Positions 1 through 64,000 of a DNA stretch of 64,000 nucleotides are shown here, one piece after another (position 1 is the first letter of the stretch; each line of letters begins with the position of its first letter). A program made the translations under genes and the position numbers. The notes under the pieces are model-generated. The model worked only from the letters and a program-made list of their open reading frames with translations. It was not told the DNA's origin and ran no database searches. This stretch comes from Phycisphaerales bacterium (GTDB taxonomy: Bacteria; Planctomycetota; Phycisphaerae; Phycisphaerales; SM1A02), in the NCBI GenBank assembly GCA_029245245.1, contig JAQWPT010000011.1, positions 124,001 to 188,000 on the forward strand. Direction: 5' to 3'.

Positions 1-1
1 C

Positions 2-895
2 GTCGGCCGTCGTCTCGGGTACCTCAACACGACCCAGACGGAGACGTCGACGACTCAGACCGTCGAGTTTCTCGATACCGGCATTCACCTGATGTTCCGC
101 CCCTTCATCACTCCCAACGAGATGATCCGGATGGAGTTGTATCCCCGGCTCTCCAGTGGTGATGTCGTGCTTGAGGCGAACTACACGGTGCCCAACGAGG
201 ATACCCACGAGATCTTCACCAACGTCCGAGTCAAGAGCGGCGAGACGATCGTGCTCGGCGGCCTGTTCGAGGAACAGACCACGATGAGTCGCGAGCAGGT
301 TCCTCTGCTCGGGGACATCCCGATCGTCGGTGGTGCGTTCCGCGGCCAGGACGATGAAACCCAGCGGAAGGAAATCATCTTTCTCCTGACACCGTCGATC
401 ATCGCCGACGAGCGTCTCTGGGAAATGGGGGAGGATGGACTCGAGATTCTCGACGCCGTCCGCCTCGGTGCCCGGGCCGGTCTCCTGCCCTTCAGCCGCG
501 ACCAGATCACCGCCGACTACAACCGCGACGCGATCGAGGCCTACCGCAACGGCGAGCTCGACCTGGCACTCTACTACGCGAACAACTCGCTGCGGACCGC
601 ATCGGTGCAGCCCGAGATGGCCCGAATGCGTGACACCTTGTCTTCCACGCACCAGGATGGATGGAGCCGCAACATGCAGCGGCGCATTCTCGATCGCGAG
701 ATCGACCTGGTGCCCGCCAACGACCTTGCCCCGATGCCGGTCGCACCCGATTTCAATCAAGAGCATCCCGAGGAGCCGGCAGGCGAGCCTGCATCGACCT
801 CCGATGCATCCGACCTGCCACGACTCGATACCGATTCGAGCGATGAGGGATTCGGTACGACGACGGATTCCGTCACCCGTGCCGAGACCGACTGA
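2..895 (+). CDS. Secretin (GspD/PilQ family), C-terminal part, truncated by window edge
   Basis: The reading frame is open from base 2, so the start lies upstream of the window; 297 residues are visible. The first ~140 residues are the end of a secretin beta-barrel domain: LMFRPFITPNEMIRMEL, then GETIVLGGLFEE, the hallmark VPLLGDIPIVGGAFR (about residues 100-114) and KEIIFLLTPSII. Secretins form the outer-membrane gate of type II secretion systems and type IV pili. After this domain comes ~150 residues of helical sequence and a Ser/Thr/Asp-rich tail, longer than the short S-domain of classical GspD. It is followed after 13 bases by a TPR lipoprotein and later by GspE- and GspF-type genes, which supports a secretion or pilus operon. 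Which of the two it is cannot be decided here. Confidence 0.93.
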   Translation, partial: VGRRLGYLNTTQTETSTTQTVEFLDTGIHLMFRPFITPNEMIRMELYPRLSSGDVVLEANYTVPNEDTHEIFTNVRVKSGETIVLGGLFEEQTTMSREQVPLLGDIPIVGGAFRGQDDETQRKEIIFLLTPSIIADERLWEMGEDGLEILDAVRLGARAGLLPFSRDQITADYNRDAIEAYRNGELDLALYYANNSLRTASVQPEMARMRDTLSSTHQDGWSRNMQRRILDREIDLVPANDLAPMPVAPDFNQEHPEEPAGEPASTSDASDLPRLDTDSSDEGFGTTTDSVTRAETD

Positions 896-908
896 ACGGA
901 GCCCGACC

Positions 909-2111
909 ATGCATTCGAACATCCTTTTCGTTCGCAGCCTGCTGCTCACGGTGGTCATCTTCGGCACCGCCGGATGCCATGGCCCCTCCAAGGCCGGGCT
1001 CGAGGCTCGTGAGAACGCCTACAACCGCATCGACAAGGTCAACACGCAGATCGCCTTCGGCCAGGCCCAGCAGGCCTTCGAGGTCGGCAATCTTCGCGAG
1101 GGGCTGGAGATCATCACCGAAGCGGTGGTTCGCTATCCCGAAGCAGCCGAGTACCACCTGCTCAAGGGTCGAATCCTCATGGAGATGGGGCGCCTCGACG
1201 AGGCTCGCATCGCGCTGGAAGGCGCGACCGAGCAGGACGACCAGTTGAGCGAGCCCTGGTACTTCCTGGGCATCGTCTACCAGCGATGGTCCGAGGATCA
1301 ACAGTCCCATGAACACTACATGCGTGCCGCCGATCTCGAACCCAACCGCCCCCAGTTTCTTCTTGCGTCCGCCGAGATGCTTGTCGCGATGAAGCGGTAC
1401 GAGCAGGCCGAGGGTCTGCTCATCAGCCGCATCCGCAAGTTCGAGCACCATCCGGCGATGCGACACCTGCTGGGACAGATCGCCGCGCTGCGTGGTGACA
1501 TGGACAAGGCCGTCCAGTACTACGAGGAAGCGAGCCTGCTCCAGTCCGAGGACATGCACCTGCTCTCGGAACTGGCCCACATGCAGTTCATGGCCGGCAA
1601 TGTTCCCGAGTGTCTGACCGTCATCGATCGCATCGAATTCAGCGGTCATGTCCTTGATCGCAATCTCCAGCGCACCAAGGCGCGCTGCCTCATGCATGCC
1701 AGGCGTGAACTCGAAGCTCGCCCGATCTACAAGAAGTTGCTTGCCAGTCGCGAGCACGACGTGATGCTCTGGGAAGAAGCAGGCATGCTGGCCTGGTCCA
1801 TCGAGGACTGGCGAGGATTGAACAACTGTGGACAACGTGTCTCCGCTCTCGCGCCGGATCACGCCAGCGGGTGGACCATGCTGGCCGTGGCCCATCGCAG
1901 CGAGGGGCGTTACGACCAGGCCGAGGCGAGCCTTCTGAAGGCCGTCGCCTGCGAGGACGCGAGTGCCCTCTGCTGGGTGCTGCTGGCGAATCTGCGGGAA
2001 CACAATGGTGATCTCACCGGGTCGATGAAAGCCTGGCAATCGGCGACGGATCTTGATGATTCGCTGTCGGGGCCCTCCAGACTGGCCGATGGAGCATCCA
2101 GCGGCGGCTGA
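909..2111 (+). CDS. TPR-repeat lipoprotein, possible secretin pilotin or assembly partner
   Basis: A 400-residue protein with an N-terminal signal sequence ending in the lipobox FGTAGC, so it is predicted to be lipid-anchored in the envelope. Most of the rest is a run of tetratricopeptide-like helical pairs (for example the stretches starting GNLREGLEII, GRLDEARIAL, GDMDKAVQYY and GRYDQAEASL). The start at 909 is chosen because GGAG lies at 898-901 and the lipobox is correctly placed; in-frame upstream sequence overlaps the secretin gene. TPR lipoproteins such as PilF/PilW assist secretin assembly, and its position right after the secretin suggests such a role. This is inference from context. 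Confidence 0.88.
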   Translation: MHSNILFVRSLLLTVVIFGTAGCHGPSKAGLEARENAYNRIDKVNTQIAFGQAQQAFEVGNLREGLEIITEAVVRYPEAAEYHLLKGRILMEMGRLDEARIALEGATEQDDQLSEPWYFLGIVYQRWSEDQQSHEHYMRAADLEPNRPQFLLASAEMLVAMKRYEQAEGLLISRIRKFEHHPAMRHLLGQIAALRGDMDKAVQYYEEASLLQSEDMHLLSELAHMQFMAGNVPECLTVIDRIEFSGHVLDRNLQRTKARCLMHARRELEARPIYKKLLASREHDVMLWEEAGMLAWSIEDWRGLNNCGQRVSALAPDHASGWTMLAVAHRSEGRYDQAEASLLKAVACEDASALCWVLLANLREHNGDLTGSMKAWQSATDLDDSLSGPSRLADGASSGG

Positions 2112-2134
2112 GGCCGCCCTGGAACGCTGGGGGC

Positions 2135-3613
2135 ATGCGAATGCAGAAAATGCTCAAGATGATGACCGGTTGCCTGGTCCTGGCCGTGCTCGCAGTGAGC
2201 CCGGCCTGGGGCATCTGCATCCTCTGGGTCCGGGAGACGACCGGGCAGACCACGGGTGTTCCGTGGCTCGGCCTGTGGGTGATCTCCGTGGTCGGCCTCT
2301 TCGCACTCCTTCTGCCGGTTGGCATTGCGGCTCGTCGGACCCTGTCCCGGCTGCACGACTACGTGGACGCCGCGGGAGCCCGTGCGTCCGCTTCGATTCC
2401 CGCCGGCCCGTTCTGGCTGCGACCGGTGCTTCGGTCGTTCGTCCAGTCGGTCGAGCAGTTCCGCCAGCGTGAGCGCGACCTGCGCAACCAGCATCGGGAT
2501 CTCGAAATCCAGCATCATGTCGCATCGGCGGAACGTCGCCAGATCGAAGCCGTCCTCGGCGTCATGTCCGAGGCCGTCATCGTGACCAACGCCTTCGACG
2601 AGATCGTCCTGGCCAACCAGGCGGCGGGTCGCCTCTTCGGATTCGATCCGGACGTGGCTCATCGCATTCCCATCGAGCGGCTGGTCAAGGATGATTCACT
2701 GCGATCGATCGTGCAGGAGACGAAGTCCGAGGGGAACTTCGTCGAGTGCCGTCACCTCGAGCATCGCCTCGAGGATGTATCCGCCGAAGAGGGTGGAGAG
2801 GGGCCGTTCTGCGACATCTCCATGGCCTGCGTCGCCGACCACCGGGGCCAGGTGGCCGCCGTGGTCACGATCGTCCGTGACAGGACCCGGGAACGCGAGA
2901 TTTCGCAGATGAAGAGCGAGTTCGTCTCCAAGGCGAGTCACGAACTGCGGACTCCATTGTCTTCTGTTCGTGCCTACGTCGAGATGCTCGTGGATGGGGA
3001 GGCCGAGGACGAGGTTGCCCGCCATGAGTTCTACCGGATCATCCAGGACGAGACGGAACGATTGACCCGTCTCGTGGACAACATGCTGAACATCAGCCGG
3101 ATCGAATCCGGAATCGTGCACGTGGATCGTGAGCGGGTCGACATGGGCTCGATCATCGAGCAGGCCATCGCCACCATCGAGCCGCATGCCCGTGAAAAGG
3201 ACATCAGCCTGCACCGTACGGCGGCTCCGGTCGACCTGCACGTACTCGGTGACCGCGACATGCTGTCGCAGGTCGTCGTGAACCTGCTGTCGAACGCCGT
3301 CAAGTACACGCCGCAGGGTGGTCGGATCACGCTCAAGATCGATTCGGACAACCTCGCCCGCTCCGTCCATGTCTCCGTGGCCGATACCGGCCTCGGGATT
3401 CCTCCGCAGGACCATGAACGGATCTTCGAGAAGTTCTTCCGCATCGAGAACTACAAGCGCGTGGCCGAGGGCACGGGCCTGGGGCTCAACCTCTGCCGCC
3501 ACATCGTTGAAACAGTTCACCGTGGAAACATCGGGCTTGATTCCAAGCTCGGCATGGGCTCCCGGTTCTGGTTTTCCATCCCGATGGGATGCGAGAAGAG
3601 TCTTGCCGCATGA
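2135..3613 (+). CDS. Membrane sensor histidine kinase with PAS domain
   Basis: 492 residues. Two hydrophobic segments near residues 9-30 and 45-68 anchor it in the inner membrane with only a short loop between them, so there is no large periplasmic sensor. A PAS-like domain follows (about 115-230, AVLGVMSEAVIVTNAFDEIV). The HisKA box SHELRTPLSSVRAY places the phosphorylated histidine at His269. An HATPase_c domain shows the N box (NLLSNAVKY), G1 (DTGLGIP) and G2 (GTGLGLNL). The response-regulator gene follows at once, so the two form a two-component pair inside the secretion operon. The signal sensed is unknown. Confidence 0.95.
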   Translation: MRMQKMLKMMTGCLVLAVLAVSPAWGICILWVRETTGQTTGVPWLGLWVISVVGLFALLLPVGIAARRTLSRLHDYVDAAGARASASIPAGPFWLRPVLRSFVQSVEQFRQRERDLRNQHRDLEIQHHVASAERRQIEAVLGVMSEAVIVTNAFDEIVLANQAAGRLFGFDPDVAHRIPIERLVKDDSLRSIVQETKSEGNFVECRHLEHRLEDVSAEEGGEGPFCDISMACVADHRGQVAAVVTIVRDRTREREISQMKSEFVSKASHELRTPLSSVRAYVEMLVDGEAEDEVARHEFYRIIQDETERLTRLVDNMLNISRIESGIVHVDRERVDMGSIIEQAIATIEPHAREKDISLHRTAAPVDLHVLGDRDMLSQVVVNLLSNAVKYTPQGGRITLKIDSDNLARSVHVSVADTGLGIPPQDHERIFEKFFRIENYKRVAEGTGLGLNLCRHIVETVHRGNIGLDSKLGMGSRFWFSIPMGCEKSLAA

Positions 3614-3624
3614 AGGACTGCTAC

Positions 3625-4017
3625 ATGACACAACGGATCCTGGTCGTCGACGACGAATCACACATCCTGCACGTGCTTTCACTCAAGCTCGGCAAGGCCG
3701 GCTATGAAGTGCTTACGGCGGTTGATGGGGAAGAGGGGCTTCACATGGCACGTGAAACGAAGCCGGACCTCGTGATCACGGACATCCAGATGCCGTACAT
3801 GACCGGGTTGGAACTCAGCCGGGAACTGGCTCAGGACGAGATCACGGCCGCCATCCCGGTCCTGATCCTGACCGCCCGGGGGTACGCGCTGTCCACCGAG
3901 GACCTGGAGACATCGAACATCCGCGAGGTGCTGAGCAAGCCCTTCAGTCCTCGCTCACTCATCGAACTCGTATCGTCGACGCTTGCGTCGACGGAGAACA
4001 GGAGTGAGGCGGCATGA
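3625..4017 (+). CDS. Response regulator, receiver domain only (CheY-like)
   Basis: 130 residues, essentially one receiver domain without an output domain. The acidic pair sits in ILVVDDE, the phosphoacceptor is Asp53 in DLVITDIQMP and the conserved lysine is Lys105 in LSKPF. The start at 3625 is preferred because GAAGGA at 3612-3617 is well placed before it; an ATG at 3610 that overlaps the kinase stop codon is an alternative adding five residues. Its stop overlaps the start of the HD-GYP gene (ATGA). As a stand-alone receiver it must act by protein contact, plausibly on the next gene product, but that partner is inferred from order only. Confidence 0.94.
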   Translation: MTQRILVVDDESHILHVLSLKLGKAGYEVLTAVDGEEGLHMARETKPDLVITDIQMPYMTGLELSRELAQDEITAAIPVLILTARGYALSTEDLETSNIREVLSKPFSPRSLIELVSSTLASTENRSEAA

Positions 4018-5654
4018 CCTCCATCAGTCGTCCAACCCGGATGCTCGTGGCCACGGATCGCCAGCAGGATCGCCTTCGCGAAGCGGGCATCGTGCTGCTG
4101 ACCTGTGACACGACGGGGCGGACGATGCCGTCCACCCGCGCCGGGGCCGACTGGCTCTGGTCACTGGTGGCACGCTCCGGCCTCGTGCTTCGGGCCCTGG
4201 CCGACTGCTGTGCTCAGTGGAACGATGCCGAGGTGCCGGCCCCCGTCGAAGGTGTGCCGGGACTGTGGTTCGTGCCCATTCCGATCGAGGAGCGTCGAAC
4301 GCGGACCGCGTACGCCGTGGCCTGCATTCCCTGCATGGAACTTCTCGACGCCGAACAGCTCTCGGCCATGTGCCAGGGAGCCAGGCTCGACACCACCTGG
4401 TGTCGTGGCCAGTTGGAACTGCTGCCTCCGGCTTCCTCCGCCGACGTGGACCGACTCGCGGTCCTCGTGCGCGGCGCCTGGCAGGACGAGCAGCGACGTT
4501 GCAACGACGAGCAGGTCATCGAGGACGTCGGCCGGGAACTCGGTGAGTCCTACGAGGAAATCAACCTGCTCTATTCGATCACACGAAACATGACCGAGGT
4601 GGACTGCCCGGAGCGATTCCTGCAGGTCACCTGCGAGGAACTGCGACAGCAGCTTCCATACACCTGGGTCGTGGCGCTGGTGGAGGGGACCGGCGCCACG
4701 TCCGAGGTGCCGGAACACGTGGCCATCGCGGGGGCGCCACCCCATGTGGCCGGGGACCTTGTTCGCTTCGGAACACGGCTCGTGCGAAGCGCCGCTCCGG
4801 ATCGGCCGATCGTCTTCGGGCCGGATGATCCCGGTGGACTTGGCCAGGGCTGCGCCGCCATTGCCCAGCCCATCCTTCGCGGGGGACAGGTCATCGGGTT
4901 GCTCATGGCCGCCTGCAAGGAGGACGACGATCAGGATGCCTCGTCCGTGGACATGAAACTCATGAGTGCCGCCGCGTCGCACATCGAAATCTTCCTCGAG
5001 AACGCGGGGCTCTACGAAGATCTCAATGCGATGTTCCTCGGTACGCTCGAATCACTCACCGCCTCGATCGACGCCAAGGACCGCTACACCTGTGGCCATT
5101 CCCGTCGCGTCGCCATGCTGAGTCGTCAGCTGGCCGAGGCCTGCGGTTGCGATGCCCACCTGCTCAACCGGGTGCACATCGCCGGACTCGTGCATGATGT
5201 CGGCAAGATCGGCGTACCCGAGCGGGTACTCGTGAAGCCAGGCCGACTCGATGAGCACGAGGTCGACTGGATTCGTCGGCACCCCGAGATGGGCCACCGG
5301 ATTCTCCGGGACATTCCGAACTTCGAGGACGTCCTCGAGGGCGTGCTGCACCACCACGAGCGGTGGGACGGTACCGGCTATCCCTGCTCGCTGGCGGGAG
5401 AAGACATTCCCCGCGTAGCCCGCATGATCGCCCTTGCCGATGCGTTCGACGCGATGATGTCCAGTCGTACGTATCGACGCGGCATGGCCCGCTCCCAGGT
5501 ACTTGCCGAACTCGAATCCTGCAGTGGCAGCCAGTTCGATCCAGATCTTGTTCCCGTCTTCCTCGCCCTGGACTTCACGGCCTACGACCGGCTCGTTGAA
5601 GAACACACGGTGGCGGAAGGCGATGCCGATTCAACGAGAGGTCGTGCCGCATGA
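4014..5654 (+). CDS. GAF/HD-GYP domain protein, predicted c-di-GMP phosphodiesterase
   Basis: 546 residues. The first ~180 residues match nothing I recognise. A GAF-like region follows at about 185-330, then a complete HD-GYP domain at about 340-520: HSRRVAMLS, the metal-binding pair His394-Asp395 in HDVGKIGVPE, HHHERWDGTGYP with Gly455-Tyr456-Pro457, and ALADAFDAMMSSRTYR. HD-GYP domains with this full set of residues hydrolyse cyclic di-GMP. No membrane segment is seen, so it should be cytoplasmic. It overlaps the receiver gene before it and the STAS gene after it by four bases each, so it is translationally coupled to both. Confidence 0.94.
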   Translation: MTSISRPTRMLVATDRQQDRLREAGIVLLTCDTTGRTMPSTRAGADWLWSLVARSGLVLRALADCCAQWNDAEVPAPVEGVPGLWFVPIPIEERRTRTAYAVACIPCMELLDAEQLSAMCQGARLDTTWCRGQLELLPPASSADVDRLAVLVRGAWQDEQRRCNDEQVIEDVGRELGESYEEINLLYSITRNMTEVDCPERFLQVTCEELRQQLPYTWVVALVEGTGATSEVPEHVAIAGAPPHVAGDLVRFGTRLVRSAAPDRPIVFGPDDPGGLGQGCAAIAQPILRGGQVIGLLMAACKEDDDQDASSVDMKLMSAAASHIEIFLENAGLYEDLNAMFLGTLESLTASIDAKDRYTCGHSRRVAMLSRQLAEACGCDAHLLNRVHIAGLVHDVGKIGVPERVLVKPGRLDEHEVDWIRRHPEMGHRILRDIPNFEDVLEGVLHHHERWDGTGYPCSLAGEDIPRVARMIALADAFDAMMSSRTYRRGMARSQVLAELESCSGSQFDPDLVPVFLALDFTAYDRLVEEHTVAEGDADSTRGRAA

Positions 5655-6001
5655 AGATGCACTTCGAAGAACATCGTTCCGCAATCGTGCTTCGTCTCGA
5701 AGGGGAATGCACCCATGAAGATGTCGACGGCTTCCGCCGGCGCTGCCAGGAATGGCTGGCTCGCGGAGGTGGTTCATACATCATCGACGGGGAAGCGATG
5801 GGACGAATCGACTCCGCCGGGCTCGAAGCCCTCCTCTGGTTTGCCGAGGAGATTCGGCGTGCATCCGGACGACTTCGCCTTGCTCGCCTCAGTGAGCTCG
5901 TATCCAAGGCCATGATCGTGACCCGGCTCGACCGCCGGTTCGAGATCCATGACAGCATCGAGGAAGCGGCACGCTCGCTTTCCAGATCGGAGGCAGCGTG
6001 A
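5651..6001 (+). CDS. STAS-domain protein, anti-sigma factor antagonist type
   Basis: 116 residues with the length and pattern of a single STAS domain (SpoIIAA/RsbV family). The phosphorylatable serine region is IDSAGLEAL, with Ser55. In the known family the dephosphorylated protein binds a serine-kinase anti-sigma factor and frees a sigma factor; some members instead control other complexes by partner switching. No RsbW-type kinase gene is next to it. It overlaps both neighbours by four bases, so it is made together with the HD-GYP protein and the secretion ATPase. Confidence 0.9.
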   Translation: MKMHFEEHRSAIVLRLEGECTHEDVDGFRRRCQEWLARGGGSYIIDGEAMGRIDSAGLEALLWFAEEIRRASGRLRLARLSELVSKAMIVTRLDRRFEIHDSIEEAARSLSRSEAA

Positions 6002-7725
6002 TTCAGCCATCCATTCACATGCCGAACGGGGCCGCTCGCCAGCCACTGGGGGAACTGCTCATTTCCCGTGGCGTACTGACGGAGCGGCAACTCGAACAGG
6101 CGCTGGGCCACCAGGCACAGAACGACCACCGTTCGCTGCTGGGTGAAGTCCTCATCGAACTGGGGTTCGCCACCGAGCAGCAGGTCATGGAAGTCCTGGC
6201 CGAGGGCTACGGGATCCCCTGCGTGGAGCAGGTGGCCCGGGTCGCGGATCCTCGCGTCATCGAGGTCCTGCCCCGGGAGTTCATCGAGGAGCACAAGGTG
6301 CTTCCGCTGTTCCTGGTCCGCTCGATGCTCACCGTCGCCGTCTCGGAACCTTCGAACCTCTACCTCGTGGAGGAGATCGCGCGTCGCACCGGCCATGAGG
6401 TGCAGATCGTCGCGGCGTCCTCTGCCGAGATCGATGCCGCGATCACGTCCTGGCTCCCGGCAGCGAACGTATTCGTCATCGACGACATCTACGAGGACAT
6501 CGCGGAAGAGGATTTCAGTGTCATCGAGCGTCAGGTCACGGAACTGGCCGATCTCGAGCAGGTGGCCGGCCACGGTCCAGTGGTCAAGCTGGTGAACTTC
6601 ATCATCTACTCCGCGGTGCAGGAGGGGGCCTCCGATATCCACATCGAACCCGATGACCAGTGCCTGCGGGTGCGGTACAGGGTGGACGGTCGTCTCTACG
6701 AGAAGATCTCCCCCCCGTATCGAATGCATGCCGCGATTTCCAGCCGCATCAAGATCATGAGCAACCTGGACATTTCCGAGCGGCGGATTCCACAGGACGG
6801 CGACTTCAATGTGATGCTCGAGGGACGGCCGATCGACCTTCGTGTCTCGACCATGCCTGGCAAGTACGGCGAAATCGTCGTCATCCGGATCATCGACAGC
6901 GACACGAACCGCATCGGCCTCGGCCAGCTCGGGCTCAGTGCGGACATCCTGTCGAAATGGACGGATCTCATCTCGCACCCCAATGGCGTGGTTCTGGTGA
7001 CGGGACCCACGGGATCAGGCAAGTCGACCACGCTCTATTCCGTTCTGAGCCAGGTCAACTCCGCGGAACTGAACATCTCGACCATCGAGGATCCGGTGGA
7101 AGCCAGGATTTCCGGCATCAACCAGTCCCAGGTCAATACCCGGGCGGGATTCACGTTTGCCTCGGCCATGCGATCGATGCTGCGACAGGACCCCGACATC
7201 CTGATGGTCGGGGAAGTCCGGGATGCGGAAACCGCGTCGATCTGCACCCAGGCGGCATTGACCGGTCATCTCGTCTTTTCAACCCTGCACACCAATGATT
7301 CGCCAAGTGCCGTGACGCGACTGTGCAACCTCGGCATCGAGCCCTACCTCGTGGCCGCAACGCTTCGTGGCGTCCTGGCCCAGCGACTGGTGCGCAAGAT
7401 CTGTCCCAACTGCAAGGAACCCTGGACACCGGATGACCGGACTTCCGAGGCGGTCCTCCGGGCCTGCGAGGGATTCCAGTCGGTGCAGCGCGGAGCAGGG
7501 TGCAGCCACTGTCGAAAGACAGGATTCGCCGGCCGGCTCGGCATCTTTGAACTGCTTGTTCCGGATGAGGGCTTTCTTGACGCGGTCGCCGGTGGGGCGA
7601 CGCTGCAGGCCCTCCGGGCCCGACTTGGCGAACTCGACTTCCAGTCACTCTGGGAAGACGGCCTCGCCAAGGTCCGTGCCGGACTGACAACACCGGATGA
7701 AGTGCTTTGCGCAACGCGACTCTGA
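5998..7725 (+). CDS. Type II secretion / type IV pilus assembly ATPase (GspE/PilB family)
   Basis: 575 residues, starting at a GTG that overlaps the previous stop, with GGAGG at 5989-5993. The N-terminal ~70 residues (LGELLISRGVLTERQLEQAL, then LLGEVLIELGFATEQQ) resemble the MshEN/GspE N-domain, which binds c-di-GMP in some homologues. The ATPase domain has Walker A GPTGSGKST with Lys342, an Asp box, Walker B and a His box. A tetracysteine zinc motif (Cys469, Cys472, Cys502, Cys505), typical of GspE/PilB, is intact. The protein powers pseudopilus or pilus assembly from the cytoplasmic side, working with the GspF-type protein encoded next. Confidence 0.96.
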   Translation: MIQPSIHMPNGAARQPLGELLISRGVLTERQLEQALGHQAQNDHRSLLGEVLIELGFATEQQVMEVLAEGYGIPCVEQVARVADPRVIEVLPREFIEEHKVLPLFLVRSMLTVAVSEPSNLYLVEEIARRTGHEVQIVAASSAEIDAAITSWLPAANVFVIDDIYEDIAEEDFSVIERQVTELADLEQVAGHGPVVKLVNFIIYSAVQEGASDIHIEPDDQCLRVRYRVDGRLYEKISPPYRMHAAISSRIKIMSNLDISERRIPQDGDFNVMLEGRPIDLRVSTMPGKYGEIVVIRIIDSDTNRIGLGQLGLSADILSKWTDLISHPNGVVLVTGPTGSGKSTTLYSVLSQVNSAELNISTIEDPVEARISGINQSQVNTRAGFTFASAMRSMLRQDPDILMVGEVRDAETASICTQAALTGHLVFSTLHTNDSPSAVTRLCNLGIEPYLVAATLRGVLAQRLVRKICPNCKEPWTPDDRTSEAVLRACEGFQSVQRGAGCSHCRKTGFAGRLGIFELLVPDEGFLDAVAGGATLQALRARLGELDFQSLWEDGLAKVRAGLTTPDEVLCATRL

Positions 7726-7736
7726 GGAATCGATCC

Positions 7737-8984
7737 ATGGTGAACCACAGTGAATCCACCTATGCGTATCGCGCCCGGACCGCATCCGGCGAGGCCGTGA
7801 CCGGCTCGCTCGTGGGCCATGACCGTGATGACGTTGCCGAACGCCTTCGCAACGAAGGCCTCTTCATCACATCGATCGGATCCGAAGCCACTGGAACTCT
7901 GCCGCAACTCGATGCCGACCAGATTCGAAGCCAGCAGGGGCTGCGCCGCATCAAGCGTGCCGACGTGGTCTCGTTCGCGCAGCAGTTGTCGGTCATGCTT
8001 GAAACCGGAGTGCCGCTGCCGGAAGGACTTGAGGCGATCGCCCGCCAGACACGGCGGCGTGAGTTTCGGGAAGTGATCCAGTCGGTGCATGAAGATGTCT
8101 GCGGGGGCTCGCCCCTCTCCGATGCGCTGGCTCGATGGCCGAAGGTGTTTCCCGGTGTCATGGTGAGCCTGCTGCGTGCGGCGGAACTCTCCGGCACGAC
8201 GGCCCTGATGCTGGCTCGCGTCAGTGACTACCTCTCCAAGGAACTCAAGACACGCCGGCAGGTTCGCGGTGCACTGCTGTACCCGAGTTTCATGCTGGGC
8301 TCCGGACTGCTCGTGGTGGTGTTCCTGGTCACGTTCATCCTGCCGCGGTTCGCGAAGATCTACGAGATGCGATCGGCTTCACTGCCGACGCCGACGAAGG
8401 TGCTCATGTCCATCGGCACGTTTGCTGCCGAAGGTTGGATGTACTACGTGCCCGTACTCGTGGCGATGACCGTGGGCCTGCTGGTCCTGCCTCGCACCAG
8501 TCCGGGTCGTCGCTGCATCGACTGGATGAAACTGCGATTGCCCGTGCTGCGGTCCATCCATGTGAATCTCTACGTGACCCGGTCGACGCGGACCATGTCG
8601 ACCCTGCTCGCTGCGGGAGTGAACCTGATGGATGTCATCCATGCCTGCCGAAGCGTCACGCGCAACGTGATCTTCGACCGGATCTGGACGAACATGGAAG
8701 AACATGTCCGTGACGGCCGTCGGCTCAGCCTCGCCTTCGAGGACAGTCACATCGTGCCTGCGAACGTGGCCTCGATGGTCGCCGCCGGGGAACGCTCCGG
8801 GCGGCTGCCCGAGGTGATGGACCGGGTGGCGGAATACAGCGAAGAGGAACTGGATCTGGCCATCCGCAAGAGCACCACGATGCTCGAGCCCCTGCTGATC
8901 ATCTTCATGGGCCTGTTGGTGGGTGTCGTGGCCATCGCGCTGCTGCTGCCCATCTTCCGCATGAGCAGTGTCATCGCCGGGTGA
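7737..8984 (+). CDS. Inner-membrane secretion/pilus platform protein (GspF/PilC family)
   Basis: 415 residues. Two repeated cytoplasmic GspF domains (about 80-200 and 280-400) are each followed by membrane segments, with characteristic FAQQLSVMLETGVPLPEGLE and TRTMSTLLAAGVNLMDVI. The C-terminal segment LLIIFMGLLVGVVAIALLLPIF is a standard family end. The start at 7737 follows GAGGA at 7724-7728; an in-frame upstream ATG would overlap the ATPase gene. Family members form the platform on which the GspE/PilB ATPase acts. It ends five bases before the oppositely oriented dus gene, so the operon ends here with no room for pilin genes; these must lie elsewhere. Confidence 0.95.
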   Translation: MVNHSESTYAYRARTASGEAVTGSLVGHDRDDVAERLRNEGLFITSIGSEATGTLPQLDADQIRSQQGLRRIKRADVVSFAQQLSVMLETGVPLPEGLEAIARQTRRREFREVIQSVHEDVCGGSPLSDALARWPKVFPGVMVSLLRAAELSGTTALMLARVSDYLSKELKTRRQVRGALLYPSFMLGSGLLVVVFLVTFILPRFAKIYEMRSASLPTPTKVLMSIGTFAAEGWMYYVPVLVAMTVGLLVLPRTSPGRRCIDWMKLRLPVLRSIHVNLYVTRSTRTMSTLLAAGVNLMDVIHACRSVTRNVIFDRIWTNMEEHVRDGRRLSLAFEDSHIVPANVASMVAAGERSGRLPEVMDRVAEYSEEELDLAIRKSTTMLEPLLIIFMGLLVGVVAIALLLPIFRMSSVIAG

Positions 8985-8989
8985 GGCGA

Positions 8990-10033
8990 TCAGGCGAATG
9001 CAGGAGCGGGCGAGGCGGTTGCCGGTTCGTAGGATCGCCAGTCGTGCAGGGCACGGCGGATCTCTTCACTTGATGTCGCGGTGCGGATTCGTTCCTTCAG
9101 GGGCTTGATGTGCCCCATGGTCTTTCCGTACCAGGCGATGGCGCTGCGCAGCCGATGCATCACCATGCGTTCGCTCTGGTGCTCGAGGATCAGGTCGAGG
9201 TGCCGTTCGATGCAGTCGATCCGTTCGCGGAACGTCGGGTCGGGCAGTTCGACACCATGGACCAGCAGCGAGCGGATCTGGTTGAAGAGCCAGGGACGGC
9301 GCAGGGCTCCGCGTCCGACCATGACCGCGTCGCATCCCGTGGCCTCGACCATCGCACGTGCATCTTCCGCGCAGCGGATGTCGCCGTTGCCGATGACGGG
9401 AATCGTCTTGACTGCAGCCTTGACTTCCGCGATGCCGCCGAGGCGGACTTCGCCCTTGAATCGCATTTCCGTCGTTCTGCCGTGGACGGTGATCGCGGCG
9501 ATGCCGATGTCCTCCAGGCGTCGGGCAAGTTCGGATCCGACCAGTTGTCGGTCATCCCAGCCCAGGCGGATCTTCGCCGTGACCGGGGTCCCGGTGGTGG
9601 GCGTGATCGCTTCAACGATCCGCTGTGCCAGACGGACGGTGGAATCCGTATCACACAGCAGCAGCGATCCACCGTGCTTCTTGGCGACCTTGTCGACGGG
9701 GCATCCCATGTTGATGTCCACGATCGCCGCCCCGTGATCGACCGCCCAGCGGGCCGCCTCTGGAAGGGGGTCATCCTCGTTGCCATAGAGTTGCATGCAC
9801 AGCGGGCTGTCCTGCTCGCAGGTGGCGGCGAGTTCCATGGCCCGGGGCGATCCACGCAGGATGCTGTGGGAGTTCAGCAGGTCCGTACTGGCCAGGCCCA
9901 CCCCCCCGTGCTCCCTGCAGAGCCTCCGAAAGGGCAGGTCGCAGTGGCCCGCCATGGGGGCCAGCAGGGCAGGAGAATCAAGTTGGACCCCTCCGATGCA
10001 GGGGGAGGCCAGGAGCCATTCAGAGAGCGTCAT
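8990..10033 (-). CDS. dus: tRNA-dihydrouridine synthase (Dus family)
   Basis: 347 residues with the FMN-binding TIM-barrel features of the Dus family: [18 protein letters not shown] at the N-terminus, [18 protein letters not shown] with the catalytic cysteine, [23 protein letters not shown] and VMVGRGAL. The enzyme reduces specific uridines to dihydrouridine in the D-loop of tRNA. The sequence is nearest in style to DusB-type proteins, but I do not assign a subgroup. A TAGAAT hexamer lies only six bases upstream of the ATG with no Shine-Dalgarno sequence, which suggests a leaderless transcript. Confidence 0.94.
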
Positions 10034-10039
10034 AGGGCG

Positions 10040-10045
10040 ATTCTA
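10040..10045 (-). promoter_or_regulatory. Putative -10 element of dus (TAGAAT), leaderless arrangement
   Basis: On the minus strand TAGAAT lies six bases before the dus start codon. No ribosome-binding site fits between them, so transcription would begin at or next to the ATG. The same arrangement recurs at other first genes in this window. Confidence 0.5.
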
Positions 10046-10086
10046 GCACCCCCCCGAGGTGGAGCCGGACAGTCATTCTGGCAGGC

Positions 10087-10126
10087 TGAATCGCCTTCTC
10101 GACATGCCGAGGGGGGTTGAATCGCC
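10087..10126 (+). repeat. Direct repeat TGAATCGCC, two copies 31 bases apart
   Basis: The 9-mer TGAATCGCC occurs at 10087-10095 and 10118-10126, a 31-base spacing close to three helical turns. It lies about 60-100 bases upstream of the sigma-54-like site of dnaK, where an activator could bind. Function is inferred; chance is possible. Confidence 0.35.
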
Positions 10127-10184
10127 CTGGAGGGGCCATGAGGGCCTCAAATGCACCCCAAGTCGATGGTTGGCATGGCCTCCA

Positions 10185-10201
10185 CTGGCATGATGATTGC
10201 A
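10185..10201 (+). promoter_or_regulatory. Candidate sigma-54 (-24/-12) promoter of dnaK
   Basis: The site reads TGGCAT-N5-TTGCA, one mismatch from the RpoN consensus TGGCAC-N5-TTGCA, with the key GG (10187-10188) and GC (10199-10200) ten bases apart as required. Transcription would start near 10212 and give a leader of about 45 bases that ends in a strong GGAAGGAG ribosome-binding site (10243-10250). No TANNNT element or CIRCE operator is visible in this gap. Confidence 0.45.
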
Positions 10202-10256
10202 ACATCTCATGCAGTCGACGACCTCACCAATGGGGCGCGACTGGAAGGAGCATGCA

Positions 10257-12164
10257 ATGAGCAAGATTATTGGAATTGACCTCGGTACGACGAACTCGGT
10301 CCTGGCCGTCATGGAAGGTGATCAGCCCAAGGTGCTGATCAATGCTTCCGGCAATCGAACCACCCCCTCGGTGGTGGCCTTTACGGACAAGAGCGATCGT
10401 CTCGTCGGCGAACCCGCCCGTCACCAGCAGGTGACCAACCCGAAGCACACGGTCTTCTCGATCAAGCGCTTCATGGGTCGACGCCACGACGAAGTGCAGT
10501 CCGAGGAGAAACTGGTCCCCTACGAGATTTCGGGGGGTCCGAGTGAACTGGTCTCGGTGTCCGTGCAGGGCAAGGAATACACGCCCCCGGAGATCTCGGC
10601 CATGATCCTTCGCGAGCTGAAGCGCATCTCGGAGGAGTACCTCGGCGAGTCCGTCGACAAGGCGGTCATCACCGTTCCCGCGTACTTCAACGACGCACAA
10701 CGCCAGGCGACGAAGGACGCCGGCGAGATCGCCGGCTTGAAGGTCGAGCGGATCATCAACGAGCCGACCGCAGCCGCTCTGGCCTACGGGCTGGAGAAGA
10801 AGACCAATGCGAAGATCGCGGTCTTCGACCTCGGTGGCGGTACGTTCGACATCTCCATCCTCGATATCGGGGACGGGGTGTTCGAAGTGCTCTCCACCCA
10901 CGGTGATACCCATCTCGGTGGTGATGACTTCGACCAGATCCTCATCGATTACATCGCCGAGGAGTTCCGCAAGACCGAGGGCATCGACATTCGTGACGAT
11001 GCCATGGCCCTGCAGCGACTCAAGGAGGCGTCCGAGAAGGCCAAGTGCGAACTTTCCCAGCAGTTGGAGACCTCGGTGAACCTGCCGTTCATCACGGCCG
11101 ATGCCAATGGCCCCAAGCACCTCCAGTGCACCATCAACCGGGCCACCTTCGAGGAACTGGCGGGTGATCTCTTCGCCCGCATCGGCGGCCCCTGCCGCAC
11201 GGCGTTGAAGGACGCCGGCCTCCAGCCATCGGACATCGCCGATGTCGTCATGGTCGGTGGTTCCACCCGCATCCCCATGGTGCAGGAGATCGCCAAGGAG
11301 GTCTTCTCGACCGCCGAACTCGATCGGTCCATCAACCCCGATGAGGTCGTGGCGATCGGTGCCGCCATTCAGGGCGGCGTACTCCAGGGCGACGTCAAGG
11401 ACGTGCTGCTGCTGGACGTGACCCCCCTGAGTCTGGGTGTCGAGACGCTCGGCAGCCTGATGACATCGCTGATCGAGAAGAACACGACCATTCCGACGTC
11501 CCGCAAGGAGACCTTCTCCACGGCGTCGGACAACCAGACCTCGGTGACCATCCATGTTCTTCAGGGTGAACGTGAGTTCGCCCATGACAACCGGACGCTG
11601 GGCAAGTTCGATCTCACGGACATTCCCGGGGCACCTCGCGGTGTACCCCAGATCGAGGTGGAGTTCGCGCTCGATGCCAACGGCATTCTGAACGTCTCTG
11701 CGACCGACAAGGCCACCGGCAAGAGTCACAACATCCAGATCACCGGCTCATCCGGCCTGGACAAGGAAGAGATCGATCGCATGAAGAACGAGGCGGAGTC
11801 CAATGCCTCAGATGACAAGGCGCGTCGCGAACTCATCGAGTTGAAGAATCAGGGCGAACAGATCGCCTACCAGGTTCGTAAACAGCTCGAAGAGCACGGC
11901 GACAAGGTTTCGCCCGAAGTCCGTGCGACGATCGAATCGTCACTGACGAATCTCGAATCGAAACTCAAGGAAGATGACAAGGCGGCCATCGAAGCAGCAC
12001 TGAAGCAGCTCAACGACAGTGCCATGGAACTCGGCAAGGCCGTCTATGAAGCAACCGCGAGCCAGGACCCCGCAGGGGAAGCCCAGGCCGGTGCGGAAGA
12101 GGCCGGGCCCAGTGGTGACGACGACGTCATCGACGCAGAATACGAGGTCAAGGAAGACGACTGA
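10257..12164 (+). CDS. dnaK: Molecular chaperone DnaK (Hsp70)
   Basis: 635 residues, the usual DnaK length. The nucleotide-binding domain has [10 protein letters not shown] at the start, [17 protein letters not shown] and [14 protein letters not shown]. The substrate-binding domain has [16 protein letters not shown] and the lid follows. The C-terminal end is acidic ([15 protein letters not shown]), as in proteobacterial DnaK. DnaK folds and refolds proteins with DnaJ and GrpE in the cytoplasm. The start at 10257 is set by GGAAGGAG just upstream; an upstream in-frame ATG adds 20 atypical residues. It stands alone: no grpE, dnaJ or hrcA flanks it. A terminator follows. Confidence 0.98.
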
Positions 12165-12207
12165 TCTTTCCTGATCCCATTAACTTTCCGGCACGACCTG
12201 AAAGGGG

Positions 12208-12239
12208 GGGCTCGCAACGCGTGTTGCGAGCCCTCTTTC
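12208..12239 (+). terminator. Rho-independent terminator after dnaK
   Basis: A perfect 11-bp stem (GGGCTCGCAAC pairing with GTTGCGAGCCC) with a four-base GCGT loop is followed by a short T-rich tail (TCTTTC). It begins 44 bases after the dnaK stop codon. Confidence 0.88.
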
Positions 12240-12303
12240 ATGTTCGTCCCAGGCCCGTCGTGCACTATGATGGAGTTCCAACCCGAAGCGAGGACCAGTA
12301 CCC

Positions 12304-13674
12304 ATGACGACTATTTCGACGAACTCCGATGCCACCTCCGCCGGCACCCTCGGCGATGACCAGATTGCAGGCCTTCGCAAGGGCTTCGATGCCAATCCGA
12401 AGTGGAAGCTTGCCCAGAACGCCGTCAGCCAGACGGCCGTCGATGACGTGGCCATGGACCGCTCGATCGTGGCCGGTCTCGACTACACCTTCTCGACCCT
12501 GCTGGACGACTGGAAGGTCACGAACCAGCGGCAGTCCGGGCGATGCTGGATGTTCGCCGCCCTCAACCTCCTGCGTGTCGGGGCGATGAAGAAGATGAAC
12601 CTCAAGGAGTTCGAGTTCAGCCAGAACTACACCCTCTTCTGGGACAAGTTCGAGCGTGCCAACTACTTCTACGAAGCCGTCATCGAGACGTCGGACCGAC
12701 CGATCGACGATCGGGCCCTCTGTTTCCTGCTGGATCGTCCTCTGGACGACGGTGGGCAGTGGAACATGTTCATGAACATCGTCAGGAAGCACGGCCTGGT
12801 TCCCAAGTCGGCCATGCCTGAGACGCAGAGTTCCTCGTGCACCCGCCGGATGAACTCGATCATGCACGGCCTTCTTCGCCGGGGGGCACGTGATCTCCGT
12901 GCTGCCAGCGATCGGGGTGACTCCACCGAGGCCATCCGGGTCGTCAAGGACGGGCTGCTCGAGGAGGTCTGGCGTGTCCTGTGCATCCACCTCGGCACGC
13001 CGCCGACGGACTTCGACTGGCAGTGGAATGACAAGGACAAGGAGTTCCATCGTGCCGGCCGCATGACACCCCAGCAGTTCGCCGATACCTACGTGGATCT
13101 TCCGCTGGACGATTTCGTCTGCATCGTGCACGACGCCCGTGAGACGAGTCCCACCGGTCAGACGTACACCGTCGAGCACCTGGGCAACGTCGTCGGGGGC
13201 GAGCCGGTGCTGTACCTGAACGTCGAGATCGACGTCATGAAGTCGATCGCCATGAAGGTCCTTGAGGGTGGTGAGCCGGTGTGGTTCGGCTGCGACGTCG
13301 GCAAGATGTTCCGCCGTGACATCGGTATCTGGGATGCCGAACTCTACGACCTGGAGAATCTCTACGACGTTCCATTCACTCTGGACAAGGGTGGTCGCCT
13401 CGACTTCCACGAAACCCTCATGACCCATGCCATGCTCTTTACCGGGGTCGACGTGGTCGACGGTACACCGCGTCGCTGGCGGGTCGAAAATTCATGGGGT
13501 GATGAGAAGGTTGGTCGCAAGGGGTTCCAGGTCATGAACGATTCGTGGTTCAACGAGCACATGTTCGAGATCGCCGCGAGGAAGTCGGATCTTCCCGTCG
13601 AGCTCCAGCAGGCCCTGGAGACCGAGCCGATCGTGCTGCCACCGTGGGATCCAATGGGCTCTCTCGCCGGCTGA
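12304..13674 (+). CDS. pepC: Aminopeptidase C (bleomycin hydrolase family, peptidase C1B)
   Basis: 456 residues, the usual family length. The papain-type catalytic residues are Cys81 in QSGRCWMFAALN, His375 in THAMLFTGVD and Asn396 in VENSWG. The family forms hexameric, cytoplasmic, self-compartmentalised cysteine aminopeptidases that trim peptides from the N-terminus. No signal peptide is present. A GAGGA lies about 11 bases upstream of the ATG, and a TATGAT at 12266-12271 could serve as the -10 box. It is probably transcribed alone, between the dnaK terminator and the secreted gene that follows. Confidence 0.95.
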   Translation: MTTISTNSDATSAGTLGDDQIAGLRKGFDANPKWKLAQNAVSQTAVDDVAMDRSIVAGLDYTFSTLLDDWKVTNQRQSGRCWMFAALNLLRVGAMKKMNLKEFEFSQNYTLFWDKFERANYFYEAVIETSDRPIDDRALCFLLDRPLDDGGQWNMFMNIVRKHGLVPKSAMPETQSSSCTRRMNSIMHGLLRRGARDLRAASDRGDSTEAIRVVKDGLLEEVWRVLCIHLGTPPTDFDWQWNDKDKEFHRAGRMTPQQFADTYVDLPLDDFVCIVHDARETSPTGQTYTVEHLGNVVGGEPVLYLNVEIDVMKSIAMKVLEGGEPVWFGCDVGKMFRRDIGIWDAELYDLENLYDVPFTLDKGGRLDFHETLMTHAMLFTGVDVVDGTPRRWRVENSWGDEKVGRKGFQVMNDSWFNEHMFEIAARKSDLPVELQQALETEPIVLPPWDPMGSLAG

Positions 13675-13752
13675 TTTCGGGCTTTACCGGTTCTTCATGT
13701 GGATCTCCCGCGATCTGTCGTGTTTTTGCTTCGGTGCCCTCGTTTCCTCCAC

Positions 13753-13758
13753 TAGGAT
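13753..13758 (+). promoter_or_regulatory. Possible -10 element (TAGGAT) for the secreted dockerin-like gene
   Basis: TAGGAT lies about 68 bases before the start codon at 13826, in the 151-base gap after pepC. There is no convincing -35 box. The call rests on the recurrence of this hexamer class before other genes here. Confidence 0.3.
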
Positions 13759-13825
13759 GGACGGTCGGTGAAACGGGGCGGAGGCCCCATTCCGACTCAC
13801 GAAGCATCGAATGGAGAGGGAAGAA

Positions 13826-14929
13826 ATGAAGATTTTCGCACTGGCGTGTACTGCCACGACTGTTCTCTGCGCATCGGCCATGGGACAGGCTGTCGATGGT
13901 TCGTACGAAGCACTGGAAGCCGGGACATACCAGAACACCTCGACGAATTTCGGGGACAACGACAATCCCGATCCCGGACTGGCCATCGGATCCGAACTCA
14001 ACTTCGGCAACGCCTCGATCGCCAACGGCAAGCTGCATGTCTTTCTCGGTGGCAACCTCGAGACGAACTACAACAAGCTTGAGATCTTCATTGATGTGCG
14101 GGAGGGTGGCCAGAACCGCATGCTCGGCAACAACGCCGATGTCAGCTTTGGCGGCCTGAATCGCCTTGGCGATGACGGGACAGGCAACGGATTGACCTTC
14201 GATGTGGGATTCGAGCCGGACATGTGGATCGGCGTGACCTGTGGCGTCACCGATGGAGTCGTGGAGTTCTTCGTCAACTACGCCGAACTTCGCACCGAGG
14301 GTGGTGGATACGGAGCCTACATCGGGTCCGGCATGCCCGGTCCGGATGGCGCCCTGATCTCCCTCAAGGGAATGGAAGTCGCCCTGGACAACTCGAACAT
14401 CAGTGGTGTCTCCGGCGGCATCGGCATGGACTGCGGCACTGACGGCGATCTCGACGGTGAGACCGGTGTGGAGATCGCGGTGCCCCTGTACCTGTTCGAC
14501 TGGGATGGAGAAGGGATCCAGATCGATTCCGCCAGCGTCTGCGCGATGATCAACAACCCCGATCACAATTACCTGTCCAACCAGGTGCTCGGCGGCATCT
14601 TCAGTGGTGACAACCTCGGTGAACCGCGGTCCATCAACTTCAACGCGGTGCCCGGCAGCCAGTATTTCGATTCCGGCGCTTCGGCCAAGCCCTGTCCGAG
14701 CGTCTTCGGCACGTGCTGTGTCGCATCCGGAGACTCCGTCTCCTGCCTGACCGTGCCGGCCGACGTCTGCGCCTTCTACGGAGGCGAGTACGGCGGTGAT
14801 GGAACGAACTGCACCGACGATGACAACTGCGTTCCGCCGGTGCAGTGCGCCAGCGACATCAACGACGATGGTCGTGTCGATGTGGGTGACCTGCTCCAGG
14901 TCATCGGCGACTGGGGATGCATCGAGTAA
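13826..14929 (+). CDS. Secreted protein of unknown function with C-terminal dockerin-like repeat
   Basis: 367 residues. A signal peptide (KIFALACTATTVLCASAMGQA) is clear. The body is rich in Gly, Asn and Asp and has no catalytic motif I recognise. Near the C-terminus are a cysteine-rich stretch (FGTCCVASGDSVSCL and following) and one EF-hand-like dockerin repeat, DINDDGRVDVGDLLQVIGDWG shortened here to its core. In cellulosome systems two such repeats bind cohesin; the single copies common in planctomycete secreted proteins have no proven role. The start at 13826 fits the signal peptide; an ATG at 13811 would add five charged residues. Confidence 0.85.
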   Translation: MKIFALACTATTVLCASAMGQAVDGSYEALEAGTYQNTSTNFGDNDNPDPGLAIGSELNFGNASIANGKLHVFLGGNLETNYNKLEIFIDVREGGQNRMLGNNADVSFGGLNRLGDDGTGNGLTFDVGFEPDMWIGVTCGVTDGVVEFFVNYAELRTEGGGYGAYIGSGMPGPDGALISLKGMEVALDNSNISGVSGGIGMDCGTDGDLDGETGVEIAVPLYLFDWDGEGIQIDSASVCAMINNPDHNYLSNQVLGGIFSGDNLGEPRSINFNAVPGSQYFDSGASAKPCPSVFGTCCVASGDSVSCLTVPADVCAFYGGEYGGDGTNCTDDDNCVPPVQCASDINDDGRVDVGDLLQVIGDWGCIE

Positions 14930-14942
14930 CGAAGCGGCGCCG

Positions 14943-14948
14943 TATACT
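14943..14948 (+). promoter_or_regulatory. Possible -10 element (TATACT) for the GH13 gene
   Basis: TATACT lies 47 bases before the ATG at 14996, directly after the stop of the previous gene. A GGAGG ribosome-binding site at 14986-14990 follows, so this gene would have a normal leader. No good -35 box is visible. Confidence 0.4.
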
Positions 14949-14995
14949 GCCATTGAGGACGAGTGCGTCCCGCGTGAGCGGCTCCGGAGGATCAC

Positions 14996-17563
14996 ATGAC
15001 TGCATTGCACCGCACACTGGTCTACCTCGGCATGGTGTCCATGACCGCTGTGGTTCAAGCCGACCGGGGTGATTCCTGGGGCGGTGGCATGGGAGCAATC
15101 CCGTATTTCGACCAGGCCCCGGGCTGGAATGAAGACTGGGTCTTCACCGGCAGCGGGTGCGAGTACGACACCGATGGATCCGGCGCCGTTGATGTCGGCG
15201 ACCTGCTGGCGGTGATCGGTGGTTGGGGTACCGACGCGCCTGATTTCAGTGGAGATGGATTCGTGGGTGTCGAGGATCTGCTGCTTGTGATCCAGGAGTG
15301 GGGTCCGTGCGGTGGCCAATGGAGTCTCGAGGCATCCGGTGACCCGGATCTCGGCTCATCGTCCGACGGCATCGTCCGCATCAGCATTCCCCTGGTGCGA
15401 CTGGGTGTTTCCGCCGGTGACGTGTTCGAGTTCGACGTGGCGTCTACCGGGCCCGGGGACAACGACCCCGGGGTTGATCACCTCAGCAACCCGAAACAGG
15501 CGACACCGTGGTGGTACGTCCCGTCCATCGGGGGTCCGTTCCTGTCCTACACCGTCACGAGCGGCGGGGGAGCCTCGCTGGAGTACCTCGATACCGAGGG
15601 AGATGTCTTCGGCCACGACAACCTCGACATCATTCGCGTGGTGCTTGCCAACGACGCCACCGATCTTCACATCACGATCGAAACCGCTGGCGACCTGCAG
15701 GCCGAGTCCTGGTCCCAGTTCATGGTTCTCATCGACACCGGGTCCGGTGGAACGGCCGAGAGTCCCTGGGACACGAACATGGACCTCGGAGGCGCCCTCT
15801 TCGACGTCTTCGCGGGCATCGGCTGCCAGCGTGATGACGGGACGCAGTTCCGGGTCTGGGCGCCCAACGGCGAGGAAGTCACCGTAGCCGGCAGTTTCAA
15901 CGAGTGGGACATGCTCGCCGACCAGCTCGTGAGCGAAGGCAACGGTGTCTGGTCCTCGGATGTACTCGGGGCGCTTCCCGGTGACGAATACAAGTTCGTC
16001 ATCCGCAACGGCGACACCTGGTACTGGCGGAACGATCCATACGCCCGCCGGCTGACCAACTCCGTGGGCAACTCCATCATCTACGATCCCGGCACCTACT
16101 CCTGGCTCGGTGACACCTTCTCCATGCCGTCCTACGACGACATCGTGATCTATGAACTGCACATCGGCAGTTTCGGTTTGATCGCGCCGGGCAGCATCCA
16201 CGAGGTGACCAGCCGGCTGGACTACCTGGCGGATCTTGGAATCAACGCCATTGAACTCATGCCGTTCGTGGAGTTTCCCGGCGACGTCTCCTGGGGCTAC
16301 AACCCATCGCACCCCTTCGCGATCGAGAGCCAATATGGAAGTCCGGGAGATTTCAAGTGGTTCGTCGAGCAGGCCCACGCTCGTGGCATCGCGGTGCTGG
16401 CCGATGTCGTGTTCAGCCACCTCGGCCCCAGTGATCTGGATCTCTGGCAGTTCGACGGGTGGAACATCGACGGCAACGGCGGCATCTACTTCTATCAGGA
16501 CGAACGAGCCGAAACACCGTGGGGGCCACGGCCGGACTACGGGCGCGGCGAGGTGCGTCAGTACATCCGCGACAACATCCTGTTCTGGCTCGAGGAATAC
16601 CAGATGGACGGCATCCGGATGGATGCCACGAAGTGGATCCACCAGACCGACGATGGGCAACCGATCCCCGAGGGCTGGTCCCTGCTCCAGTGGATCAACG
16701 ACGAGATCGACGCGATCCAGCCCTGGACCTTCTCGACCTCCGAGGACATGGATGGAAACCATGACATTACGAACTCCACGGGCTCCGGTGGGGCCGGTTT
16801 TGATTCCCAGTGGGATGCGGGATTCGTGCACCCGGTGCGTGGTGTCCTGACCGCGGGCTCCGATGCCGAACGGGACATGAACGCCATCCGTTCATGCGTC
16901 ACGAGCCAGTACAGTGGCAGCGCCTTCAAGCGAATCATCTTCACGGAGTCACACGACGAGGTCGCCTCCGGCAACGGGAAGCAGCGACTGACCGAGGACA
17001 TCTGCCCCGGTTGTGCCGACAGCTGGTACGCCAAGAAGCGATCCACACTTGGTGCGGCCGTGGTCATGACGTCTCCAGGTGTCCCGATGCTCTTCATGGG
17101 ACAGGAGTTCCTTGAGGATGGTGGCTGGGACGACTGGATCGCTTTGGACTGGTCCCGGGCCGACACCTACTCGGGCATCCTTCAGCTCTACAAGGACATC
17201 ATCTCGCTTCGCCGCAACTTCTGGGGGAACACCGCCGGCCTGCGAGGCGGCAGTACGAACTTCTTCCACCAGAACGACACCGACAAGGTGGTGGCCTGGC
17301 ATCGATACGCCAACGGTGGACCCGGTGACGATGTCGTGGTGGCTGCGAACTTCTCGATCTCGGGCCGATCCAGTTACCGCATCGGCCTCCCGAATGGTGG
17401 AACGTGGTACGTGCGTTTCAACAGTGATGCTGCGTCGTACGACGAGTCCTTCTCGAACTGGAGCACGGTTGATCTGAATGCGGAATCGATTCCCTGGGAT
17501 GGGATGTCGTACTCGGCGGAGATCGAGATCGGCCCCTATTCCGCCGTGATCTTTTCCCAGTAA
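14996..17563 (+). CDS. Secreted GH13 alpha-glucan-active enzyme with N-terminal dockerin-like repeats and CBM48
   Basis: 855 residues with an N-terminal signal peptide. Two dockerin-like repeats lie at about residues 55-105 (DTDGSGAVDVGDLLAVIGGW and DFSGDGFVGVEDLLLVIQEW). An unrecognised beta-rich region follows to ~275, then a CBM48-type domain (TQFRVWAPNGEEVTVAGSFN). The GH13 barrel has all four conserved regions: DVVFSH (Asp470), DGIRMDATK (nucleophile Asp543), SEDMDGN (acid/base Glu583) and ESHDEV (His653-Asp654). The CBM48-plus-barrel layout resembles branching enzymes and maltooligosyltrehalose trehalohydrolases, but export argues for degradation or remodelling of external alpha-glucan. 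The exact reaction is not determined. Confidence 0.92.
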   Translation: MTALHRTLVYLGMVSMTAVVQADRGDSWGGGMGAIPYFDQAPGWNEDWVFTGSGCEYDTDGSGAVDVGDLLAVIGGWGTDAPDFSGDGFVGVEDLLLVIQEWGPCGGQWSLEASGDPDLGSSSDGIVRISIPLVRLGVSAGDVFEFDVASTGPGDNDPGVDHLSNPKQATPWWYVPSIGGPFLSYTVTSGGGASLEYLDTEGDVFGHDNLDIIRVVLANDATDLHITIETAGDLQAESWSQFMVLIDTGSGGTAESPWDTNMDLGGALFDVFAGIGCQRDDGTQFRVWAPNGEEVTVAGSFNEWDMLADQLVSEGNGVWSSDVLGALPGDEYKFVIRNGDTWYWRNDPYARRLTNSVGNSIIYDPGTYSWLGDTFSMPSYDDIVIYELHIGSFGLIAPGSIHEVTSRLDYLADLGINAIELMPFVEFPGDVSWGYNPSHPFAIESQYGSPGDFKWFVEQAHARGIAVLADVVFSHLGPSDLDLWQFDGWNIDGNGGIYFYQDERAETPWGPRPDYGRGEVRQYIRDNILFWLEEYQMDGIRMDATKWIHQTDDGQPIPEGWSLLQWINDEIDAIQPWTFSTSEDMDGNHDITNSTGSGGAGFDSQWDAGFVHPVRGVLTAGSDAERDMNAIRSCVTSQYSGSAFKRIIFTESHDEVASGNGKQRLTEDICPGCADSWYAKKRSTLGAAVVMTSPGVPMLFMGQEFLEDGGWDDWIALDWSRADTYSGILQLYKDIISLRRNFWGNTAGLRGGSTNFFHQNDTDKVVAWHRYANGGPGDDVVVAANFSISGRSSYRIGLPNGGTWYVRFNSDAASYDESFSNWSTVDLNAESIPWDGMSYSAEIEIGPYSAVIFSQ

Positions 17564-17577
17564 GGGCCTGCACGATC

Positions 17578-18375
17578 GTGACCGACAGTCGCCGAAGAGC
17601 GTTGATCACGGGCGCCTCATCCGGCATCGGCGCAGCCTACGCGCGGCTGCTTGCCGGGCAGAACTACGACCTGGTGATCACCGCGCGGCGGACCGATCGG
17701 TTGGACGACCTCGCGGCTGAACTCGAAACGAAGCACGGAATCGACGTCCAGGCGATCACCCTGGATCTCGGTGAGCCTGGTGCCGTTGCCCAGTTGGTGA
17801 AGGCCATTCAGGATCGCGGGCTCCAGATCGACTACCTCGTCAACAACGCCGGGTACGCGCTCGACCAGGACTTTCACGAAGCGTCGTTTCAACGACACCG
17901 GGACTTTCTCGAAGTACTGCTCGTCGGTGTCGTTGAATTGTCCCACGCGCTCGTGCCCGGGATGGTCGAGCGGGGCTGGGGCCGGGTGGTGAACGTCGCA
18001 TCGGTGGCGGGGTACCTGTCGCTGACGCCCGGGAGTCTCTACGGTCCGACGAAGGCGTTCGTGCTGGCCTTCTCCCGCTCCCTGCGTGCCTCGGTCCATG
18101 CGGATGGCGTGCACGTGACGGCCCTCTGTCCCGGCTACACGCGAACCGAGTTCTTCCAGAACATCGGGGTCGAGGAGAAGGTCTTCAGCATGCCGGGATT
18201 CCTGCTGCTGGACGTGGACAAGGTCGTGGCCGCCAGTGACCGTGCCGTTGGTCGGGGCAAGGCTGCTTCCGTTCCGGGGTGGGCCTACAAGATCGTGGTG
18301 TTCTCCAGCCGGCTGCTGCCCCTGGGACTCTTTTCAAACCGGAAGTTCCGAGCGACCCTTCCCACTTCGCGGTGA
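17578..18375 (+). CDS. Short-chain dehydrogenase/reductase
   Basis: 265 residues of the classical SDR fold, starting at GTG 14 bases after the GH13 stop. The cofactor site is TGASSGIGAAYA, the structural motif is NNAGYA, and the catalytic Tyr/Lys pair is in YGPTKAFV with the serine in VASVAGY. The C-terminal ~45 residues are basic and hydrophobic, as in a subgroup of membrane-associated SDRs. NAD(P)(H)-dependent oxidoreduction is certain at the family level; the substrate is unknown. It may be cotranscribed with the GH13 gene. Confidence 0.93.
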   Translation: MTDSRRRALITGASSGIGAAYARLLAGQNYDLVITARRTDRLDDLAAELETKHGIDVQAITLDLGEPGAVAQLVKAIQDRGLQIDYLVNNAGYALDQDFHEASFQRHRDFLEVLLVGVVELSHALVPGMVERGWGRVVNVASVAGYLSLTPGSLYGPTKAFVLAFSRSLRASVHADGVHVTALCPGYTRTEFFQNIGVEEKVFSMPGFLLLDVDKVVAASDRAVGRGKAASVPGWAYKIVVFSSRLLPLGLFSNRKFRATLPTSR

Positions 18376-18387
18376 CTTCCATGTGGC

Positions 18388-18393
18388 TACACT
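18388..18393 (+). promoter_or_regulatory. Putative -10 element (TACACT), leaderless arrangement, mgtC-like gene
   Basis: TACACT lies six bases upstream of the ATG at 18400, with no ribosome-binding site between them. Confidence 0.5.
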
Positions 18394-18399
18394 GCCTTC

Positions 18400-18888
18400 A
18401 TGGAAATGTCATTCTGGAATATGGTGTTGCGACTGCTGCTGGCGCTGGTTCTTGGGGCGGTGATCGGCTGGGAACGTCGATCCAAGGGCAAGGTGGCCGG
18501 TCTGCGGACCATGATGCTCGTGAGCCTCGGGTCGGCGGCGTTCACCCTCACGGGAATCGGTGCCATGGAGAGCATCTACGCGGCCGAGCAGACGCACGGC
18601 ATCCAGTCGACGCTGCGATTGGATACCAGCCGGGTGATCGCAGGCATCGTCGGTGGCATCGGATTCATCGGGGCGGGCACCATCATCCAGGCCAGGGGAC
18701 AGGTGCACGGCGTCACCACCGCCTCCTGCATCTGGGTTGCAGCCTCGGTTGGTGTCGCGTGCGGGCTCGGCTTGTACGAACTGGCACTGGTCGTATGCAT
18801 CTTCGCCGTCATCGCCCTTGAGATCTACCGATGGTCAGGTCAACACGGGAGCGGGTCGGGTGTGAATGAGGAACACGAGGAGTCCTAG
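18400..18888 (+). CDS. MgtC/SapB family membrane protein
   Basis: 162 residues with four or five hydrophobic segments. Family signatures are present: GWERRSKGKVAGLRTMMLVS at the N-terminal side and GGIGFIGAGTIIQ followed by GVTTASCIWVAASVGVACG. MgtC-type proteins act in the inner membrane in magnesium adaptation and, in pathogens, inhibit the F-type ATP synthase. This protein ends after the membrane domain and lacks the ~70-residue cytoplasmic domain of Salmonella MgtC, so it is closer to the SapB/YhiD short form. It overlaps the converging ubiA-like gene by four bases (CTAG). Confidence 0.92.
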   Translation: MEMSFWNMVLRLLLALVLGAVIGWERRSKGKVAGLRTMMLVSLGSAAFTLTGIGAMESIYAAEQTHGIQSTLRLDTSRVIAGIVGGIGFIGAGTIIQARGQVHGVTTASCIWVAASVGVACGLGLYELALVVCIFAVIALEIYRWSGQHGSGSGVNEEHEES

Positions 18889-19820
18889 GGGCTCAAGACC
18901 AGCACATCGATGATGCCAGCGAGACCAAGTACACAACTGACGATCCCGTTGAGGGTGAAGAATGCCATGCTGATCCGCGCGGTTCCGAACCTGGCGATCA
19001 ACACGTGTTCCCAGATGAGCAGCCCGCAGGCGGCGATGATGCCGGCAAGGAACGCGTAGCCGAGCGTCGGTGCGAACACCCAGGCCAGCACAAGGAGCAC
19101 CACCGCCACGGTGTGCAGGATCCGGCTGATCCACAGGGCAGTGCCGGTTCCAAGACGAGCCGGCATGCTGTGGAGTCCCTGTGACCGGTCGATCTCCACG
19201 TCCTGCAGCGCATAGAGAATGTCGAATCCCGTCACCCATGCCAGCACCATGCCTGCAAGCATCCAGAGGGCAGGCTGCTCCGCGAGGGCATCCGGATTCA
19301 CGGCCAGAGCGGCGGCCAGAGGGCTCATTGCCAGCGATGATCCCAGCCAGGCGTGGCAGAGAAAGGTGAATCGCTTGGACAGTGGGTAGAGGCTGATCCA
19401 CAGCAGGACCGGGGCAGCCAGCATGATCGGCCATGGATTCCCCGAGACCCAGAGGAAGCCGAGGCACGAAAGAAGGAAGACCCCGGTTCCGAGCCCGATG
19501 GACACGAGCGCCTGTTCGGTTCCCAGTCGACCACTCGGGATGGCTCGGTTGGATGTTCTGGGATTCAGGGCGTCGATGTGCCTGTCCAGCAGTCGATTGG
19601 CCACCATCGCCACGGTCCGTGCACAGACCATGGCGATCGCGATCAGCAGCAGTTCCAGGACGAACACGCCCCAGTCGATCGATCCTGCCCCCGCTGCGGC
19701 GAGGAACGCCGCCAGGAGGGCGAATGGAAGAGCAAAGACGCTGTGCGCAATCTTGATGTCCCCGGCGATGGCTCGGGTGGTACTGAATCGAGCGGGATGG
19801 TCGAGCGTGGGGGCCTCCAT
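18885..19820 (-). CDS. UbiA-family prenyltransferase
   Basis: 311 residues from the ATG at 19820, with about eight membrane segments. The first aspartate motif is NRLLDRHIDALNPRTSNRA and the second is DILYALQDVEIDRSQGLHS, both needed to bind Mg-prenyl-diphosphate. UbiA-family enzymes attach a prenyl chain to an aromatic ring; the MqnP/UbiA type used for menaquinone is a likely match, but the acceptor cannot be read from sequence. The start at 19820 follows a TATAAT by nine bases; an ATG at 19850 with GGAGG only two bases away is an alternative. Confidence 0.92.
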   Translation of the reverse strand: MEAPTLDHPARFSTTRAIAGDIKIAHSVFALPFALLAAFLAAAGAGSIDWGVFVLELLLIAIAMVCARTVAMVANRLLDRHIDALNPRTSNRAIPSGRLGTEQALVSIGLGTGVFLLSCLGFLWVSGNPWPIMLAAPVLLWISLYPLSKRFTFLCHAWLGSSLAMSPLAAALAVNPDALAEQPALWMLAGMVLAWVTGFDILYALQDVEIDRSQGLHSMPARLGTGTALWISRILHTVAVVLLVLAWVFAPTLGYAFLAGIIAACGLLIWEHVLIARFGTARISMAFFTLNGIVSCVLGLAGIIDVLVLSP

Positions 19821-19829
19821 GCAGTGGTG

Positions 19830-19835
19830 ATTATA
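19830..19835 (-). promoter_or_regulatory. Putative -10 element (TATAAT) of the ubiA-like gene
   Basis: A consensus TATAAT on the minus strand lies nine bases before the ATG at 19820. It is divergent from the proS promoter, and only about 40 bases separate the two. Confidence 0.45.
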
Positions 19836-19875
19836 GAAGGGAGTGGCCATGGCCTCCGTGGCAGTGCAGACCCCG

Positions 19876-19881
19876 TATACT
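19876..19881 (+). promoter_or_regulatory. Putative -10 element (TATACT) of proS, leaderless arrangement
   Basis: TATACT lies seven bases before the proS ATG; the bases between are T and C only, so no ribosome-binding site is possible. Confidence 0.55.
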
Positions 19882-19888
19882 TCCCCCC

Positions 19889-21412
19889 ATGTCAGGCAAG
19901 GCAAAGACCGCCATCACACCCGTTCGGGACGAGAACTATCCGGAGTGGTACCAGCAGGTCGTCAAGGCCGCCGACCTCGCCGAGGCGTCCCCGGTTCGTG
20001 GATGCATGATCATCAAGCCCTGGGGGTGCGCCCTCTGGGAGCAGTTCCAGCAGGTGCTCGATGGGATGTTCAAGGCGACTGGTCACCAGAACGCCTACTT
20101 CCCCCTTTTCATACCCAAGCGTTTCCTTGAGAAGGAAGCCGAGCATGTCGAGGGGTTTGCCAAGGAATGCGCCGTCGTCACTCACCACAGGCTTGAGGCC
20201 GGCCCCGATGGTGGACTGGTCCCTGCGGGAGAACTGGATGAACCACTCGTGGTTCGGCCGACTTCCGAGACGATCATCGGGGAAGCATTCTCCCGCTGGA
20301 TCGAGTCGTATCGAGATCTGCCACTGCTGATCAACCAGTGGGCGAACGTCGTTCGTTGGGAGATGCGGACCCGGCTCTTTCTCCGTACCACCGAGTTTCT
20401 CTGGCAGGAAGGTCATACCGCGCACGCAACGGCCGACGAGGCGATTGAACATACTTCGCGGATGCTCGATGTGTATGCCGACTTCTGTGAAAACTGGATG
20501 GCGATGCCCGTACTCCGTGGACGCAAGTCCGAGGCCGAGCGATTCCCCGGTGCCGACGACACGCTCTGCATCGAGGCGATGATGCAGGATCGAAAGGCAC
20601 TGCAGGCCGGGACCTCCCACTTCCTGGGCCAGAACTTCTCCCGGGCACAGGACATCATCTACCTCAGCGACCAGGGGGAACGCGTGCATTGCTGGACGAC
20701 GTCCTGGGGCGTCTCGACCCGCCTCATCGGTGGTCTCATCATGACGCATGCCGATGACGATGGGTTGGTGCTGCCGCCACGACTGGCCCCGATTCATGTG
20801 GTGATCCTGCCGATCACCTTCAAGGCGGATGATCCCGAGGCGGTCATGACATACTGCCGGCAGCTGGCAGAGGACCTGGGCCGCATCGAGTACGCGGGGC
20901 GCCGCATCAGCGTCAAGATCGACGACCGGGATATTCGCGGCGGCGAGAAGACCTGGTCCTGGGTCAAGAAGGGCGTCCCCATCCGGCTGGAGGTCGGGCC
21001 ACGGGACATGGCCGAGGACTCCGTCTTCATGGGCCGACGCGATCGTCCGGTCAAGGAGAAGGAAGGAATTGCACGCACCCGCTTCATCGAGGAAGTCGTG
21101 TCGATGCTCGACCAGATGCAGCAGGGCCTCTACGACCGTGCGCTGGCCCACCGCGAGGAGCACACCAGGGAAATCGACTCCAAGGAGGAGTTCGTGGAAT
21201 GGTTCACGACTCCTGCTGGTGATCCGACACCGATCCATGCCGGCTTCGCAAAGACCCATTTCTGCGGTGACCGCGAGTTGGAAGAACAGATCAAGAGCGA
21301 CTTCGGGGTGACGGTGCTCTGTGATCCACTCGATGAAGATTCGCAGCCGGGGACCTGCCCGTTCAGTGGGAAACCAAGTCCGCGCCGAATCTACTGGGGC
21401 AAGAGTTACTGA
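19889..21412 (+). CDS. proS: Prolyl-tRNA synthetase, short eukaryote/archaeon-like type
   Basis: 507 residues. It is the short form (ProS type 3) without the editing insertion of the E. coli-type enzyme. Class II motifs are present: motif 1 in RGCMIIKPWGCALWEQFQQV, motif 2 in RWEMRTRLFLRTTEFLWQEG and motif 3 in the GVSTRLIGGL region. An anticodon-binding domain (about 290-400) and the C-terminal domain ending IYWGKSY follow. Of the four zinc cysteines known in archaeal-type enzymes only two positions are kept (HFCGDRELEE and TCPFSGKPS), as in many bacterial members. It charges tRNA-Pro in the cytoplasm. Confidence 0.97.
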   Translation: MSGKAKTAITPVRDENYPEWYQQVVKAADLAEASPVRGCMIIKPWGCALWEQFQQVLDGMFKATGHQNAYFPLFIPKRFLEKEAEHVEGFAKECAVVTHHRLEAGPDGGLVPAGELDEPLVVRPTSETIIGEAFSRWIESYRDLPLLINQWANVVRWEMRTRLFLRTTEFLWQEGHTAHATADEAIEHTSRMLDVYADFCENWMAMPVLRGRKSEAERFPGADDTLCIEAMMQDRKALQAGTSHFLGQNFSRAQDIIYLSDQGERVHCWTTSWGVSTRLIGGLIMTHADDDGLVLPPRLAPIHVVILPITFKADDPEAVMTYCRQLAEDLGRIEYAGRRISVKIDDRDIRGGEKTWSWVKKGVPIRLEVGPRDMAEDSVFMGRRDRPVKEKEGIARTRFIEEVVSMLDQMQQGLYDRALAHREEHTREIDSKEEFVEWFTTPAGDPTPIHAGFAKTHFCGDRELEEQIKSDFGVTVLCDPLDEDSQPGTCPFSGKPSPRRIYWGKSY

Positions 21413-21420
21413 GCCACGTT

Positions 21421-21675
21421 CTACGCATGGATGTCGACGGAGCGGCCCAGTTGCGACTGGATGGCAGCTTCGACGCGATCGGCGGCACGCGTATACATCG
21501 AGTATTGGCCGGGCCGGACGGGAACCGAAGAAGAATCGAACTCAGGGACAGCCTGGACGCGAGCCGCAACGGGTGTGCCCGTTGTCGCAGGTGGTCGCAG
21601 TGCAACGGGCGGCCGAGTGGTAGCCGGGCGCAACGATGCATGCAGGGACAGCGTGTTGGTCAGGTCGATGTTCAT
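21421..21675 (-). CDS. Small hypothetical protein (84 aa)
   Basis: The N-terminal half is rich in Pro, Ala and Thr (LRPATTRPPVALRPPATTG) and the last ~25 residues look helical (YTRAADRVEAAIQSQLGRSV). No known family is recognised; the layout of a disordered start and a short helical end is loosely like small anti-sigma or regulatory peptides. No good ribosome-binding site precedes the ATG. It converges on proS with only eight bases between the stops. An open frame on the opposite strand overlaps it, so it could be spurious. Confidence 0.45.
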   Translation of the reverse strand: MNIDLTNTLSLHASLRPATTRPPVALRPPATTGTPVAARVQAVPEFDSSSVPVRPGQYSMYTRAADRVEAAIQSQLGRSVDIHA

Positions 21676-21774
21676 GGTTCGGTCATCGGCCCCGGTGGGC
21701 CACTCGGGTCAGGTCAGGGCAATACATCGGGCCCGGATGGCCGAGTTCTTGAAGGTCTTTTCAAGGCCGATAAT

Positions 21775-21798
21775 GGCCCTGTTCCACTGGTCAGGGCC
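21775..21798 (-). terminator. Hairpin after manA, probable terminator
   Basis: Seven perfect base pairs (GGCCCTG with CAGGGCC) enclose a ten-base loop and begin six bases after the manA stop codon. There is no run of T after it on the minus strand, so it may be a weak or factor-assisted terminator. Confidence 0.5.
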
Positions 21799-21803
21799 CG
21801 TGC

Positions 21804-22784
21804 TCAGACGGACTCCGGGATGGTGATGCGCAGCATTGACGCATTGGCATCAAGTCGCGCTTCGATGGAATCCAGTGCTGCCGGCAGCAGGATCGTGCGG
21901 CCAGCTTCCAGGGGAATCGCCTCCGTGGTTCCGAGCGTACCGGTTCCCGAGAGCACCATGAGGACTTCCGGAGCATCCTGAGGGGCCAGGGTGATGGTGT
22001 GGTCCGTGATGGCATCGATTCGTTCGATGACGTAGTGGGAGGTCCTCGAGAGCAGCGTGGTCTGCATGGAGTTGTCCTGCAACCGGTGCGGTTTCATCAT
22101 CGGTGCCGCCGGCTCGAACGCGATGCATTGCATCGCCTGTTCGACATGCAGGGTTCGATCGGTCCGTCCCCAGTCGAAGACGCGGAAGGTGGTATCGCTC
22201 GGGGTCTGGATTTCCGCAACGAGAATGCCGGCTCCCAGCGCATGGCAGGTTCCGCTGGGCAGGTCGTGGCATTCGCCCACCTGGGCGGGAACGGTTTCGA
22301 CGAGGTTCACAATGCTGCCGTCTTCGATGGCTCGGGCGAACGCATCGGGCTCGACGCCTTCGCGGATTCCCTTGTAGAGGAGAGCATGTTCGTCGGCTTC
22401 CAGGACAAGCCACGATTCAGTCTTGAGGTGATCCTCGGGATGGTCGCGGACCCAGGCGGCATCCGGATGGACCTGCATCGACAGGTTCTCTCTCGCGTCG
22501 AGGTACTTGATCAGGAGAGGAAAGCCTCCTTCGGGCGAGAGCGGCACACGGCCCATGATCCAGGATGGATCATCCATGAGCAGGGCGTGCAGCGTCTTCC
22601 CGGCGAGGGGGCCTCGATCGACGATTGATCGCCCGTCTTCGATCGAATCCGGCAGGTCCGCCAGTTCCCAGGATTCACCCACCGCCTCCATGGGGCCCAG
22701 TTCCTTGCCGTAGCCGGCCAACCGCCGCCCGCCCCAGACCTTGGGCTTGAGAATAGGCGCAAATGTCAGTGGGGTCGGGTCCAT
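21804..22784 (-). CDS. manA: Mannose-6-phosphate isomerase, class I (ManA/Pmi)
   Basis: 326 residues, the length of the short bacterial class I isomerases. Family features are the N-terminal LKPKVWGGRRLAGYGK, ESWELADLPDS, the metal-binding QVHPD and the second cupin region ECHDLPSGTCHALGAGIL with VFDWGRTD. The enzyme interconverts mannose 6-phosphate and fructose 6-phosphate with a bound zinc ion and feeds mannose sugars into GDP-mannose synthesis. The start at 22784 is set by the conserved N-terminus and a GGTGA upstream; in-frame upstream codons overlap the divergent gene. Confidence 0.94.
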   Translation of the reverse strand: MDPTPLTFAPILKPKVWGGRRLAGYGKELGPMEAVGESWELADLPDSIEDGRSIVDRGPLAGKTLHALLMDDPSWIMGRVPLSPEGGFPLLIKYLDARENLSMQVHPDAAWVRDHPEDHLKTESWLVLEADEHALLYKGIREGVEPDAFARAIEDGSIVNLVETVPAQVGECHDLPSGTCHALGAGILVAEIQTPSDTTFRVFDWGRTDRTLHVEQAMQCIAFEPAAPMMKPHRLQDNSMQTTLLSRTSHYVIERIDAITDHTITLAPQDAPEVLMVLSGTGTLGTTEAIPLEAGRTILLPAALDSIEARLDANASMLRITIPESV

Positions 22785-22803
22785 GTTGGTCACCGGTTTT
22801 TCA

Positions 22804-22833
22804 TTGGGAGCGGTCGTGGTCCGCCGTACAATA
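22804..22833. promoter_or_regulatory. Overlapping divergent -10 boxes between manA and a small secreted-protein gene
   Basis: On the plus strand TTGGGA (22804-22809), a 17-base spacer and TACAAT (22827-22832) form a sigma-70-type promoter. The same bases read TATTGT on the minus strand (22833-22828), facing manA. The two -10 boxes share five bases, so the two directions would exclude each other. Confidence 0.45.
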
Positions 22834-22857
22834 GGCGAAGGAACGTCTGGAGATGTG

Positions 22858-23277
22858 ATGCTTCGAGCCTCGCTTGCCATCCTGCTGCTGATCGCCTTCG
22901 TGCCCGGAGCCCGGGCGCACGCCCAGACGGTGATTTCGATGCCGCCACCGGCCCAGCCTGCGGCTTCCGCGTCGTCGGTGATGACCATGGTTGCCCGGGC
23001 GATGGAGCGTGCTTCGCACTCCAAGGCCGGCATGGATGCGCTGTACCGCTACGCACATGCCAGGCAGGTTCCCTACAACGTGTACCACGTCCAGCCACGG
23101 GGCGGCATGGGATCGAATCTCGACTGGGACTACGACGTGAACGACTGGTCCCTCTACCCGCGACGGTTCTGGGGTTCATACTGGGGCTGGTGGGGATGGC
23201 CGGGCTGCGTGATCTGGAGCGTGGATTCGCCGGCGGCGAACTCCCCGTGCCGCGCATCGGTCTTCGCAGTTCTTTGA
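22858..23277 (+). CDS. Small secreted tryptophan-rich protein of unknown function
   Basis: 139 residues with a clear signal peptide (LRASLAILLLIAFVPGARAHAQ). The middle is Ala/Ser/Pro-rich and contains a helical stretch; the last 45 residues are unusually aromatic, with NDWSLYPRRFWG and SYWGWWGWPG. No family is recognised. GGAG at 22849-22852 sets the start at 22858. It converges on the FabZ-like gene. The aromatic C-terminus could mediate binding to a surface or polymer, but that is a guess. Confidence 0.72.
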   Translation: MLRASLAILLLIAFVPGARAHAQTVISMPPPAQPAASASSVMTMVARAMERASHSKAGMDALYRYAHARQVPYNVYHVQPRGGMGSNLDWDYDVNDWSLYPRRFWGSYWGWWGWPGCVIWSVDSPAANSPCRASVFAVL

Positions 23278-23287
23278 TCAACTCGAG

Positions 23288-23767
23288 TCAGATGTTCATG
23301 CCCGTGATTCGTACTTCGAACACGAGTTTGCCATTGACGATGCCCTGGGCGTCACAACTGAATCGCCTTCGCTGGAAGTTGTGTTCACGCACGAGAATGT
23401 AGAGGGTGTCGCCGGGCACCACCTGACCTCTGAACACGCAGTTGTCACACCGGGTGAAGCCGAGGAACCGTTGCTTGTCCTCGTTCAATCGCAACTGGTA
23501 GATCACACTGCTGACCTGGGCCGCGGCCTCGATCATGATTACGCCCGGCAGCAGGGGCCGTCCGGGGATGTGCCCCTGTACCCAGAACTCATCATCCCGA
23601 ACGTGCTTCACGCCGAGACCGCTCGTGAAGTTGTCCTCAGTCCAGATCATGTGATCGAGATGACACATGTCTCCGGTCTGGGGATTGAACTTCGAGATCA
23701 CGTCGCGGCCATAGGCCACGGCGGACAGATCGATTGCTGAGATGTCGAACAACAGTTCCGAGGCCAT
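23288..23767 (-). CDS. FabZ-like 3-hydroxyacyl-[acyl carrier protein] dehydratase (hot-dog fold)
   Basis: 159 residues with the FabA/FabZ hot-dog signature: VQGHIPGRPLLPGVIMIEAAAQ in outline, with the active-site His in GHIPG and Glu in MIEAAAQ. FabZ dehydrates (3R)-hydroxyacyl-ACP in fatty-acid elongation. This protein has a ~45-residue N-terminal lead with a cysteine and two histidines (GDMCHLDHMIW) longer than standard FabZ, so it may be a paralogue acting on another substrate. AGGTGA six bases upstream sets the start at 23767 over the ATG at 23773. Confidence 0.88.
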   Translation of the reverse strand: MASELLFDISAIDLSAVAYGRDVISKFNPQTGDMCHLDHMIWTEDNFTSGLGVKHVRDDEFWVQGHIPGRPLLPGVIMIEAAAQVSSVIYQLRLNEDKQRFLGFTRCDNCVFRGQVVPGDTLYILVREHNFQRRRFSCDAQGIVNGKLVFEVRITGMNI

Positions 23768-23854
23768 GAGCATTCACCTGAAAGGAATGGTGCAGGCGCT
23801 AGGATAGGATCGAATCCCATGCACGTCACCCCGTCCGAGTGGGGGGCGATAGCA

Positions 23855-23885
23855 GAACACGCCGAGGAGGAGCCTCGACGTGTTC
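23855..23885 (-). terminator. Strong hairpin after the histone-like gene
   Basis: A 13-bp stem with a five-base loop lies between the histone-like gene and the FabZ-like gene. Read as minus-strand RNA, the single irregular position is a G-U pair; read as plus-strand RNA it would be a C-A mismatch. This favours action on minus-strand transcripts. No T-run follows. Confidence 0.55.
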
Positions 23886-23907
23886 AGTGTTCCATGTCCA
23901 GTACGGA

Positions 23908-24075
23908 TCAGGCTCGAGCTTCAAGAACGTCCTTACGAACGTCCTGGGCAGCAGCCTTAATATCCTGCATGGACTTGCGGACGCGTGTTCCGGCGGCCTT
24001 GTTGCCCCCGGCGCACTTGGCGACATCATCCGCAACTTCTTCGACTAGTTTCTTCAGGCGTTCATATGAATCCAT
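23908..24075 (-). CDS. Histone H1-like (Hc1-type) nucleoid protein, 55 aa
   Basis: The sequence matches the short Hc1/histone-H1-like family: an N-terminal helix (MDSYERLKKLVEEVADDVA), the typical GNKAAGTRVRKSMQDIK and a C-terminal helix with KDVLEA. Hc1 proteins bind DNA and compact chlamydial nucleoids; short relatives occur in Bacteroidetes and planctomycetes, where their role is less clear. It lacks the lysine-rich tail of chlamydial Hc1. GAGGG seven bases upstream sets the start at 24075. Confidence 0.85.
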   Translation of the reverse strand: MDSYERLKKLVEEVADDVAKCAGGNKAAGTRVRKSMQDIKAAAQDVRKDVLEARA

Positions 24076-24226
24076 TGATCGGCCCTCGATTGGAAACAAA
24101 TCACTCGTTACTGATCAAGGCACTGAAGAGGGGCCCTTATGACCCACTCCGGCCTGTTGACCCCAATGTATCGGCCATGAGAGGCTTTTTTGCCCACTCC
24201 AAGGAAGAAAACAGGCCTTGTTAAGA

Positions 24227-24268
24227 GCGTCTGAGGGCGTAATTGGTCTTTTTTTTGGGTTCAGACGC
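24227..24268 (-). repeat. Inverted repeat GCGTCTGA overlapping the purB stop codon
   Basis: GCGTCTGA (24227-24234) and TCAGACGC (24261-24268) are perfect 8-bp inverted arms; the right arm contains the purB stop codon. The 26-base loop holds a run of eight T on the plus strand. It may help end purB transcription. Nothing else is recognisable in the 185-base gap 24076-24260. Confidence 0.35.
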
Positions 24269-25694
24269 GTAATTCGACCGGTTTCGTGCCCGCTGAGGCC
24301 CACCTCGACGAGATCGGCTCAACCACCTCGGCCAGGAACTGGTCCACCTGCTGTGGGGCACGGCCAATGAAATGGGCCGGGTTGAGCAGGGCCTTGAAGT
24401 CCAGATCCTTGAAGTGCTCATCACCTCGAAGGCGATCGACCAGGTCATTCTGGCCACCTTGCTTCACGGACTGGGCGGCATCCATTGAATGGACCCGGAT
24501 CGCCTCGTGCAGGATCTGCCGATCTCCACCAGCCTGGACTGCGGCCATCAGGAGGTCCTCGGTCATCATGAAGGGGAGTTCGGCCATGAGGTTCGCAGTG
24601 ATGACGGGCTCATTGACGACCAGCCCACTGGTGATATTGACAAGAAGGTCCAGTGTGCCGTCGAGGGCCAGGAATGCTTCGGGAAGCACAAGTCGTCGAT
24701 TGGCGGAGTCATCGAGAGTCCGCTCGAACCATTGGACGGATGCGGTCTGGAATGCGTTGGCCGGCAAATTCATGACGAATCGGGACAGGGCGCAGATTCG
24801 TTCACTTCGCATCGGATTCCGCTTGTAGGCCATGGCCGATGAGCCGATCTGGGTCGACTCGAAGGGCTCCTCAAGTTCCCGTCGGTTGGCCAGGAGCCGC
24901 AGGTCGGTGGCCATGCGATGGGCCCCGGTGGCTACCAGGGCCAGGGCGGAGAGGATCTGGGCATCGAGCAGCCGTGGGTAGGTCTGCCCCGTGACGGGGA
25001 ATCGGTGGTCCGGATCCCATCCCATTTTCTCGGTAACCATGCGGTCAAGTGCTTCGACCTTGTCCTGGTCGCCATCAAAGAGGGCCAGGAAGGATGCTTG
25101 CGTGCCTGTTGCTCCCTTGACGCCACGAAATCGCATGGTGCTGATTCGATGTTCGATGTCCTCCAGGGCCATGGCGAAATCCTGGGCCCAGACAACGGCT
25201 CGCTTGCCGACGGTGGTCGGTTGCGCAGGTTGGTAGTGGGTGAAGCCAAGGGTGGGCAGGGCTCGCCACTGCTTGGCGAACGTCCCCAGAGCCACGGTGA
25301 TTCGGGCCACCTTCTCCGCGAGCATGCCAAGTCCGTCACGCAGGATGATCAGTTCGGTGTTGCAGTTGACGAACTGGCTGGTGGCTCCAAGGTGAATGAT
25401 CCCCCGGGCTTCCGGCGCCTGATCACCCAGGGCGTGGATATGGGCCATCACATCGTGGCGGAACCGGGCTTCGTAGGTTCTGGCTGCTTCGAGATCAAGG
25501 TTGTCCAGCTGTGCTTCCAGGGCAGTCAACTGCTGGTCGGTGATCTCCAGTCCCAGGGCCTGTTGTCCCTGGGCCAGAGCCAGCCAGAGGCGGCGCCACG
25601 TGGTGAACCGGTTGCGATCGGACCACAGTTCCTGCATGGGCCGGGAGGCGTAGCGGGCTTCAAGTGGCGATTGGTATCGGTCGCTGGGATCCAT
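24261..25694 (-). CDS. purB: Adenylosuccinate lyase
   Basis: 477 residues. The fumarase/aspartase superfamily signature is SSAMAYKRNPMRSE, whose flexible loop carries the catalytic serine; HLGATSQF and TLGFTHYQPAQPTTVGKR supply the other active-site regions. The length and the AYKRNP form match the eukaryote-like ADSL subgroup rather than E. coli PurB. It acts twice in purine synthesis, releasing fumarate from SAICAR and from adenylosuccinate. The start at 25694 fits the family; AGGAG lies 11 bases upstream. Transcribed divergently from the sigma-factor gene. Confidence 0.95.
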   Translation of the reverse strand: MDPSDRYQSPLEARYASRPMQELWSDRNRFTTWRRLWLALAQGQQALGLEITDQQLTALEAQLDNLDLEAARTYEARFRHDVMAHIHALGDQAPEARGIIHLGATSQFVNCNTELIILRDGLGMLAEKVARITVALGTFAKQWRALPTLGFTHYQPAQPTTVGKRAVVWAQDFAMALEDIEHRISTMRFRGVKGATGTQASFLALFDGDQDKVEALDRMVTEKMGWDPDHRFPVTGQTYPRLLDAQILSALALVATGAHRMATDLRLLANRRELEEPFESTQIGSSAMAYKRNPMRSERICALSRFVMNLPANAFQTASVQWFERTLDDSANRRLVLPEAFLALDGTLDLLVNITSGLVVNEPVITANLMAELPFMMTEDLLMAAVQAGGDRQILHEAIRVHSMDAAQSVKQGGQNDLVDRLRGDEHFKDLDFKALLNPAHFIGRAPQQVDQFLAEVVEPISSRWASAGTKPVELRV

Positions 25695-25856
25695 CTGCCG
25701 ATAGGCTCCTGAGGGGCCTGGGAACCGATCCGTGAGGAAGGGAGTCGAACCAGGGAGTTCTGGGGCTAGGATGAAGCATGCGCTGGACCCGTTCCAGCCT
25801 GGAAAGCAATGGTGCATCGTACACGAAAGCCAGATTCCACTGTTCAGGAGGCCAAG

Positions 25857-26507
25857 ATGGCCCCTCCAAGCATGCAAGGTGATTCTGAGCATGCCTCGAC
25901 CCCAGAGGCCGAGGACGCCATGCTTGCAGCATGGCGTGGTGGGGACGAAGCAGCCCTGGGTGATCTTCTTTCGGCGTTCAAGCCTCGGATCTGGTCAATC
26001 TGCTGGCGGACACTCCATCACTACGAAGATGCGGCTGATCTCACCCAGGACGTGATGGTGCGGGTCATCGGAGGGTTGCCATCGTTCGATGGCCGCTCGA
26101 AACTGAGTACCTGGATTTATCGGATTGCCGTCAATTCCTGCCTCAGCCACCTCAGGAAGCAGAAGTTGCGTCGCCATCCCAGTCTGGATGCCCCTGCAAG
26201 GGGTCTGGAAGCGGATGATCGTGGCAGCACTCGAAGAGATCAACTGGTATCGAGGGAACCTGATGCCGCCGCGGGCGTCGAACGCAGTGATGAGCTTCAG
26301 GCCCTCAACCAGGCCCTTTTGGAGCTTGAGGGGGAGCAGCGGTTGCTGCTGATGCTGCGAGACATGCACGGAACCGAGTACGTGCAACTGTCGGAGATAT
26401 TCGAGGTGCCGGTGGGCACCATCAAGTCCAGGTTGTTTCGAGCCCGCGCAGCGTTGTGCGAACTCGTCATGCAGCCGGAGGCGGGGCGGAACCAGGGACC
26501 ATCATGA
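25857..26507 (+). CDS. RNA polymerase sigma factor, ECF type
   Basis: 216 residues. Region 2 contains ADLTQDVMVRVIGGLPSFD and STWIYRIAVNSCLSHLRK (2.3-2.4), then a ~50-residue acidic linker, then region 4 with LSEIFEVPVGTIKSRLFRAR as the -35-recognising helix-turn-helix. Region 1.1 and 3 are missing, as expected for ECF factors. AGGAGG five bases before 25857 sets the start. The stop overlaps the start of the next gene, a membrane protein with anti-sigma features, a typical ECF arrangement. The signal and regulon are unknown. Confidence 0.95.
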   Translation: MAPPSMQGDSEHASTPEAEDAMLAAWRGGDEAALGDLLSAFKPRIWSICWRTLHHYEDAADLTQDVMVRVIGGLPSFDGRSKLSTWIYRIAVNSCLSHLRKQKLRRHPSLDAPARGLEADDRGSTRRDQLVSREPDAAAGVERSDELQALNQALLELEGEQRLLLMLRDMHGTEYVQLSEIFEVPVGTIKSRLFRARAALCELVMQPEAGRNQGPS

Positions 26508-27541
26508 TCGATCATGCACCACAGGATGACCTGCTGCTCGGCTGGATCGAGGACTCCCTCGAGCCCCACGAGCAGCGTGCCGTGGAGGAAATGATCGCCG
26601 CCGACGAGGCACTCGCCCGGCAGTTGCATGCCATGCGTGATCAGCGGCGACTCATGGTGGACCTGAAGGATCCGGACATGCCCGGCGATCTGTTCGAACA
26701 GGTCGAACGTGCGGTGGCTCGCCCCATGCTCTCTGCGGGTTCTCCAGGTTCGTTCCGCCGCAACAACCAGTCCGCCCCGAAGTCCCTTCCCCTGAGACGG
26801 GTGCTGCCCATGGCCGCGATGTTCCTGATCGGGCTCGGTCTCCTGGCTGCCCTGGTCATGCTGAATCCGCTGCAGTGGATGTCGAACAGCCCGCAAGAGC
26901 AGGCCGCCAACGGGGCCGACCCGGAGTTCATCCGGTCGCTCTTCGCCCGGGAAGAAGCCGGACTCGACGAATCCGACGGGGAGATCTTGGTGGGCAGGGT
27001 GGTGGAGAGACCGGTTGCCCCTCCCGTGCCACTTGCCCTGGTGCTTCCCCGTGCGGACGACGAGGCCATGCTGAAGATGCTTCGAACCCTCGCCCTGCGA
27101 ACGGATGCGACCCTGCTCGTGAACGCATCGCCCCGAGACCTGCTCGACCCTGCGCTGGAAGCTTCGGTATACGGAACTTCGAACCAGCCGGACTCGGCTC
27201 CGCTGCTGATGGAGGTCGAAGGCGTTCTGCTCGGCGACGCGTCACGGGTTCCCACCATGCAGGACCAGTTCACCTACGCACGTGAGGGTGCGGTGTGGAC
27301 GGTGACCATCCCGATGCACCAGTTCGAGGAGTTTCTCCTCGTGCTCGATGAACTCTCCGCCGACAGCAGCGCACTGGTCCTGCTGGAAGACCACCTGGCC
27401 ACCGATGGTGAAGCCGTCGGCTGGTCGCAGGCCATCCGGGCCCGTCAACAGTGGGAACTGTGGCGAAACGGTGATGCGGAGTCGATGATCGAGATTCCGA
27501 TCTTCTCCGTATCGCCCGCGCGGGACGCTGGTTCCAACTGA
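26504..27541 (+). CDS. Probable anti-sigma factor, single-pass membrane protein
   Basis: 345 residues. The N-terminal ~60 residues form an acidic helical domain (LLLGWIEDSLEPHEQRAVEE) like the cytoplasmic parts of anti-sigma proteins. One membrane segment lies at about residues 103-124 (VLPMAAMFLIGLGLLAALVM), leaving ~220 residues outside with no known domain. The ATGA overlap with the ECF gene shows translational coupling. The HxxxCxxC zinc motif of ZAS anti-sigma factors is absent, so identification rests on topology and position. Confidence 0.8.
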   Translation: MIDHAPQDDLLLGWIEDSLEPHEQRAVEEMIAADEALARQLHAMRDQRRLMVDLKDPDMPGDLFEQVERAVARPMLSAGSPGSFRRNNQSAPKSLPLRRVLPMAAMFLIGLGLLAALVMLNPLQWMSNSPQEQAANGADPEFIRSLFAREEAGLDESDGEILVGRVVERPVAPPVPLALVLPRADDEAMLKMLRTLALRTDATLLVNASPRDLLDPALEASVYGTSNQPDSAPLLMEVEGVLLGDASRVPTMQDQFTYAREGAVWTVTIPMHQFEEFLLVLDELSADSSALVLLEDHLATDGEAVGWSQAIRARQQWELWRNGDAESMIEIPIFSVSPARDAGSN

Positions 27542-27548
27542 CACCCCG

Positions 27549-27554
27549 TAGACT
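27549..27554 (+). promoter_or_regulatory. Putative -10 element (TAGACT), leaderless arrangement
   Basis: TAGACT lies six bases before the ATG at 27561, just after the anti-sigma stop codon. The following gene could thus be transcribed separately from the sigma operon. Confidence 0.45.
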
Positions 27555-27560
27555 TCACGC

Positions 27561-28427
27561 ATGGAGTCCATCCCCATCAGCAGGGCGATTTCGACTGGGG
27601 GATACATGTCCTTCTGGTCGGCATGCTATGTCGGTGGCTGCACCTTGCTGGCAGGAGTGCTCCTGCGCGTCGATCACCTCGTCCTTCCGGTAGTCACCGC
27701 GTTCCTGATCGCGACGCAGGTCTACACGCTGCATCGCCTGCGGCGGGCCGGTTCACAACCCGGAAACCCGACGCCGAGGTCGGCCTACATCCTGGACCAT
27801 CGAAGGTCGTTGCTTGTACTGATCGTATGCTCGGGTGCCGGCGCGGTGATCACTGCCTGGTTCGTGCATCCGTTGGCAGAGGTCTTCGTGTTCGGCGCCC
27901 CATTGGGCACGATCATCTATGCGATCGGCCATCCCGGTCGGCAGGTGCGGGACGTCATGGTCGTCAAGAACGTGATGGTGTCCGTGTCGATCTCGGTGCT
28001 GGCGACAGGGCTTGTACTGTTGGGTTCGGGCATCGAGCCGATGTCGAGTTCCGTGCTGGTGGTGGGGATGTTTCTTGCAGGCATGGTGTTTGCCGATGCC
28101 ATGCTCTGCGACATCGATGATACGGAGTCCGATGCCCGGACATCGACAAGCACGATCCCTCGCGTGGTCGGAATCGGACGGACTCTGCTGGTTGCGGACG
28201 CGGTGACGCTGCTCATCACCGCAGGCATCATCGTGGCCGGCCTGTTCGGGCGTGTCCCTCTGGAGGTCGCGATGGTCTACCCGGGCCTGTTGCTGGTCAG
28301 CCTGCTGGTGCTGCAACCACTGGTGCCACCAGGTGCGTGGCGGAACACGGTGGACATCCGACTTCCCATGTGCGTGGTGGTCGGGTGGGTACTCATCATT
28401 CTGATGACGCCGACGAACTCCGGCTGA
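27561..28427 (+). CDS. Polytopic membrane protein, divergent UbiA-like family
   Basis: 288 residues with about eight hydrophobic segments. Loop sequences RQVRDVMVVKN and CDIDDTESDARTSTSTIPR resemble the two aspartate-rich motifs of UbiA prenyltransferases, especially the second (DIDDxxxD followed by xTIPR), but the first motif lacks the usual NxxxD. It could be an enzyme for an unusual acceptor or a degenerate member. The 3' end overlaps the converging plsY gene by 32 bases. A role next to the sigma/anti-sigma pair is not evident. Confidence 0.78.
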   Translation: MESIPISRAISTGGYMSFWSACYVGGCTLLAGVLLRVDHLVLPVVTAFLIATQVYTLHRLRRAGSQPGNPTPRSAYILDHRRSLLVLIVCSGAGAVITAWFVHPLAEVFVFGAPLGTIIYAIGHPGRQVRDVMVVKNVMVSVSISVLATGLVLLGSGIEPMSSSVLVVGMFLAGMVFADAMLCDIDDTESDARTSTSTIPRVVGIGRTLLVADAVTLLITAGIIVAGLFGRVPLEVAMVYPGLLLVSLLVLQPLVPPGAWRNTVDIRLPMCVVVGWVLIILMTPTNSG

Positions 28428-29103
28428 TCGTGGGCTCTTCGCCGCGAAGCAGCCGTCGGATGTTCGTTCGGTGTCTCCAGGTGATCAGCATCGCGATGGC
28501 CAGGGTGATCGCAAGTGGGGCCGAGCCACGGGCCAGCATCTGCCCGGTGGTCACATCCACACCGTCGGCAGAGGCAAATCGCTGCAGTACGATCAGTGTT
28601 ACGACCGGAATGCAGACGGCGGCGACCATGCTGGAGATGGAGATGATGCGGGTTGCAAGGACCGTGCCGATCCAGATCGCAAGTCCCACCAGGGCGGGAA
28701 TCGTCAGGACCGGCCACATGGCAAGCAGCACGCCGAAGGCGGTGGCCACGCCCTTGCCACCGGAGAAGTTCAGGAACATGGAATACATGTGGCCGCAGAA
28801 GGCGCCGATGGCGACCAGGAGCCACAGCCAGAGTGACGCGGTTGGCACGAGCATCGGATTTTCACCGATGGTGCCGGTGAGCAGGCCGGCGATGACCACC
28901 GGGATGGCCCCCTTGCCCATGTCCAGGGCGAAGCAGAGCAGGCCCCAGCGCCGCCCGAGTACCCGGCCCACGTTCGTGGCGCCGATGTTCCGGGACCCAT
29001 GTTCCCTGATGTTGATTCCCTTGCAGCGACCGATGATCACGCCGAAGGGGATCGAGCCCACCAGATAGGCGCCGAGGATGCAGTAGAACCAGGTCCAGTC
29101 CAC
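28396..29103 (-). CDS. plsY: Glycerol-3-phosphate acyltransferase PlsY
   Basis: 235 residues with five predicted membrane segments. The PlsY motifs are visible: YLVGSIPFGVIIG at the N-terminus with GSRNIGATNVGR (motif 1), GGKGVATAFGVLLA (motif 2) and a third motif in the C-terminal part. PlsY transfers an acyl group from acyl-phosphate to glycerol 3-phosphate, the first step of phospholipid synthesis in many bacteria. A GTG start at 29103 is chosen because GGGAG lies seven bases upstream and the protein then begins at the first membrane helix; an ATG at 29145 is less likely. Confidence 0.94.
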   Translation of the reverse strand: MDWTWFYCILGAYLVGSIPFGVIIGRCKGINIREHGSRNIGATNVGRVLGRRWGLLCFALDMGKGAIPVVIAGLLTGTIGENPMLVPTASLWLWLLVAIGAFCGHMYSMFLNFSGGKGVATAFGVLLAMWPVLTIPALVGLAIWIGTVLATRIISISSMVAAVCIPVVTLIVLQRFASADGVDVTTGQMLARGSAPLAITLAIAMLITWRHRTNIRRLLRGEEPTISRSSSASSE

Positions 29104-29175
29104 GTCGAATCTCCCAGCCGGTGGTGGCCACCGGGCATGCCCCACAGCCTACACGACCCGATCGGATGTGCCCGG

Positions 29176-29181
29176 TATGCT
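29176..29181 (+). promoter_or_regulatory. Putative -10 element (TATGCT), leaderless GTG gene
   Basis: TATGCT lies six bases before the GTG start at 29188. No ribosome-binding site is visible. Confidence 0.4.
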
Positions 29182-29187
29182 GCGCAC

Positions 29188-29859
29188 GTGAGTTGGACTC
29201 CCGATCATGCCGTGTCCCGCCTCAAGGAGGATGGCCCTCGCAGCGTCTGGCTGGTGCAGCGCCCCGGCCAGGGCGCCAGGACTGCGAAGTTCTGGGCGGT
29301 ATCCCCGTGGTTGCTGACCAAGCACATGCTCGGTCTGTCCCAGCCCACGTGCCAGGCCCGGGGAGCCCGGCGACTGGCCGGAGCCGGCATTCCCACGCCC
29401 GAGGTCGTCGGTGGGCCCGACATCGTTTCGATGCACGGTCGACGGGTCCTGCAATTGGAACTGGTCTACGTGCCCGGGGACACGGTCCTTGATCGACTGC
29501 AGCGTGGAGATGCGGAGGCAGCACTCGCTCTTGACGTCGCCCGGCAGGTCGGGGCACTTGTCTTCACGATCGCCGATGCCGGGCTCTTTCACCGGGACTT
29601 CAAGGCATCGAACATCGTGATCGAGGAAACGGATTCCGGGCCCCGGGCCTGGGTGATCGACCCGGTCGGTGTCCGGCGATGTCGCCGCCGATCGACGGCG
29701 GTCTTCCGGATGCTCGAACGCCTGGACGTGGAGATTCGTGAGCGACGGAGCATCGCCAAGGGCACCTGGAGCAGTGTTGTCCGTGAAGCGCTTCGGCCGC
29801 TCAGTGGCCCGGAGCGTCAAGCAGTCTTCGGGCTGCTTCGAGCACATCCCCGACCGTGA
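29188..29859 (+). CDS. Lipopolysaccharide kinase-like protein (WaaP/Kdo kinase family)
   Basis: 223 residues from a GTG start. The protein-kinase-like core has a catalytic loop LFHRDFKASNIVIE and a metal-binding loop in VIDPVGVRR where DFG would be expected. N-terminal to this, RRLAGAGIPTPEVV matches the WaaP/InaA-type kinases that phosphorylate heptose or Kdo of LPS. The neighbouring GT9 and GmhB-like genes on the other strand fit LPS core synthesis. The gene overlaps the converging GT9 gene by 59 bases. The substrate is inferred from family and context. Confidence 0.8.
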   Translation: MSWTPDHAVSRLKEDGPRSVWLVQRPGQGARTAKFWAVSPWLLTKHMLGLSQPTCQARGARRLAGAGIPTPEVVGGPDIVSMHGRRVLQLELVYVPGDTVLDRLQRGDAEAALALDVARQVGALVFTIADAGLFHRDFKASNIVIEETDSGPRAWVIDPVGVRRCRRRSTAVFRMLERLDVEIRERRSIAKGTWSSVVREALRPLSGPERQAVFGLLRAHPRP

Positions 29860-30826
29860 TGCGGTTGATGTCGCATTGATCGGGAACGCGGTCGGCCACC
29901 GTGCTCTCGGGCAGGAACGGTTCCGCAAGCAGGAGGTGCTCCCGGCAACCGGGCAGGGTGGTCCATCGATGGTCGGTGGGGCCGAAGAGGCTGACCACCG
30001 GGGTTCCAGCGGCGGCGGCGAGGTGCCGGGGGCCGGTATCGTTGCTGATGGCCAGGCGGGACCACGTGGCCACCGCCTTGAGACCATGCAAATCAAGCCC
30101 CCTTGCCGGTCCGTCGATGGCCGGTGCCTTCATGGCCTCGGTGATGGAACGTGTCAGTTCGGCTTCTGCCGGAGCACCGGCGACGATGGGAAGCAGGCCG
30201 AGTTGTTCATGCAGGGCATCGCCGACCGCTGCGAAACGCTCCGCCGGCCATCGTTTGTCCCGACGATTGGCGCCCGGTACCAGCAGCAGCAGAGGCGTCG
30301 AGGCATCGATGCCGAGCTTCGTTGCGGACTGCGTGTCGTCATCGGTGATCACCAGTTCGAGAGCGGCATCCGTCGCATGCTCCCCGAAGGCGGATCGGGC
30401 GATCCGCATGTAGTGCTCCACCGTCGATGCGGCGTGCCGTCGATCCGAGTCCGGGAGCGCATGGGTCAGCAGCAGCCGCCGTCCATCACGCCGTGTGCCG
30501 ATGCGGATCGGAGCCCGGGTCCACCAGGCCGTCATCGCCGTGCGGAAGGAGCCGGGCAGGAGGACCACTGCATCAGGTCGATGGCGTCCGAGTCGGCGAC
30601 CGGTCGACACGGGACCCAGCAGCCCACCGGCATCGATCACTTCGATGCGGTCGAACCATGGTGCGCCGTGCACGATCGGAAGCAGGTTGGCCGGAGTTGC
30701 GAGGGTGATCTCGGCCGAGGGGCATGCGGCGCGGGCGGTGCGGAAGAAACCACTGGCCATGATGGTGTCGCCGATCCAGGAGGGTGCGACCAGGAGCAGG
30801 CGATCGATGTCACCCGGAATGATCAT
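29801..30826 (-). CDS. ADP-heptose:LPS heptosyltransferase-like glycosyltransferase (GT9)
   Basis: 341 residues of the GT9 fold. Key sequences are VAPSWIGDTIMASGFFRT at the N-terminus, LVPGANRRDKRWPAERFA at the centre and ISNDTGPRHLAAAAGTPVVS with FGPTDHRWT near the C-terminus, the ADP-heptose-binding region. WaaC/WaaF enzymes transfer heptose to the LPS inner core in the cytoplasm. The 3' neighbour in the operon is oriented the same way and encodes a GmhB-like phosphatase, overlapping by four bases, which supports heptose metabolism. WaaF is the nearest type, but the acceptor is not proven. Confidence 0.9.
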   Translation of the reverse strand: MIIPGDIDRLLLVAPSWIGDTIMASGFFRTARAACPSAEITLATPANLLPIVHGAPWFDRIEVIDAGGLLGPVSTGRRLGRHRPDAVVLLPGSFRTAMTAWWTRAPIRIGTRRDGRRLLLTHALPDSDRRHAASTVEHYMRIARSAFGEHATDAALELVITDDDTQSATKLGIDASTPLLLLVPGANRRDKRWPAERFAAVGDALHEQLGLLPIVAGAPAEAELTRSITEAMKAPAIDGPARGLDLHGLKAVATWSRLAISNDTGPRHLAAAAGTPVVSLFGPTDHRWTTLPGCREHLLLAEPFLPESTVADRVPDQCDINRITVGDVLEAARRLLDAPGH

Positions 30827-31380
30827 GCGCCGGTATCCAGGATGACCTTCGCCGCCGCCGCAAAGGAGTCGGCGATGGCCTCGGGTTGCGGATCATCCAT
30901 GGCCGTTACGCCGCCCATCGTCAGGAGGATCGTGCGGCATCCGGCGGCCTGGCCGGCCCGGATGTCACGAACCTGATCGCCGAGCATCCAACTGCCCTCC
31001 AGGTCGATGCCATGGTCTTCGGCGGCTTCCAGGAGCATGCCCGGCCCGGGCTTGCGGGTGTGGTGCTCGCCGCGGAACTCCTTGAGTTCGCCCTCGGGGT
31101 GCCATGGGCTGTAGTACCAGTGCTCCAGAAGGTCATGGCCGAGTGCTTCACGCAACCGGGTGCGGATCATCGCGTGCACGTCGTGCACGTCCTGTTCGGT
31201 AAAGATGCCGCGGGCGACACCGCTCTGGTTCGTCACCACCACCATCAGCCAGCCTGCATCGTGGAGGTCCTGCAGTGCTGCGGGCACGTCAACGAACAAC
31301 TCGACGCCGTCGGGATCCCCGAGGTGGTCGTCGTTGCGGATGATCGTGTTGTCCCGGTCGAGAAAGACGCATCGGCGCAT
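30823..31380 (-). CDS. HAD phosphatase, GmhB-like (heptose bisphosphate or histidinol phosphatase family)
   Basis: 185 residues with the HAD motifs FLDRDNTIIRND (nucleophile Asp and acid/base Asp), VVTNQSG, RKPGPGM and LGDQVRDIRAG. GmhB dephosphorylates heptose 1,7-bisphosphate on the way to ADP-heptose. In E. coli GmhB a zinc loop of three Cys and one His follows the YYCP segment; here the aligned residues are Ser, Trp, His and Thr, so the zinc site is lost. The GT9 gene overlaps it and pfk lies just upstream with a three-base gap. Confidence 0.85.
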   Translation of the reverse strand: MRRCVFLDRDNTIIRNDDHLGDPDGVELFVDVPAALQDLHDAGWLMVVVTNQSGVARGIFTEQDVHDVHAMIRTRLREALGHDLLEHWYYSPWHPEGELKEFRGEHHTRKPGPGMLLEAAEDHGIDLEGSWMLGDQVRDIRAGQAAGCRTILLTMGGVTAMDDPQPEAIADSFAAAAKVILDTGA

Positions 31381-31383
31381 GGT

Positions 31384-32493
31384 TCAGGCGTCCTGTCCAA
31401 AGCAGGTTCGCACGGCGCGGGCCGCATCGAGCATGGGATGGTCGAGTGGAACCAGTCGCTGGCCCGTCACCACGTCTCCGAGGTCGACGTGATCGATGTC
31501 GCCATGGCGCCAGACGACCATGCGGTTGATCTCGCCGGCCATCAGCAGTTCAAGGGCCGAGACGCCGAAGCGGGTGGCCAGGACGCGATCCATGGCCACG
31601 GGCGGGCCACCTCGCTGTACGTGGCCGAGCACCGTGGTGCGGGTTTCGAACTTCGTTCGTTCTTCGATGGCTGCGGCGACGAGTTGACCGATGCCGCCGA
31701 GTCGAAGGGGATCGGGGCTGCCCTCGACGACCTGTGAGATGATCTGGTGTCCACCCTCCGGATGCGCGCCTTCGGCGCAGGCGATGATGGAGAATCCCGC
31801 CGGAGACTGCATGCGTTCCTGGAGGTAGTCGCAGATGCGTTCGATGGAGAACGGAATTTCCGGGATGAGAATCACGTCCGAGCCCGATGCGATGCCGGCG
31901 CCGAGCGTGAGCCAGCCGGCGTTGCGTCCCATCAGTTCACAGACCATGACGCGGTGGTGGCTGTCAGCCGTGGTGTGCAGCCGGTCCAGGGACATCGTCG
32001 CGGTGGTCATCGCGGTGGTGTAGCCGAACGTGAGCTCGGTACCGATGATGTCGTTGTCGATCGTCTTGGGCACCCCGATGCAGGGCACGCCCGCATTCAC
32101 GATCGGCATGGTGCAGGCCATGGTGCCGTCGCCACCGATGACGATCAGGGCATCGAGCCGGTGCGCTTCGATGGTCTGGAGACACCGATCGGTGGCATCG
32201 ATGTACTCGATCGAGCCGTTCTCGGATTCGACCGGGAACTGCAGGGGACTGATCCGGTTGTTTGATCCGAGGATGGTGCCGCCTCGCGTGAGGATGCCCG
32301 AGACGTCGGATGTGTCGAGCAGTTCCACCTGGTTGCGGATGAGACCTTCATACCCGTTGAGGATGCCCACCACCTCGATGTCGTAGCGATACATGGCGGT
32401 CTTGGAGACGGCGCGGATGACCGCGTTGAGTCCCGGGCAGTCTCCACCGCCGGTGAGCAGGCCGATACGCTTGATGGAACGGGGGTTCGACAT
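31384..32493 (-). CDS. 6-phosphofructokinase
   Basis: 369 residues with the PfkA fold: LLTGGGDCPGLNAVIR, IGGDGTMA, PKTIDNDI with the catalytic Asp, and ELMGRNAGWLTL. At the two donor-specificity positions it has Gly in GGDGT (ATP-type) and Lys in PKTID (often PPi-type). This Gly/Lys pair is known from ATP-using group III enzymes such as those of actinomycetes, so ATP is the likelier donor. It phosphorylates fructose 6-phosphate in glycolysis. It sits in a four-gene minus-strand run with an SDR, the GmhB-like and the GT9 genes. Confidence 0.95.
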   Translation of the reverse strand: MSNPRSIKRIGLLTGGGDCPGLNAVIRAVSKTAMYRYDIEVVGILNGYEGLIRNQVELLDTSDVSGILTRGGTILGSNNRISPLQFPVESENGSIEYIDATDRCLQTIEAHRLDALIVIGGDGTMACTMPIVNAGVPCIGVPKTIDNDIIGTELTFGYTTAMTTATMSLDRLHTTADSHHRVMVCELMGRNAGWLTLGAGIASGSDVILIPEIPFSIERICDYLQERMQSPAGFSIIACAEGAHPEGGHQIISQVVEGSPDPLRLGGIGQLVAAAIEERTKFETRTTVLGHVQRGGPPVAMDRVLATRFGVSALELLMAGEINRMVVWRHGDIDHVDLGDVVTGQRLVPLDHPMLDAARAVRTCFGQDA

Positions 32494-32507
32494 GGGTTCG
32501 CCGCTGG

Positions 32508-33275
32508 CTACCGTACCATTTCCGTCGGTCGGACCGTGATCTCGTTGATCGAGACGTGCTCAGGTGCGTCCATCGTCCATCGAACCGTTTCCGCCACGTC
32601 CGCCGGTTGCAGGATTCCTTCCATCCGCTTGTACCAGGCCCTGGTGGCTTCACGCGAGGGTGCGTGCGCGATGGTGTCGGGCAGCGGGGTGTCCACGGCC
32701 CCGGGGGCGATCAGGGAGACCCGGATCCGATTGCCGTCGTCGCGGCGCCGGTGGGCGAGTTCCGCCCGGAGTCCTTCGCTGATCACGTGCAGGGCGGACT
32801 TGCTTGCGCAGTAGACCGTGGCATCCGGAAAGATCGTGTGCCCGGCCACGGATCCGATGTTCAGGATGTGGCCGGTTCCGCGTTCGAGCATGCCCGGGAG
32901 CACGGCGGCGATCGCGTGCAGACTGCCCAGCACGTTGACCTCCATGATTCGCCGCCAATCGGCGGGATCCGCCTCGGGCAGGGGGCCGATGGGCATCACG
33001 CCGGCGGCGTTGACCAGGCCATCGACACCGCCGAAGTGGTCGATCCCCGCCCCGATCGCGCTGCGGACGGCCTCTTCGTCCCGGACATCGCAGGCGATGG
33101 CCAGGCTCCGTCCACCTGCGGTCTCGATGGTGGCCGCGACGGCTTCCAGGGCATCCAGTCGGCGGCCCGCCAGAAGGACCGGTCTCCCGGTTCCGGCGAG
33201 CACGCGGGCGGTTTCGGCGCCAATGCCGCTGCCGGCGCCGGTGATGGCGACGCAACCGTGTTCGTGTCTGTTCAT
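32508..33275 (-). CDS. Short-chain dehydrogenase/reductase (YdfG-like)
   Basis: 255 residues. The cofactor motif is ITGAGSGIGAETA, the structural motif NAAGVMPIGPL, and the catalytic Ser-Tyr-Lys are in IGSVAGH and YCASKSALH. The arginine-rich loop after the cofactor motif (AGRRLD) suggests NADPH preference. The nearest known types reduce hydroxy acids or carbonyls (YdfG-like), but the substrate is unknown. GGGGAGG five bases upstream sets the start at 33275. It is first in the minus-strand run leading to pfk and is divergent from lysS. Confidence 0.93.
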   Translation of the reverse strand: MNRHEHGCVAITGAGSGIGAETARVLAGTGRPVLLAGRRLDALEAVAATIETAGGRSLAIACDVRDEEAVRSAIGAGIDHFGGVDGLVNAAGVMPIGPLPEADPADWRRIMEVNVLGSLHAIAAVLPGMLERGTGHILNIGSVAGHTIFPDATVYCASKSALHVISEGLRAELAHRRRDDGNRIRVSLIAPGAVDTPLPDTIAHAPSREATRAWYKRMEGILQPADVAETVRWTMDAPEHVSINEITVRPTEMVR

Positions 33276-33309
33276 GGGGACCTCCCCGGCACGCTTGGAG
33301 TGCTCGGGA

Positions 33310-33315
33310 TACCAT
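33310..33315 (+). promoter_or_regulatory. Possible -10 element (TACCAT) of lysS
   Basis: TACCAT lies nine bases before the lysS ATG with no ribosome-binding site in between. The fit is looser than at proS or pheS. Confidence 0.35.
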
Positions 33316-33324
33316 TCTACTGAC

Positions 33325-34878
33325 ATGGCCGCGCCCACGCCCATTCCACTGCGTTCCCCGGAGACCACCGATGCCTCGGCTCTCGTGGCGGCGCGTCGGG
33401 AGAAACTGCGTCGCTGGCGTGAGGATCTTGGCATCCAGCCCTACGGACACCGGGTCGACGGACTGGTGAACCTCACCGCGGCCCGTGACACCTTCCAGCA
33501 GGAAGCCCATGACGCATGGACCGCGGCGCAGGACGCCGAGGAGTCGATCGACGATCCCCGCCCGGTGGCCAAGGTCGCCGGTCGATGCATTCAGCATCGC
33601 GCGATGGGCAAGCTGGTCTTCATGGTGCTTCGGGATCACACCGGCGACCTGCAGGTGAGCCTCTCCAAGCAGGACCTCGACCCGGCCGCATTCAAGTTGG
33701 CATCCAAGCTCGACTACGGGGACATCGTCGTGGCCGAAGGGCCCATGGGGATGACGCGCAAGGGCGAGATCTGCGTCTGGGCCACCGACTTCCAGGTGCA
33801 CGCCAAGTCACTTGCTCCTCCTCCGGAGAAGTACCACGGGTTGACCGACCAGGAGGCCAGGTACCGCCGCCGGTACGTGGACATGTACGCGAATCCCGAG
33901 ACGATGCAGGTCTTCTACGACCGTTCCCGCATCCTGTCCTGCATCCGCCGCCTGATGGAGGATCGCGGGTTCGTCGAGGTCGAGACGCCGATGATGCAGC
34001 CCATCGCCGGTGGCGCTGCGGCACGGCCCTTCATCACGCACCACAACGCGCTGGACATCGAACTGTACATGCGCATCGCCCCGGAACTGTTTCTCAAGCG
34101 ACTGCTCGTGGGCGGCATGCCCCGGGTCTTTGAACTCAACCGCAACTTCCGCAACGAGGGACTCAGCCGGCGTCACAACCCGGAGTTCACGATGCTCGAG
34201 GCCTACCAGGCCTATGGCGACTGCGATACCACGCTGGAACTGGGTGAAGTGATCTGCCGCACCGTCGCGGAAATGCTCGCCGACGGCGGCTCCATGGTCC
34301 GGCCCTGGGGTGAGATCGAAATCGACTGGTCCCAGCCCTTTCAGCGTCGAACCTACGAGGACCTGCTCCGCGAGGGGGCCGGCATCGAGATGCGGGATGA
34401 AGCGGCGGTTCGTGCCGCGGCCACTGCCGCCGGCATCGAGGATGCCGCGAAGAAGGACCACTGGCTGCTCGCCGAAGCACTCTTCGAATCACGCGGCGAA
34501 CCGATCCTGGATCCCACGGTTCCCACCTATGTCACGGGGTACCCGAGCGCGGTGTCCCCGCTGACTCGCCCCGATCCGGACGACCCCGTGATTTCGCATC
34601 GCGCGGAGTTGTTCGTCGCCGGCATGGAACTCGGAAACTTCTACACCGAACTCAACGACCCCGCGATCCAGCTCGACCGTTTCCAGGGTCAACTGGCAGG
34701 CGCAGACGACGAGGCCAGCGCATTCCGGGCGATGGATCAGGACTTCATCGATGCTCTCGAGGTTGGCATGCCACCGGCCGGTGGCCTCGGCATCGGCATT
34801 GATCGAGTGGTCATGTTGATGACCAACCAATCCAGCATCCGTGACGTGGTGCTCTTTCCCCTAATGAAACCGGAGTAG
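33325..34878 (+). CDS. lysS: Lysyl-tRNA synthetase, class II
   Basis: 517 residues. The OB-fold anticodon domain lies at about 80-175. Class II motifs follow: RYVDM and EVETPMMQPIAGGAAARPF (motif 1), RNFRNEGLSRRHNPEFTMLE (motif 2) and GGLGIGIDRVVMLM (motif 3). It attaches lysine to tRNA-Lys in the cytoplasm. The N-terminus is ~20 residues longer than E. coli LysS. Its stop is two bases before the transglutaminase-like gene, so a polycistronic message through to the nnrD and OB/HD genes is likely. Confidence 0.97.
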   Translation: MAAPTPIPLRSPETTDASALVAARREKLRRWREDLGIQPYGHRVDGLVNLTAARDTFQQEAHDAWTAAQDAEESIDDPRPVAKVAGRCIQHRAMGKLVFMVLRDHTGDLQVSLSKQDLDPAAFKLASKLDYGDIVVAEGPMGMTRKGEICVWATDFQVHAKSLAPPPEKYHGLTDQEARYRRRYVDMYANPETMQVFYDRSRILSCIRRLMEDRGFVEVETPMMQPIAGGAAARPFITHHNALDIELYMRIAPELFLKRLLVGGMPRVFELNRNFRNEGLSRRHNPEFTMLEAYQAYGDCDTTLELGEVICRTVAEMLADGGSMVRPWGEIEIDWSQPFQRRTYEDLLREGAGIEMRDEAAVRAAATAAGIEDAAKKDHWLLAEALFESRGEPILDPTVPTYVTGYPSAVSPLTRPDPDDPVISHRAELFVAGMELGNFYTELNDPAIQLDRFQGQLAGADDEASAFRAMDQDFIDALEVGMPPAGGLGIGIDRVVMLMTNQSSIRDVVLFPLMKPE

Positions 34879-34880
34879 AC

Positions 34881-36356
34881 ATGTTCGTTTCACGCAGATC
34901 GTGCGCCATCTCGATGGCGGCAACGTTGTTCATGGCACTGGGCGCTTCGGGTGACTCGGATCTCTGGTACGAGATGAAACTTGCGGGCTCGCCGGCGGGA
35001 TGGTCACACATGATCGATCACGTCGAGGGTGACCAAAGAAAGGTGATGAACGAGACGGCGTTCCGGCTCCGCCGGGCCGGGGTGGAGGTCGCGATGACCA
35101 TCCAGATCGAGTGGGTCGAGTCCGTCGATGGCACACCTGTTTCCATGACCAGCCGGCAGGACATGGGTGTTCAGCAGATGACGACGATCTGGACGTTCGA
35201 AGGCGATTCGATCAAGATCGCCACGGAACAGGATGGTCGGCGGAATGAAACCACCGTTGCGGCGCCCACCGTTCCCTGGCTGACTCCCGGTGCGCTCCAG
35301 GAAGTCTTCAAGCGCGATGCCAAGGCGGGGAAGAAGGAGATCAACCTCTCGACCCTGGCCCCGGACTTCGGTCCTGAACCCGTCGCCATGACCTACACGT
35401 ACACGGGGACGGATCGCATCACGATCGACGGCAAGGAACAGGAGGTCACGGTGTGGTCGATGACCATGGAGAAACTGCCGTTCCCTTCCGTCATGAAGTA
35501 CTCGTCGGACTGGACCCTGCTTGCCAATGAAATGAAGGCGCCGTTCGGGCAGATCGACATGATTCTGTCTTCACGCAGCGAGGCCATGAACTCGGTGGAG
35601 GGCGAGGGGCCGGAACTCATGCTGAACCTCATGATCCGACCCGACAAGCCGATTCCCGACTGGCTCAGTGCGAAGAAGGGGCGGTTCCGACTCCATGCCA
35701 AGGATGGTGCGATGCCGAAACTTCCTTCGGCTGGGTACCAGCGGATCGAACCGACGGCCAAGGCCGGCACGGTGGTGCAGGTCATGGATCTCGATGCACC
35801 GTCGGTTGCCTCCAAGGAGGAACTGGAGAACCCGCAGTACACGGGGTCCTCGGGCATGGTGGACACGCGCGATGCGACGATCCGCGAACTCGTCGCCCAG
35901 GCCCTCCATGATGCCGGATCGGACAAGGCCGAGCGTGCCGAGGCGATGCGGGCGTTCGTGCACCGATGGATTTCGATCAAGAACTACCGGACCGCGTTCG
36001 CTTCGGCGTCTGAGACCGCTCGCAACCGGACCGGGGACTGCTCCGAGCACGGTGTGCTGCTGGCAGCGATGCTGCGCATCGACGGCATTCCCTCCCGACT
36101 GGCCACCGGGCTCGTCTACTTCCAACCGGAAGGAGACAAGGGCGAGGGTGTCTACGGCTGGCACATGTGGACGCAGGCGATCATCGATGACCACTGGATC
36201 GATCTCGATGCCACGCTGCCGGTGCCTTTCACCATCGGCCACGTCCTGGCCGACACCTCGAGCCTCTCCGACGAGACGGGCATCGGTGACCAGTACAACC
36301 TCCTGGCCCTCCTGGGCAACATGGAGATCGATGTGATCGAGGTCGACGCGAAGTGA
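34881..36356 (+). CDS. Secreted transglutaminase-like (papain-fold) protein
   Basis: 491 residues with a signal peptide (SRRSCAISMAATLFMALGAS). The C-terminal ~130 residues form a transglutaminase-like domain with catalytic Cys in NRTGDCSEHGVLLAAMLR, His in YGWHMWTQA and Asp in HWIDLDAT. The N-terminal ~330 residues are beta-rich without a named domain. Bacterial members of this family are mostly proteases or peptide-modifying enzymes rather than true cross-linkers. CGGAG just before the start serves as the ribosome-binding site. It is coupled to lysS upstream and nnrD downstream (GTGA overlap). Confidence 0.88.
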   Translation: MFVSRRSCAISMAATLFMALGASGDSDLWYEMKLAGSPAGWSHMIDHVEGDQRKVMNETAFRLRRAGVEVAMTIQIEWVESVDGTPVSMTSRQDMGVQQMTTIWTFEGDSIKIATEQDGRRNETTVAAPTVPWLTPGALQEVFKRDAKAGKKEINLSTLAPDFGPEPVAMTYTYTGTDRITIDGKEQEVTVWSMTMEKLPFPSVMKYSSDWTLLANEMKAPFGQIDMILSSRSEAMNSVEGEGPELMLNLMIRPDKPIPDWLSAKKGRFRLHAKDGAMPKLPSAGYQRIEPTAKAGTVVQVMDLDAPSVASKEELENPQYTGSSGMVDTRDATIRELVAQALHDAGSDKAERAEAMRAFVHRWISIKNYRTAFASASETARNRTGDCSEHGVLLAAMLRIDGIPSRLATGLVYFQPEGDKGEGVYGWHMWTQAIIDDHWIDLDATLPVPFTIGHVLADTSSLSDETGIGDQYNLLALLGNMEIDVIEVDAK

Positions 36357-37297
36357 CCGATGTCCTGGCTCCCATGTCGCTTCCGCCTCGACCGGCGGAT
36401 GGTCACAAGGGGACTTTCGGAACCGTCCTGATCATCGGTGGTCAGTGCGGTACGAGATCCATGATGGTCGGTTCACCCGCGCTCGCCGCGCTGGGTGCCC
36501 TGCGCAGCGGTGCCGGTCGCGTGATCCTGGCCATGCCTCGGCCGATCATGGGCCAGGGCCTCGTGCTCGTCCCCTCGGCGACAGGCTGCCCCCTGGCGGT
36601 CGATGCCGAGGGTGAGATCGACATGCACTCGGCGTGTGCTTCGCTCGATGCGGTCGAGGCCGACGTGCAGGCCGTCGCGGTCGGGCCCGGTCTTGGTCAC
36701 GGTGCCGCCGCCCAGGCGATCGTGTCGCACCTGCTGTCACGCCAGGGACCACCACTGGTCATCGATGCCGACGGGCTCAATGCAATTGCCGATGCGCCGG
36801 GCATGCTCGAGCACCGTCGACGCTCGTGCATTCTCACCCCGCACCCCGGGGAATACGGTCGCCTGGCCGAAGCGCTGGACCTGCCGGCCGCCGGCGAGGA
36901 TCAGTCCTCCCGGGTCGCGGCGGCCGCGGCGCTGGCGGACCGGATCCAGGGCGTCGTCGCCCTGAAGGGACCGGGCACGGTGGTCAGTGACGGCACTCGG
37001 CATTGGACCTGCAGTGCGGGCACCGTGGTGCTTGCGATACCTGGCAGCGGGGACGTGCTCACGGGCATGGTGGCATCGCTGCTTGGCCAGTGCTCCAGTG
37101 CGGATGCCGCCTCGGTGGTCGCCCTGGCCACCTGGCTGCACGGGTGCGCGGGGCAGCAGTGGGAACAGGACCAGGGCAGCACCGGAATGCTGGCGTTTGA
37201 ACTGGCCGAGGAACTGCCGGTGCTGGTGCAGGCGTACCGTGACGGGGCCATCAGGCCCGGCGGGACCGATTCGCCCCCGGCCGGTGGTACGCTGTAG
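36353..37297 (+). CDS. nnrD: ADP/ATP-dependent NAD(P)H-hydrate dehydratase
   Basis: 314 residues, starting at a GTG that overlaps the previous stop. It matches the YjeF C-terminal/ribokinase-like fold: HKGTFGTVLIIGG, GSPALAALGALRSGAGRV, TPHPGEYGRLA and IPGSGDVLTGMVASL. The enzyme repairs damaged NADH and NADPH hydrates. The usual partner, the NnrE epimerase domain, is not fused to it here and is not next to it, so it must be encoded elsewhere. The C-terminal ~20 residues are a Pro/Gly-rich tail. Confidence 0.93.
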   Translation: MTDVLAPMSLPPRPADGHKGTFGTVLIIGGQCGTRSMMVGSPALAALGALRSGAGRVILAMPRPIMGQGLVLVPSATGCPLAVDAEGEIDMHSACASLDAVEADVQAVAVGPGLGHGAAAQAIVSHLLSRQGPPLVIDADGLNAIADAPGMLEHRRRSCILTPHPGEYGRLAEALDLPAAGEDQSSRVAAAAALADRIQGVVALKGPGTVVSDGTRHWTCSAGTVVLAIPGSGDVLTGMVASLLGQCSSADAASVVALATWLHGCAGQQWEQDQGSTGMLAFELAEELPVLVQAYRDGAIRPGGTDSPPAGGTL

Positions 37298-37315
37298 GAA
37301 AGGAAGGACTTGGAC

Positions 37316-38341
37316 ATGACCATGGTGCACACGGAACTGGGAACGCTGGCGGGGTCGCAATGGGTTTCCGGTGTCTACTGCCTGGGCAATCCCCAGGTTG
37401 CGACGACCCGGCAGGGCAAGCCGTACCTCAAGTGCCTGCTGCGGGATGCAACGGGCGAAGCCCCCGGTCGTCAATGGTCGTTCGACGAACATCGGCTCAA
37501 GGACATCGCCGCCACCGGCTTCGTGCAGGTCGAGGGCAGCGCCGAAACATTCAAGGATCAGATCCAGATCCGCATCGATTCCATCGAGGCCTGCGAGGTG
37601 ACCGAGGACCAGATGCAGGATCTCCTGCCGTCGACATCCCAGGACGTGGACGTGATGTTCAATCACGTCGCGGAACTGCTGCGATCGATGGAGCATCCTG
37701 CGATGCGGGCTCTCGCCGAGGCGTACCTCGGGGACAAGGAGCTCGTGCGACGATTCCGCATGGCGCCCGCGGCCATGGCGATGCACCACGCCTGGATCGG
37801 GGGACTCCTGGAGCACACCCACCAGTTGATGAGCATCGCCGACGCGGTGCTGCCGCTGTACCGCGGCGAGTTGAACCGGGACTTCATCCTCATGGGCCTG
37901 TTCATCCATGACCTTGGCAAGACGATCGAGCTGACCTGGGAGAAGGGCTTCGACTACACCGCCGAGGGCAACCTCGTCGGCCACATCGCTCGCGGCGCCA
38001 TCTGGCTCCAGCAGAAGGCGGAACAGCTCGATCCACCGCTGCCCGGCGAAGCATTGCGGGTCCTGCAGAACATCGTGCTCAGTCACCACGGCGAGGCCGA
38101 GTACGGGGCGCTCAGGCCGCCCTCGACCCCCGAGGCCGTCTTCATCGCCATGCTCGACAACCTCGACGCCAAGACCCAGATGGCCCTGTCCTCCGTGCAG
38201 TCGGGGACGGCGATGGTCGGAGACTTCACCGACCGGATCTGGGGGCTCTGGCAGACGAGGATGTACCGACCCCAGCCGCTCGACGAGGGTGCACCGGACG
38301 AGGAGTCCGCGATGGACGCCAGCGGCGAACTGTTCAAGTAG
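37316..38341 (+). CDS. OB-fold/HD-domain 3'-5' exoribonuclease-like protein (YhaM family)
   Basis: 341 residues. An OB-type nucleic-acid-binding domain occupies about 15-100 (KPYLKCLLRDATGEAPGRQW) and an HD hydrolase domain about 150-310 with HHAWIGGLLEHTHQL, FIHDLGKTIEL and VLSHHGEAEYGA. YhaM-type enzymes degrade RNA or DNA from the 3' end with metal ions. GGAAGGA seven bases before 37316 sets the start; an in-frame TTG at 37310 is unlikely. It is probably the last gene of the lysS-led operon. Confidence 0.9.
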   Translation: MTMVHTELGTLAGSQWVSGVYCLGNPQVATTRQGKPYLKCLLRDATGEAPGRQWSFDEHRLKDIAATGFVQVEGSAETFKDQIQIRIDSIEACEVTEDQMQDLLPSTSQDVDVMFNHVAELLRSMEHPAMRALAEAYLGDKELVRRFRMAPAAMAMHHAWIGGLLEHTHQLMSIADAVLPLYRGELNRDFILMGLFIHDLGKTIELTWEKGFDYTAEGNLVGHIARGAIWLQQKAEQLDPPLPGEALRVLQNIVLSHHGEAEYGALRPPSTPEAVFIAMLDNLDAKTQMALSSVQSGTAMVGDFTDRIWGLWQTRMYRPQPLDEGAPDEESAMDASGELFK

Positions 38342-38367
38342 GACTGGATCCAGCCCCGAAGCCTTTC

Positions 38368-38373
38368 TAAACT
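38368..38373 (+). promoter_or_regulatory. Possible -10 element (TAAACT) before the GT2 gene
   Basis: TAAACT lies 33 bases before the GTG at 38407; AAAGGA in between serves as the ribosome-binding site. No convincing -35 box. Confidence 0.35.
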
Positions 38374-38406
38374 GGCTGGTCTTCCGCCAGGGGAAAGGAC
38401 CCGCAC

Positions 38407-39177
38407 GTGCCCAGCACACCAAAGATTCTCATCGGCATCCCGGTCTACAACGAGGCCGCATCCGTGCCGGACGTGCTCGAAGCGGTCCGGGCCCATGGAC
38501 ACGACATCCTTGTGGTCGATGACGGCTCCACCGACGAGACCCCGATGCTGCTCGCCCGGCAGCGTGTGGAGGTGGCACGGCACGCGGACAATCGCGGCTA
38601 CGGTCGATCGATGCAGGACATGATCCGCTGGGCCTGCTGCGGATCCTATGACTGGTTGATCACCATGGACTGCGATCGCCAGCACGAGCCCGAGTCGATC
38701 CCGGACTTCGTGGAGGCGATCCGCCGCGACGATGCGGATGTCATCTCGGGCAGTCGGTACCTGCACGTGCACCCCGAGAACGATGCGCCCCCCGCGGACC
38801 GCCAGTCGACGAATCGCGAACTGACGCTTGAACTCAATGCCCGCCTCGAACTGGACATCACGGATGCATTCTGCGGGTTCAAGGCCTACCGCGTGCGGGC
38901 CTGCGCACCACTGGAACTCGATGCGGACGGGTACGACTTCCCGATGCAGTTCTGGGTCCATGCCGTGGCCGCAGGGCTTCGCATCAGGGAACTTCCGGTT
39001 CGCCTGATCTACAACGACCCGAACCGGACCTTCGGCGGTCCGTTGGACGATGTCGTCGTGCGGCGGCGGCATTACGAGACGACCTTGCACCAGGCGCTGC
39101 TGGATTGTGCTGAACACCTACCTGCGGCGGCGTGCGTCGGGCTCGACCCGGATGCCGTCGGCCTGGCCAGCGAGTGA
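38407..39177 (+). CDS. Glycosyltransferase family 2 (dolichyl-phosphate mannosyltransferase-like)
   Basis: 256 residues from a GTG start, a single GT-A domain without membrane segments. Visible motifs are IGIPVYNEAASVPDVL, LVVDDGSTDETP, MDCDRQHEPES (the metal-binding DxD region) and SGSRYLHV. The order matches DPM1-type GT2 enzymes that use a lipid-phosphate acceptor. Sugar and acceptor are unknown. The stop overlaps the next gene (TGATG), so the two are coupled. Confidence 0.9.
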   Translation: MPSTPKILIGIPVYNEAASVPDVLEAVRAHGHDILVVDDGSTDETPMLLARQRVEVARHADNRGYGRSMQDMIRWACCGSYDWLITMDCDRQHEPESIPDFVEAIRRDDADVISGSRYLHVHPENDAPPADRQSTNRELTLELNARLELDITDAFCGFKAYRVRACAPLELDADGYDFPMQFWVHAVAAGLRIRELPVRLIYNDPNRTFGGPLDDVVVRRRHYETTLHQALLDCAEHLPAAACVGLDPDAVGLASE

Positions 39178-40511
39178 TGTCGGGGCCGGAGATCCAAGTC
39201 CAATGGGATCCGGTCGCCCCGACGGCACCCTGGAGCGTGCCGCTGTTCACGGATCCGAAGGCCTGCATCGGTGCTGCATCGCTTGATGACGTACGCCGTA
39301 CCACGAAGTCGGAGTTGGGGCTCGACCCGGATCGACCGGTGGTGGTGGTGGGGCACCAGCCTGTGCTGTGGCATCCGGGCATTCTCGCCAAGTTCATCGC
39401 GGGAGACGTGCTGGCCCAACGACACGGTGCGCAACTCGTGCACCTGGTGATCGATGCTCATCGGGGCCCGTTCGGCTCCGTCGACTGGCCCGAGGGGAGT
39501 GATCCCGAGTCGTTCCACGAAGCGCAGTGGCGATGCATGGAGTTCGATCCCGACGTGCCGATGTGCCGGCAGCCGGCACGTCCTCCGGCGGAGGCGCCGG
39601 ACGGACATGCTCAGGCGGAGGTGCTCAAAGGTCTGCAGGAGTGCCACGATGCCCTGGCCGCGGCGAAGGATCAGGCCAGTGCTGCCGACCAGTTCGCGTT
39701 CGCATTGGATCGGCTCATGGATCCGTGGGTCGGACCCCGGACCACGGTGACGGCATCACGCCTGATGGAGACCACCATCGGCCACCGTCTGCTCAATGAG
39801 ATGAAACACGACGCCAACCAGTGTGCAGCGGCCTGCAACATGGCCATCGGCCGAGACCCCACGCTGGGCATCCATCGCCTTGGTGACCACGGTCACGGAC
39901 TCGAACTGCCCGTGTGGATTGAACGCGCCGGAAGCCTGGAGACTGCGGTGGTGGCGGACCTCGATGCCAAGGGGGCGACGTTCCACCCCAAGGCACTGAT
40001 GGTGACGGCACTGGCTCGACTCGGGCTTGGTGATCTCTTCATTCACGGGCTCGGGGGATGGCGGTACGACCAGGCCATGGAAGACTGGATCAAGGAATGG
40101 CTCGGTCTTGTCCCGCCGCCGCGGGCCCTGGTGACGGCCACCATGCAACTTCCACTGCTGGATCCGGAGTGGATCAGATCCACGCAGGCTGAACTGGTGC
40201 AGCGGGTACGGCGACGCCGGCACGACCCGGAGGCCACGTCGCATCAGCACGGCCCGGGCCCCACCAAGTCGCGTTCCCTGGCCGAGATCGAGCAACTGCC
40301 TCGTGGCTCAAGCCAACGGCGTGATGCATTCCAGCGGATGCATGGGTGGATCGACCGGCAGGAGACGGCTGACGACGGTGGTCATCAACGGTGTGCTGCA
40401 CGTCTTGATGAACTTGCGGCATTGCAGTCCCGTCGCACATGGGCATTCCCGATGCATCCGGCACCGGAACTCGAGGCGCTGCGTGAAGGTGTCATGGCCG
40501 CGACGACCTGA
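39177..40511 (+). CDS. Protein of unknown function, faint BshC-like features
   Basis: 444 residues, no signal peptide or membrane segment. Near the N-terminus VVVVGHQPVLWHPGILAKF recalls the substrate-site region of BshC, the cysteine-adding enzyme of bacillithiol synthesis, and in the middle DLFIHGLGGWRYDQ is a strongly patterned motif. The C-terminal 100 residues are basic and charged (VRRRRHDPEATSHQ). The BshC link is weak and rests on eye alignment only. It is translationally coupled to the GT2 gene and converges with the next gene with three bases between stops. Confidence 0.8.
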   Translation: MSGPEIQVQWDPVAPTAPWSVPLFTDPKACIGAASLDDVRRTTKSELGLDPDRPVVVVGHQPVLWHPGILAKFIAGDVLAQRHGAQLVHLVIDAHRGPFGSVDWPEGSDPESFHEAQWRCMEFDPDVPMCRQPARPPAEAPDGHAQAEVLKGLQECHDALAAAKDQASAADQFAFALDRLMDPWVGPRTTVTASRLMETTIGHRLLNEMKHDANQCAAACNMAIGRDPTLGIHRLGDHGHGLELPVWIERAGSLETAVVADLDAKGATFHPKALMVTALARLGLGDLFIHGLGGWRYDQAMEDWIKEWLGLVPPPRALVTATMQLPLLDPEWIRSTQAELVQRVRRRRHDPEATSHQHGPGPTKSRSLAEIEQLPRGSSQRRDAFQRMHGWIDRQETADDGGHQRCAARLDELAALQSRRTWAFPMHPAPELEALREGVMAATT

Positions 40512-40514
40512 GGG

Positions 40515-41897
40515 TCATTCGGTCTTCAATCCAGCCTGATCCCATCGTCGCTGGATCTCCGCAACGGTCGAGGGTTCGATGGTGTTGCCGCCGGGTTGTG
40601 CCAGCCGAAGCAGGTTTGCGCTGCGGTCGTAGAGCACCCGGGTGGGGAAGCCCTGCTCGCCGACGCGTGATTCCAGGACCCAACGATCCGACATGTCCGT
40701 GTCACGTGACCACTGGTCCATCCGCAGGGTCAGGGATGGAACGGTCGATGTGTGGTCGTAGACCACGAACGCCATCTGTTGTTGCTCGTGGGGGATCAAT
40801 CGACTGACCAGGCTCGACAACGGACGTGGCAACCAGCCATCGGGAAGGGTCCACTGGTATGGCTCGCGCAGGCCGATTTCATCATCCTGCTTGATGACGT
40901 GCAACGTGGGTCGAGGACTGCTCAATGATGGTTCAGTACGGAAACCAACCTCGGTTTCCGTGGCTCGGGCTTCGCCCTGGCGGCGGGTGGCGGTGATGGT
41001 CCAGGCTTCCCGTTGGAGATCCCATGAGAGCCATTGCAGGCTCAGCAGATCGACGTAGACCTGGCGATCGGCATCCGCCACGATCCGGCTGTGCTCAATG
41101 ACCAGCAGTCCCTCTTCCTGCTCTTCCTTTGAATACCGCTCGGGATTTCGGTGCCGTTTCACCATTCCGCGGGGAGCCTCGGCCACTTCGATCAGCGAAT
41201 ACCCGATTTCGGTATCCGTGGCCGCCAGACCAGGCCGGTATATCCTTCGCAACTCCTTGAAACCAACGAGTTTACGGAGATCCTCTTCGGTTATTCCCTT
41301 GATGACCTCCTGGCCACGCTTGAGCATCGCATTCCGGTCAAGGGCCAGCAGTGTGGGGTCCTGAACCTCGATGGACTGGAAGATGGGACGCATCTCCGCC
41401 TGGGTCGCTTTCCAGTCGGTGGGGAGGGTGATGACGGTAATGACCAGATAGTCGTTTCGAGCCGTGGGCAGCACCAGCCAGCCAAAGACCACGCTGCTGC
41501 CATTGGGCTGGGATTCGTTGATCCAGGTCGTGGATCCTTCTTTGCCATGGACCTGTATTCGCTGCCGATCCAGGATCTCGAAGCCCTGGTCATCTGCTCG
41601 GCCATTTCCGATGAGCTCCAACAGCAGCTCATTGGGGGTCGGTGAAGCACTGATAATTCGCTCGATTCGCATGCTCCAGCGGGGCTGGTTTCCACCCTCC
41701 CTGAGGAGCACAAATGCGGGCTGGCCGGGCTGGGAGGCCCCGGTCTGCTGGGTCCCATCCGGGACATCCAAGGAGAGGCCAAGGCTGCTGGAATGAATGG
41801 TTTCAGCGCCAATTGCGGTTTCAAGGCAGCTGAGGGCTGATAGCAGGGTCACGAGGAACCATTGATTCATGTGATTCATGGGCAGGGCCAGTGGCAT
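40515..41897 (-). CDS. Secreted or exported protein of unknown function (460 aa)
   Basis: A signal peptide is clear (MNQWFLVTLLSALSCLETAIGA). The rest is a soluble beta-rich protein with no recognised domain; it looks like two related halves that each compute on short hydrophobic strands (VVFGWLVLPTARNDYLVITV; LQWLSWDLQREAWTITATR). The start at 41897 is preferred because TACAGT lies exactly seven bases upstream, the spacing seen at other leaderless starts; ATGs at 41879 and 41924 are alternatives and none has a ribosome-binding site. Confidence 0.8.
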   Translation of the reverse strand: MPLALPMNHMNQWFLVTLLSALSCLETAIGAETIHSSSLGLSLDVPDGTQQTGASQPGQPAFVLLREGGNQPRWSMRIERIISASPTPNELLLELIGNGRADDQGFEILDRQRIQVHGKEGSTTWINESQPNGSSVVFGWLVLPTARNDYLVITVITLPTDWKATQAEMRPIFQSIEVQDPTLLALDRNAMLKRGQEVIKGITEEDLRKLVGFKELRRIYRPGLAATDTEIGYSLIEVAEAPRGMVKRHRNPERYSKEEQEEGLLVIEHSRIVADADRQVYVDLLSLQWLSWDLQREAWTITATRRQGEARATETEVGFRTEPSLSSPRPTLHVIKQDDEIGLREPYQWTLPDGWLPRPLSSLVSRLIPHEQQQMAFVVYDHTSTVPSLTLRMDQWSRDTDMSDRWVLESRVGEQGFPTRVLYDRSANLLRLAQPGGNTIEPSTVAEIQRRWDQAGLKTE

Positions 41898-41904
41898 GAG
41901 AGGG

Positions 41905-41910
41905 ACTGTA
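41905..41910 (-). promoter_or_regulatory. Putative -10 element (TACAGT), leaderless arrangement
   Basis: On the minus strand TACAGT lies seven bases before the ATG at 41897. It is divergent from the S10 operon promoter. Confidence 0.4.
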
Positions 41911-41979
41911 GCTTGGGACGCCATTGAAAGGGGGAGGTGGAAAACCCGATTTTCAGCCACGCTGGCAAGGGTGAGTCCC

Positions 41980-42007
41980 TTGACAGTGCCACAGGGGTAT
42001 CTATCAT
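41980..42007 (+). promoter_or_regulatory. Sigma-70 promoter of the S10 ribosomal operon
   Basis: A perfect -35 box TTGACA (41980-41985), a 16-base spacer and TATCAT (42002-42007) form the best sigma-70 promoter in the window. Transcription would start near 42014, giving a leader of about 110 bases before rpsJ. Confidence 0.75.
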
Positions 42008-42015
42008 CACCGTTT

Positions 42016-42083
42016 CGCGCCCATTTCGCATGGGTGCGTGTGTTTGTGACTTGTGGATTTGCCGCCTACGGAAACACGGCGGC
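42016..42083 (+). promoter_or_regulatory. Two-hairpin leader of the S10 operon mRNA
   Basis: Hairpin 1 pairs 42016-42024 with 42030-42038 (nine pairs, one G-U, five-base loop). Hairpin 2 pairs GCCGCC (42061-42066) with GGCGGC (42078-42083) around an 11-base loop. Neither is followed by a T-run. In many bacteria S10-operon leaders bind L4 or another r-protein for autoregulation; these hairpins are candidates, without sequence proof. Confidence 0.45.
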
Positions 42084-42124
42084 GATCTGTACGTGGATAA
42101 GAACGGCAGAGAAGAGAGTCGGTA

Positions 42125-42424
42125 ATGAAGATTCGAATCCGAATGGAAGCCTACGACCACCAGGCACTCGATGCTTCGGCGCGAGAGATCGTCGATCACG
42201 CCAAGCGCACCGGTGCGAAGGTTGCTGGTCCGATTCCGCTTCCGACTCGACGCGAGATCTACACGGTCAACCGATCGACGTTCATCGACAAGAAGTCACG
42301 AGAGCAGTTCGAGATCCGTACCCACAAACGCATCATCGATATTTCCGAACCCAGTCCGCGTACCATCGAAGCCCTCAACCGGCTCGTCGTTCCCGCGGGC
42401 GTCTTTGTGAAGATCAAGGCCTGA
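42125..42424 (+). CDS. rpsJ: 30S ribosomal protein S10
   Basis: 99 residues. The conserved core [24 protein letters not shown] and [11 protein letters not shown] with the C-terminal [11 protein letters not shown] identify S10. It binds the 30S head and, as NusE, can take part in antitermination. It is the first gene of the S10 cluster and is preceded by a strong promoter and a structured leader. Confidence 0.98.
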
Positions 42425-42428
42425 TGCG

Positions 42429-43106
42429 ATGACCGCTGCACTGCTTGGTTACAAACTCGGAATGACTCGCTACTTCACGGAAGATGGGAAGAACATTCCC
42501 GTCACCGTGATCTCAGCCGGTCCGTGCACGGTGACGCAGGTCAAGGAACTGGACACCGATGGATATGGTGCCGTTCAGGTCGGTTTCGACGTGGTCAAGC
42601 CTCGTCGCAGCACCATGCCCGTCATCGGTCACGATTTCAAGGCTGGCAGCGCCCCGCTGCGTCACCATCGTGAACTGCGATGCGACGATCCCTCCGCCGA
42701 ACTGGGTGAAACACTCACCGTCTCCGGTTTCGAGGGCATCCCCTTCGTGGACGTGCTGGGTACAAGCAAGGGCAAGGGCTTCCAGGGACCGATGAAGCGT
42801 CACAACTTCAGCGGACTCGAGGCGAGCCACGGCGTCAAGCGTCGTCACCGTTCACCGGGTTCCATCGGAGGCCACGCCTCCAACCTCGGTACGGGTCCGA
42901 AAATCAAGAAGGGCAAACGCATGGCTGGCCGCATGGGCGGCGAGACAATGACTGCGCGAAGCCTCGAGGTGGTGGCGCTCGACGAGTCGGCCAACATCAT
43001 GCTCGTCAAGGGCACCGTGCCCGGTCCAAATGGCGCACTGGTCTTCATTCGTGAAGCCGTGCGACTCAACAAGCAGAAAGCGAGTGCGAAAAAGAAAGCC
43101 GGCTGA
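42429..43106 (+). CDS. rplC: 50S ribosomal protein L3
   Basis: 225 residues. [17 protein letters not shown] at the N-terminus, [16 protein letters not shown] and [15 protein letters not shown] are diagnostic of L3. The protein reaches into the peptidyl transferase centre. It starts five bases after rpsJ. A 146-base gap follows before rplD, unusually wide inside this operon. Confidence 0.98.
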
Positions 43107-43252
43107 TTCACGGCCGGGAATCATCAAGGCCGACCCCGGAATGGGAACTCGGAACCAGATGATCGCCACATTCGAGGGAAACGCCGAGTCGATGTTCTGC
43201 CCACGGGAGAACGAGGCGAACGAAGCAGCCCACTGCACAGGTGTATGAAACA

Positions 43253-43921
43253 ATGATTGAACTTGCCGTTCACGACATGTCAGGAAAGAAGATCGAGTCC
43301 CTCGCGATCGACGAGTCGACCCTCGGCCAGGAGGTTCGACCGGGTCTGCTCAAGCAGGCCTACGTCATGTTCCACTCCAATCGACGCCAGGGATCGTCCC
43401 GGACCAAGTCCAGGGGCATGGTCGAAGGCTCGACCCGAAAGATCTATCGCCAGAAGGGAACCGGCAATGCCCGCATGGGTACGGTTCGGACGGTTGTTCG
43501 CAAGGGTGGTGGCGTGGCATTCGCAAAGACCCAGAGGACCGAAACCTTCCGCAAGCGGATGCCCAAGCGGATGCGTCGGCTTGCCAACCGCAATGCCCTG
43601 TTGGCGAAACTCATCGACAACGAGGTCAAGTGCGTCGACTCCCTCGACATGGATGCTCCCCATACCAAGTCCATGGAGTCGCTCTGCGAGGCCCTCGGCA
43701 TCGACCGGACCTGCCTCGTGGCTCTCGCCTCCGACCAGAAAAATGCCGCACTGTCCTCCCGCAACCTGGACAACGTGGACACCATTCGCGTCGACCAGAT
43801 GAACGCATTCGAACTGCTCAACCACCGCTACCTGCTGGTGGACAAGGCGGGCCTGCAGTCGTTCATCGACCAGGCGACCGCTGCCGCCGCAGGTGGTTCC
43901 GATGACAAGGAGGCCGCCTGA
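43253..43921 (+). CDS. rplD: 50S ribosomal protein L4
   Basis: 222 residues. The extended loop is visible as SRTKSRGMVEGSTRKIYRQK with GTGNARMGT, followed by GGGVAFAKT. L4 lines the exit tunnel and in E. coli represses its own operon. The start at 43253 follows AGGTG by nine bases; an ATG at 43241 would add four residues. The stop overlaps the rplW start. Confidence 0.97.
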   Translation: MIELAVHDMSGKKIESLAIDESTLGQEVRPGLLKQAYVMFHSNRRQGSSRTKSRGMVEGSTRKIYRQKGTGNARMGTVRTVVRKGGGVAFAKTQRTETFRKRMPKRMRRLANRNALLAKLIDNEVKCVDSLDMDAPHTKSMESLCEALGIDRTCLVALASDQKNAALSSRNLDNVDTIRVDQMNAFELLNHRYLLVDKAGLQSFIDQATAAAAGGSDDKEAA

Positions 43922-44199
43922 TGGAAGCAACGACCGTCATTCGGAAGCCGATCGTGACCGAGAAGACGACCTGGTCGTCGAGCATGCAGAACCGCTATGC
44001 GTTCGAGATCGACAAGCGAGCCACCAAGGACGACGTCAAGCGTGCGATCAGCTCCCTCTACGGAGTTCGAGTGCAGGGCGTGGCGGTTCAGAATCGCAAG
44101 GGCCAGAGCCGCCGGAACCGCTTCGGCTTCTGGAACACCAATGACACCAAGCGGGCCATCGTCAAGGTGCACCCTGACGATCGGATCGAACTCTTCTGA
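43921..44199 (+). CDS. rplW: 50S ribosomal protein L23
   Basis: 92 residues. TVIRKPIVTEKTTW at the start and YAFEIDKRATKDDVKRAI identify L23, which lies at the tunnel exit and docks trigger factor and SecA/SRP. It is coupled to rplD by a one-base TGATG overlap. Confidence 0.97.
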   Translation: MEATTVIRKPIVTEKTTWSSSMQNRYAFEIDKRATKDDVKRAISSLYGVRVQGVAVQNRKGQSRRNRFGFWNTNDTKRAIVKVHPDDRIELF

Positions 44200-44242
44200 G
44201 GAATGAACGGCCCGCCTCGAGCGGGTGTACGGAATCAAGACC

Positions 44243-45097
44243 ATGGCTATTCGAGTCTACAAGCCGACAACTCCAGGACGACGCAATGCGTCGGTGAACC
44301 TCCACGCCGAGGTCACCACGTCTACGCCGGAGAAGTCGCTTCTTCGCCCACTCAACAAGAAGGGTGGACGAAACCATCAGGGCAAGATCACCGTGCGTGG
44401 TCGTGGTGGTGGCCACAAGCGTCGCTATCGCGTCATCGACTTCAAGCGAAACCGGGACGGAGATCAGGCGAACGTCGTCTCCATCGAGTACGACCCGAAC
44501 CGATCCTGTCACATCGCCCTGGTCGAATACGGCGATGGCGAGCGTCGCTACATCCTGGCTCCAGTCGGCCTCAAGCCCGGCATGCCGGTGCTGAGTTCCG
44601 CCGAGGCCATCGATCCGAACGTCGGCAACTGCATGCCGCTGCGTCACATTCCCACCGGAATGACCGTGCACGCAATCGAGTTCGAGCCCGGACGTGGAGC
44701 CGGCATGTGCCGTTCCGCGGGAGCCGGGGCGAGACTGACGAACAAGGAAGGTCGCTACGCGACCATCGTGCTGCCCTCGGGTGAAATCCGCCAGGTCCTC
44801 GTGACCTGCCGGGCCACGCTCGGGCAGGTAGGCAACACCGATCACCAGCTGGTGAAACTCGGCAAGGCCGGCCGCAATCGCTGGCTTGGCCGCCGACCCA
44901 AGGTGCGCGGCATGGCCAAGAGTCATCACGAGCATCCGCTGGGTGGTGGTGAAGGTCGATCCAAGGGTGGCCGGACCCCGGCCAGTGCCTCGGGCACCAA
45001 GTCCAAGGGCGGACGTACCCGCCGGCGGGGCAAGTCGTCGGATGCTCTGATCCTTCGGCGTCGCAAAAGCAAGCGTTACGGACAGTTGAAACTCTGA
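44243..45097 (+). CDS. rplB: 50S ribosomal protein L2
   Basis: 284 residues. [32 protein letters not shown] and the C-terminal [16 protein letters not shown], with the histidine important near the peptidyl transferase centre, identify L2. The start at 44243 matches the conserved N-terminus; a GTG six codons upstream is unlikely. Confidence 0.98.
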
Positions 45098-45116
45098 CAG
45101 AACGGAAAATGGACCC

Positions 45117-45401
45117 ATGGGACGATCACTGAAGAAAGGACCGTACGTCGACGAGAAGCTGTACCGCAAGGTCATGCTTCAGAACGAGGCGGGCACGAGG
45201 CGCAGCCCCATCCGCACGTGGGCGCGATCATGCACCGTCGTTCCGGAATTCGTCGGTCATACGTTCCAGGTCCACAACGGCCGGCACTTCAACGATGTCT
45301 TCGTTACCGAGGACATGGTTGGCCACAAGCTCGGGGAGTTCTCGATCACGCGACTTTTCCGTGGTCATACGAACAAGAAGGAAGGGATCAAGAGCAGCTG
45401 A
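45117..45401 (+). CDS. rpsS: 30S ribosomal protein S19
   Basis: 94 residues. [15 protein letters not shown] at the start and [19 protein letters not shown] with [13 protein letters not shown] identify S19, part of the 30S head that contacts S13 and the A-site finger of 23S rRNA. Confidence 0.98.
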
Positions 45402-45418
45402 TTGCTGCAGGATGGTTC

Positions 45419-45757
45419 ATGCACATGGCGTACAAGGCATCACATCGATTCGCTCGCATCGCACCACGGAAGGCTCGGCTGGTCGCCGACCTGATTCGGG
45501 GGATGCGCATCGACGATGCAATGACGGAGCTCGACTTCTCCAAGAAGCGGGCGGCGTGGTATCTGAAGGCGGTTCTCAAGAGCGCCATCGCGAACGCCGA
45601 GGAGAAGGCCGCTGACGTCGAGTCGCTGGTCATCTCCGCGTCGCGTGTCGACGAGGGACCCACCATCAAGCGATTCCAACCCAAGGATCGCGGCCGGGCG
45701 CACCCCATTCGGAAGCGGACGTGCCACCTGCACATCGAGCTCGAGGAGAAGAACTGA
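45419..45757 (+). CDS. rplV: 50S ribosomal protein L22
   Basis: 112 residues. YKASHRFARIAPRKARLVAD and the beta-hairpin region GPTIKRFQPKDRGRAHPIRK identify L22, which lines the exit tunnel. The start at 45419 has AGGAT five bases upstream; the ATG at 45425 (two codons later) is the alternative. Confidence 0.97.
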   Translation: MHMAYKASHRFARIAPRKARLVADLIRGMRIDDAMTELDFSKKRAAWYLKAVLKSAIANAEEKAADVESLVISASRVDEGPTIKRFQPKDRGRAHPIRKRTCHLHIELEEKN

Positions 45758-45758
45758 C

Positions 45759-46463
45759 ATGGGACAAAAGGTCCATCCATTCGGATTCCGCGTCGGCGTG
45801 ACAGAGGCGCACAAGTCCCGCTGGTACGCGCCCAAGGCGTTGTACGCCGAGTTGCTTGTCGAAGACTTCCGCATCCGGGAGTACGTCGACAAGAGGCTCA
45901 ACAGGACGCCGCCATTTGCGGCCGTGTCGGACATCCACATCGAGCGAACTCGTGAGGAACTCACGATTCTCCTGAAGACGGCCCGACCCGGCCTGGTCAT
46001 CGGTCCCAAGGGATCCGAGATCGACAAGCTCACCACCGACCTTCAGGCCCTCACCGGCCGGAAGGTGCAGGTCAAGATCATCGAGATCCGGAGCCCGGAT
46101 ACCGACGCGATGCTGGTGGCCGAGGCCATTGGTGAACAGATGAAGAAGCGCGCCAACTTCCGACGCCTGCTCAAGCAGCGTTGTGAATCAGCGATGCAGG
46201 CAGGAGCCAAGGGTGTTCGCATCCAGGTCTCCGGTCGCCTCGGTGGAGCGGAGATGTCCCGGAAGTTCGTGACCCGTGAGGGTTCCATTCCGTTGTCGAC
46301 CCTCCAGGCGAATGTGGACTACGCCCTGGTCCACAGTCAAACGTCCTACGGCACCATTGGTGTCAAGGTGTGGATCTACAAGGGCATGTATACGGATGCG
46401 GAAGATGAGCAGTTGGATTCAAAGGCTGCCGGCGCTCGTGCGCGGGCACGTGGACGGCGCTGA
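45759..46463 (+). CDS. rpsC: 30S ribosomal protein S3
   Basis: 234 residues. MGQKVHPFGFRVGV at the start, a KH domain with RPGLVIGPKGSEIDKL, and the C-terminal GVKVWIYKG identify S3, which helps form the mRNA entry tunnel. It begins one base after the rplV stop. Confidence 0.98.
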   Translation: MGQKVHPFGFRVGVTEAHKSRWYAPKALYAELLVEDFRIREYVDKRLNRTPPFAAVSDIHIERTREELTILLKTARPGLVIGPKGSEIDKLTTDLQALTGRKVQVKIIEIRSPDTDAMLVAEAIGEQMKKRANFRRLLKQRCESAMQAGAKGVRIQVSGRLGGAEMSRKFVTREGSIPLSTLQANVDYALVHSQTSYGTIGVKVWIYKGMYTDAEDEQLDSKAAGARARARGRR

Positions 46464-46492
46464 TCCGGCGTTCAGCATGAGGAGTACAGCCG

Positions 46493-46912
46493 ATGCCTCG
46501 GTTGCCAAAGAGAGTCAAGTTCCGGAAGCAGATGCGTGGCAACCTGCGCAAGCAGGCACAGCGCGGTAATTACATCGCCTTCGGCGAGTTTGGCCTCCAG
46601 GCTCTCGAGCCGCACTGGGTCACTGCTCGGCAGATCGAGGCTGGCCGTATTGCGGCACAGCACTTCCTTCGTCGCCAGGGCAAGGTCGTCATCCGCGTGT
46701 TCCCTGACAAGCCGATCTCAAAGAAGCCGTTGGAAACCCGGATGGGCAAGGGCAAGGCCGACGTGGACTACTGGGCCGCTCGGGTCAAGGCCGGGACCAT
46801 TCTCTACGAGATTTCCGGGGTTCCGGAAGACGTGGCCAAGCAGGCCATGGCCCGCATCGCCAGGAAGATGCCTATTCGTTGTCGTTTCGTCGGTCGAAGA
46901 CTGGCAGTCTGA
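46493..46912 (+). CDS. rplP: 50S ribosomal protein L16
   Basis: 139 residues. MPRLPKRVKFRKQMRGN, FGEFGLQALEPHWVTARQIE and RMGKGKADVDYWAA identify L16, an A-site protein of the 50S subunit assembled late. The hydroxylated Arg region MGKGK is conserved. Confidence 0.98.
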   Translation: MPRLPKRVKFRKQMRGNLRKQAQRGNYIAFGEFGLQALEPHWVTARQIEAGRIAAQHFLRRQGKVVIRVFPDKPISKKPLETRMGKGKADVDYWAARVKAGTILYEISGVPEDVAKQAMARIARKMPIRCRFVGRRLAV

Positions 46913-46930
46913 TCATCAAGGATTTGAACC

Positions 46931-47125
46931 ATGAGCCCGGCTGAAGTCAAGAAAATGAGCGATGAAGACCTCGCGGTTGAAGTCCAGCAGTTGCGACGCC
47001 GGCTCTTCGATCTTCGATGCCAGTTGGTGACGGAGAAGATCCAGAACACGTCGCAGTTTCCCAACGTCCGCAAGGACATCGCCCGGCTCCTGACGGAGCA
47101 GAGTTCCCGGAACCGGGCCAAGTAA
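46931..47125 (+). CDS. rpmC: 50S ribosomal protein L29
   Basis: 64 residues, two helices as in L29: EVKKMSDEDLAVEVQQLRR and RLFDLRCQLVTEKIQNTSQF with PNVRKDIARLLTE. It sits near the tunnel exit beside L23. Confidence 0.95.
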   Translation: MSPAEVKKMSDEDLAVEVQQLRRRLFDLRCQLVTEKIQNTSQFPNVRKDIARLLTEQSSRNRAK

Positions 47126-47162
47126 GTCGAACGACGTCCCAGGTGGACAGGTGGAGTGAACA

Positions 47163-47474
47163 GTGAGTCATCTCAAGGAAATCAAGGTCTCCGAGAATGC
47201 GCCCCGACGCATCGGTCTTGTCGATTCCGCATCGCGGGACAAGTCGTGCAAGGTCATGATCAACTACCTGGTCCGGCACCCCAAGTACGGCAAGTACGTC
47301 CGTCGTCGAACCAGCCTGCACGTCCATGACGAGCGGAACGAGGCGAAGGTCGGTGATCGCATCGAGATCGCAGAGTGCCGCCCCATCTCCAAGACGAAGT
47401 CCTGGACGTTCGTGCGGGTGATCGACTCCAAGGGTGGCGTTGCTGAGCACGTCACGGAAGGAACGGGGTCATGA
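47163..47474 (+). CDS. rpsQ: 30S ribosomal protein S17
   Basis: 103 residues, starting at GTG with GGTGGAG upstream. [39 protein letters not shown] and [15 protein letters not shown] are S17 features (OB fold). The C-terminus is about 15 residues longer than E. coli S17. It overlaps rplN by four bases. Confidence 0.96.
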
Positions 47475-47857
47475 TTCAGAAGGAATCCAGACTGGAAGTC
47501 GCCGACAACAGCGGCGCACGCGTCGTCTGCGTCATCGGCGTGCTCGGCGGTTCGACCGCCCGAGGCCGGTATACCCGTCGTGCCGTCGGAGTTGGCGACA
47601 AGATCGTCTGCTCGGTCAAGAAGTCGCTGCCGAACTCGGCTGTTCGCCCCGGTGATCTGGTCAAGGCCGTGATCGTCCGGACGAAGTATCCGACCCGTCG
47701 CAACGACGGGTCCTATGTCCGGTTCGACTCGAATGCATGCGTGATCCTGAACAAGGAAGGGAATCCCCAGGGAACACGCATCTTCGGTGCGGTGGCCCGG
47801 GAACTCCGCGAGAAGAATCACATGAAGATCGTGTCCCTTGCATCGGAGGTCATCTGA
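47471..47857 (+). CDS. rplN: 50S ribosomal protein L14
   Basis: 128 residues. [37 protein letters not shown] and [14 protein letters not shown] identify L14, which forms an intersubunit bridge and is the site where RsfS blocks subunit joining. Confidence 0.98.
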
Positions 47858-47858
47858 C

Positions 47859-48191
47859 ATGCCACGTCACATCAAAAAGGGCGACTCGGTCATCGTGACC
47901 GCCGGCAACGACAAGGGAACGGTCGGAGAGGTGATCCGCATCATCACTGAGAAGGACCGTGTGGTCGTCAAGGGTGTCAACATCCGTGCACGTCACATGA
48001 AGCCGACCCAGGCCAATCCCCAGGGTGGCATCATTCGCAGTGAGATGCCCATTCACAAGAGCAATGTGAGCCCGGTCGTCGACGGCAAGCCGTCGCGGGT
48101 TCGATTCGAAACGAAGAAGGATGGTTCAAAGGTCCGTGTCGCCGTTCGCGACGGCAGCGAGCTTCACAAACTCCGCGGATCCAAGGCCTGA
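47859..48191 (+). CDS. rplX: 50S ribosomal protein L24
   Basis: 110 residues. The KOW motif is in KGDSVIVTAGNDKGTVGEVI, with VKGVNIRARHMKPTQANPQG next; L24 starts 50S assembly. The ATG at 47859 matches the family N-terminus. Confidence 0.97.
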   Translation: MPRHIKKGDSVIVTAGNDKGTVGEVIRIITEKDRVVVKGVNIRARHMKPTQANPQGGIIRSEMPIHKSNVSPVVDGKPSRVRFETKKDGSKVRVAVRDGSELHKLRGSKA

Positions 48192-48205
48192 GAGGACTGA
48201 CTGTC

Positions 48206-48790
48206 ATGATGGTTGCACAGACAAACACGCCTCGGCTCAAGACCCTCTACAACGAGGAGGTCTCCACCAAGGCGATCTCCGAGTTCGGGCTCAAGAATCG
48301 TCACCAGCTTCCGGTGGTCGAGAAGGTGATCGTGAACTGCGGTATCGGCCGCTTCCTTGAGAACCAGAAGCTCAAGCCCGAGATCCGGGACACCATCTAC
48401 GACACGCTGACGACCATTACTGGTCAACGGCCGATCATGGTGATGGCCCGCAAGTCGGTTTCGAACTTCAAGGTTCGAGAGGGTGCCCCCTCCGCCATCA
48501 TGGTTACGGTTCGCGGCGATCGCATGTGGCACTTCCTCGACCGACTGATCAACCTCGCCATTCCCAGGATCAAGGACTTCCGGGGAGTCAGCGACAGATC
48601 CTTCGATGGTGCGGGGAGCTACGGAATGGGCCTGACGGAGCAGGCGGTGTGGCCCGAAATCAACATGGCGCGAGTGAACTTCACCCACGGCATGAACATC
48701 AATATCTGTTTCAGGAAATCCGATCCGGCCAGAAGCCTGTTCGTGCTCAAGGAGCTCGGCATGCCTTTCGTCCGGAAGGAAGAGTCCTGA
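48206..48790 (+). CDS. rplE: 50S ribosomal protein L5
   Basis: 194 residues. [32 protein letters not shown] and [20 protein letters not shown] identify L5, which binds 5S rRNA with L18. A second ATG one codon later is an alternative start. Confidence 0.98.
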
Positions 48791-48806
48791 GGAGGGATCG
48801 GAAACA

Positions 48807-48992
48807 ATGGCAAGCAAACGTGTCTTTGCAAAAATGAAGAAGAAGCCGAAGTTCTCGACCCGGCACCGTAATCGGTGCCAGTTGACCGGCCGGGCCCGTG
48901 GGGTCTACCGGAAGTTCGGAGTCAGTCGAATCGTGTTGCGGGAGCTGGCCCTTCAGGGCAAGGTCCCGGGAATGCGAAAGGCGAGTTGGTAA
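48807..48992 (+). CDS. rpsN: 30S ribosomal protein S14, short form without zinc ligands
   Basis: 61 residues, the length of the zinc-type S14 (S14Z), with the family end [19 protein letters not shown]. In S14Z four cysteines at positions 24, 27, 40 and 43 hold a zinc ion; here these are Cys24, Thr27, Ser40 and Val43. So the protein has the short architecture but cannot bind zinc in the usual way. C-minus S14 proteins are usually the long ~100-residue type. It sits in the normal place between rplE and rpsH. Confidence 0.96.
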
Positions 48993-49058
48993 ACGGAAGC
49001 CCTGCGTGGGCGTGAAGGTCCGGACTCCTCCAATGGGGTCCCGAACCTGGAGCAGTGA

Positions 49059-49457
49059 ATGTCTCAGCAAGACCTGACATCGGACATGTTGACTCGGATT
49101 CGCAATGCCGTGCGAAACCATACCGAGCACGTCAACTGCATCAACAACCGCTTGAATCGCGGTGTGGCGGGTGTGCTCAAGGAAGAGGGGTACATCGATG
49201 GCTTTGAAGTCATCGATGATGGGCGGCAGGGGCTCCTTCGGGTCAGCCTGCGCTACGGCCCTCGTGGCGAGAGCGTCATCCGTCGCATCGATCGCGTTTC
49301 GAAGCCCGGCTGCCGGGTGTACCGCGGTGTCTCTGACATCCCGCGGACCCTGCAGGGCATGGGCATCACCGTGGTCTCCACGAGCAAGGGCGTCAAGAGT
49401 GATCGACAGTGTCATGAGGAGAACGTCGGTGGCGAACTGATTGCCACGGTGTCCTGA
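49059..49457 (+). CDS. rpsH: 30S ribosomal protein S8
   Basis: 132 residues. SDMLTRIRNAVRNHTEHV, KRGY-like GYIDGFEVIDD and GVSDIPRTLQGMGITVVSTS identify S8, which binds helix 21 of 16S rRNA. A 66-base gap separates it from rpsN. The last ~12 residues (SDRQCHEENVGGEL) keep the usual C-terminal ENxGGEL pattern. Confidence 0.97.
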   Translation: MSQQDLTSDMLTRIRNAVRNHTEHVNCINNRLNRGVAGVLKEEGYIDGFEVIDDGRQGLLRVSLRYGPRGESVIRRIDRVSKPGCRVYRGVSDIPRTLQGMGITVVSTSKGVKSDRQCHEENVGGELIATVS

Positions 49458-49485
49458 GTATCCAGGAACGACAGGAAGCGAACCA

Positions 49486-50040
49486 ATGTCTCGAATCGGA
49501 AAAAAACCAGTCAGTGTCCCCTCGGGCGTGAGCGTCGAACTGAACGACTCGGCCCGCCGGCTCAAGGTGTCCGGACCCAAGGGTGACCTGACCTACGACT
49601 GGCACTCCAGCATCAACGTCAGCAATGACGATGGAGAGATCGTCTGCTCGATCCCCGAGTCGACCGTGGTCGACAAGGCGGCTCGTTCGCAGTGGGGAAC
49701 CACGCGGGCCCGGATCCAGAACATGGTCACCGGCGTCACGGAAGGGTATTCCAAGCGACTGAAGATCGTCGGTGTTGGCTGGAACGCCAAGGACCAGGGG
49801 CGACAGATCCGACTGAATGTCGGGTACTGCCACCCGGTCGATCTCACGCCCCCCAACGGTGTCGAGTTCGCCATCGAACAGAACGGCGATGTCATCGTCA
49901 GTGGTCCCGACAAGCACCAGGTGGGACAGTTCGCAGCAAACATCCGCGACCAGCGTCGCCCCGAGCCCTACAACGGCAAGGGCATCATGTATCACGACGA
50001 GGTCATCATCCGCAAGCAGGGCAAGGTCTTCGGATCGTGA
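49486..50040 (+). CDS. rplF: 50S ribosomal protein L6
   Basis: 184 residues. MSRIGKKPVSVPSGV at the start and the C-terminal EPYNGKGIMYHDEVIIRKQG identify L6, near the factor-binding site. The ATG at 49486 is set by the conserved N-terminus. Confidence 0.98.
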   Translation: MSRIGKKPVSVPSGVSVELNDSARRLKVSGPKGDLTYDWHSSINVSNDDGEIVCSIPESTVVDKAARSQWGTTRARIQNMVTGVTEGYSKRLKIVGVGWNAKDQGRQIRLNVGYCHPVDLTPPNGVEFAIEQNGDVIVSGPDKHQVGQFAANIRDQRRPEPYNGKGIMYHDEVIIRKQGKVFGS

Positions 50041-50076
50041 CATCGATGCCGGTGAATCCGGCACGAGGAGAAGAAC

Positions 50077-50439
50077 ATGGGCAGGTTACAGAGCAGAACG
50101 GAACGACGGACACGGCGCAAGCGCGGTATCCGCAAGAGCCTGATGGGTGGCCCCGCCAAGCCGCGTTTGACGGTCTTCCGGAGTGCCAAGCACATCTACG
50201 CTCAACTTGTCGACGATCTCGCCGGGCACACGATCGCCAGCGCTTCGTCCAACGAGAAGGGTGAAGCCTGCGAGGGTGGTGGAAACATCAGCGGAGCAAC
50301 GGAAATCGGAAAGCGGATCGCAGAGCGGGCTTCGTCCGCCGGCGTGAAGCAGATCGTGTTTGATCGAAATGGCTACAGGTATCACGGACGAGTTCGCGCG
50401 TTGGCCAACGGGGCACGCGAAGGTGGATTGAAGTTCTGA
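50077..50439 (+). CDS. rplR: 50S ribosomal protein L18
   Basis: 120 residues. [38 protein letters not shown] and [20 protein letters not shown] identify L18, the 5S rRNA-binding protein. Confidence 0.97.
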
Positions 50440-50476
50440 GCAGGGATGGCGGCGAAAGCCCCCAGAGGATGATTGC

Positions 50477-51085
50477 ATGGCAGAGTTTCTTGATGATTCA
50501 GGCGGTTTGGAATCCACGACGGTTGGTGTGTATCGCACCGCGGCGACGGTCAAGGGTGGGCGGCGTTTCAGCTTCTCCGCACTTGTAGTCGTCGGTGATC
50601 GTCATGGTCGAGTTGGTATCGGGTATGGCAAGGCCAACCAGGTTCCGCCGGCCATCGAGAAGGGCCAGAAGGATGCCAAGCGGCACATGCGATCGTTCCC
50701 ATTGCAGGAGCGGACCATTCCCCACGAGGTCGAGGGCCGATTTGGTGCCTGCCGCGTGCGGATCATTCCGGCTTCGCCCGGTACCGGTGTCATCGCCGGG
50801 GCATCCGTTCGTGCCGTGCTTGAGATGTTCGGGGTGCAGGACTGCCTGACGAAGTCATACGGGTCCAACAACCCCAAGAACCTCGTCAAGGCCACGATCT
50901 GTGGCTTGGAACAACTGCGTTCCAAGGAACTGATCGAATCACTTCGAGGCCGGGAACTCGGCATGACGGAGGTCGAGGAGATGATTCAACGCGGCCAGTC
51001 CTTCATGGCTGCCCCCGAGCCGGAAGCAGTCGCTGCCGGAGCGGGTGACGAAGCGGATACGAATACGGAATCGAAATCGGACTGA
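50477..51085 (+). CDS. rpsE: 30S ribosomal protein S5 with acidic C-terminal tail
   Basis: 202 residues. GRRFSFSALVVVGDRHGRVG, the double-stranded-RNA-binding-like domain and IIPASPGTGVIAGASVRAVL identify S5, a fidelity protein at the mRNA entry. The last ~30 residues are Ala/Glu/Asp-rich (EPEAVAAGAGDEADTNTE), absent from E. coli S5. rpmD (L30), which usually follows, is missing; rplO comes next. Confidence 0.97.
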   Translation: MAEFLDDSGGLESTTVGVYRTAATVKGGRRFSFSALVVVGDRHGRVGIGYGKANQVPPAIEKGQKDAKRHMRSFPLQERTIPHEVEGRFGACRVRIIPASPGTGVIAGASVRAVLEMFGVQDCLTKSYGSNNPKNLVKATICGLEQLRSKELIESLRGRELGMTEVEEMIQRGQSFMAAPEPEAVAAGAGDEADTNTESKSD

Positions 51086-51114
51086 GTGCATCGGCACCAG
51101 GGAGCATCATCGCC

Positions 51115-51702
51115 ATGATGATTCACGAGATCACAAACAAGGCAGGCAAGTACAAGTCGCGCAAGCGAATTGGTCGTGGCCCCGGATCCGGGGTTGGCAA
51201 GACCAGTGGACGCGGGCACAAGGGTGCCGGTTCACGTGCAGGCAGCAAAAGCCGAGCGCACTTCGAGGGTGGCCAGATGACCTGGGTCCGTCGCCTGCCC
51301 AAACGAGGCTTCACCAACGTGAACTTCCGGCAGCAGTACCACGTGGTCAACATCGGCCTCCTGGATGCCCGGATGGATGACGGCGCCGATGTCAACGTGC
51401 AGGTCCTTTCTGAACTGGGCATCATTCGGGACACGAAGTTCCCGCTGAAGGTGCTCGGTGACGGTGACTGCACCAAGAAACTCAACATCGCCGCCGCCAA
51501 GTGTTCTGAGTCGGCCAAGTCCAAGATCGAGGGTGCCGGCGGAACGGTGACCCTGACGCCGGTCAAGAAGTGGATGCGTGACAGAAGCAAGCCCGTGAAC
51601 AAGAAGGGCAAGGGCAAGGGCAAGCCGGCGGCGCCAGTCGCTGCGGCCTCCGAGCCGTCCCCCGAGGCACCTGACAAGCCAGAGGAGACGCAGGAAAGCT
51701 GA
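51115..51702 (+). CDS. rplO: 50S ribosomal protein L15 with Ala/Pro/Glu tail
   Basis: 195 residues. KSRKRIGRGPGSGVGKTSGR, GHKGAGSRAGSKSRAHFEGG and RRLPKRGFTN identify L15. The C-terminal ~45 residues form a Lys-rich then Ala/Pro/Glu-rich tail (KPAAPVAAASEPSPEAPDKP) that other L15 proteins lack. A second ATG one codon later is an alternative start. Confidence 0.97.
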   Translation: MMIHEITNKAGKYKSRKRIGRGPGSGVGKTSGRGHKGAGSRAGSKSRAHFEGGQMTWVRRLPKRGFTNVNFRQQYHVVNIGLLDARMDDGADVNVQVLSELGIIRDTKFPLKVLGDGDCTKKLNIAAAKCSESAKSKIEGAGGTVTLTPVKKWMRDRSKPVNKKGKGKGKPAAPVAAASEPSPEAPDKPEETQES

Positions 51703-51739
51703 TGCCGATCAATCGGCGGTGGCATGGACTGGAAACTTG

Positions 51740-53137
51740 ATGCGTACTCTCATCAACATCTTCAGGATTCCCGAACTCCGGAAACGGGTGTTCTTCACGC
51801 TGGGCGTGTTGATCATCTATCGCCTCGGCTTCTTCATCCCGCTCATCGGCGTGGATCAGTCCGCCCTCAAGTCGTACTACGAATCACAGAGCACGACCGA
51901 CGGTCTCGGACTCGGCCGGATTCTCGAGTACGCATCCATCTTCTCGGGTGGCTCCTTCAGCCAGTCGACTGTCTTCGGCCTGGGCATCATGCCCTACATC
52001 ACGGCAGCCATCATCTTCCAGTTGCTGCAGACGGCGATTCCTCGCCTCCAGGAACTGAAGAAGGAAGGCGCCAGCGGCCAGCAGAAGATTACGGAGTGGA
52101 CCCGGTACACCACCGTCGGCATGTGCCTCATCCAGGGCTTCATGTGGATGAAGTTCATGTTGGCCAACAACATGGTCCGGGAGGAGTTCCTGTCTTCGGG
52201 AACACTGCTGATCTTCTATGTCAGTGGCCTGACGGCACTGACTGCGGGAAGCATTTTCCTGATGTGGCTTGGTGAGCAGATCGACAAGTACGGCATCGGC
52301 AACGGCGTATCCTTGATTCTGACGGCAGGCATCATTTCCCAGATGCCCAATGCCATCACCGAACTTTCCAATCGCACGGATCTCTCTCTCCAGGCCGGAC
52401 AAGGGCAGATCGGCATCGTTGGGATCCTGTTCCTGATCGTGGCATTCGTGATCGTGGTGGCGGGATCCATCCTGATCACCCTGGCCCAGCGGCGAATTCC
52501 GATCCAGCAGGCACGGCATACACGGGGTCGGAAGGCCTACGGTGGCCAACGTCACTACCTGCCCCTGCGCGTCAATCACGCCGGCGTCATGCCGATCATC
52601 TTCGCCAGTTCACTGCTGATCTTCCCCTCGGCCTTCTTCGGGTACCTGGCTTCATCGGCGGGTGTGGATGCCCCGGGCTGGTGGAGAGAGACGGTGACCT
52701 TCCTGAACATCAATTTCCAGATGGGTGAGTATCCCTACATCGTTCTGGAGATACTCCTCATCTACTTCTTCAGTTACTTCTGGACCACAGTGGTCTTCAG
52801 TCCCGAGGAAATGGCCCAGCAACTGCGTGAGAACGGCAGTTTCATTCCAGGCCTGCGGCCCGGTCCGAGGACCGCCGAGTACCTTGAGACGGTGGTGGAG
52901 CGAGTGACCTATGTGGGGGCAGGGTTCCTTGCCATCATTGCTGTCATTCCCTCGATGGTCTCGAAGTACATGGAGATACCATTGAACATCTCGAGCTTCC
53001 TCGGTGGTACCGGGTTGCTCATTGTCGTCAGTGTCGGACTTGACCTGCTTCAGCGGGTGGAGGCCAACCTGGTCATGCGGAACTACAGCGGATTCCTGTC
53101 CGGGGCAGAACCCGGGCGAGGAGGCCGTCCAAACTGA
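51740..53137 (+). CDS. secY: Protein translocase channel subunit SecY
   Basis: 465 residues with ten predicted membrane helices. FRIPELRKRVFFTLGVLIIYRLG opens the protein; a plug region, LGIMPYITAAIIFQLLQ and the cytoplasmic loops with RHTRGRKAYGGQRHYLPL follow. SecY is the central pore of the Sec translocon, taking proteins through or into the inner membrane. The ATG at 51740 fits the family N-terminus; a GTG at 51719 adds seven residues. The adk and map genes that often follow secY are absent; infA comes next. Confidence 0.98.
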   Translation: MRTLINIFRIPELRKRVFFTLGVLIIYRLGFFIPLIGVDQSALKSYYESQSTTDGLGLGRILEYASIFSGGSFSQSTVFGLGIMPYITAAIIFQLLQTAIPRLQELKKEGASGQQKITEWTRYTTVGMCLIQGFMWMKFMLANNMVREEFLSSGTLLIFYVSGLTALTAGSIFLMWLGEQIDKYGIGNGVSLILTAGIISQMPNAITELSNRTDLSLQAGQGQIGIVGILFLIVAFVIVVAGSILITLAQRRIPIQQARHTRGRKAYGGQRHYLPLRVNHAGVMPIIFASSLLIFPSAFFGYLASSAGVDAPGWWRETVTFLNINFQMGEYPYIVLEILLIYFFSYFWTTVVFSPEEMAQQLRENGSFIPGLRPGPRTAEYLETVVERVTYVGAGFLAIIAVIPSMVSKYMEIPLNISSFLGGTGLLIVVSVGLDLLQRVEANLVMRNYSGFLSGAEPGRGGRPN

Positions 53138-53188
53138 CTTGTCTCCAGCGAACAGCTGGGCGTATGTGGAGTTGGAAGCAGCATATTC

Positions 53189-53404
53189 ATGGCCAAAGAG
53201 GAAAAAATCACCCTGGATGCAGTCGTCAAGGAGGCTTTGCCTGACACCCGGTTCATGGTTGAACTGGAAAATGGGCAGGAAATCCTGGCATATATCAGCG
53301 GCCGGATGCGGAAGTTCTACATTCGTATTCTTCCCGGCGACAAGGTGAAGGTCGAGTTGAGCCCCTATGACATGTCCAAGGGACGAATCGTCTATCGACA
53401 GTGA
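53189..53404 (+). CDS. infA: Translation initiation factor IF-1
   Basis: 71 residues. [39 protein letters not shown] and [13 protein letters not shown] identify IF-1, the OB-fold factor that occupies the 30S A site during initiation. The order secY-infA-rpmJ-rpsM is conserved in many bacteria. Confidence 0.98.
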
Positions 53405-53434
53405 CGAGTGATTCAAAGGAACGGTGAGAGCATC

Positions 53435-53551
53435 ATGAAGGTCAAAAGCAGCATCAGGCGTCGTACCAAGGATTGCCAAGTGGTCATTCGCAAGGGCAAG
53501 CGCTACATCATCAACAAGAAGAACCCCCGCCTGAAGCAGCGGCAGGGCTGA
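53435..53551 (+). CDS. rpmJ: 50S ribosomal protein L36, zinc-ligand-free form
   Basis: 38 residues, translated directly from the sequence. [20 protein letters not shown] opens it and the end LKQRQG matches L36. The zinc form has Cys11, Cys14, Cys27 and a His near 32; here the positions are Thr11, Cys14, Asn27 and Arg32, so zinc binding is lost. It lies in the usual infA-rpmJ-rpsM order. L36 stabilises the 50S subunit near the L6/L16 region. Confidence 0.96.
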
Positions 53552-53566
53552 GCAGGAGTACGAACA

Positions 53567-53941
53567 ATGCCACGTATTGCCGGCGTCGATATCCCGGAAA
53601 AGAAGAAGATCCGGTACTCCCTGCGCTACATCTACGGGATCGGACCCAAGTTCTCCGAGGACGTCCTCGAGGCTGCAGGCGTCGATCCTGAGAAGAAGGC
53701 GCATGAACTCGAGGAACGCGAGATCTCCCAGATCGCCGCGATCATCGATGACGGGTACATCGTGGAAGGTGCTTTGCGCCGCCAGGTGCAGCAGAACATT
53801 CAGCGACTGCGTGACATTCGCTGCTATCGGGGCGATCGACACCGCCGTGGCCTGCCTGTTCGTGGTCAACGAACCAAGTGCAACGCCCGGACCCGCAAGG
53901 GACGTAAGAAGACCGTCGCCGGTAAGAAGGGCGTCAAGTAA
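53567..53941 (+). CDS. rpsM: 30S ribosomal protein S13
   Basis: 124 residues. RIAGVDIPEKKKIRYSLRYI, YGIGPKFSEDVLEAAGVD and RGQRTKCNARTRKG identify S13, which contacts the 50S subunit and tRNAs in the 30S head. Confidence 0.98.
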   Translation: MPRIAGVDIPEKKKIRYSLRYIYGIGPKFSEDVLEAAGVDPEKKAHELEEREISQIAAIIDDGYIVEGALRRQVQQNIQRLRDIRCYRGDRHRRGLPVRGQRTKCNARTRKGRKKTVAGKKGVK

Positions 53942-54022
53942 GAACGCGGGTTCGCGCCCGCATCATCGTGAGATTCCTGCCCCCTCGGGAGAAGGAATCG
54001 CTGGAAGCGAGAGGATTGATTC

Positions 54023-54394
54023 ATGGCGAAGAAGAAGATCAGAAAGAACATCGGCAAGGCGATCGCGTACGTGAACGCAACGTTCAACAACACGATGATC
54101 ACCATTACCGACCTCAATGGCGAAGCCCTCTGCTGGGATTCGGCCGGGACGGTCGGTTTCAAGGGAGCACGGAAGGCGACGCCGTTCGCGGCGACGCGAG
54201 CGGCCGAACGCGTGGCCTCCAAGGCCAAGCGCATGGGTGTTCGTGAAGTCGAGGTTCGTGTCAAGGGCCCCGGCTCGGGTCGTGAATCCGCGATCACCGG
54301 ACTCAGTTCCTCGGGACTGCTTGTTACGGCGGTCGAGGACCATACCCCCATTCCCCACAACGGCTGCCGCCCGAGAAAGCAGCGCCGCGTCTAA
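54023..54394 (+). CDS. rpsK: 30S ribosomal protein S11
   Basis: 123 residues. [33 protein letters not shown] and [14 protein letters not shown] with RKQRRV identify S11 of the 30S platform. rpsD (S4), normally next, is absent; 123 bases without a gene separate it from rpoA. Confidence 0.98.
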
Positions 54395-54517
54395 TACGTA
54401 TTTCGGATGGCCTGGAAAGAAGGTCCGATCGGTGCATCAGCAGGATCCGATCACGACCGCGACACTGGGCCATGCACTGAACCAACTGGTTTCCTGCTGG
54501 CAATGGAGTAGAAGACA

Positions 54518-55567
54518 ATGCATGTTCGCTGGAGAGGCTTAGAACTTCCCGCACGAGTGGAACTCGATGAGCAGTCATCGACCGATACGTTCGGTCGATT
54601 CACCATCGAGCCGTTTGAGCGTGGCTTTGGTACGACCATCGGCAACAGCCTGCGTCGCATCCTGTTGAGTTCGATCGAGGGCACTGCCATCACGAGTGTC
54701 CGGATCAAGGGTGTTGAGCACGAGTTCACCACGATTCCCGGCATCATCGAAGATGTTTCCGACATCATCCTGAACGTCAAGGGCATCGTGCTGAGCTATA
54801 CGGGTGAAGAGGAGAAGGTGATTCGCCTTTCCGCATCCGGTCCTGGTGAAGTCACCGCGGACCTGATCGAGGGCGACCCGTCCATCACGGTGCACAATCC
54901 CGACCTGATCATCGCGACGTTGACCGAGGCGGTCGACTTCGAGATGGAACTGGTTGTTTCTTCCGGGCGTGGCTACCAGCCCGCGACGGATAAGCATCTT
55001 CGCAGCAGCGAAGACCAGCTCATCGGGGAGATTCCGATTGATTCGCTCTTCAGCCCGGTTTGTCGCGTCCGGTACCGTGTCGAGGACACTCGCGTCGGCC
55101 AGAAGACGAACTTCGACCGCTTGATCATCGATCTCTGGACCGATTCCACGATCTCGCCCGAGATGGCGATGGTCGAGGCCGCAAAGATCCTTCGCAAGCA
55201 CCTGAACCCGTTCGTGCAGTACTTCGAACTCGGTGACGAGCGGATTTCCGAGGAAGCCTCTGCCGCTGCGGCGATGGACGACGAGCTGATCCGGAAACTC
55301 GACATGCGGATCGAAGAACTCGATCTGACCGTCCGAGCACGCAACTGCCTTGACTCCGCCCAGATCGAAACGGTTGGGGAACTGGTCAGCAAGAGCGATC
55401 AGGACCTGCTGTCCGTTCGAAGTTTCGGCCGAACATCGCTTCGTGAAGTGAAGCGTCGGCTCGAGGAACTCGGCCTGTCGCTGGGGACCCCGCTTCCGGA
55501 CGGATACGAGATTATCACGAGTGAAACCATGGACGAGCCCGTCGAGGCCGTCATCATCGAGGATTGA
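54518..55567 (+). CDS. rpoA: DNA-directed RNA polymerase subunit alpha
   Basis: 349 residues. The N-terminal assembly domain has FTIEPFERGFGTTIGNSLRR and LLSSIEGTAITS; the C-terminal domain (about 270-330) has LDLTVRARNCLDSAQIETVG and the DNA-binding RSFGRTSLREVKRRL. The ~20-residue tail is acidic (TSETMDEPVEAVIIED). Two alpha subunits nucleate RNA polymerase and contact activators and UP elements. The 123-base space before it could hold a separate promoter, but I see no clear one. Confidence 0.98.
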   Translation: MHVRWRGLELPARVELDEQSSTDTFGRFTIEPFERGFGTTIGNSLRRILLSSIEGTAITSVRIKGVEHEFTTIPGIIEDVSDIILNVKGIVLSYTGEEEKVIRLSASGPGEVTADLIEGDPSITVHNPDLIIATLTEAVDFEMELVVSSGRGYQPATDKHLRSSEDQLIGEIPIDSLFSPVCRVRYRVEDTRVGQKTNFDRLIIDLWTDSTISPEMAMVEAAKILRKHLNPFVQYFELGDERISEEASAAAAMDDELIRKLDMRIEELDLTVRARNCLDSAQIETVGELVSKSDQDLLSVRSFGRTSLREVKRRLEELGLSLGTPLPDGYEIITSETMDEPVEAVIIED

Positions 55568-55595
55568 GGCCTGGCCTTGTCCAGGAGAGTGTCAT

Positions 55596-56291
55596 ATGCG
55601 AAATCGAATCAACGGTAAGCAACTGAATCGCAAGAGCGACCACCGAATGGCCATGCTTCGCAACATGGCCTCGGGACTGTTCGAGCATGGTTCGATCGAA
55701 ACGACGATGCCCAAGGCCAAGGCCGTGCAGCCGTTCGTCGAGAAGATCATCACGTTGGCCAAGCAGGGTTCGTTCCATGCTCGTCGCCAACTTGAGTCCA
55801 AGCTCAACGATCGGAAGATCCACGCATGGGTTGCCGATCCCAACGTCCCTGACAGCCGCAAGGAGAATCCCTACTTCGAGCTGCCGGATGCGGATGACAT
55901 CAAGTTCAACCGCTACGGCGAGGTCAAGAAGGCTCCCAGGCTCGTGCAGCACATCCTCGCGAACGTGGCGCCGAAGTTCGCCGATCGTGATGGTGGCTAC
56001 ACACGCATCATCAAGACCGGTCGACATCGCCTCGGGGACGGAGCCGACCTGGTCGTGCTTCAGCTCGTCGGTGAGGAAGAGGGTTCGGAAGCCAGTTCCG
56101 ACAACGTCACCGGACGCCGCCGCCAGGCGGATCGACGCGATGCGTTCGCTGCTTCGCTTGGCCCCGTGGCCACGGCCGAGGTCGTGGAAGAGGCGGTCAC
56201 CGAGGAGGCCCCGGCCGATGAGGCACCTCCTGCCGAGGAGGCCTCCGGGGAGGCTCCCAAGGACGATGCTGAGGAAACGTCCTCAGAGTGA
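55596..56291 (+). CDS. rplQ: 50S ribosomal protein L17 with long acidic extension
   Basis: 231 residues against ~127 in E. coli. The N-terminal L17 domain has LNRKSDHRMAMLRNMASGLF and TTMPKAKAVQPFVEKIITLA; a charged insert (PDSRKENPYFELPDADDIKF) sits in the middle and GGYTRIIKTGRHRLGDGADL is the usual end of the domain. The last ~80 residues are rich in Ala, Glu, Pro and Asp, with repeated EEAPADEAPPAEEAS. AGGAG eight bases upstream sets the start. It is the last gene before the cluster terminator. Confidence 0.95.
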   Translation: MRNRINGKQLNRKSDHRMAMLRNMASGLFEHGSIETTMPKAKAVQPFVEKIITLAKQGSFHARRQLESKLNDRKIHAWVADPNVPDSRKENPYFELPDADDIKFNRYGEVKKAPRLVQHILANVAPKFADRDGGYTRIIKTGRHRLGDGADLVVLQLVGEEEGSEASSDNVTGRRRQADRRDAFAASLGPVATAEVVEEAVTEEAPADEAPPAEEASGEAPKDDAEETSSE

Positions 56292-56313
56292 CCTCGTTCA
56301 ATGCAATGATCGC

Positions 56314-56340
56314 ACGGCCGTCTCCTCGTGGGGCGGCCGT
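56314..56340 (+). terminator. Terminator hairpin at the end of the ribosomal cluster
   Basis: ACGGCCG (56314-56320) pairs perfectly with CGGCCGT (56334-56340); further pairing of CTCC with GGGG inside leaves a TCGT loop. A G/T-rich stretch follows. It lies 22 bases after the rplQ stop and before the pheS promoter. Confidence 0.7.
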
Positions 56341-56353
56341 GTTCGTTGGTGGG

Positions 56354-56359
56354 TACACT
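56354..56359 (+). promoter_or_regulatory. Putative -10 element (TACACT) of pheS, leaderless arrangement
   Basis: TACACT lies eight bases before the pheS ATG. It is the same hexamer as before the mgtC-like gene. No ribosome-binding site follows. Confidence 0.55.
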
Positions 56360-56367
56360 GCGGGCCG

Positions 56368-57348
56368 ATGAGCAGCGAGATCGATCAACTTCAGCAGGAA
56401 GCAACCGCATCCCTGTCCGCCGCCGCCGATGCCCAGGCCCTGGAGTCCTGGCGGATCGAGTACTTGGGCACCAAGGGTCGCCTCAAGGGCATGATGTCGC
56501 GGATGCGCGATCTCTCCAGCGAGGAACGGCCAGTGTTCGGTCAGCGAATGAATGCGCTCAAGGAGTCCCTTGAAGCCGCCTTTGAGCTGCGACAGGGCGA
56601 GGCGACATCGACACGCAGTGGGCCTCCGATTGATGTGACCGAGCCGGGGATCACCGCCCGTGGTGGCAAGCGACACGTGCTGACGCGGACCATCGACGAG
56701 CTCGTCGAGATCTTCGGTCGCATGGGGTTCTCCGTGGCGGAAGGACCCGAGGTTGAGGACGAGTGGCACAACTTCAACGCTCTGAACATTCCGGAGCACC
56801 ATCCGGCTCGTGATCCCATCGACAACTTCTTTCTTGCCGGCGATCGCATGCTCCGCTCCCAGACTTCCACGGTCCAGATCCGGGTGATGGAAAAGACGCC
56901 GCCGCCACTGAAGATCATTTCGGTGGGGCGGGTGTACCGGCCCGACACCCACGATGCGACCCACTACAGCATGTTCCACCAGGTCGAGGGCCTGTGCCTC
57001 GACCACGGGGTGACGATGATCGACCTCAAGACGGTCCTGTTCCAGTTCGCCCGGGCCTACTTCGGCCCCGAGGCGGAAGTCCGGATGCGACCGAGTTTCT
57101 TCCCCTTCACCGAGCCCTCCGCAGAAGTCGACATGAAGATGAAGATCCGCGGCCAGTGGCAGTGGGTGGAACTCGGTGGCTGCGGGATGGTCGACCCGAA
57201 TGTGCTCGAGTCACTCGACATCGACCCCGAGCAGTGGACCGGCTACGCCTTCGGGCTCGGCATTGAGCGCATCGCCATGCGCCGCTACGGGATTTCTGAT
57301 ATTCGAAACCTCTATGAGAACGACGAGCGGTTCCTCCGCCAGTTCTGA
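56368..57348 (+). CDS. pheS: Phenylalanyl-tRNA synthetase alpha subunit
   Basis: 326 residues. The N-terminal coiled-coil (SSEIDQLQQEATASLSAAAD) is followed by the class II catalytic core with VAEGPEVEDEWHNFNALNI, YRPDTHDATHYSMFHQVEGL (motif 2) and GYAFGLGIERIAMRRYGISD (motif 3). PheS and PheT form the alpha2-beta2 enzyme that charges tRNA-Phe. pheT does not follow, which is unusual, so the beta subunit must be encoded elsewhere. Confidence 0.97.
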   Translation: MSSEIDQLQQEATASLSAAADAQALESWRIEYLGTKGRLKGMMSRMRDLSSEERPVFGQRMNALKESLEAAFELRQGEATSTRSGPPIDVTEPGITARGGKRHVLTRTIDELVEIFGRMGFSVAEGPEVEDEWHNFNALNIPEHHPARDPIDNFFLAGDRMLRSQTSTVQIRVMEKTPPPLKIISVGRVYRPDTHDATHYSMFHQVEGLCLDHGVTMIDLKTVLFQFARAYFGPEAEVRMRPSFFPFTEPSAEVDMKMKIRGQWQWVELGGCGMVDPNVLESLDIDPEQWTGYAFGLGIERIAMRRYGISDIRNLYENDERFLRQF

Positions 57349-57367
57349 AGGAGCATTCCATGAGTGA
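57342..57367 (+). repeat. 26-bp direct repeat, copy 1 (pheS end to start of membrane-protein gene)
   Basis: These 26 bases cover the pheS stop codon, a GAAGGAG ribosome-binding site and the first codons of the next gene. They recur identically at 58054-58079, 712 bases away. Confidence 0.95.
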
Positions 57368-58079
57368 TGTCAGCATGATGACGCCGCCGAGTGAAGTCAG
57401 TGAAACTGCGCCACCACGTGGTCCGACAGTCTGGCCCACCGTGGTCGGTGTGCTCGGCATCGTCTGGGGAGCCTTTGGACTGTTGGCCAATCTCTGCGGT
57501 TTTTTTATGACTCCGTCCATACTCAAGGATGTGCTGCCTGAGGAAATGCAGGAGCAGATCATCAGCCAACTGCCCCCGACCCCACTTCTTCTGGCCTCAA
57601 GCATCATCGGCTTCATCCTGTCGCTGTGGCTGCTCTGGGGATCGATCAAACTGCTCCAGCGGAATGCTGCCTCCAGGGCGAGCCTCAATGCATGGTCCGT
57701 GATCACGATCCTGTTCACGATCATCGTGACCGTCTGGATGTTCGTGGGCCTGCCACCATCGCCTTCGCTGCATGGGGATTCACAGGCGCAGGCGTCGCAA
57801 ACGGCTGTTGAAGCCACGGAAGCCACGGACACCACGGACACGACGGTCACGACGGACACCAGGAACGCGACAGAGCGGCATGCACAACTCGAACAGTTTG
57901 GAATGGACGGTCCGGCGATGTCGAGATTCAACATGATCATCAACAACTGCTGTTCGGGAGTGGGGTCATGCCTGTGGCCGGTCTTCCTCCTGGTCTTCCT
58001 GAACACCGCATCCCACCGACGGGAAATCGAAACATGGGATGACTCTTCGGCTGGTTCTGAAGGAGCATTCCATGAGTGA
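57360..58079 (+). CDS. Four-helix membrane protein of unknown function, first of a tandem pair
   Basis: 239 residues with hydrophobic segments near residues 24-50, 78-97, 108-127 and 200-217. A Thr/Asp-rich low-complexity loop (ATEATDTTDTTVTTDTRNAT) lies between helices 3 and 4. The end carries LNTASHRREI, shared with the next gene. The last seven residues (SEGAFHE) and the stop codon are encoded by the copied ribosome-binding-site region of the next gene. No known family. Start at 57360 has AAGGAG seven bases upstream. Confidence 0.85.
   Translation: MSDVSMMTPPSEVSETAPPRGPTVWPTVVGVLGIVWGAFGLLANLCGFFMTPSILKDVLPEEMQEQIISQLPPTPLLLASSIIGFILSLWLLWGSIKLLQRNAASRASLNAWSVITILFTIIVTVWMFVGLPPSPSLHGDSQAQASQTAVEATEATDTTDTTVTTDTRNATERHAQLEQFGMDGPAMSRFNMIINNCCSGVGSCLWPVFLLVFLNTASHRREIETWDDSSAGSEGAFHE
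58054..58079 (+). repeat. 26-bp direct repeat, copy 2 (gene 1 tail to gene 2 start)
   Basis: Identical to 57342-57367. Here the bases encode the last residues of the first paralogue and at the same time the ribosome-binding site and start of the second. Confidence 0.95.
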
Positions 58080-58671
58080 GCAGATGACGCCCCCTCCGGA
58101 TGGCAACAGCATGCCACAGGGCCAACCCGTCTCTGCAGGCCCACGCAGTTCCTGGCCGACCGTATTCGGTGTCATCGGAATCATCTGGGCATCATTCGGA
58201 ATGCTGTGCAACCTCGGCGGCCTTGGCAACGTCGGGTACGTGTCGTGGGCCTATCTCATCGTCTCGTTGCTGGTCGGATTCGCCATGTGCCTCTGGCTGC
58301 TCTTTGGGTCGATCAGCCTGATCCGCCGCAAACCATCCAGTCGATCAACACTCGTCTCATGGTCGATCATCGAGATCGTGTTCATCATCGTGCTGGGCGG
58401 CTGGGGACTTGGGTTCGTGGACCAGATCACCGAGATGCTGGTGGAAGCGGAAATGGCGAATCCCCAATCCTCGTTTGGGAATACAGAGAACTTGTCGGAA
58501 GAAGATCTCACCCAGATCATGGCGGTCACGGTCTACGGCTTCTCAGGGTGCTCCATCGTCTTGTCGATGATCTGGCCCGTGCTCCTGCTGATCTTCCTGA
58601 ACACCGCATCCCACCGCCGGGAAATTGACAGCTGGGCATCCAGCGAGTCAGGGGTGTTCGGCGATGCCTGA
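58072..58671 (+). CDS. Four-helix membrane protein of unknown function, second of a tandem pair
   Basis: 199 residues, paralogous to the preceding gene: both share a Pro-rich start, a SWPTVFGVIGIIWASFGMLC-type first helix, a (S)LWLLFGSISL segment and the end FLNTASHRREI. The Thr/Asp loop of the first copy is missing. Its start overlaps the first copy's stop by eight bases, and its own stop overlaps the tyrS start by eight bases. No function is recognised. Confidence 0.87.
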   Translation: MSEQMTPPPDGNSMPQGQPVSAGPRSSWPTVFGVIGIIWASFGMLCNLGGLGNVGYVSWAYLIVSLLVGFAMCLWLLFGSISLIRRKPSSRSTLVSWSIIEIVFIIVLGGWGLGFVDQITEMLVEAEMANPQSSFGNTENLSEEDLTQIMAVTVYGFSGCSIVLSMIWPVLLLIFLNTASHRREIDSWASSESGVFGDA

Positions 58672-59983
58672 TCCCGGATTCCTCGATGAACTGGCCTGGC
58701 GGGGAATGCTCCACCAGACGACCGATGACACTGGTCTGCCATCGTTCCTGTCCACTGCGGGCCGCGTCGCCTACTGCGGATTCGATCCGACTGGTTCCAG
58801 CCTGACCATTGGAAACTTCGTGGCCATCAAGTTGCTCGCCCACTGGCAGCGGTGTGGTCACACGCCGATCGTCCTGATGGGAGGAGGCACGGGTCTCATC
58901 GGTGATCCCTCCGGGAAGGATGCCGAGCGGCAGTTGTTGAGTGCCGAGCAGGTCCAGGACAATGTCGAATCCTGCCGTCGGATCTTCGAGCGTGTGCTTG
59001 ATTTCGACCCATCGAAGCCCAACGCCGCCCGCATCGTCAACAATGCGGACTGGCTCTGCGGCCTCGGCTACATCGACATGCTCCGCGATGTCGGCAAGCA
59101 CTTCTCGGTCAACATGATGATCCAGAAGGACTCGGTGCGCGATCGACTTGAGAACCGCGAGCAGGGGATCAGTTACACCGAGTTCTCGTACATGATTCTG
59201 CAGGCCTACGACTTTCTGCACCTTCGTCGCAGCGAGGACTGCACGGTGCAGATCGCCGGCTCCGACCAGTACGGCAACATCGTCGCGGGCATCGACCTGA
59301 TCCGACGTGATCTCGTCGATGCCACCGAGAGCGAGCCGCGTGGCTACGGAATTACGGCTCCGCTGATCACGAAGTCCGACGGCACCAAGTTCGGCAAGAC
59401 CGAATCCGGCGCCGTCTGGCTGACCGCTGACCGCACCAGCCCCTATGCCTTCCACCAGTTCTGGCTCAACACCTCCGATGCCGATGCCGGCAAGTACCTC
59501 CGGTGGTTCACGTTCCTCGGCCGTTCGGAGATCGAGGATATCGAGGCTCGTCATGCCGAGTCGCCGCAGCAACGACTGGCCCAGGCCACCGTGGCCGACG
59601 AGATGACCCGGCTGATGCATGGAGAGGACGAATTGGTTCGGGCCAAGTCTGCAGCGGGGGCGCTCTTCAGCGGCAACGTGGCCGGACTCGACGAGCAACT
59701 GCTTGATGAGGTCTTCAAGGATGTGGCCGGTTCAGAGCATGCATGCTCCACGCTTGAGGGCGAAGGCGTGCTGCTGCTTGATCTGCTGCCGGAGACGACC
59801 CTGGCCGCCTCCAAGCGGGAGGCACGGGAGTTCCTCTCCAATGGGTCCGTTTCGGTCAATGGCACCCGGGTCGAGAAGGATGCCGCCCTGGACCACCGGC
59901 TGCGCAGCGATGACCTGCTGCATGGGCGCATGATCCTCATTCGCCGGGGCAAGAAGACCTGGCATGCGACACGTTGGGCCTGA
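58664..59983 (+). CDS. tyrS: Tyrosyl-tRNA synthetase
   Basis: 439 residues. The class I site is present in variant form as FDPTGSSLTIGNFVAIKLL (HIGH replaced by TIGN) and the KMSKS-like loop is KSDGTKFGKTESG. Tyrosine-binding residues are in FSYMILQAYDFLHL and IAGSDQYGNIVAG. A C-terminal S4 RNA-binding domain (about 370-435) follows. It charges tRNA-Tyr. Its stop codon directly abuts that of the converging YbbR gene in the palindrome TGATCA. Confidence 0.97.
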   Translation: MPDPGFLDELAWRGMLHQTTDDTGLPSFLSTAGRVAYCGFDPTGSSLTIGNFVAIKLLAHWQRCGHTPIVLMGGGTGLIGDPSGKDAERQLLSAEQVQDNVESCRRIFERVLDFDPSKPNAARIVNNADWLCGLGYIDMLRDVGKHFSVNMMIQKDSVRDRLENREQGISYTEFSYMILQAYDFLHLRRSEDCTVQIAGSDQYGNIVAGIDLIRRDLVDATESEPRGYGITAPLITKSDGTKFGKTESGAVWLTADRTSPYAFHQFWLNTSDADAGKYLRWFTFLGRSEIEDIEARHAESPQQRLAQATVADEMTRLMHGEDELVRAKSAAGALFSGNVAGLDEQLLDEVFKDVAGSEHACSTLEGEGVLLLDLLPETTLAASKREAREFLSNGSVSVNGTRVEKDAALDHRLRSDDLLHGRMILIRRGKKTWHATRWA

Positions 59984-61024
59984 TCAGGGTGTGGCTGGAG
60001 TCGCCGTGGCGGCGGGGATCTTCGTGATCTGCAGCGTGATGTCCGGATGGGCGTTTCCATCGACGGAGGCGCTGACGGTTTCACCGGTGCCGTCAGGGGC
60101 AAGGGCGAGAAAGTAGGCGACCGGTTTCGACTTGATGCCCTGTTCCAGTTCCAGGTTGGACAGGGGCACGATGCCCACCACGCGTGGGCTGGGGCCGTCG
60201 TTTGATTCCAGTTGTTCCGCCAGGGCAGTGCTGGCTTCAACTTGAACCGATCGAAGCAACGAGTCGGGAAGTGTCACCTTGAACGACGTCATCACGTCCG
60301 GGTTGACCAGGATCTGGAGGTACACCTTGTCCAGGGTGATGCTCCGGTTTCTCGCCACGAGCCGGAAGGAGACACGTGCGGTGGCCGGCTCGATCTGGAC
60401 ATTGGCCAGATCGCTGAACTCTTCGGGCAGGCGAAGGCTGCCGTTGATCGTGTGCAGGACGCCCGGCTCCAGGTGCTGGATTTCCCTCGCGTCGACGACG
60501 GCCTCCAGGGTCGGGCTTTCCGGCAATCGGGCTGCTTCGTCCTTGGGGAGGGTGATGGTGGCTTTTTCCGGACTGACCACGGAGTCCTGTACCAGGGCGC
60601 CTTCAGGCATCCGGGCCCGGACGACGGCATCGACCGAGGCCAGTTCGGTGATGTGCACCTGGAAGTTCGATGGATCCACCGAGTCGATCGAGACTCCCGT
60701 CTCGCGTACTTCCGGGAGTGATTGGATGAGCATCGCCAGGTCTTCGAACGTGTGCATCCCGTTGCGGGCCGGGCTGTTGATCGAGAGTGTTTCGTCCTGC
60801 ATGAGCGTTCGCATCTTGTTGATGGCTCGCTTGGGGCCACCCAGTTGCAGCGTCACCTCGGTATGGGAGGGCTGCACCACGTAGTGCTTTGCGTTGGTGG
60901 CGGTGAAACCCAGCCGAGTCTGCAGGGTGACATCCTCGCTGGTGTAATCTTCGGCCACCAGCCAGATCAGCAGGGCGACGATCGTGACCAGGATCATGCT
61001 GGCAAAGTCGGGTCGACGGTTCAT
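59984..61024 (-). CDS. YbbR-domain protein, CdaA regulator-like
   Basis: 346 residues with one N-terminal membrane helix (FASMILVTIVALLIWLVAED) and a large external part of repeated YbbR-type beta domains (for example around VTLQLGGPKRAI and VDAVVRARMPEG). CdaR, the YbbR-domain partner in Firmicutes, binds CdaA and tunes c-di-AMP output. The four-base overlap with cdaA supports the same pairing here. The tail is Ala/Thr/Pro-rich. glmM, the third member in Firmicutes, is absent. Confidence 0.9.
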   Translation of the reverse strand: MNRRPDFASMILVTIVALLIWLVAEDYTSEDVTLQTRLGFTATNAKHYVVQPSHTEVTLQLGGPKRAINKMRTLMQDETLSINSPARNGMHTFEDLAMLIQSLPEVRETGVSIDSVDPSNFQVHITELASVDAVVRARMPEGALVQDSVVSPEKATITLPKDEAARLPESPTLEAVVDAREIQHLEPGVLHTINGSLRLPEEFSDLANVQIEPATARVSFRLVARNRSITLDKVYLQILVNPDVMTSFKVTLPDSLLRSVQVEASTALAEQLESNDGPSPRVVGIVPLSNLELEQGIKSKPVAYFLALAPDGTGETVSASVDGNAHPDITLQITKIPAATATPATP

Positions 61025-61875
61025 GCCTGGGCCTCCGTCTTCGCGGCGGTTGCAGGGGCTTCCTGCTCCGGGGCATCGGAAGGTGCAGGCGGGGTGCCGC
61101 CATCTGGTGGTCCGGAGAGGTGCTTCAGCAGGACATCGCGGACCTCGTTGGCCTCAAGCCGTGTTTCAAGTTGGCCATCGACTCCGATACTGACCGTACC
61201 GGTTTCCTCACTGACGACCACGACCAGGCAGTCGCTCTCGTGCACCATGCCGAGGGCGGCCCGGTGCCGAGAGCCGAAGTTGGCCGACAGCGATCCCTCT
61301 TCGGCCAGGGGGAACTGGACGCCGGCGGCCATGATGCGGTTTCCTCGGACGACCACACCCAGGTCATGCAGAGGGCTGCTGGGCCAGAAGATCGATTCAA
61401 GCAGTCGGCTGCTGACGGTCGCATCGATCTGTTGTCCGCCTTCCACGAGGCCACCGAGTTGGACATTCCGTTCAACGGCGATGATCGCCCCGAACTGGTT
61501 GCGGCTGAGAAACTCGACCGCCTCGGTGATGGCATCGATGGTCTGGTTCTGGTCGACGCCGCCCCAGCGAATGAACTTGGTCTGCCCGATTCGGATCGCG
61601 GCCTGCCGAAGTTCCGGCTGGAAGATCACGATCAGGAGGACGGCCAGCAGGCCCACGAAGTAGTTGAGGATCAACTCGAGGCGGCCAAAGGACTCGGTGT
61701 TGACCATGACCAGCCAGAGCACCATGAGCACCACGCCCAGGAATCCCAGTCCACGGATGACACCGGCGCCACGCGTGCCTTGGAGGAATCTGAAAACGAG
61801 GTAAACCCCGATCCAGATCACCGCCAATTCGATGAGGATCTCCCAGAAGGCATCCTGAAATGGATAACTGAGCAT
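61021..61875 (-). CDS. cdaA: Membrane diadenylate cyclase CdaA
   Basis: 284 residues: three membrane helices (about 13-32, 40-60, 68-85), then a DAC domain. The catalytic Asp171 is present in SPLHDLG, and RHR (203-205) in GSRHRAALGM is intact; numbering coincides with Listeria CdaA. The usual Asp-Gly-Ala reads Asp-Leu-Gly here. The enzyme makes cyclic di-AMP from two ATP. A Pro/Ala-rich ~35-residue tail ends the protein. An ATG at 61905 is an alternative start. Confidence 0.93.
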   Translation of the reverse strand: MLSYPFQDAFWEILIELAVIWIGVYLVFRFLQGTRGAGVIRGLGFLGVVLMVLWLVMVNTESFGRLELILNYFVGLLAVLLIVIFQPELRQAAIRIGQTKFIRWGGVDQNQTIDAITEAVEFLSRNQFGAIIAVERNVQLGGLVEGGQQIDATVSSRLLESIFWPSSPLHDLGVVVRGNRIMAAGVQFPLAEEGSLSANFGSRHRAALGMVHESDCLVVVVSEETGTVSIGVDGQLETRLEANEVRDVLLKHLSGPPDGGTPPAPSDAPEQEAPATAAKTEAQA

Positions 61876-61909
61876 GGGGGGCCTGTGGACTCCGGGCTCT
61901 TCCATCCAC

Positions 61910-61915
61910 AGTATA
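61910..61915 (-). promoter_or_regulatory. Possible -10 element (TATACT) of cdaA
   Basis: TATACT on the minus strand lies 34 bases before the ATG at 61875, leaving a short leader with GGAG. It is divergent from the next promoter. Confidence 0.4.
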
Positions 61916-61961
61916 GGCGGACATCGCCCCGAGGACGTCTGCATGCTCCTGTTCGATGGAC

Positions 61962-61967
61962 TAGGAT
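61962..61967 (+). promoter_or_regulatory. Putative -10 element (TAGGAT), leaderless arrangement
   Basis: TAGGAT lies seven bases before the ATG at 61975, with no ribosome-binding site. Confidence 0.45.
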
Positions 61968-61974
61968 TCCATCC

Positions 61975-62499
61975 ATGAGTCGATTTGGATCCCAATACCG
62001 TGTGAGCCGCTCGACAGGGGTCTGTGCCGCAACTGGCCAGCCCATCGAGCCTGGCGCGTCATGTGTCGCCGCCCTCTGTGATGACGAGGAGGCCATTCTC
62101 CAGCGAGTCGACTTCTCCCTGGAGGCCTGGGAGTCCGGCGAACGCCCCGAGGGGCTCTTCAGTTTCTGGAAGACCCGGATGCCCGAGCATGGGGAGAAGA
62201 AGAAGATCTTCGTGGATGACCAGGTCCTGCTGGACATCTTTGAGCGGATGGCGGAGGACGATCGGGAGGATCGGCAGGCATTCCGCTTCGTGCTGGGCCT
62301 CATCCTCATCCGCAAGCGATTGTTTCGACATGATTCCCAGCGGAAGGAGGCCGATGGAGATCGAGTCGTCTGGCTGCTCCGTCCCAAGGGTTCGCCTCCC
62401 GAGGCCCCGCTGGTCGAGATGCTCAATCCGGGGATCGGGGATGACGACATCCTCTCGCTGAGCGAGCAACTCGGCGATGTGCTCCAGGGAGATCTCTAG
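61975..62499 (+). CDS. Conserved-looking protein of unknown function (174 aa)
   Basis: Soluble, no signal peptide. The N-terminal part has a CAATG-x7-GASC pattern (Cys18 and Cys29) that could hold a metal or be structural, then a mostly helical charged region (LLDIFERMAEDDREDRQAFR) and FVLGLILIRKRLF. The end is acidic. I do not recognise the family. It is transcribed away from cdaA; the lipoprotein gene follows 41 bases later. Confidence 0.82.
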   Translation: MSRFGSQYRVSRSTGVCAATGQPIEPGASCVAALCDDEEAILQRVDFSLEAWESGERPEGLFSFWKTRMPEHGEKKKIFVDDQVLLDIFERMAEDDREDRQAFRFVLGLILIRKRLFRHDSQRKEADGDRVVWLLRPKGSPPEAPLVEMLNPGIGDDDILSLSEQLGDVLQGDL

Positions 62500-62540
62500 T
62501 CGCTGTTCCGGGAACGAGGTCGTGCCTGCTCTGTGGGGCG

Positions 62541-63389
62541 ATGCTGATCGCCGCCGCGTTGACCGGTTGCGCTCCCAAGGCCGCCACCGTGGCGATGCCG
62601 GAGGGAACACCCCCGGACTGGCCCACGATCCAGGCCCGCTGGAATGCTCGTGCCAACTCCATCAAGGCCCTGCATGGGCACGGGATCTTCGAGACGAGAT
62701 GGACGGACAAGCAGGATCATGCACACGTCGACCAGGGAGACCTGGACCTGTGGTACCTGCATCCAGACCAGTTGGCTACGCGAATTTCCAAGTTTGGAGA
62801 CACCTACGCGGTCACCGGCATGAACCGGGAGCTCAACTGGGTGTATCTGGAAGGGGGCTCGAGTGTTTTCTACTACGGCGACCTCGACACGCACAACGTT
62901 CTCAGCATCTACTCCATCCCGGTGGACCCATGGTTGTACCGCGGCATTCTCGGGCTGGCGCCATTGATGACGCAGCAGCCTCCCACCATCTCGTGGGATG
63001 GGGATGCCGGCGCCTGGCTCATCGTGCTGCACGGCCTGAAGGTGCACCAGCCTTCCCGGCTGTGGCTCCGTCCCGGGGCGATGTACCCGGATCGCATGGA
63101 ATACACCGGTACTGTCCCTGATCGCCGCATCATGATCCAGCATGACCATCGTCGTACCCGCGTCATCGAACTGCCGGGCGAGCCCGTCGGCAACTGGCCG
63201 ACGTTCTCCAACGCGATGGCGATCGAGTTGTATTCGGGTGCAGACCTGGAGAGCAGGAGCCTGGTGGTCTTTGATCGCCTGTCGTGCGATGTCGAAGACG
63301 AACCGGTGGATCGCGTATTCGACATGGAAGTCATGATCGAGGGACTTGCTCCGGATCGAATCGAGTTCCTGGGGGGAGAGGCTCCATGA
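62541..63389 (+). CDS. Lipoprotein of unknown function, LolA/LolB-like region possible
   Basis: 282 residues. A short signal sequence ends in the lipobox ALTGC, so the mature protein starts at Cys10 with a lipid anchor. The rest is beta-strand-rich (GHGIFETRWTDKQDHAHV; DLDLWYLHPDQLATRISKF; RLWLRPGAMYPDRMEYTG), in a pattern reminiscent of LolA/LolB-like folds, but no motif settles this. The signal is rather short; a longer start may be hidden upstream in frame, with no good codon seen. Its stop overlaps the next gene (ATGA). Confidence 0.78.
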   Translation: MLIAAALTGCAPKAATVAMPEGTPPDWPTIQARWNARANSIKALHGHGIFETRWTDKQDHAHVDQGDLDLWYLHPDQLATRISKFGDTYAVTGMNRELNWVYLEGGSSVFYYGDLDTHNVLSIYSIPVDPWLYRGILGLAPLMTQQPPTISWDGDAGAWLIVLHGLKVHQPSRLWLRPGAMYPDRMEYTGTVPDRRIMIQHDHRRTRVIELPGEPVGNWPTFSNAMAIELYSGADLESRSLVVFDRLSCDVEDEPVDRVFDMEVMIEGLAPDRIEFLGGEAP

Positions 63390-64000
63390 TCAGGTGGTTT
63401 CGTTGGCTGGCAGCCACCATGGTGCTGGCCTCCATGCCGGTGCAGGCGGAGGTTTCCACGTCGAACATCCTGCCCGCGGCAGGAGCCGGCGAGCACATCT
63501 GGTTCCTGCTCCCCAGCGAAAATCCGATCGGTCAGTGGGACCTGTGCCATGTCGGTCGTCGTCCCGGTTCCGTTTCGTACCGGGCGGTACGACGACTTGC
63601 CCAGCGGCCCGTCGCCATGGCTGCCTGGGGGAACACTCTCTGGCTGGTGATGGCGTCGAACCACGCCCGTGAGGACACCTGGGACGTCTACCAGTTGCGG
63701 GCCAAGTACCAGGCCGCGCTGGATATGGATCTCATGGAACCCCAGGATGGGTTGGGCCCGCTCCCCCCATTGGCGGGGCTCGATGTCATCGATGCCATGG
63801 CGGGAACATCCATTGGTCCGGTGGTCATCGGTACCAGCAATGGGGAACGGGCCGGCATGCAGTTGACATCCGGGCAGTGGGGCGAGGTAGAACTTCCCGC
63901 AGGCCTGCCTGCCGCCGATGCGTCCAGGGCCCACGTGACCGGGTGCTGCGGTCCCGGTGGCCTTGCACTGGTCATCGACGATGCCGGTTCCATCATGTCC
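63386..64000 (+). CDS. Secreted protein of unknown function, truncated by window edge
   Basis: The ATG at 63386 overlaps the lipoprotein stop, and the frame stays open to the last base (205 residues). A signal peptide (RWFRWLAATMVLASMPVQA) is followed by alternating hydrophobic strands typical of beta-propellers (HIWFLLPSENPIGQWDLCHV; LWLVMASNHARED; PVVIGTSNGERAG). The C-terminal part is outside the window, so the fold is only suggested. Translational coupling indicates it works with the lipoprotein. Confidence 0.8.
   Translation, partial: MIRWFRWLAATMVLASMPVQAEVSTSNILPAAGAGEHIWFLLPSENPIGQWDLCHVGRRPGSVSYRAVRRLAQRPVAMAAWGNTLWLVMASNHAREDTWDVYQLRAKYQAALDMDLMEPQDGLGPLPPLAGLDVIDAMAGTSIGPVVIGTSNGERAGMQLTSGQWGEVELPAGLPAADASRAHVTGCCGPGGLALVIDDAGSIMS

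Follow-up and report, generated by a model that had tools for sequence, protein, structure and literature searches.

A small number of systems, proteobacterial, from Thermus and related ones, are known to control their pilus motors by c-di-GMP, usually with the c-di-GMP enzymes encoded at other places in the genome. MshE, the ATPase of the Vibrio cholerae MSHA pilus, is known in structure with c-di-GMP (5HTL; PMC5013675). PilF of Thermus thermophilus carries three domains of the same MshEN type. Its GSPII-B domain binds c-di-GMP without the motif arginines, and GSPII-C binds it with a proline as first residue of motif II (PMC11731258). In Xanthomonas citri PilB-PilZ-FimX, the link between a c-di-GMP protein and the pilus motor is a small adaptor that sits on the N-domain of PilB (PMC8389850). 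The HsbR-HsbA-HsbD pathway of Pseudomonas aeruginosa unites a receiver-based input, an anti-anti-sigma protein of the STAS type and a c-di-GMP enzyme; phosphorylated HsbA physically binds the diguanylate cyclase HsbD (PMC5085249). Planctomycete surface fibres have been described (PMC5394234), and open-licence papers yielded nothing on the control of their motors.

The window analysed here is a stretch of 64,000 nucleotides from a Phycisphaerales genome, whose positions 2-8984 hold the 3' part of a single operon. The gene order is pilin, GspH-like pseudopilin, PilM, PilN, PilO, PilP-like, secretin, TPR, histidine kinase (HK), receiver (REC), GAF-HD-GYP, STAS, PilB/GspE-type ATPase and GspF, of which those from the secretin onwards lie in the window, on the forward strand. 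The window cuts this operon, which starts with the pilin gene about 5.6 kb upstream. The secretin (PilQ/GspD-like) is thus present by its C-terminal part (2..895; Pfam Secretin, 116 bits); the whole gene, starting upstream of the window (L001:13027), scores 144 bits. The adjoining TPR lipoprotein-like gene (909..2111; TPR families, best 4.5e-20) is PilW/pilotin-like by position, its product giving 72 bits against NCBIfam PilW, below the cut-off of 154. The membrane HK (2135..3613) has PAS-HisKA-HATPase_c domain matches and a SHELRTPL H-box. It is followed by the stand-alone REC (3610..4017; Response_reg, 86.7 bits), whose TDxQMP and KPFSPR motifs are conserved among relatives, the GAF-HD-GYP protein (4014..5654; HD_5, 131 bits, and GAF), a single-domain STAS protein (5651..6001; Pfam STAS, 52 bits) and the ATPase with its MshEN domain (5998..7725; T2SSE, 425 bits). 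The GspF/PilC inner-membrane protein (7737..8984; T2SSF, 195 bits) ends the operon. In the ORF list, a convergent tRNA-dihydrouridine-synthase-like ORF (8990-10033, reverse strand) lies 3' of it. Domain searches thus bear out the genes and layout of the sequence-only reading, with HK, REC, HD-GYP and STAS between the secretin/TPR and GspE/GspF genes. An RNA family scan found no RNA families in the window. No such HK, REC, HD-GYP or STAS genes are described for the MSHA system between its secretin and ATPase genes.

The ATPase belongs to the same family as MshE. Its N-domain passes the curated cut-offs of Pfam MshEN (PF05157; 59.3 bits, cut-off 23.1) and of the NCBIfam c-di-GMP_motif (NF053729; 54.2 bits, cut-off 38, residues 16-69). 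The relatives' ATPases match the latter model in 32/32 cases of one sample and 24/24 of another. The AlphaFold2 model of the N-domain (mean pLDDT 83) has MshE with c-di-GMP, 5HTL, as its closest PDB fold (E 1.4e-10, TM-score 0.82 by target). In both motifs the window ATPase shares its glycines and leucine triads with MshE, and in motif I the glutamine too. The key positions of motif I, (R/K/L)LGxx..G..L...L..Q, are retained except for the first (R9), a proline here and a proline or glutamine in most of 93 loci of the HD-GYP type. Motif II, separated by a spacer of 7 rather than 5 residues, begins with a leucine as in GSPII-B, and its terminal glutamine is absent, being a glycine in the window and replaced in 92/93 HD-GYP-type relatives. 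At locus L189, by comparison, the ATPase N-domain has both motifs intact. Because of this loss, direct c-di-GMP binding by the window ATPase is uncertain. PilF, which unlike this ATPase keeps both glutamines, still binds c-di-GMP at 460 nM with Q218E, a mutation at the very position lost here, and loses binding in the double glutamine mutant (PMC11731258). By analogy, the two half-motif deviations of the window ATPase could, combined, abolish binding.

A scan of genome collections with a REC alignment as query recovered the order REC-HDGYP-STAS-ATPase in 93 distinct loci, 92 of them from Phycisphaerae and 90 with HK; the 20 loci sampled cover 18 families of the class. The signalling genes therefore do stay next to the secretion genes in relatives. 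With the N-domain match to MshEN, both refutation checks that the sequence-only reading had set itself turn out in its favour. The recurrence also excludes a layout peculiar to one odd genome or created by misassembly. In other planctomycetes the slot between REC and STAS is empty in 22 loci, holds GAF-GGDEF in 6 (GGEEF intact in 5/6) and HD-GYP plus GGDEF in 3. One f6 genome inside Phycisphaerae also lacks a c-di-GMP enzyme there; the 22 empty loci are outside the class. Since the block occurs in these loci without the enzyme, c-di-GMP turnover is not essential to it, and HK-REC-STAS-ATPase is the constant core, kept across classes, with the c-di-GMP enzyme as an exchangeable insert. STAS, previously read as a second switch, belongs to this core and is retained in loci without HD-GYP. 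REC is retained there too, so it cannot act solely via HD-GYP, through which the sequence-only reading had passed the kinase signal. Two opposite c-di-GMP enzymes thus share one position. A gene that destroys the messenger, one that makes it, both or neither, according to lineage, points to c-di-GMP control of the motor. Partner-switching genes such as PP2C were considered as slot content in other classes; the slot ORFs examined outside Phycisphaerae proved to be GGDEF or HD-GYP, except at L201, where an ORF before STAS has no Pfam match. The best non-planctomycete REC matches (in part L174-L184) have no STAS-ATPase neighbours. A search of all fetched loci for gene fusions within the block, covering the ATPase, REC, STAS and the slot enzymes, gave none that joins STAS or the ATPase to another member. 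The claim that no described system has this exact layout held in our searches of open-licence papers. The swap of enzyme type between REC and STAS among planctomycete lineages, as read from these loci, is new here.

We privilege the hypothesis, with about an even chance of being right, that HK signals through REC to STAS and to the slot enzyme, and that STAS and MshEN-bound c-di-GMP together control the PilB/GspE-type motor. HK would phosphorylate REC, which would act on STAS and, if the slot holds a c-di-GMP enzyme, on that enzyme too, an HD-GYP hydrolase in Phycisphaerae. STAS would dock on the ATPase or gate it, for which the adaptor of X. citri is a possible model, and c-di-GMP on the MshEN domain would set motor readiness. 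Hydrolysis by HD-GYP would then lower motor activity, and synthesis from the same slot in GGDEF lineages would raise it. The hypothesis builds on which genes are present and in what order, on their conservation and intact catalytic motifs, on the MshEN match of the ATPase and on the exchange of enzymes at the slot; phosphotransfer from HK to REC, the activity of the enzymes, binding of the ligand, docking by STAS and the direction of every effect are predictions from sequence. Slot types that follow the ATPase tree also speak for it. The loci with an empty slot count against it, as does the lack of any gene fusion linking REC, STAS or the enzyme to the ATPase. As to the c-di-GMP control proposed earlier for the ATPase, the family match and the exchange of HD-GYP for GGDEF speak for it, and the lost motif II glutamine leaves its direct form in doubt. 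A receptor-type ATPase adjoins a hydrolase or a synthase across a class, and the sign of the enzyme at one fixed position varies by lineage. This offers a natural comparison set for two questions: what gives a diffusible messenger its specificity for a single machine, and whether the target that STAS proteins switch can be a motor instead of a sigma factor.

One alternative, centred on STAS, we consider somewhat improbable: REC and STAS would act directly on the motor, c-di-GMP enzymes being accessory outputs bound by STAS as HsbD is by HsbA, and c-di-GMP binding by the ATPase would be unnecessary. REC and STAS indeed adjoin the ATPase even where the c-di-GMP enzyme is missing. A further cluster, paralogous to this one, keeps HK-STAS-ATPase alone (L066, L069-L073), and nine loci are of this HK-only kind. 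The STAS protein passes TIGR00377 (54.4 bits, cut-off 53.45); its D54 and S55, both invariant in A1, are the conserved Asp-Ser of anti-sigma-factor antagonists, so that the fold carries a putative phospho-acceptor serine, present in every locus checked except one. The HsbA precedent has its differences, since HsbR is itself the kinase/phosphatase of HsbA, HsbD is a GGDEF protein and the output is flagellar genes and biofilm, with no pilus motor (PMC5085249). Moreover, no partner-switching serine kinase or PP2C phosphatase is seen in the operons, the five SpoIIE-type phosphatases of the genome being on other contigs, and the retained MshEN domain is left unexplained. A bolder reading, which we hold to be unlikely, is a phylum-wide cassette for motor control, in which a REC and STAS phosphoswitch would form a fixed interface on the PilB-type ATPase and STAS would hold a c-di-GMP enzyme of either sign in between, keeping the signalling private to the motor.

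Decidedly unlikely, in our judgement, is that the HD-GYP protein serves total cellular c-di-GMP and shares no more than its expression with the pilus genes, with no private target in the operon. The protein is a predicted c-di-GMP phosphodiesterase with intact HD and HHExWDGTGYP motifs (LVHDVGK and HHERWDGTGYP in the window). Each of the 99 proteins checked retains these motifs, although in one of them GYP reads GYG. Its nearest solved structures, with equal scores, are the cGAMP-specific V-cGAP3 (5Z7C) and the GAF-HD-GYP protein 4MCW. Residues 1-190 form an N-terminal domain of no known family; a predicted model of the N-terminal 205 residues (pLDDT 85, fair) gave no significant PDB fold, with weak PAS/GAF-like matches only. 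Family searches of the genome count only two proteins of the HD-GYP kind, next to three with GGDEF and none with EAL, so that each hydrolase should matter for the total. The protein may therefore act on the whole-cell pool, and the supposition that it sets a local c-di-GMP level is unsupported. Two PilZ proteins elsewhere offer alternative receptors, and motif II of the ATPase is degenerate. However, the gene is retained throughout the class at a single position, where genes overlap, and other lineages have the opposite enzyme there; this exceeds the needs of co-expression, and all sampled ATPases match the c-di-GMP motif model. That the block has no regulatory meaning, being an accident of transcription that became fixed early on in the class, is very improbable: slot type does track the ATPase tree (8 changes vs 34.6 in shuffles), as vertical inheritance would have it, but the HK-REC-STAS-ATPase order is kept across classes and the slot, in loci with slot ORFs examined, changes only among c-di-GMP enzymes or none.

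The filament system itself has the gene set of a type IVa pilus or type II secretion system: PilM, PilN, PilO, secretin, motor ATPase, GspF/PilC and type IV pilin. PilM_2, PilO, Secretin, T2SSE, T2SSF and N_methyl are above their Pfam cut-offs and PilN is marginal (22.4 vs 22.8). No equivalog-level identity to PilB, GspE, PilQ, GspD or GspF emerges, every score falling below its NCBIfam cut-off (GspE 574/630, PilB 555/676, PilQ 227/284, GspF 314/424). In the hypothesis favoured above, this is a planctomycete type-IV-filament operon (pilus or type II secretion-like) with its own input-output control block. The operon has no retraction ATPase PilT; elsewhere the genome encodes a T2SSE protein that is short, at 393 aa (C30).

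Three of the four consecutive 4-base overlaps first reported in the block are solid: REC/HDGYP (4014-4017), HDGYP/STAS (5651-5654) and STAS/ATPase (5998-6001). The fourth, HK/REC, depends on a REC start at ATG 3610 and is doubtful. An in-frame ATG at 3625, with AAGGA (3613-3617) seven bases 5' of it, matches the aligned start of most relatives and would put 11 bases between HK and REC. REC thus probably starts at 3625, and three overlaps with one short gap are likelier than four overlaps. In the 31 relatives whose block is complete, start codons that allow a 4-base overlap occur at REC/HDGYP and at HDGYP/STAS in 27/31 each, at STAS/ATPase in 10/31 and at HK/REC in 6/31, more than chance.

The window corresponds to C6:124001-188000 in a genome of 2.69 Mb whose closest named relatives in a REC (stand-alone receiver) search of a genome collection are the Phycisphaerales MAGs UBA3160 and UBA854. 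At window positions 2-8984 stands, as reading of the upstream sequence reveals, the 3' portion of a longer operon. In the fetched locus L001 (window position = L001 position minus 14000) it comprises a pilin (8392-8826), a small ORF (9055), a GspH-like pseudopilin (9443-9997), PilM (10001-11191), PilN (11188-11853), PilO (11850-12416), a PilP-like protein assigned by position and without Pfam match (12418-12996), and the secretin (13027-14895), followed in the window by TPR, histidine kinase (HK), REC, GAF-HD-GYP, STAS, MshEN-T2SSE ATPase and GspF genes. Gene and domain reading establishes this layout, confirming that signalling genes lie between secretin/TPR and ATPase/GspF. The ATPase and its partners fall under all NCBIfam equivalog cut-offs for type II secretion or type IVa pilus and we therefore name it a type-IV-filament system, neither pilus nor secretion specifically. 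Four consecutive 4-base overlaps had been claimed; those at REC/HDGYP, HDGYP/STAS and STAS/ATPase stand, but the one at HK/REC is doubtful, since AAGGA at 3613-3617 and alignment with relatives make the ATG at 3625 probably the better REC start, leaving an 11-base gap after HK. Overlap is possible at REC/HDGYP and at HDGYP/STAS in 27 of 31 relatives each, and at HK/REC in only 6/31.

Loci were collected by searching 60 relatives, 298 genomes of the class Phycisphaerae, 392 of the phylum Planctomycetota and 249 of the class of another genome, G672, for STAS-like proteins; matches to REC in a named collection of genomes supplied further loci. They were scanned with profiles made from the window operon's own proteins; presence of STAS or REC is partly due to this selection, from which the neighbour genes are free. 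STAS lies immediately 5' of the ATPase in 137 loci after removal of duplicates. They have REC and HD-GYP (93, with HK found in 90), REC alone (23), HK immediately before STAS (nine), REC and GGDEF (six), HD-GYP and GGDEF together (four) or HD-GYP without REC (two). The 93 loci, in which the signalling genes are kept beside the secretion genes as anticipated, are nearly all from Phycisphaerae, where 20 loci with REC and HD-GYP, one (L103) having GGDEF as well, represent 18 families; L194 is an HD-GYP case from outside the class. PilM-N-O-P-secretin is found upstream in most of the 22 non-Phycisphaerae REC-alone and six GGDEF loci where the fetched stretch is long enough, and these are therefore the same operon. 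Fragments L141 and L150, from MAGs titled Limnohabitans and Candidatus Kuenenia, resemble misbinned phycisphaeral contigs.

Outside Phycisphaerae the slot between REC and STAS, read directly, holds GAF-GGDEF in loci L185, L190 and L192, and HD-GYP then GAF-GGDEF in L188, L189 and L191, a pair also read in L103; profiles add three GGDEF cases (L208, L210, L223). RYGGEEF/RFGGEEF is intact in 5/6 GGDEF-only and 3/4 double loci, the motif being degenerate in L192 and L103, and every one of the 99 HD-GYP proteins checked retains its motifs, one reading GYG. Slot type requires 8 changes on the ATPase tree (68 rows, quick method, long branches L102 and L194) versus 34.6 in shuffles; the tree shows slot type inherited with a few switches and gives no direction, gain or loss. 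Two variants within Phycisphaerae agree with the pattern outside the class: L054 is TPR-REC-STAS-ATPase without HK and HD-GYP, its genome also having a second HK-STAS-ATPase cluster (L068) with REC and HD-GYP divergent beside it, and L064 is HD-GYP-STAS-ATPase without HK and REC. The sole slot gene seen other than a recognised c-di-GMP enzyme is a 480-aa ORF of a class relative (L201:8119-9558), flanked by HK and STAS and matching no Pfam family. Residues 1-196 of the window HD-GYP protein (4014-4601) form an N-terminal domain in which PGxW and RR..GY are conserved and which has neither Pfam match nor significant PDB fold match.

The N-domain of the window ATPase exceeds curated cut-offs for MshEN, as the sequence-only reading had supposed, and for c-di-GMP_motif; those of sampled relatives also match (32/32 and 24/24 at E 0.001 or better), and the best match of its predicted fold is MshE with c-di-GMP. 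At residue level the match is partial: L, G, G, L, L and Q of motif I are retained and R9 is replaced by P, while motif II retains L, G, G and L58 but has V for L54 and G for Q61, and the spacer is 7 residues. Motif I Q is kept in 93/93 HD-GYP-type loci and motif II Q in 1/93; in double-enzyme loci motif II starts with R and mostly ends with Q. The window ATPase differs from Thermus thermophilus PilF in lacking the motif II Q, the position at which PilF Q218E retained binding at 460 nM, a value close to that of MshE; the double Q mutation abolished binding and the first-position arginine was dispensable (PMC11731258). Binding by the window N-domain is thus plausible despite its incomplete motifs, given the behaviour of Q218E and of that arginine.

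Slot swap and MshEN domain together make an involvement of c-di-GMP in the block's function well supported at the sequence level. They also favour the proposal that c-di-GMP controls the ATPase, against which stands the absence of motif II Q in 92/93 HD-GYP-type loci; direct control is the single likeliest mechanism, with about an even chance of being correct. The whole genome encodes three GGDEF, two HD-GYP and two PilZ proteins, and family searches detected no EAL protein in it. A switch centred on STAS comes next after direct control. The STAS protein carries the Asp-Ser pair known from anti-sigma-factor antagonists. This pair does not vary in either alignment; the exceptions across all loci are one DG and two AS sequences. 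STAS accompanies the ATPase in all arrangements encountered, the loci being largely selected on STAS. The window operon has no partner-switching kinase/phosphatase; five SpoIIE-type phosphatases are encoded elsewhere in the genome. The adaptor role of PilZ at the N-domain of PilB (PMC8389850) is a precedent for STAS as adaptor, and binding of cyclase HsbD by phosphorylated HsbA (PMC5085249) for STAS binding the c-di-GMP enzyme.

No description of the layout was found in open-licence papers, and within that literature the claim of a system not previously described held up. The parts are individually known; new, as far as checked, is their arrangement across the phylum, in which the c-di-GMP enzyme is exchangeable.

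Several Phycisphaerae have a paralogous second cluster, HK-STAS-ATPase-GspF-pilins, without adjoining REC/HD-GYP (L066, L069-L073; e.g. L073:7582-12739). Pilin-GspH-secretin-(TPR)-HK-REC-HDGYP clusters stopping after HD-GYP occur in L136, L140, L146, L154 and L173, with STAS, ATPase and GspF absent downstream within the fetched stretch; neither HK nor TPR matched in L173. Elsewhere in the window's genome, contig C30:193754-198272 (L075, L077, L081) encodes a short 393-aa T2SSE protein between two further PilB-type ATPases and may be a distinct pilus locus that includes a retraction ATPase.

Follow-up and report, generated by a model that had tools for sequence, protein, structure and literature searches.

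How did two homologous genes come to lie side by side between pheS and tyrS with the same 26 nucleotides at the start of each, while the bodies of the genes diverged? The locus lies in a 64,000-nucleotide stretch of a Phycisphaerales genome (the window), where the gene order is pheS-X1-X2-tyrS, followed on the opposite strand by a gene that we take to be cdaR (59984-61024; other features in Table 1). X1 and X2 are adjacent, in the same orientation and homologous (BLASTP identity 33%, E 2e-34), and homology this clear rules out independent origins. Searches found no tRNA gene between 50000 and 64000 and no promoter-like or terminator-like site between 56200 and 60100. A literature search returned no title or abstract concerning a pheS-X-tyrS locus.

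Table 1. Features of the pheS-tyrS region, numbered by position in the window.
Feature	Position	Strand	Content or basis
pheS, phenylalanine--tRNA ligase alpha subunit	56368..57348	+	NCBIfam TIGR00468, 301 bits (cut-off 237); Pfam PF01409
26-bp block, copy 1	57342..57367	+	pheS end and stop, ribosome-binding site, X1 start; genome-unique pair
X1, 239-aa predicted membrane protein, first paralogue	57360..58079	+	ORF, homology to X2, hydropathy, tree
X1 loop, about 26 residues	57507..57584	+	alignments: present in outgroup genera, absent from X2, G001 and G002
9-bp repeats, Thr/Asp-rich stretch in X1	57807..57869	+	repeat family D1
25-bp patch, X1 copy	57994..58018	+	such a run in 0/2000 codon shuffles (3' conservation not taken into account)
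26-bp block, copy 2	58054..58079	+	codes X1 tail and stop; doubles as X2 start region
X2, 199-aa predicted four-helix membrane protein, second paralogue	58072..58671	+	ORF, tree, model with mean pLDDT 86
25-bp patch, X2 copy	58592..58616	+	exact match to X1 copy
X2 stop / tyrS start overlap	58664..58671	+	8 nt, ATGCCTGA; geometry as at X1/X2
tyrS, tyrosine--tRNA ligase	58664..59983	+	NCBIfam TIGR00234, 355 bits (cut-off 114)

An earlier note on this DNA had claimed that a block at the end of pheS recurs unchanged 712 bases downstream, and that the recurrence encodes SEGAFHE and the stop of X1 along with the start region of X2. Both claims were borne out. The block, GTTCTGAAGGAGCATTCCATGAGTGA, is identical at 26 of 26 positions with a spacing of 712 bp. 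The first copy takes in the final 4 nt of the pheS reading frame before its stop codon, the stop codon TGA itself (57346-57348), a GGAG ribosome-binding site and the start of X1 at 57360. The second, read in the X1 frame as GGT TCT GAA GGA GCA TTC CAT GAG TGA, gives the X1 end (G)SEGAFHE-stop and carries the X2 start at 58072, and the X1 stop and X2 start overlap by 8 nt (ATGAGTGA). At the upstream border six of the ten adjoining nucleotides also match, and beyond them similarity is at roughly the level of chance; at the downstream border the match breaks off at once, with nothing above chance. In a scan of the whole 2.69-Mb genome allowing up to three mismatches, the 22-nt core of the block (TTCTGAAGGAGCATTCCATGAG) was found at these two sites only, which rules out a chance occurrence or a common start signal; the reversed pattern gave no matches in the same genome.

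The second copy of the block also contains sequence from the upstream gene. The pheS-derived GTTC and stop codon TGA recur at 58054-58060, where they have no evident function, and in the relatives compared at this point the pheS end reads TTC-stop or TTT-stop.

We compared the locus among relatives of the window's genome. The genus sample comprised three genomes, the window's own and two others (G001 and G002), and a scan of the genome collection for tyrS found no further member. G001 and G002, whose pheS is 88-90% identical to that of the window, each have one X between pheS and tyrS, and its stop overlaps the tyrS start (ATGCCTGA in G001, ATGTCTGA in G002). The next tyrS loci have a TyrS identity of at most 84%, and the nearest four of them have one X. 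When all genomes with both pheS and tyrS in the fetched stretch were counted, 13 of 15 (G001, G002 and 11 more) had one X and two (the window's and G021) had two X, a proportion that is no population estimate, since the set was partly picked for X matches and the count took in only those stretches where tyrS was found. Three X follow pheS in G009, where tyrS is outside the stretch; the contig of G022 ends at the locus and has one complete X and a partial second one. From these copy counts, a single X is the usual state, with doubling more than once in the family. No other genome had both X1 and X2 among the three genus genomes or the 30 tyrS loci analysed of 80 kept. The earlier note had held that relatives with a single gene and both flanks would speak against duplication. 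Such relatives exist, yet they represent the state before duplication and do not refute it.

Adjacent homologues in the same orientation, relatives with a single copy between the same flanks and upstream-gene sequence at the joint are all features of a tandem duplication. The proposal in the earlier note of a 5' breakpoint at the end of pheS is well supported by two of these features, as the second block holds the pheS end and the relatives have the order pheS-X-tyrS. The GTTC and stop codon would be repeated at the joint because the left breakpoint lay inside the last pheS codons. A microhomology of 7-8 nt (GTTCTGA) between the ancestral X tail, which encodes G-S-E (in G001, GGGTCCGAG), and the pheS end could plausibly have set the joining point. 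The other X arrays (G021, G009 and G022) had no joint repeats longer than 9 bp.

If the duplication were recent, the two copies should also be each other's closest relatives, and they were not. In a tree of 20 rows hand-picked from the loci, X2, G001 and G002 formed a clade with support of 100/98 and X1 fell outside it; a sister relationship of X1 and X2 was rejected (AU p 0.0066). Later AU tests used 13 of those rows, and rejected the sister relationship both for the region before the 3' patch only (p 0.0033) and with the loop removed too (p 0.011). The best tree of 13 rows placed X1, X2, G001 and G002 in one clade, with weak support (48/61 or 64/60), and placements of X1 with three other groups instead were not rejected (p 0.12-0.36; with all columns 0.16, 0.12 and 0.18). 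X1 may have split off at the base of the genus clade or deeper. Because X1 and X2 are not closest relatives, their bodies would predate the separation of the three genus members.

These results bear on the plain reading of the earlier note, in which the duplication would be a recent one in the lineage of the window, X1 would have diverged very fast and one-sidedly since, and the junction would be left over. The identical ends agree with such an account, as does the fact that X1 has its highest all-column identity (37%) to X2. The tandem homologues that it described are there, but the rejection of X1 and X2 as sisters (p 0.003-0.011) makes it too simple, and the X1 loop resembles that of the outgroup and is absent from X2, G001 and G002. 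We consider a plain recent duplication quite unlikely. On tree placement and the outgroup-like loop, a recent duplication of the short-loop gene of the genus is also an unlikely source of the X1 body.

Our preferred reading, to which we assign a probability of about 0.5, is that the tandem duplication is an older one whose left breakpoint lay in pheS, that X1 was lost in the sister species and that the ends of the genes were refreshed by short-tract conversion or recombination. Counting against it is the loss of X1 that must be assumed in one or two sister species. The main rival avoids these losses in G001 and G002. It supposes a recent tandem duplication in the lineage of the window and then the replacement of most of X1 by a divergent X allele that came from a different lineage, with the block and a 3' patch as remnants of the recent copy, and it brings young ends and an old body into one picture. 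The GC3 of X1 (0.69) is in its favor when compared with X2, pheS, tyrS and cdaR (0.77-0.81), though rpoA is at 0.73. Against it, a search of 181 family genomes turned up no close donor: outside the genus, the best matches to X1 are about 27-42% identical. It would also require two recombination steps within a short gene. We regard replacement of X1 as conceivable but doubtful; a plain recent duplication, selection alone and an assembly artefact are each less likely.

The patch just mentioned is a second identical stretch, which the earlier note had not described. The 25-bp sequence TCTTCCTGAACACCGCATCCCACCG is present in both genes near their 3' ends, inside coding sequence (Table 1). The codon alignment of X1 and X2 is 55% identical overall, and a run of 25 bp was reached in none of 2000 codon shuffles, a test that excludes the 26-bp block and takes no account of the 3' end being a conserved part of the protein. 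Given the amino acids, the probability of the synonymous identity in the patch from codon usage is about 0.003. No significant identical run was found in seven other pairs among X1, X2, G001, G002 and G006. When 20 genes were compared in all 190 pairings, a longer exact match occurred in just one, the congeneric pair G132-G006; a 23-bp match between G021a and G021b was dropped from this comparison because these ORFs overlap in the same DNA. The patch is longer than the overall divergence predicts, as expected for gene conversion. That both ends of the unit are alike, the start signal and the 3' patch, argues that the ends are younger than the bodies.

The age of the block can be judged against other sites. 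The fourfold-degenerate sites of pheS and tyrS are 45-53% identical within the genus, so neutral sites are near saturation. The earlier note had proposed estimating the divergence of the paralogues and of the block: the proteins are 33% identical, and the two copies of the block in the window differ by 0 edits, compared with 2 between the window and G001, 7 between the window and G002, and 5 between G001 and G002. The start region is thus slow to change, yet not frozen. With no more than 2 edits separating the window from G001, the 26-bp identity stands out less than the fourfold sites would lead one to expect. For copies dating back to the species split, an unchanged block would have a probability of very roughly 1-13% (a Poisson estimate with 2-5 changes expected).

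The earlier note had left the choice between selection on the block as a start signal and conversion. An old duplication with the block frozen by selection alone would agree with the pheS-X junction of G001, which is nearly the same (2 edits), and the overlapping stop and start may need such a geometry. G002, however, is off by 7 edits, and the pheS stop is TGA, TAA or TAG across the three genus species. Selection may slow change, but it leaves unexplained both the pheS-derived GTTCTGA at the second site, which is needless for a start, and the 25-bp patch, which sits in coding sequence. A better fit is conversion over short tracts, or a later recombination at the junction, and it seems very unlikely that selection alone kept the block unchanged.

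An artefact of assembly, in which the X genes of two strains were joined through the 26-bp or 25-bp identical words, was also considered. The genome is in 38 contigs with an estimated contamination of 2.61%, each identical stretch has roughly the length of one assembly word, and two copies occur in only one of the three genus genomes. Against such a join, X1 and X2 are both intact and in frame with the block, and it would need an X1 that already bore the block at both ends. We give this possibility very little weight.

In the older duplication that we favor, X at a pheS-X-tyrS locus would have been duplicated in tandem with the left breakpoint within the last pheS codons, and the joint would thereby have come to carry the pheS end, the ribosome-binding site and the start codon. 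X1 would read through the joint and stop at the TGA of ATGAGTGA, where X2 starts, probably coupled to the translation of X1. We infer that the bodies split before the three genus members separated, and that X1 was then lost in G001 and G002. In the lineage of the window, the identity of the 26-bp block and of the 25-bp 3' patch suggests that gene conversion or repeated recombination renewed both of them. A broader proposal, that the space between pheS and tyrS is an exchange site where bodies of fast-evolving membrane genes are swapped between lineages by recombination in conserved ends, so that the window has two alleles side by side, we regard as unlikely.

With good confidence (mean pLDDT 86), X2 was modeled as a helical membrane protein in which a short fifth helix accompanies four long ones, in agreement with hydropathy. 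Neither X1 nor X2 matched a Pfam or NCBIfam family above its cut-off; X1 scored 20.2 bits with Yip1 (PF04893; gathering cut-off 28.6; E 5.8e-4) and X2 scored 13.2 bits with tetraspanin (PF00335; gathering cut-off 32.1). The X2 model had no Foldseek match with E < 0.001, and its highest Z, 10.6 to tetraspanin CD81 (VIA-align; rmsd 5.4 over 158 residues), is in a range common for helical bundles. The position between pheS and tyrS and the overlapping start and stop suggest that X2 is co-translated with tyrS.

Several further observations concern X genes in general. X between pheS and tyrS evolves far faster than its neighbors, X2 being about 39-47% identical to the X of G001 and G002 when pheS and tyrS are at 88-90%. 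The two or three X in a row after pheS in G009, G021 and G022, with no repeated joint blocks, represent repeated expansion at the same place. G036 (L199 4269-4910) and G179 (L201 4012-4653) have an X1-like gene away from pheS and tyrS, with partly shared surroundings; at the usual place, G036 carries a diverged X as well (L200). A third X homologue of the window's own genome, a distant one, lies on another contig (L207 3525-4157, G000:C30).

We view this locus as bearing an ordinary mark of tandem duplication, with ends copied or refreshed later. It is a small, readable case in which the bodies of tandem paralogues in an operon diverge, their ends stay identical and an overlapping stop and start moves as a unit, and it is a warning against dating a duplication by an unchanged joint. 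The membrane gene between pheS and tyrS is uncharacterised, evolves far faster than its neighbors and is repeatedly present in two or three copies, and it may merit study at the level of the family.

X1 and X2 resemble the Yip1 and tetraspanin families in being small multi-helix membrane proteins, and differ from them in that all of their scores are under the Pfam cut-offs and the Z to CD81 is usual for helical bundles. Tandem gene duplication with a short sequence at the joint is a general mechanism. The locus is like other such duplications in that a second copy is joined to the end of the upstream gene and single-copy relatives exist, and unlike them in that the bodies are apparently older than the ends and the joint may have been refreshed. 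Bacterial paralogues have been described as undergoing gene conversion (PMC12046097, PMC4534519). The locus differs in that its tracts are at the ends of adjacent genes, one of them a start region, and in that the conversion event is putative, as is its direction; it shares with those cases short identical tracts in otherwise diverged paralogues.
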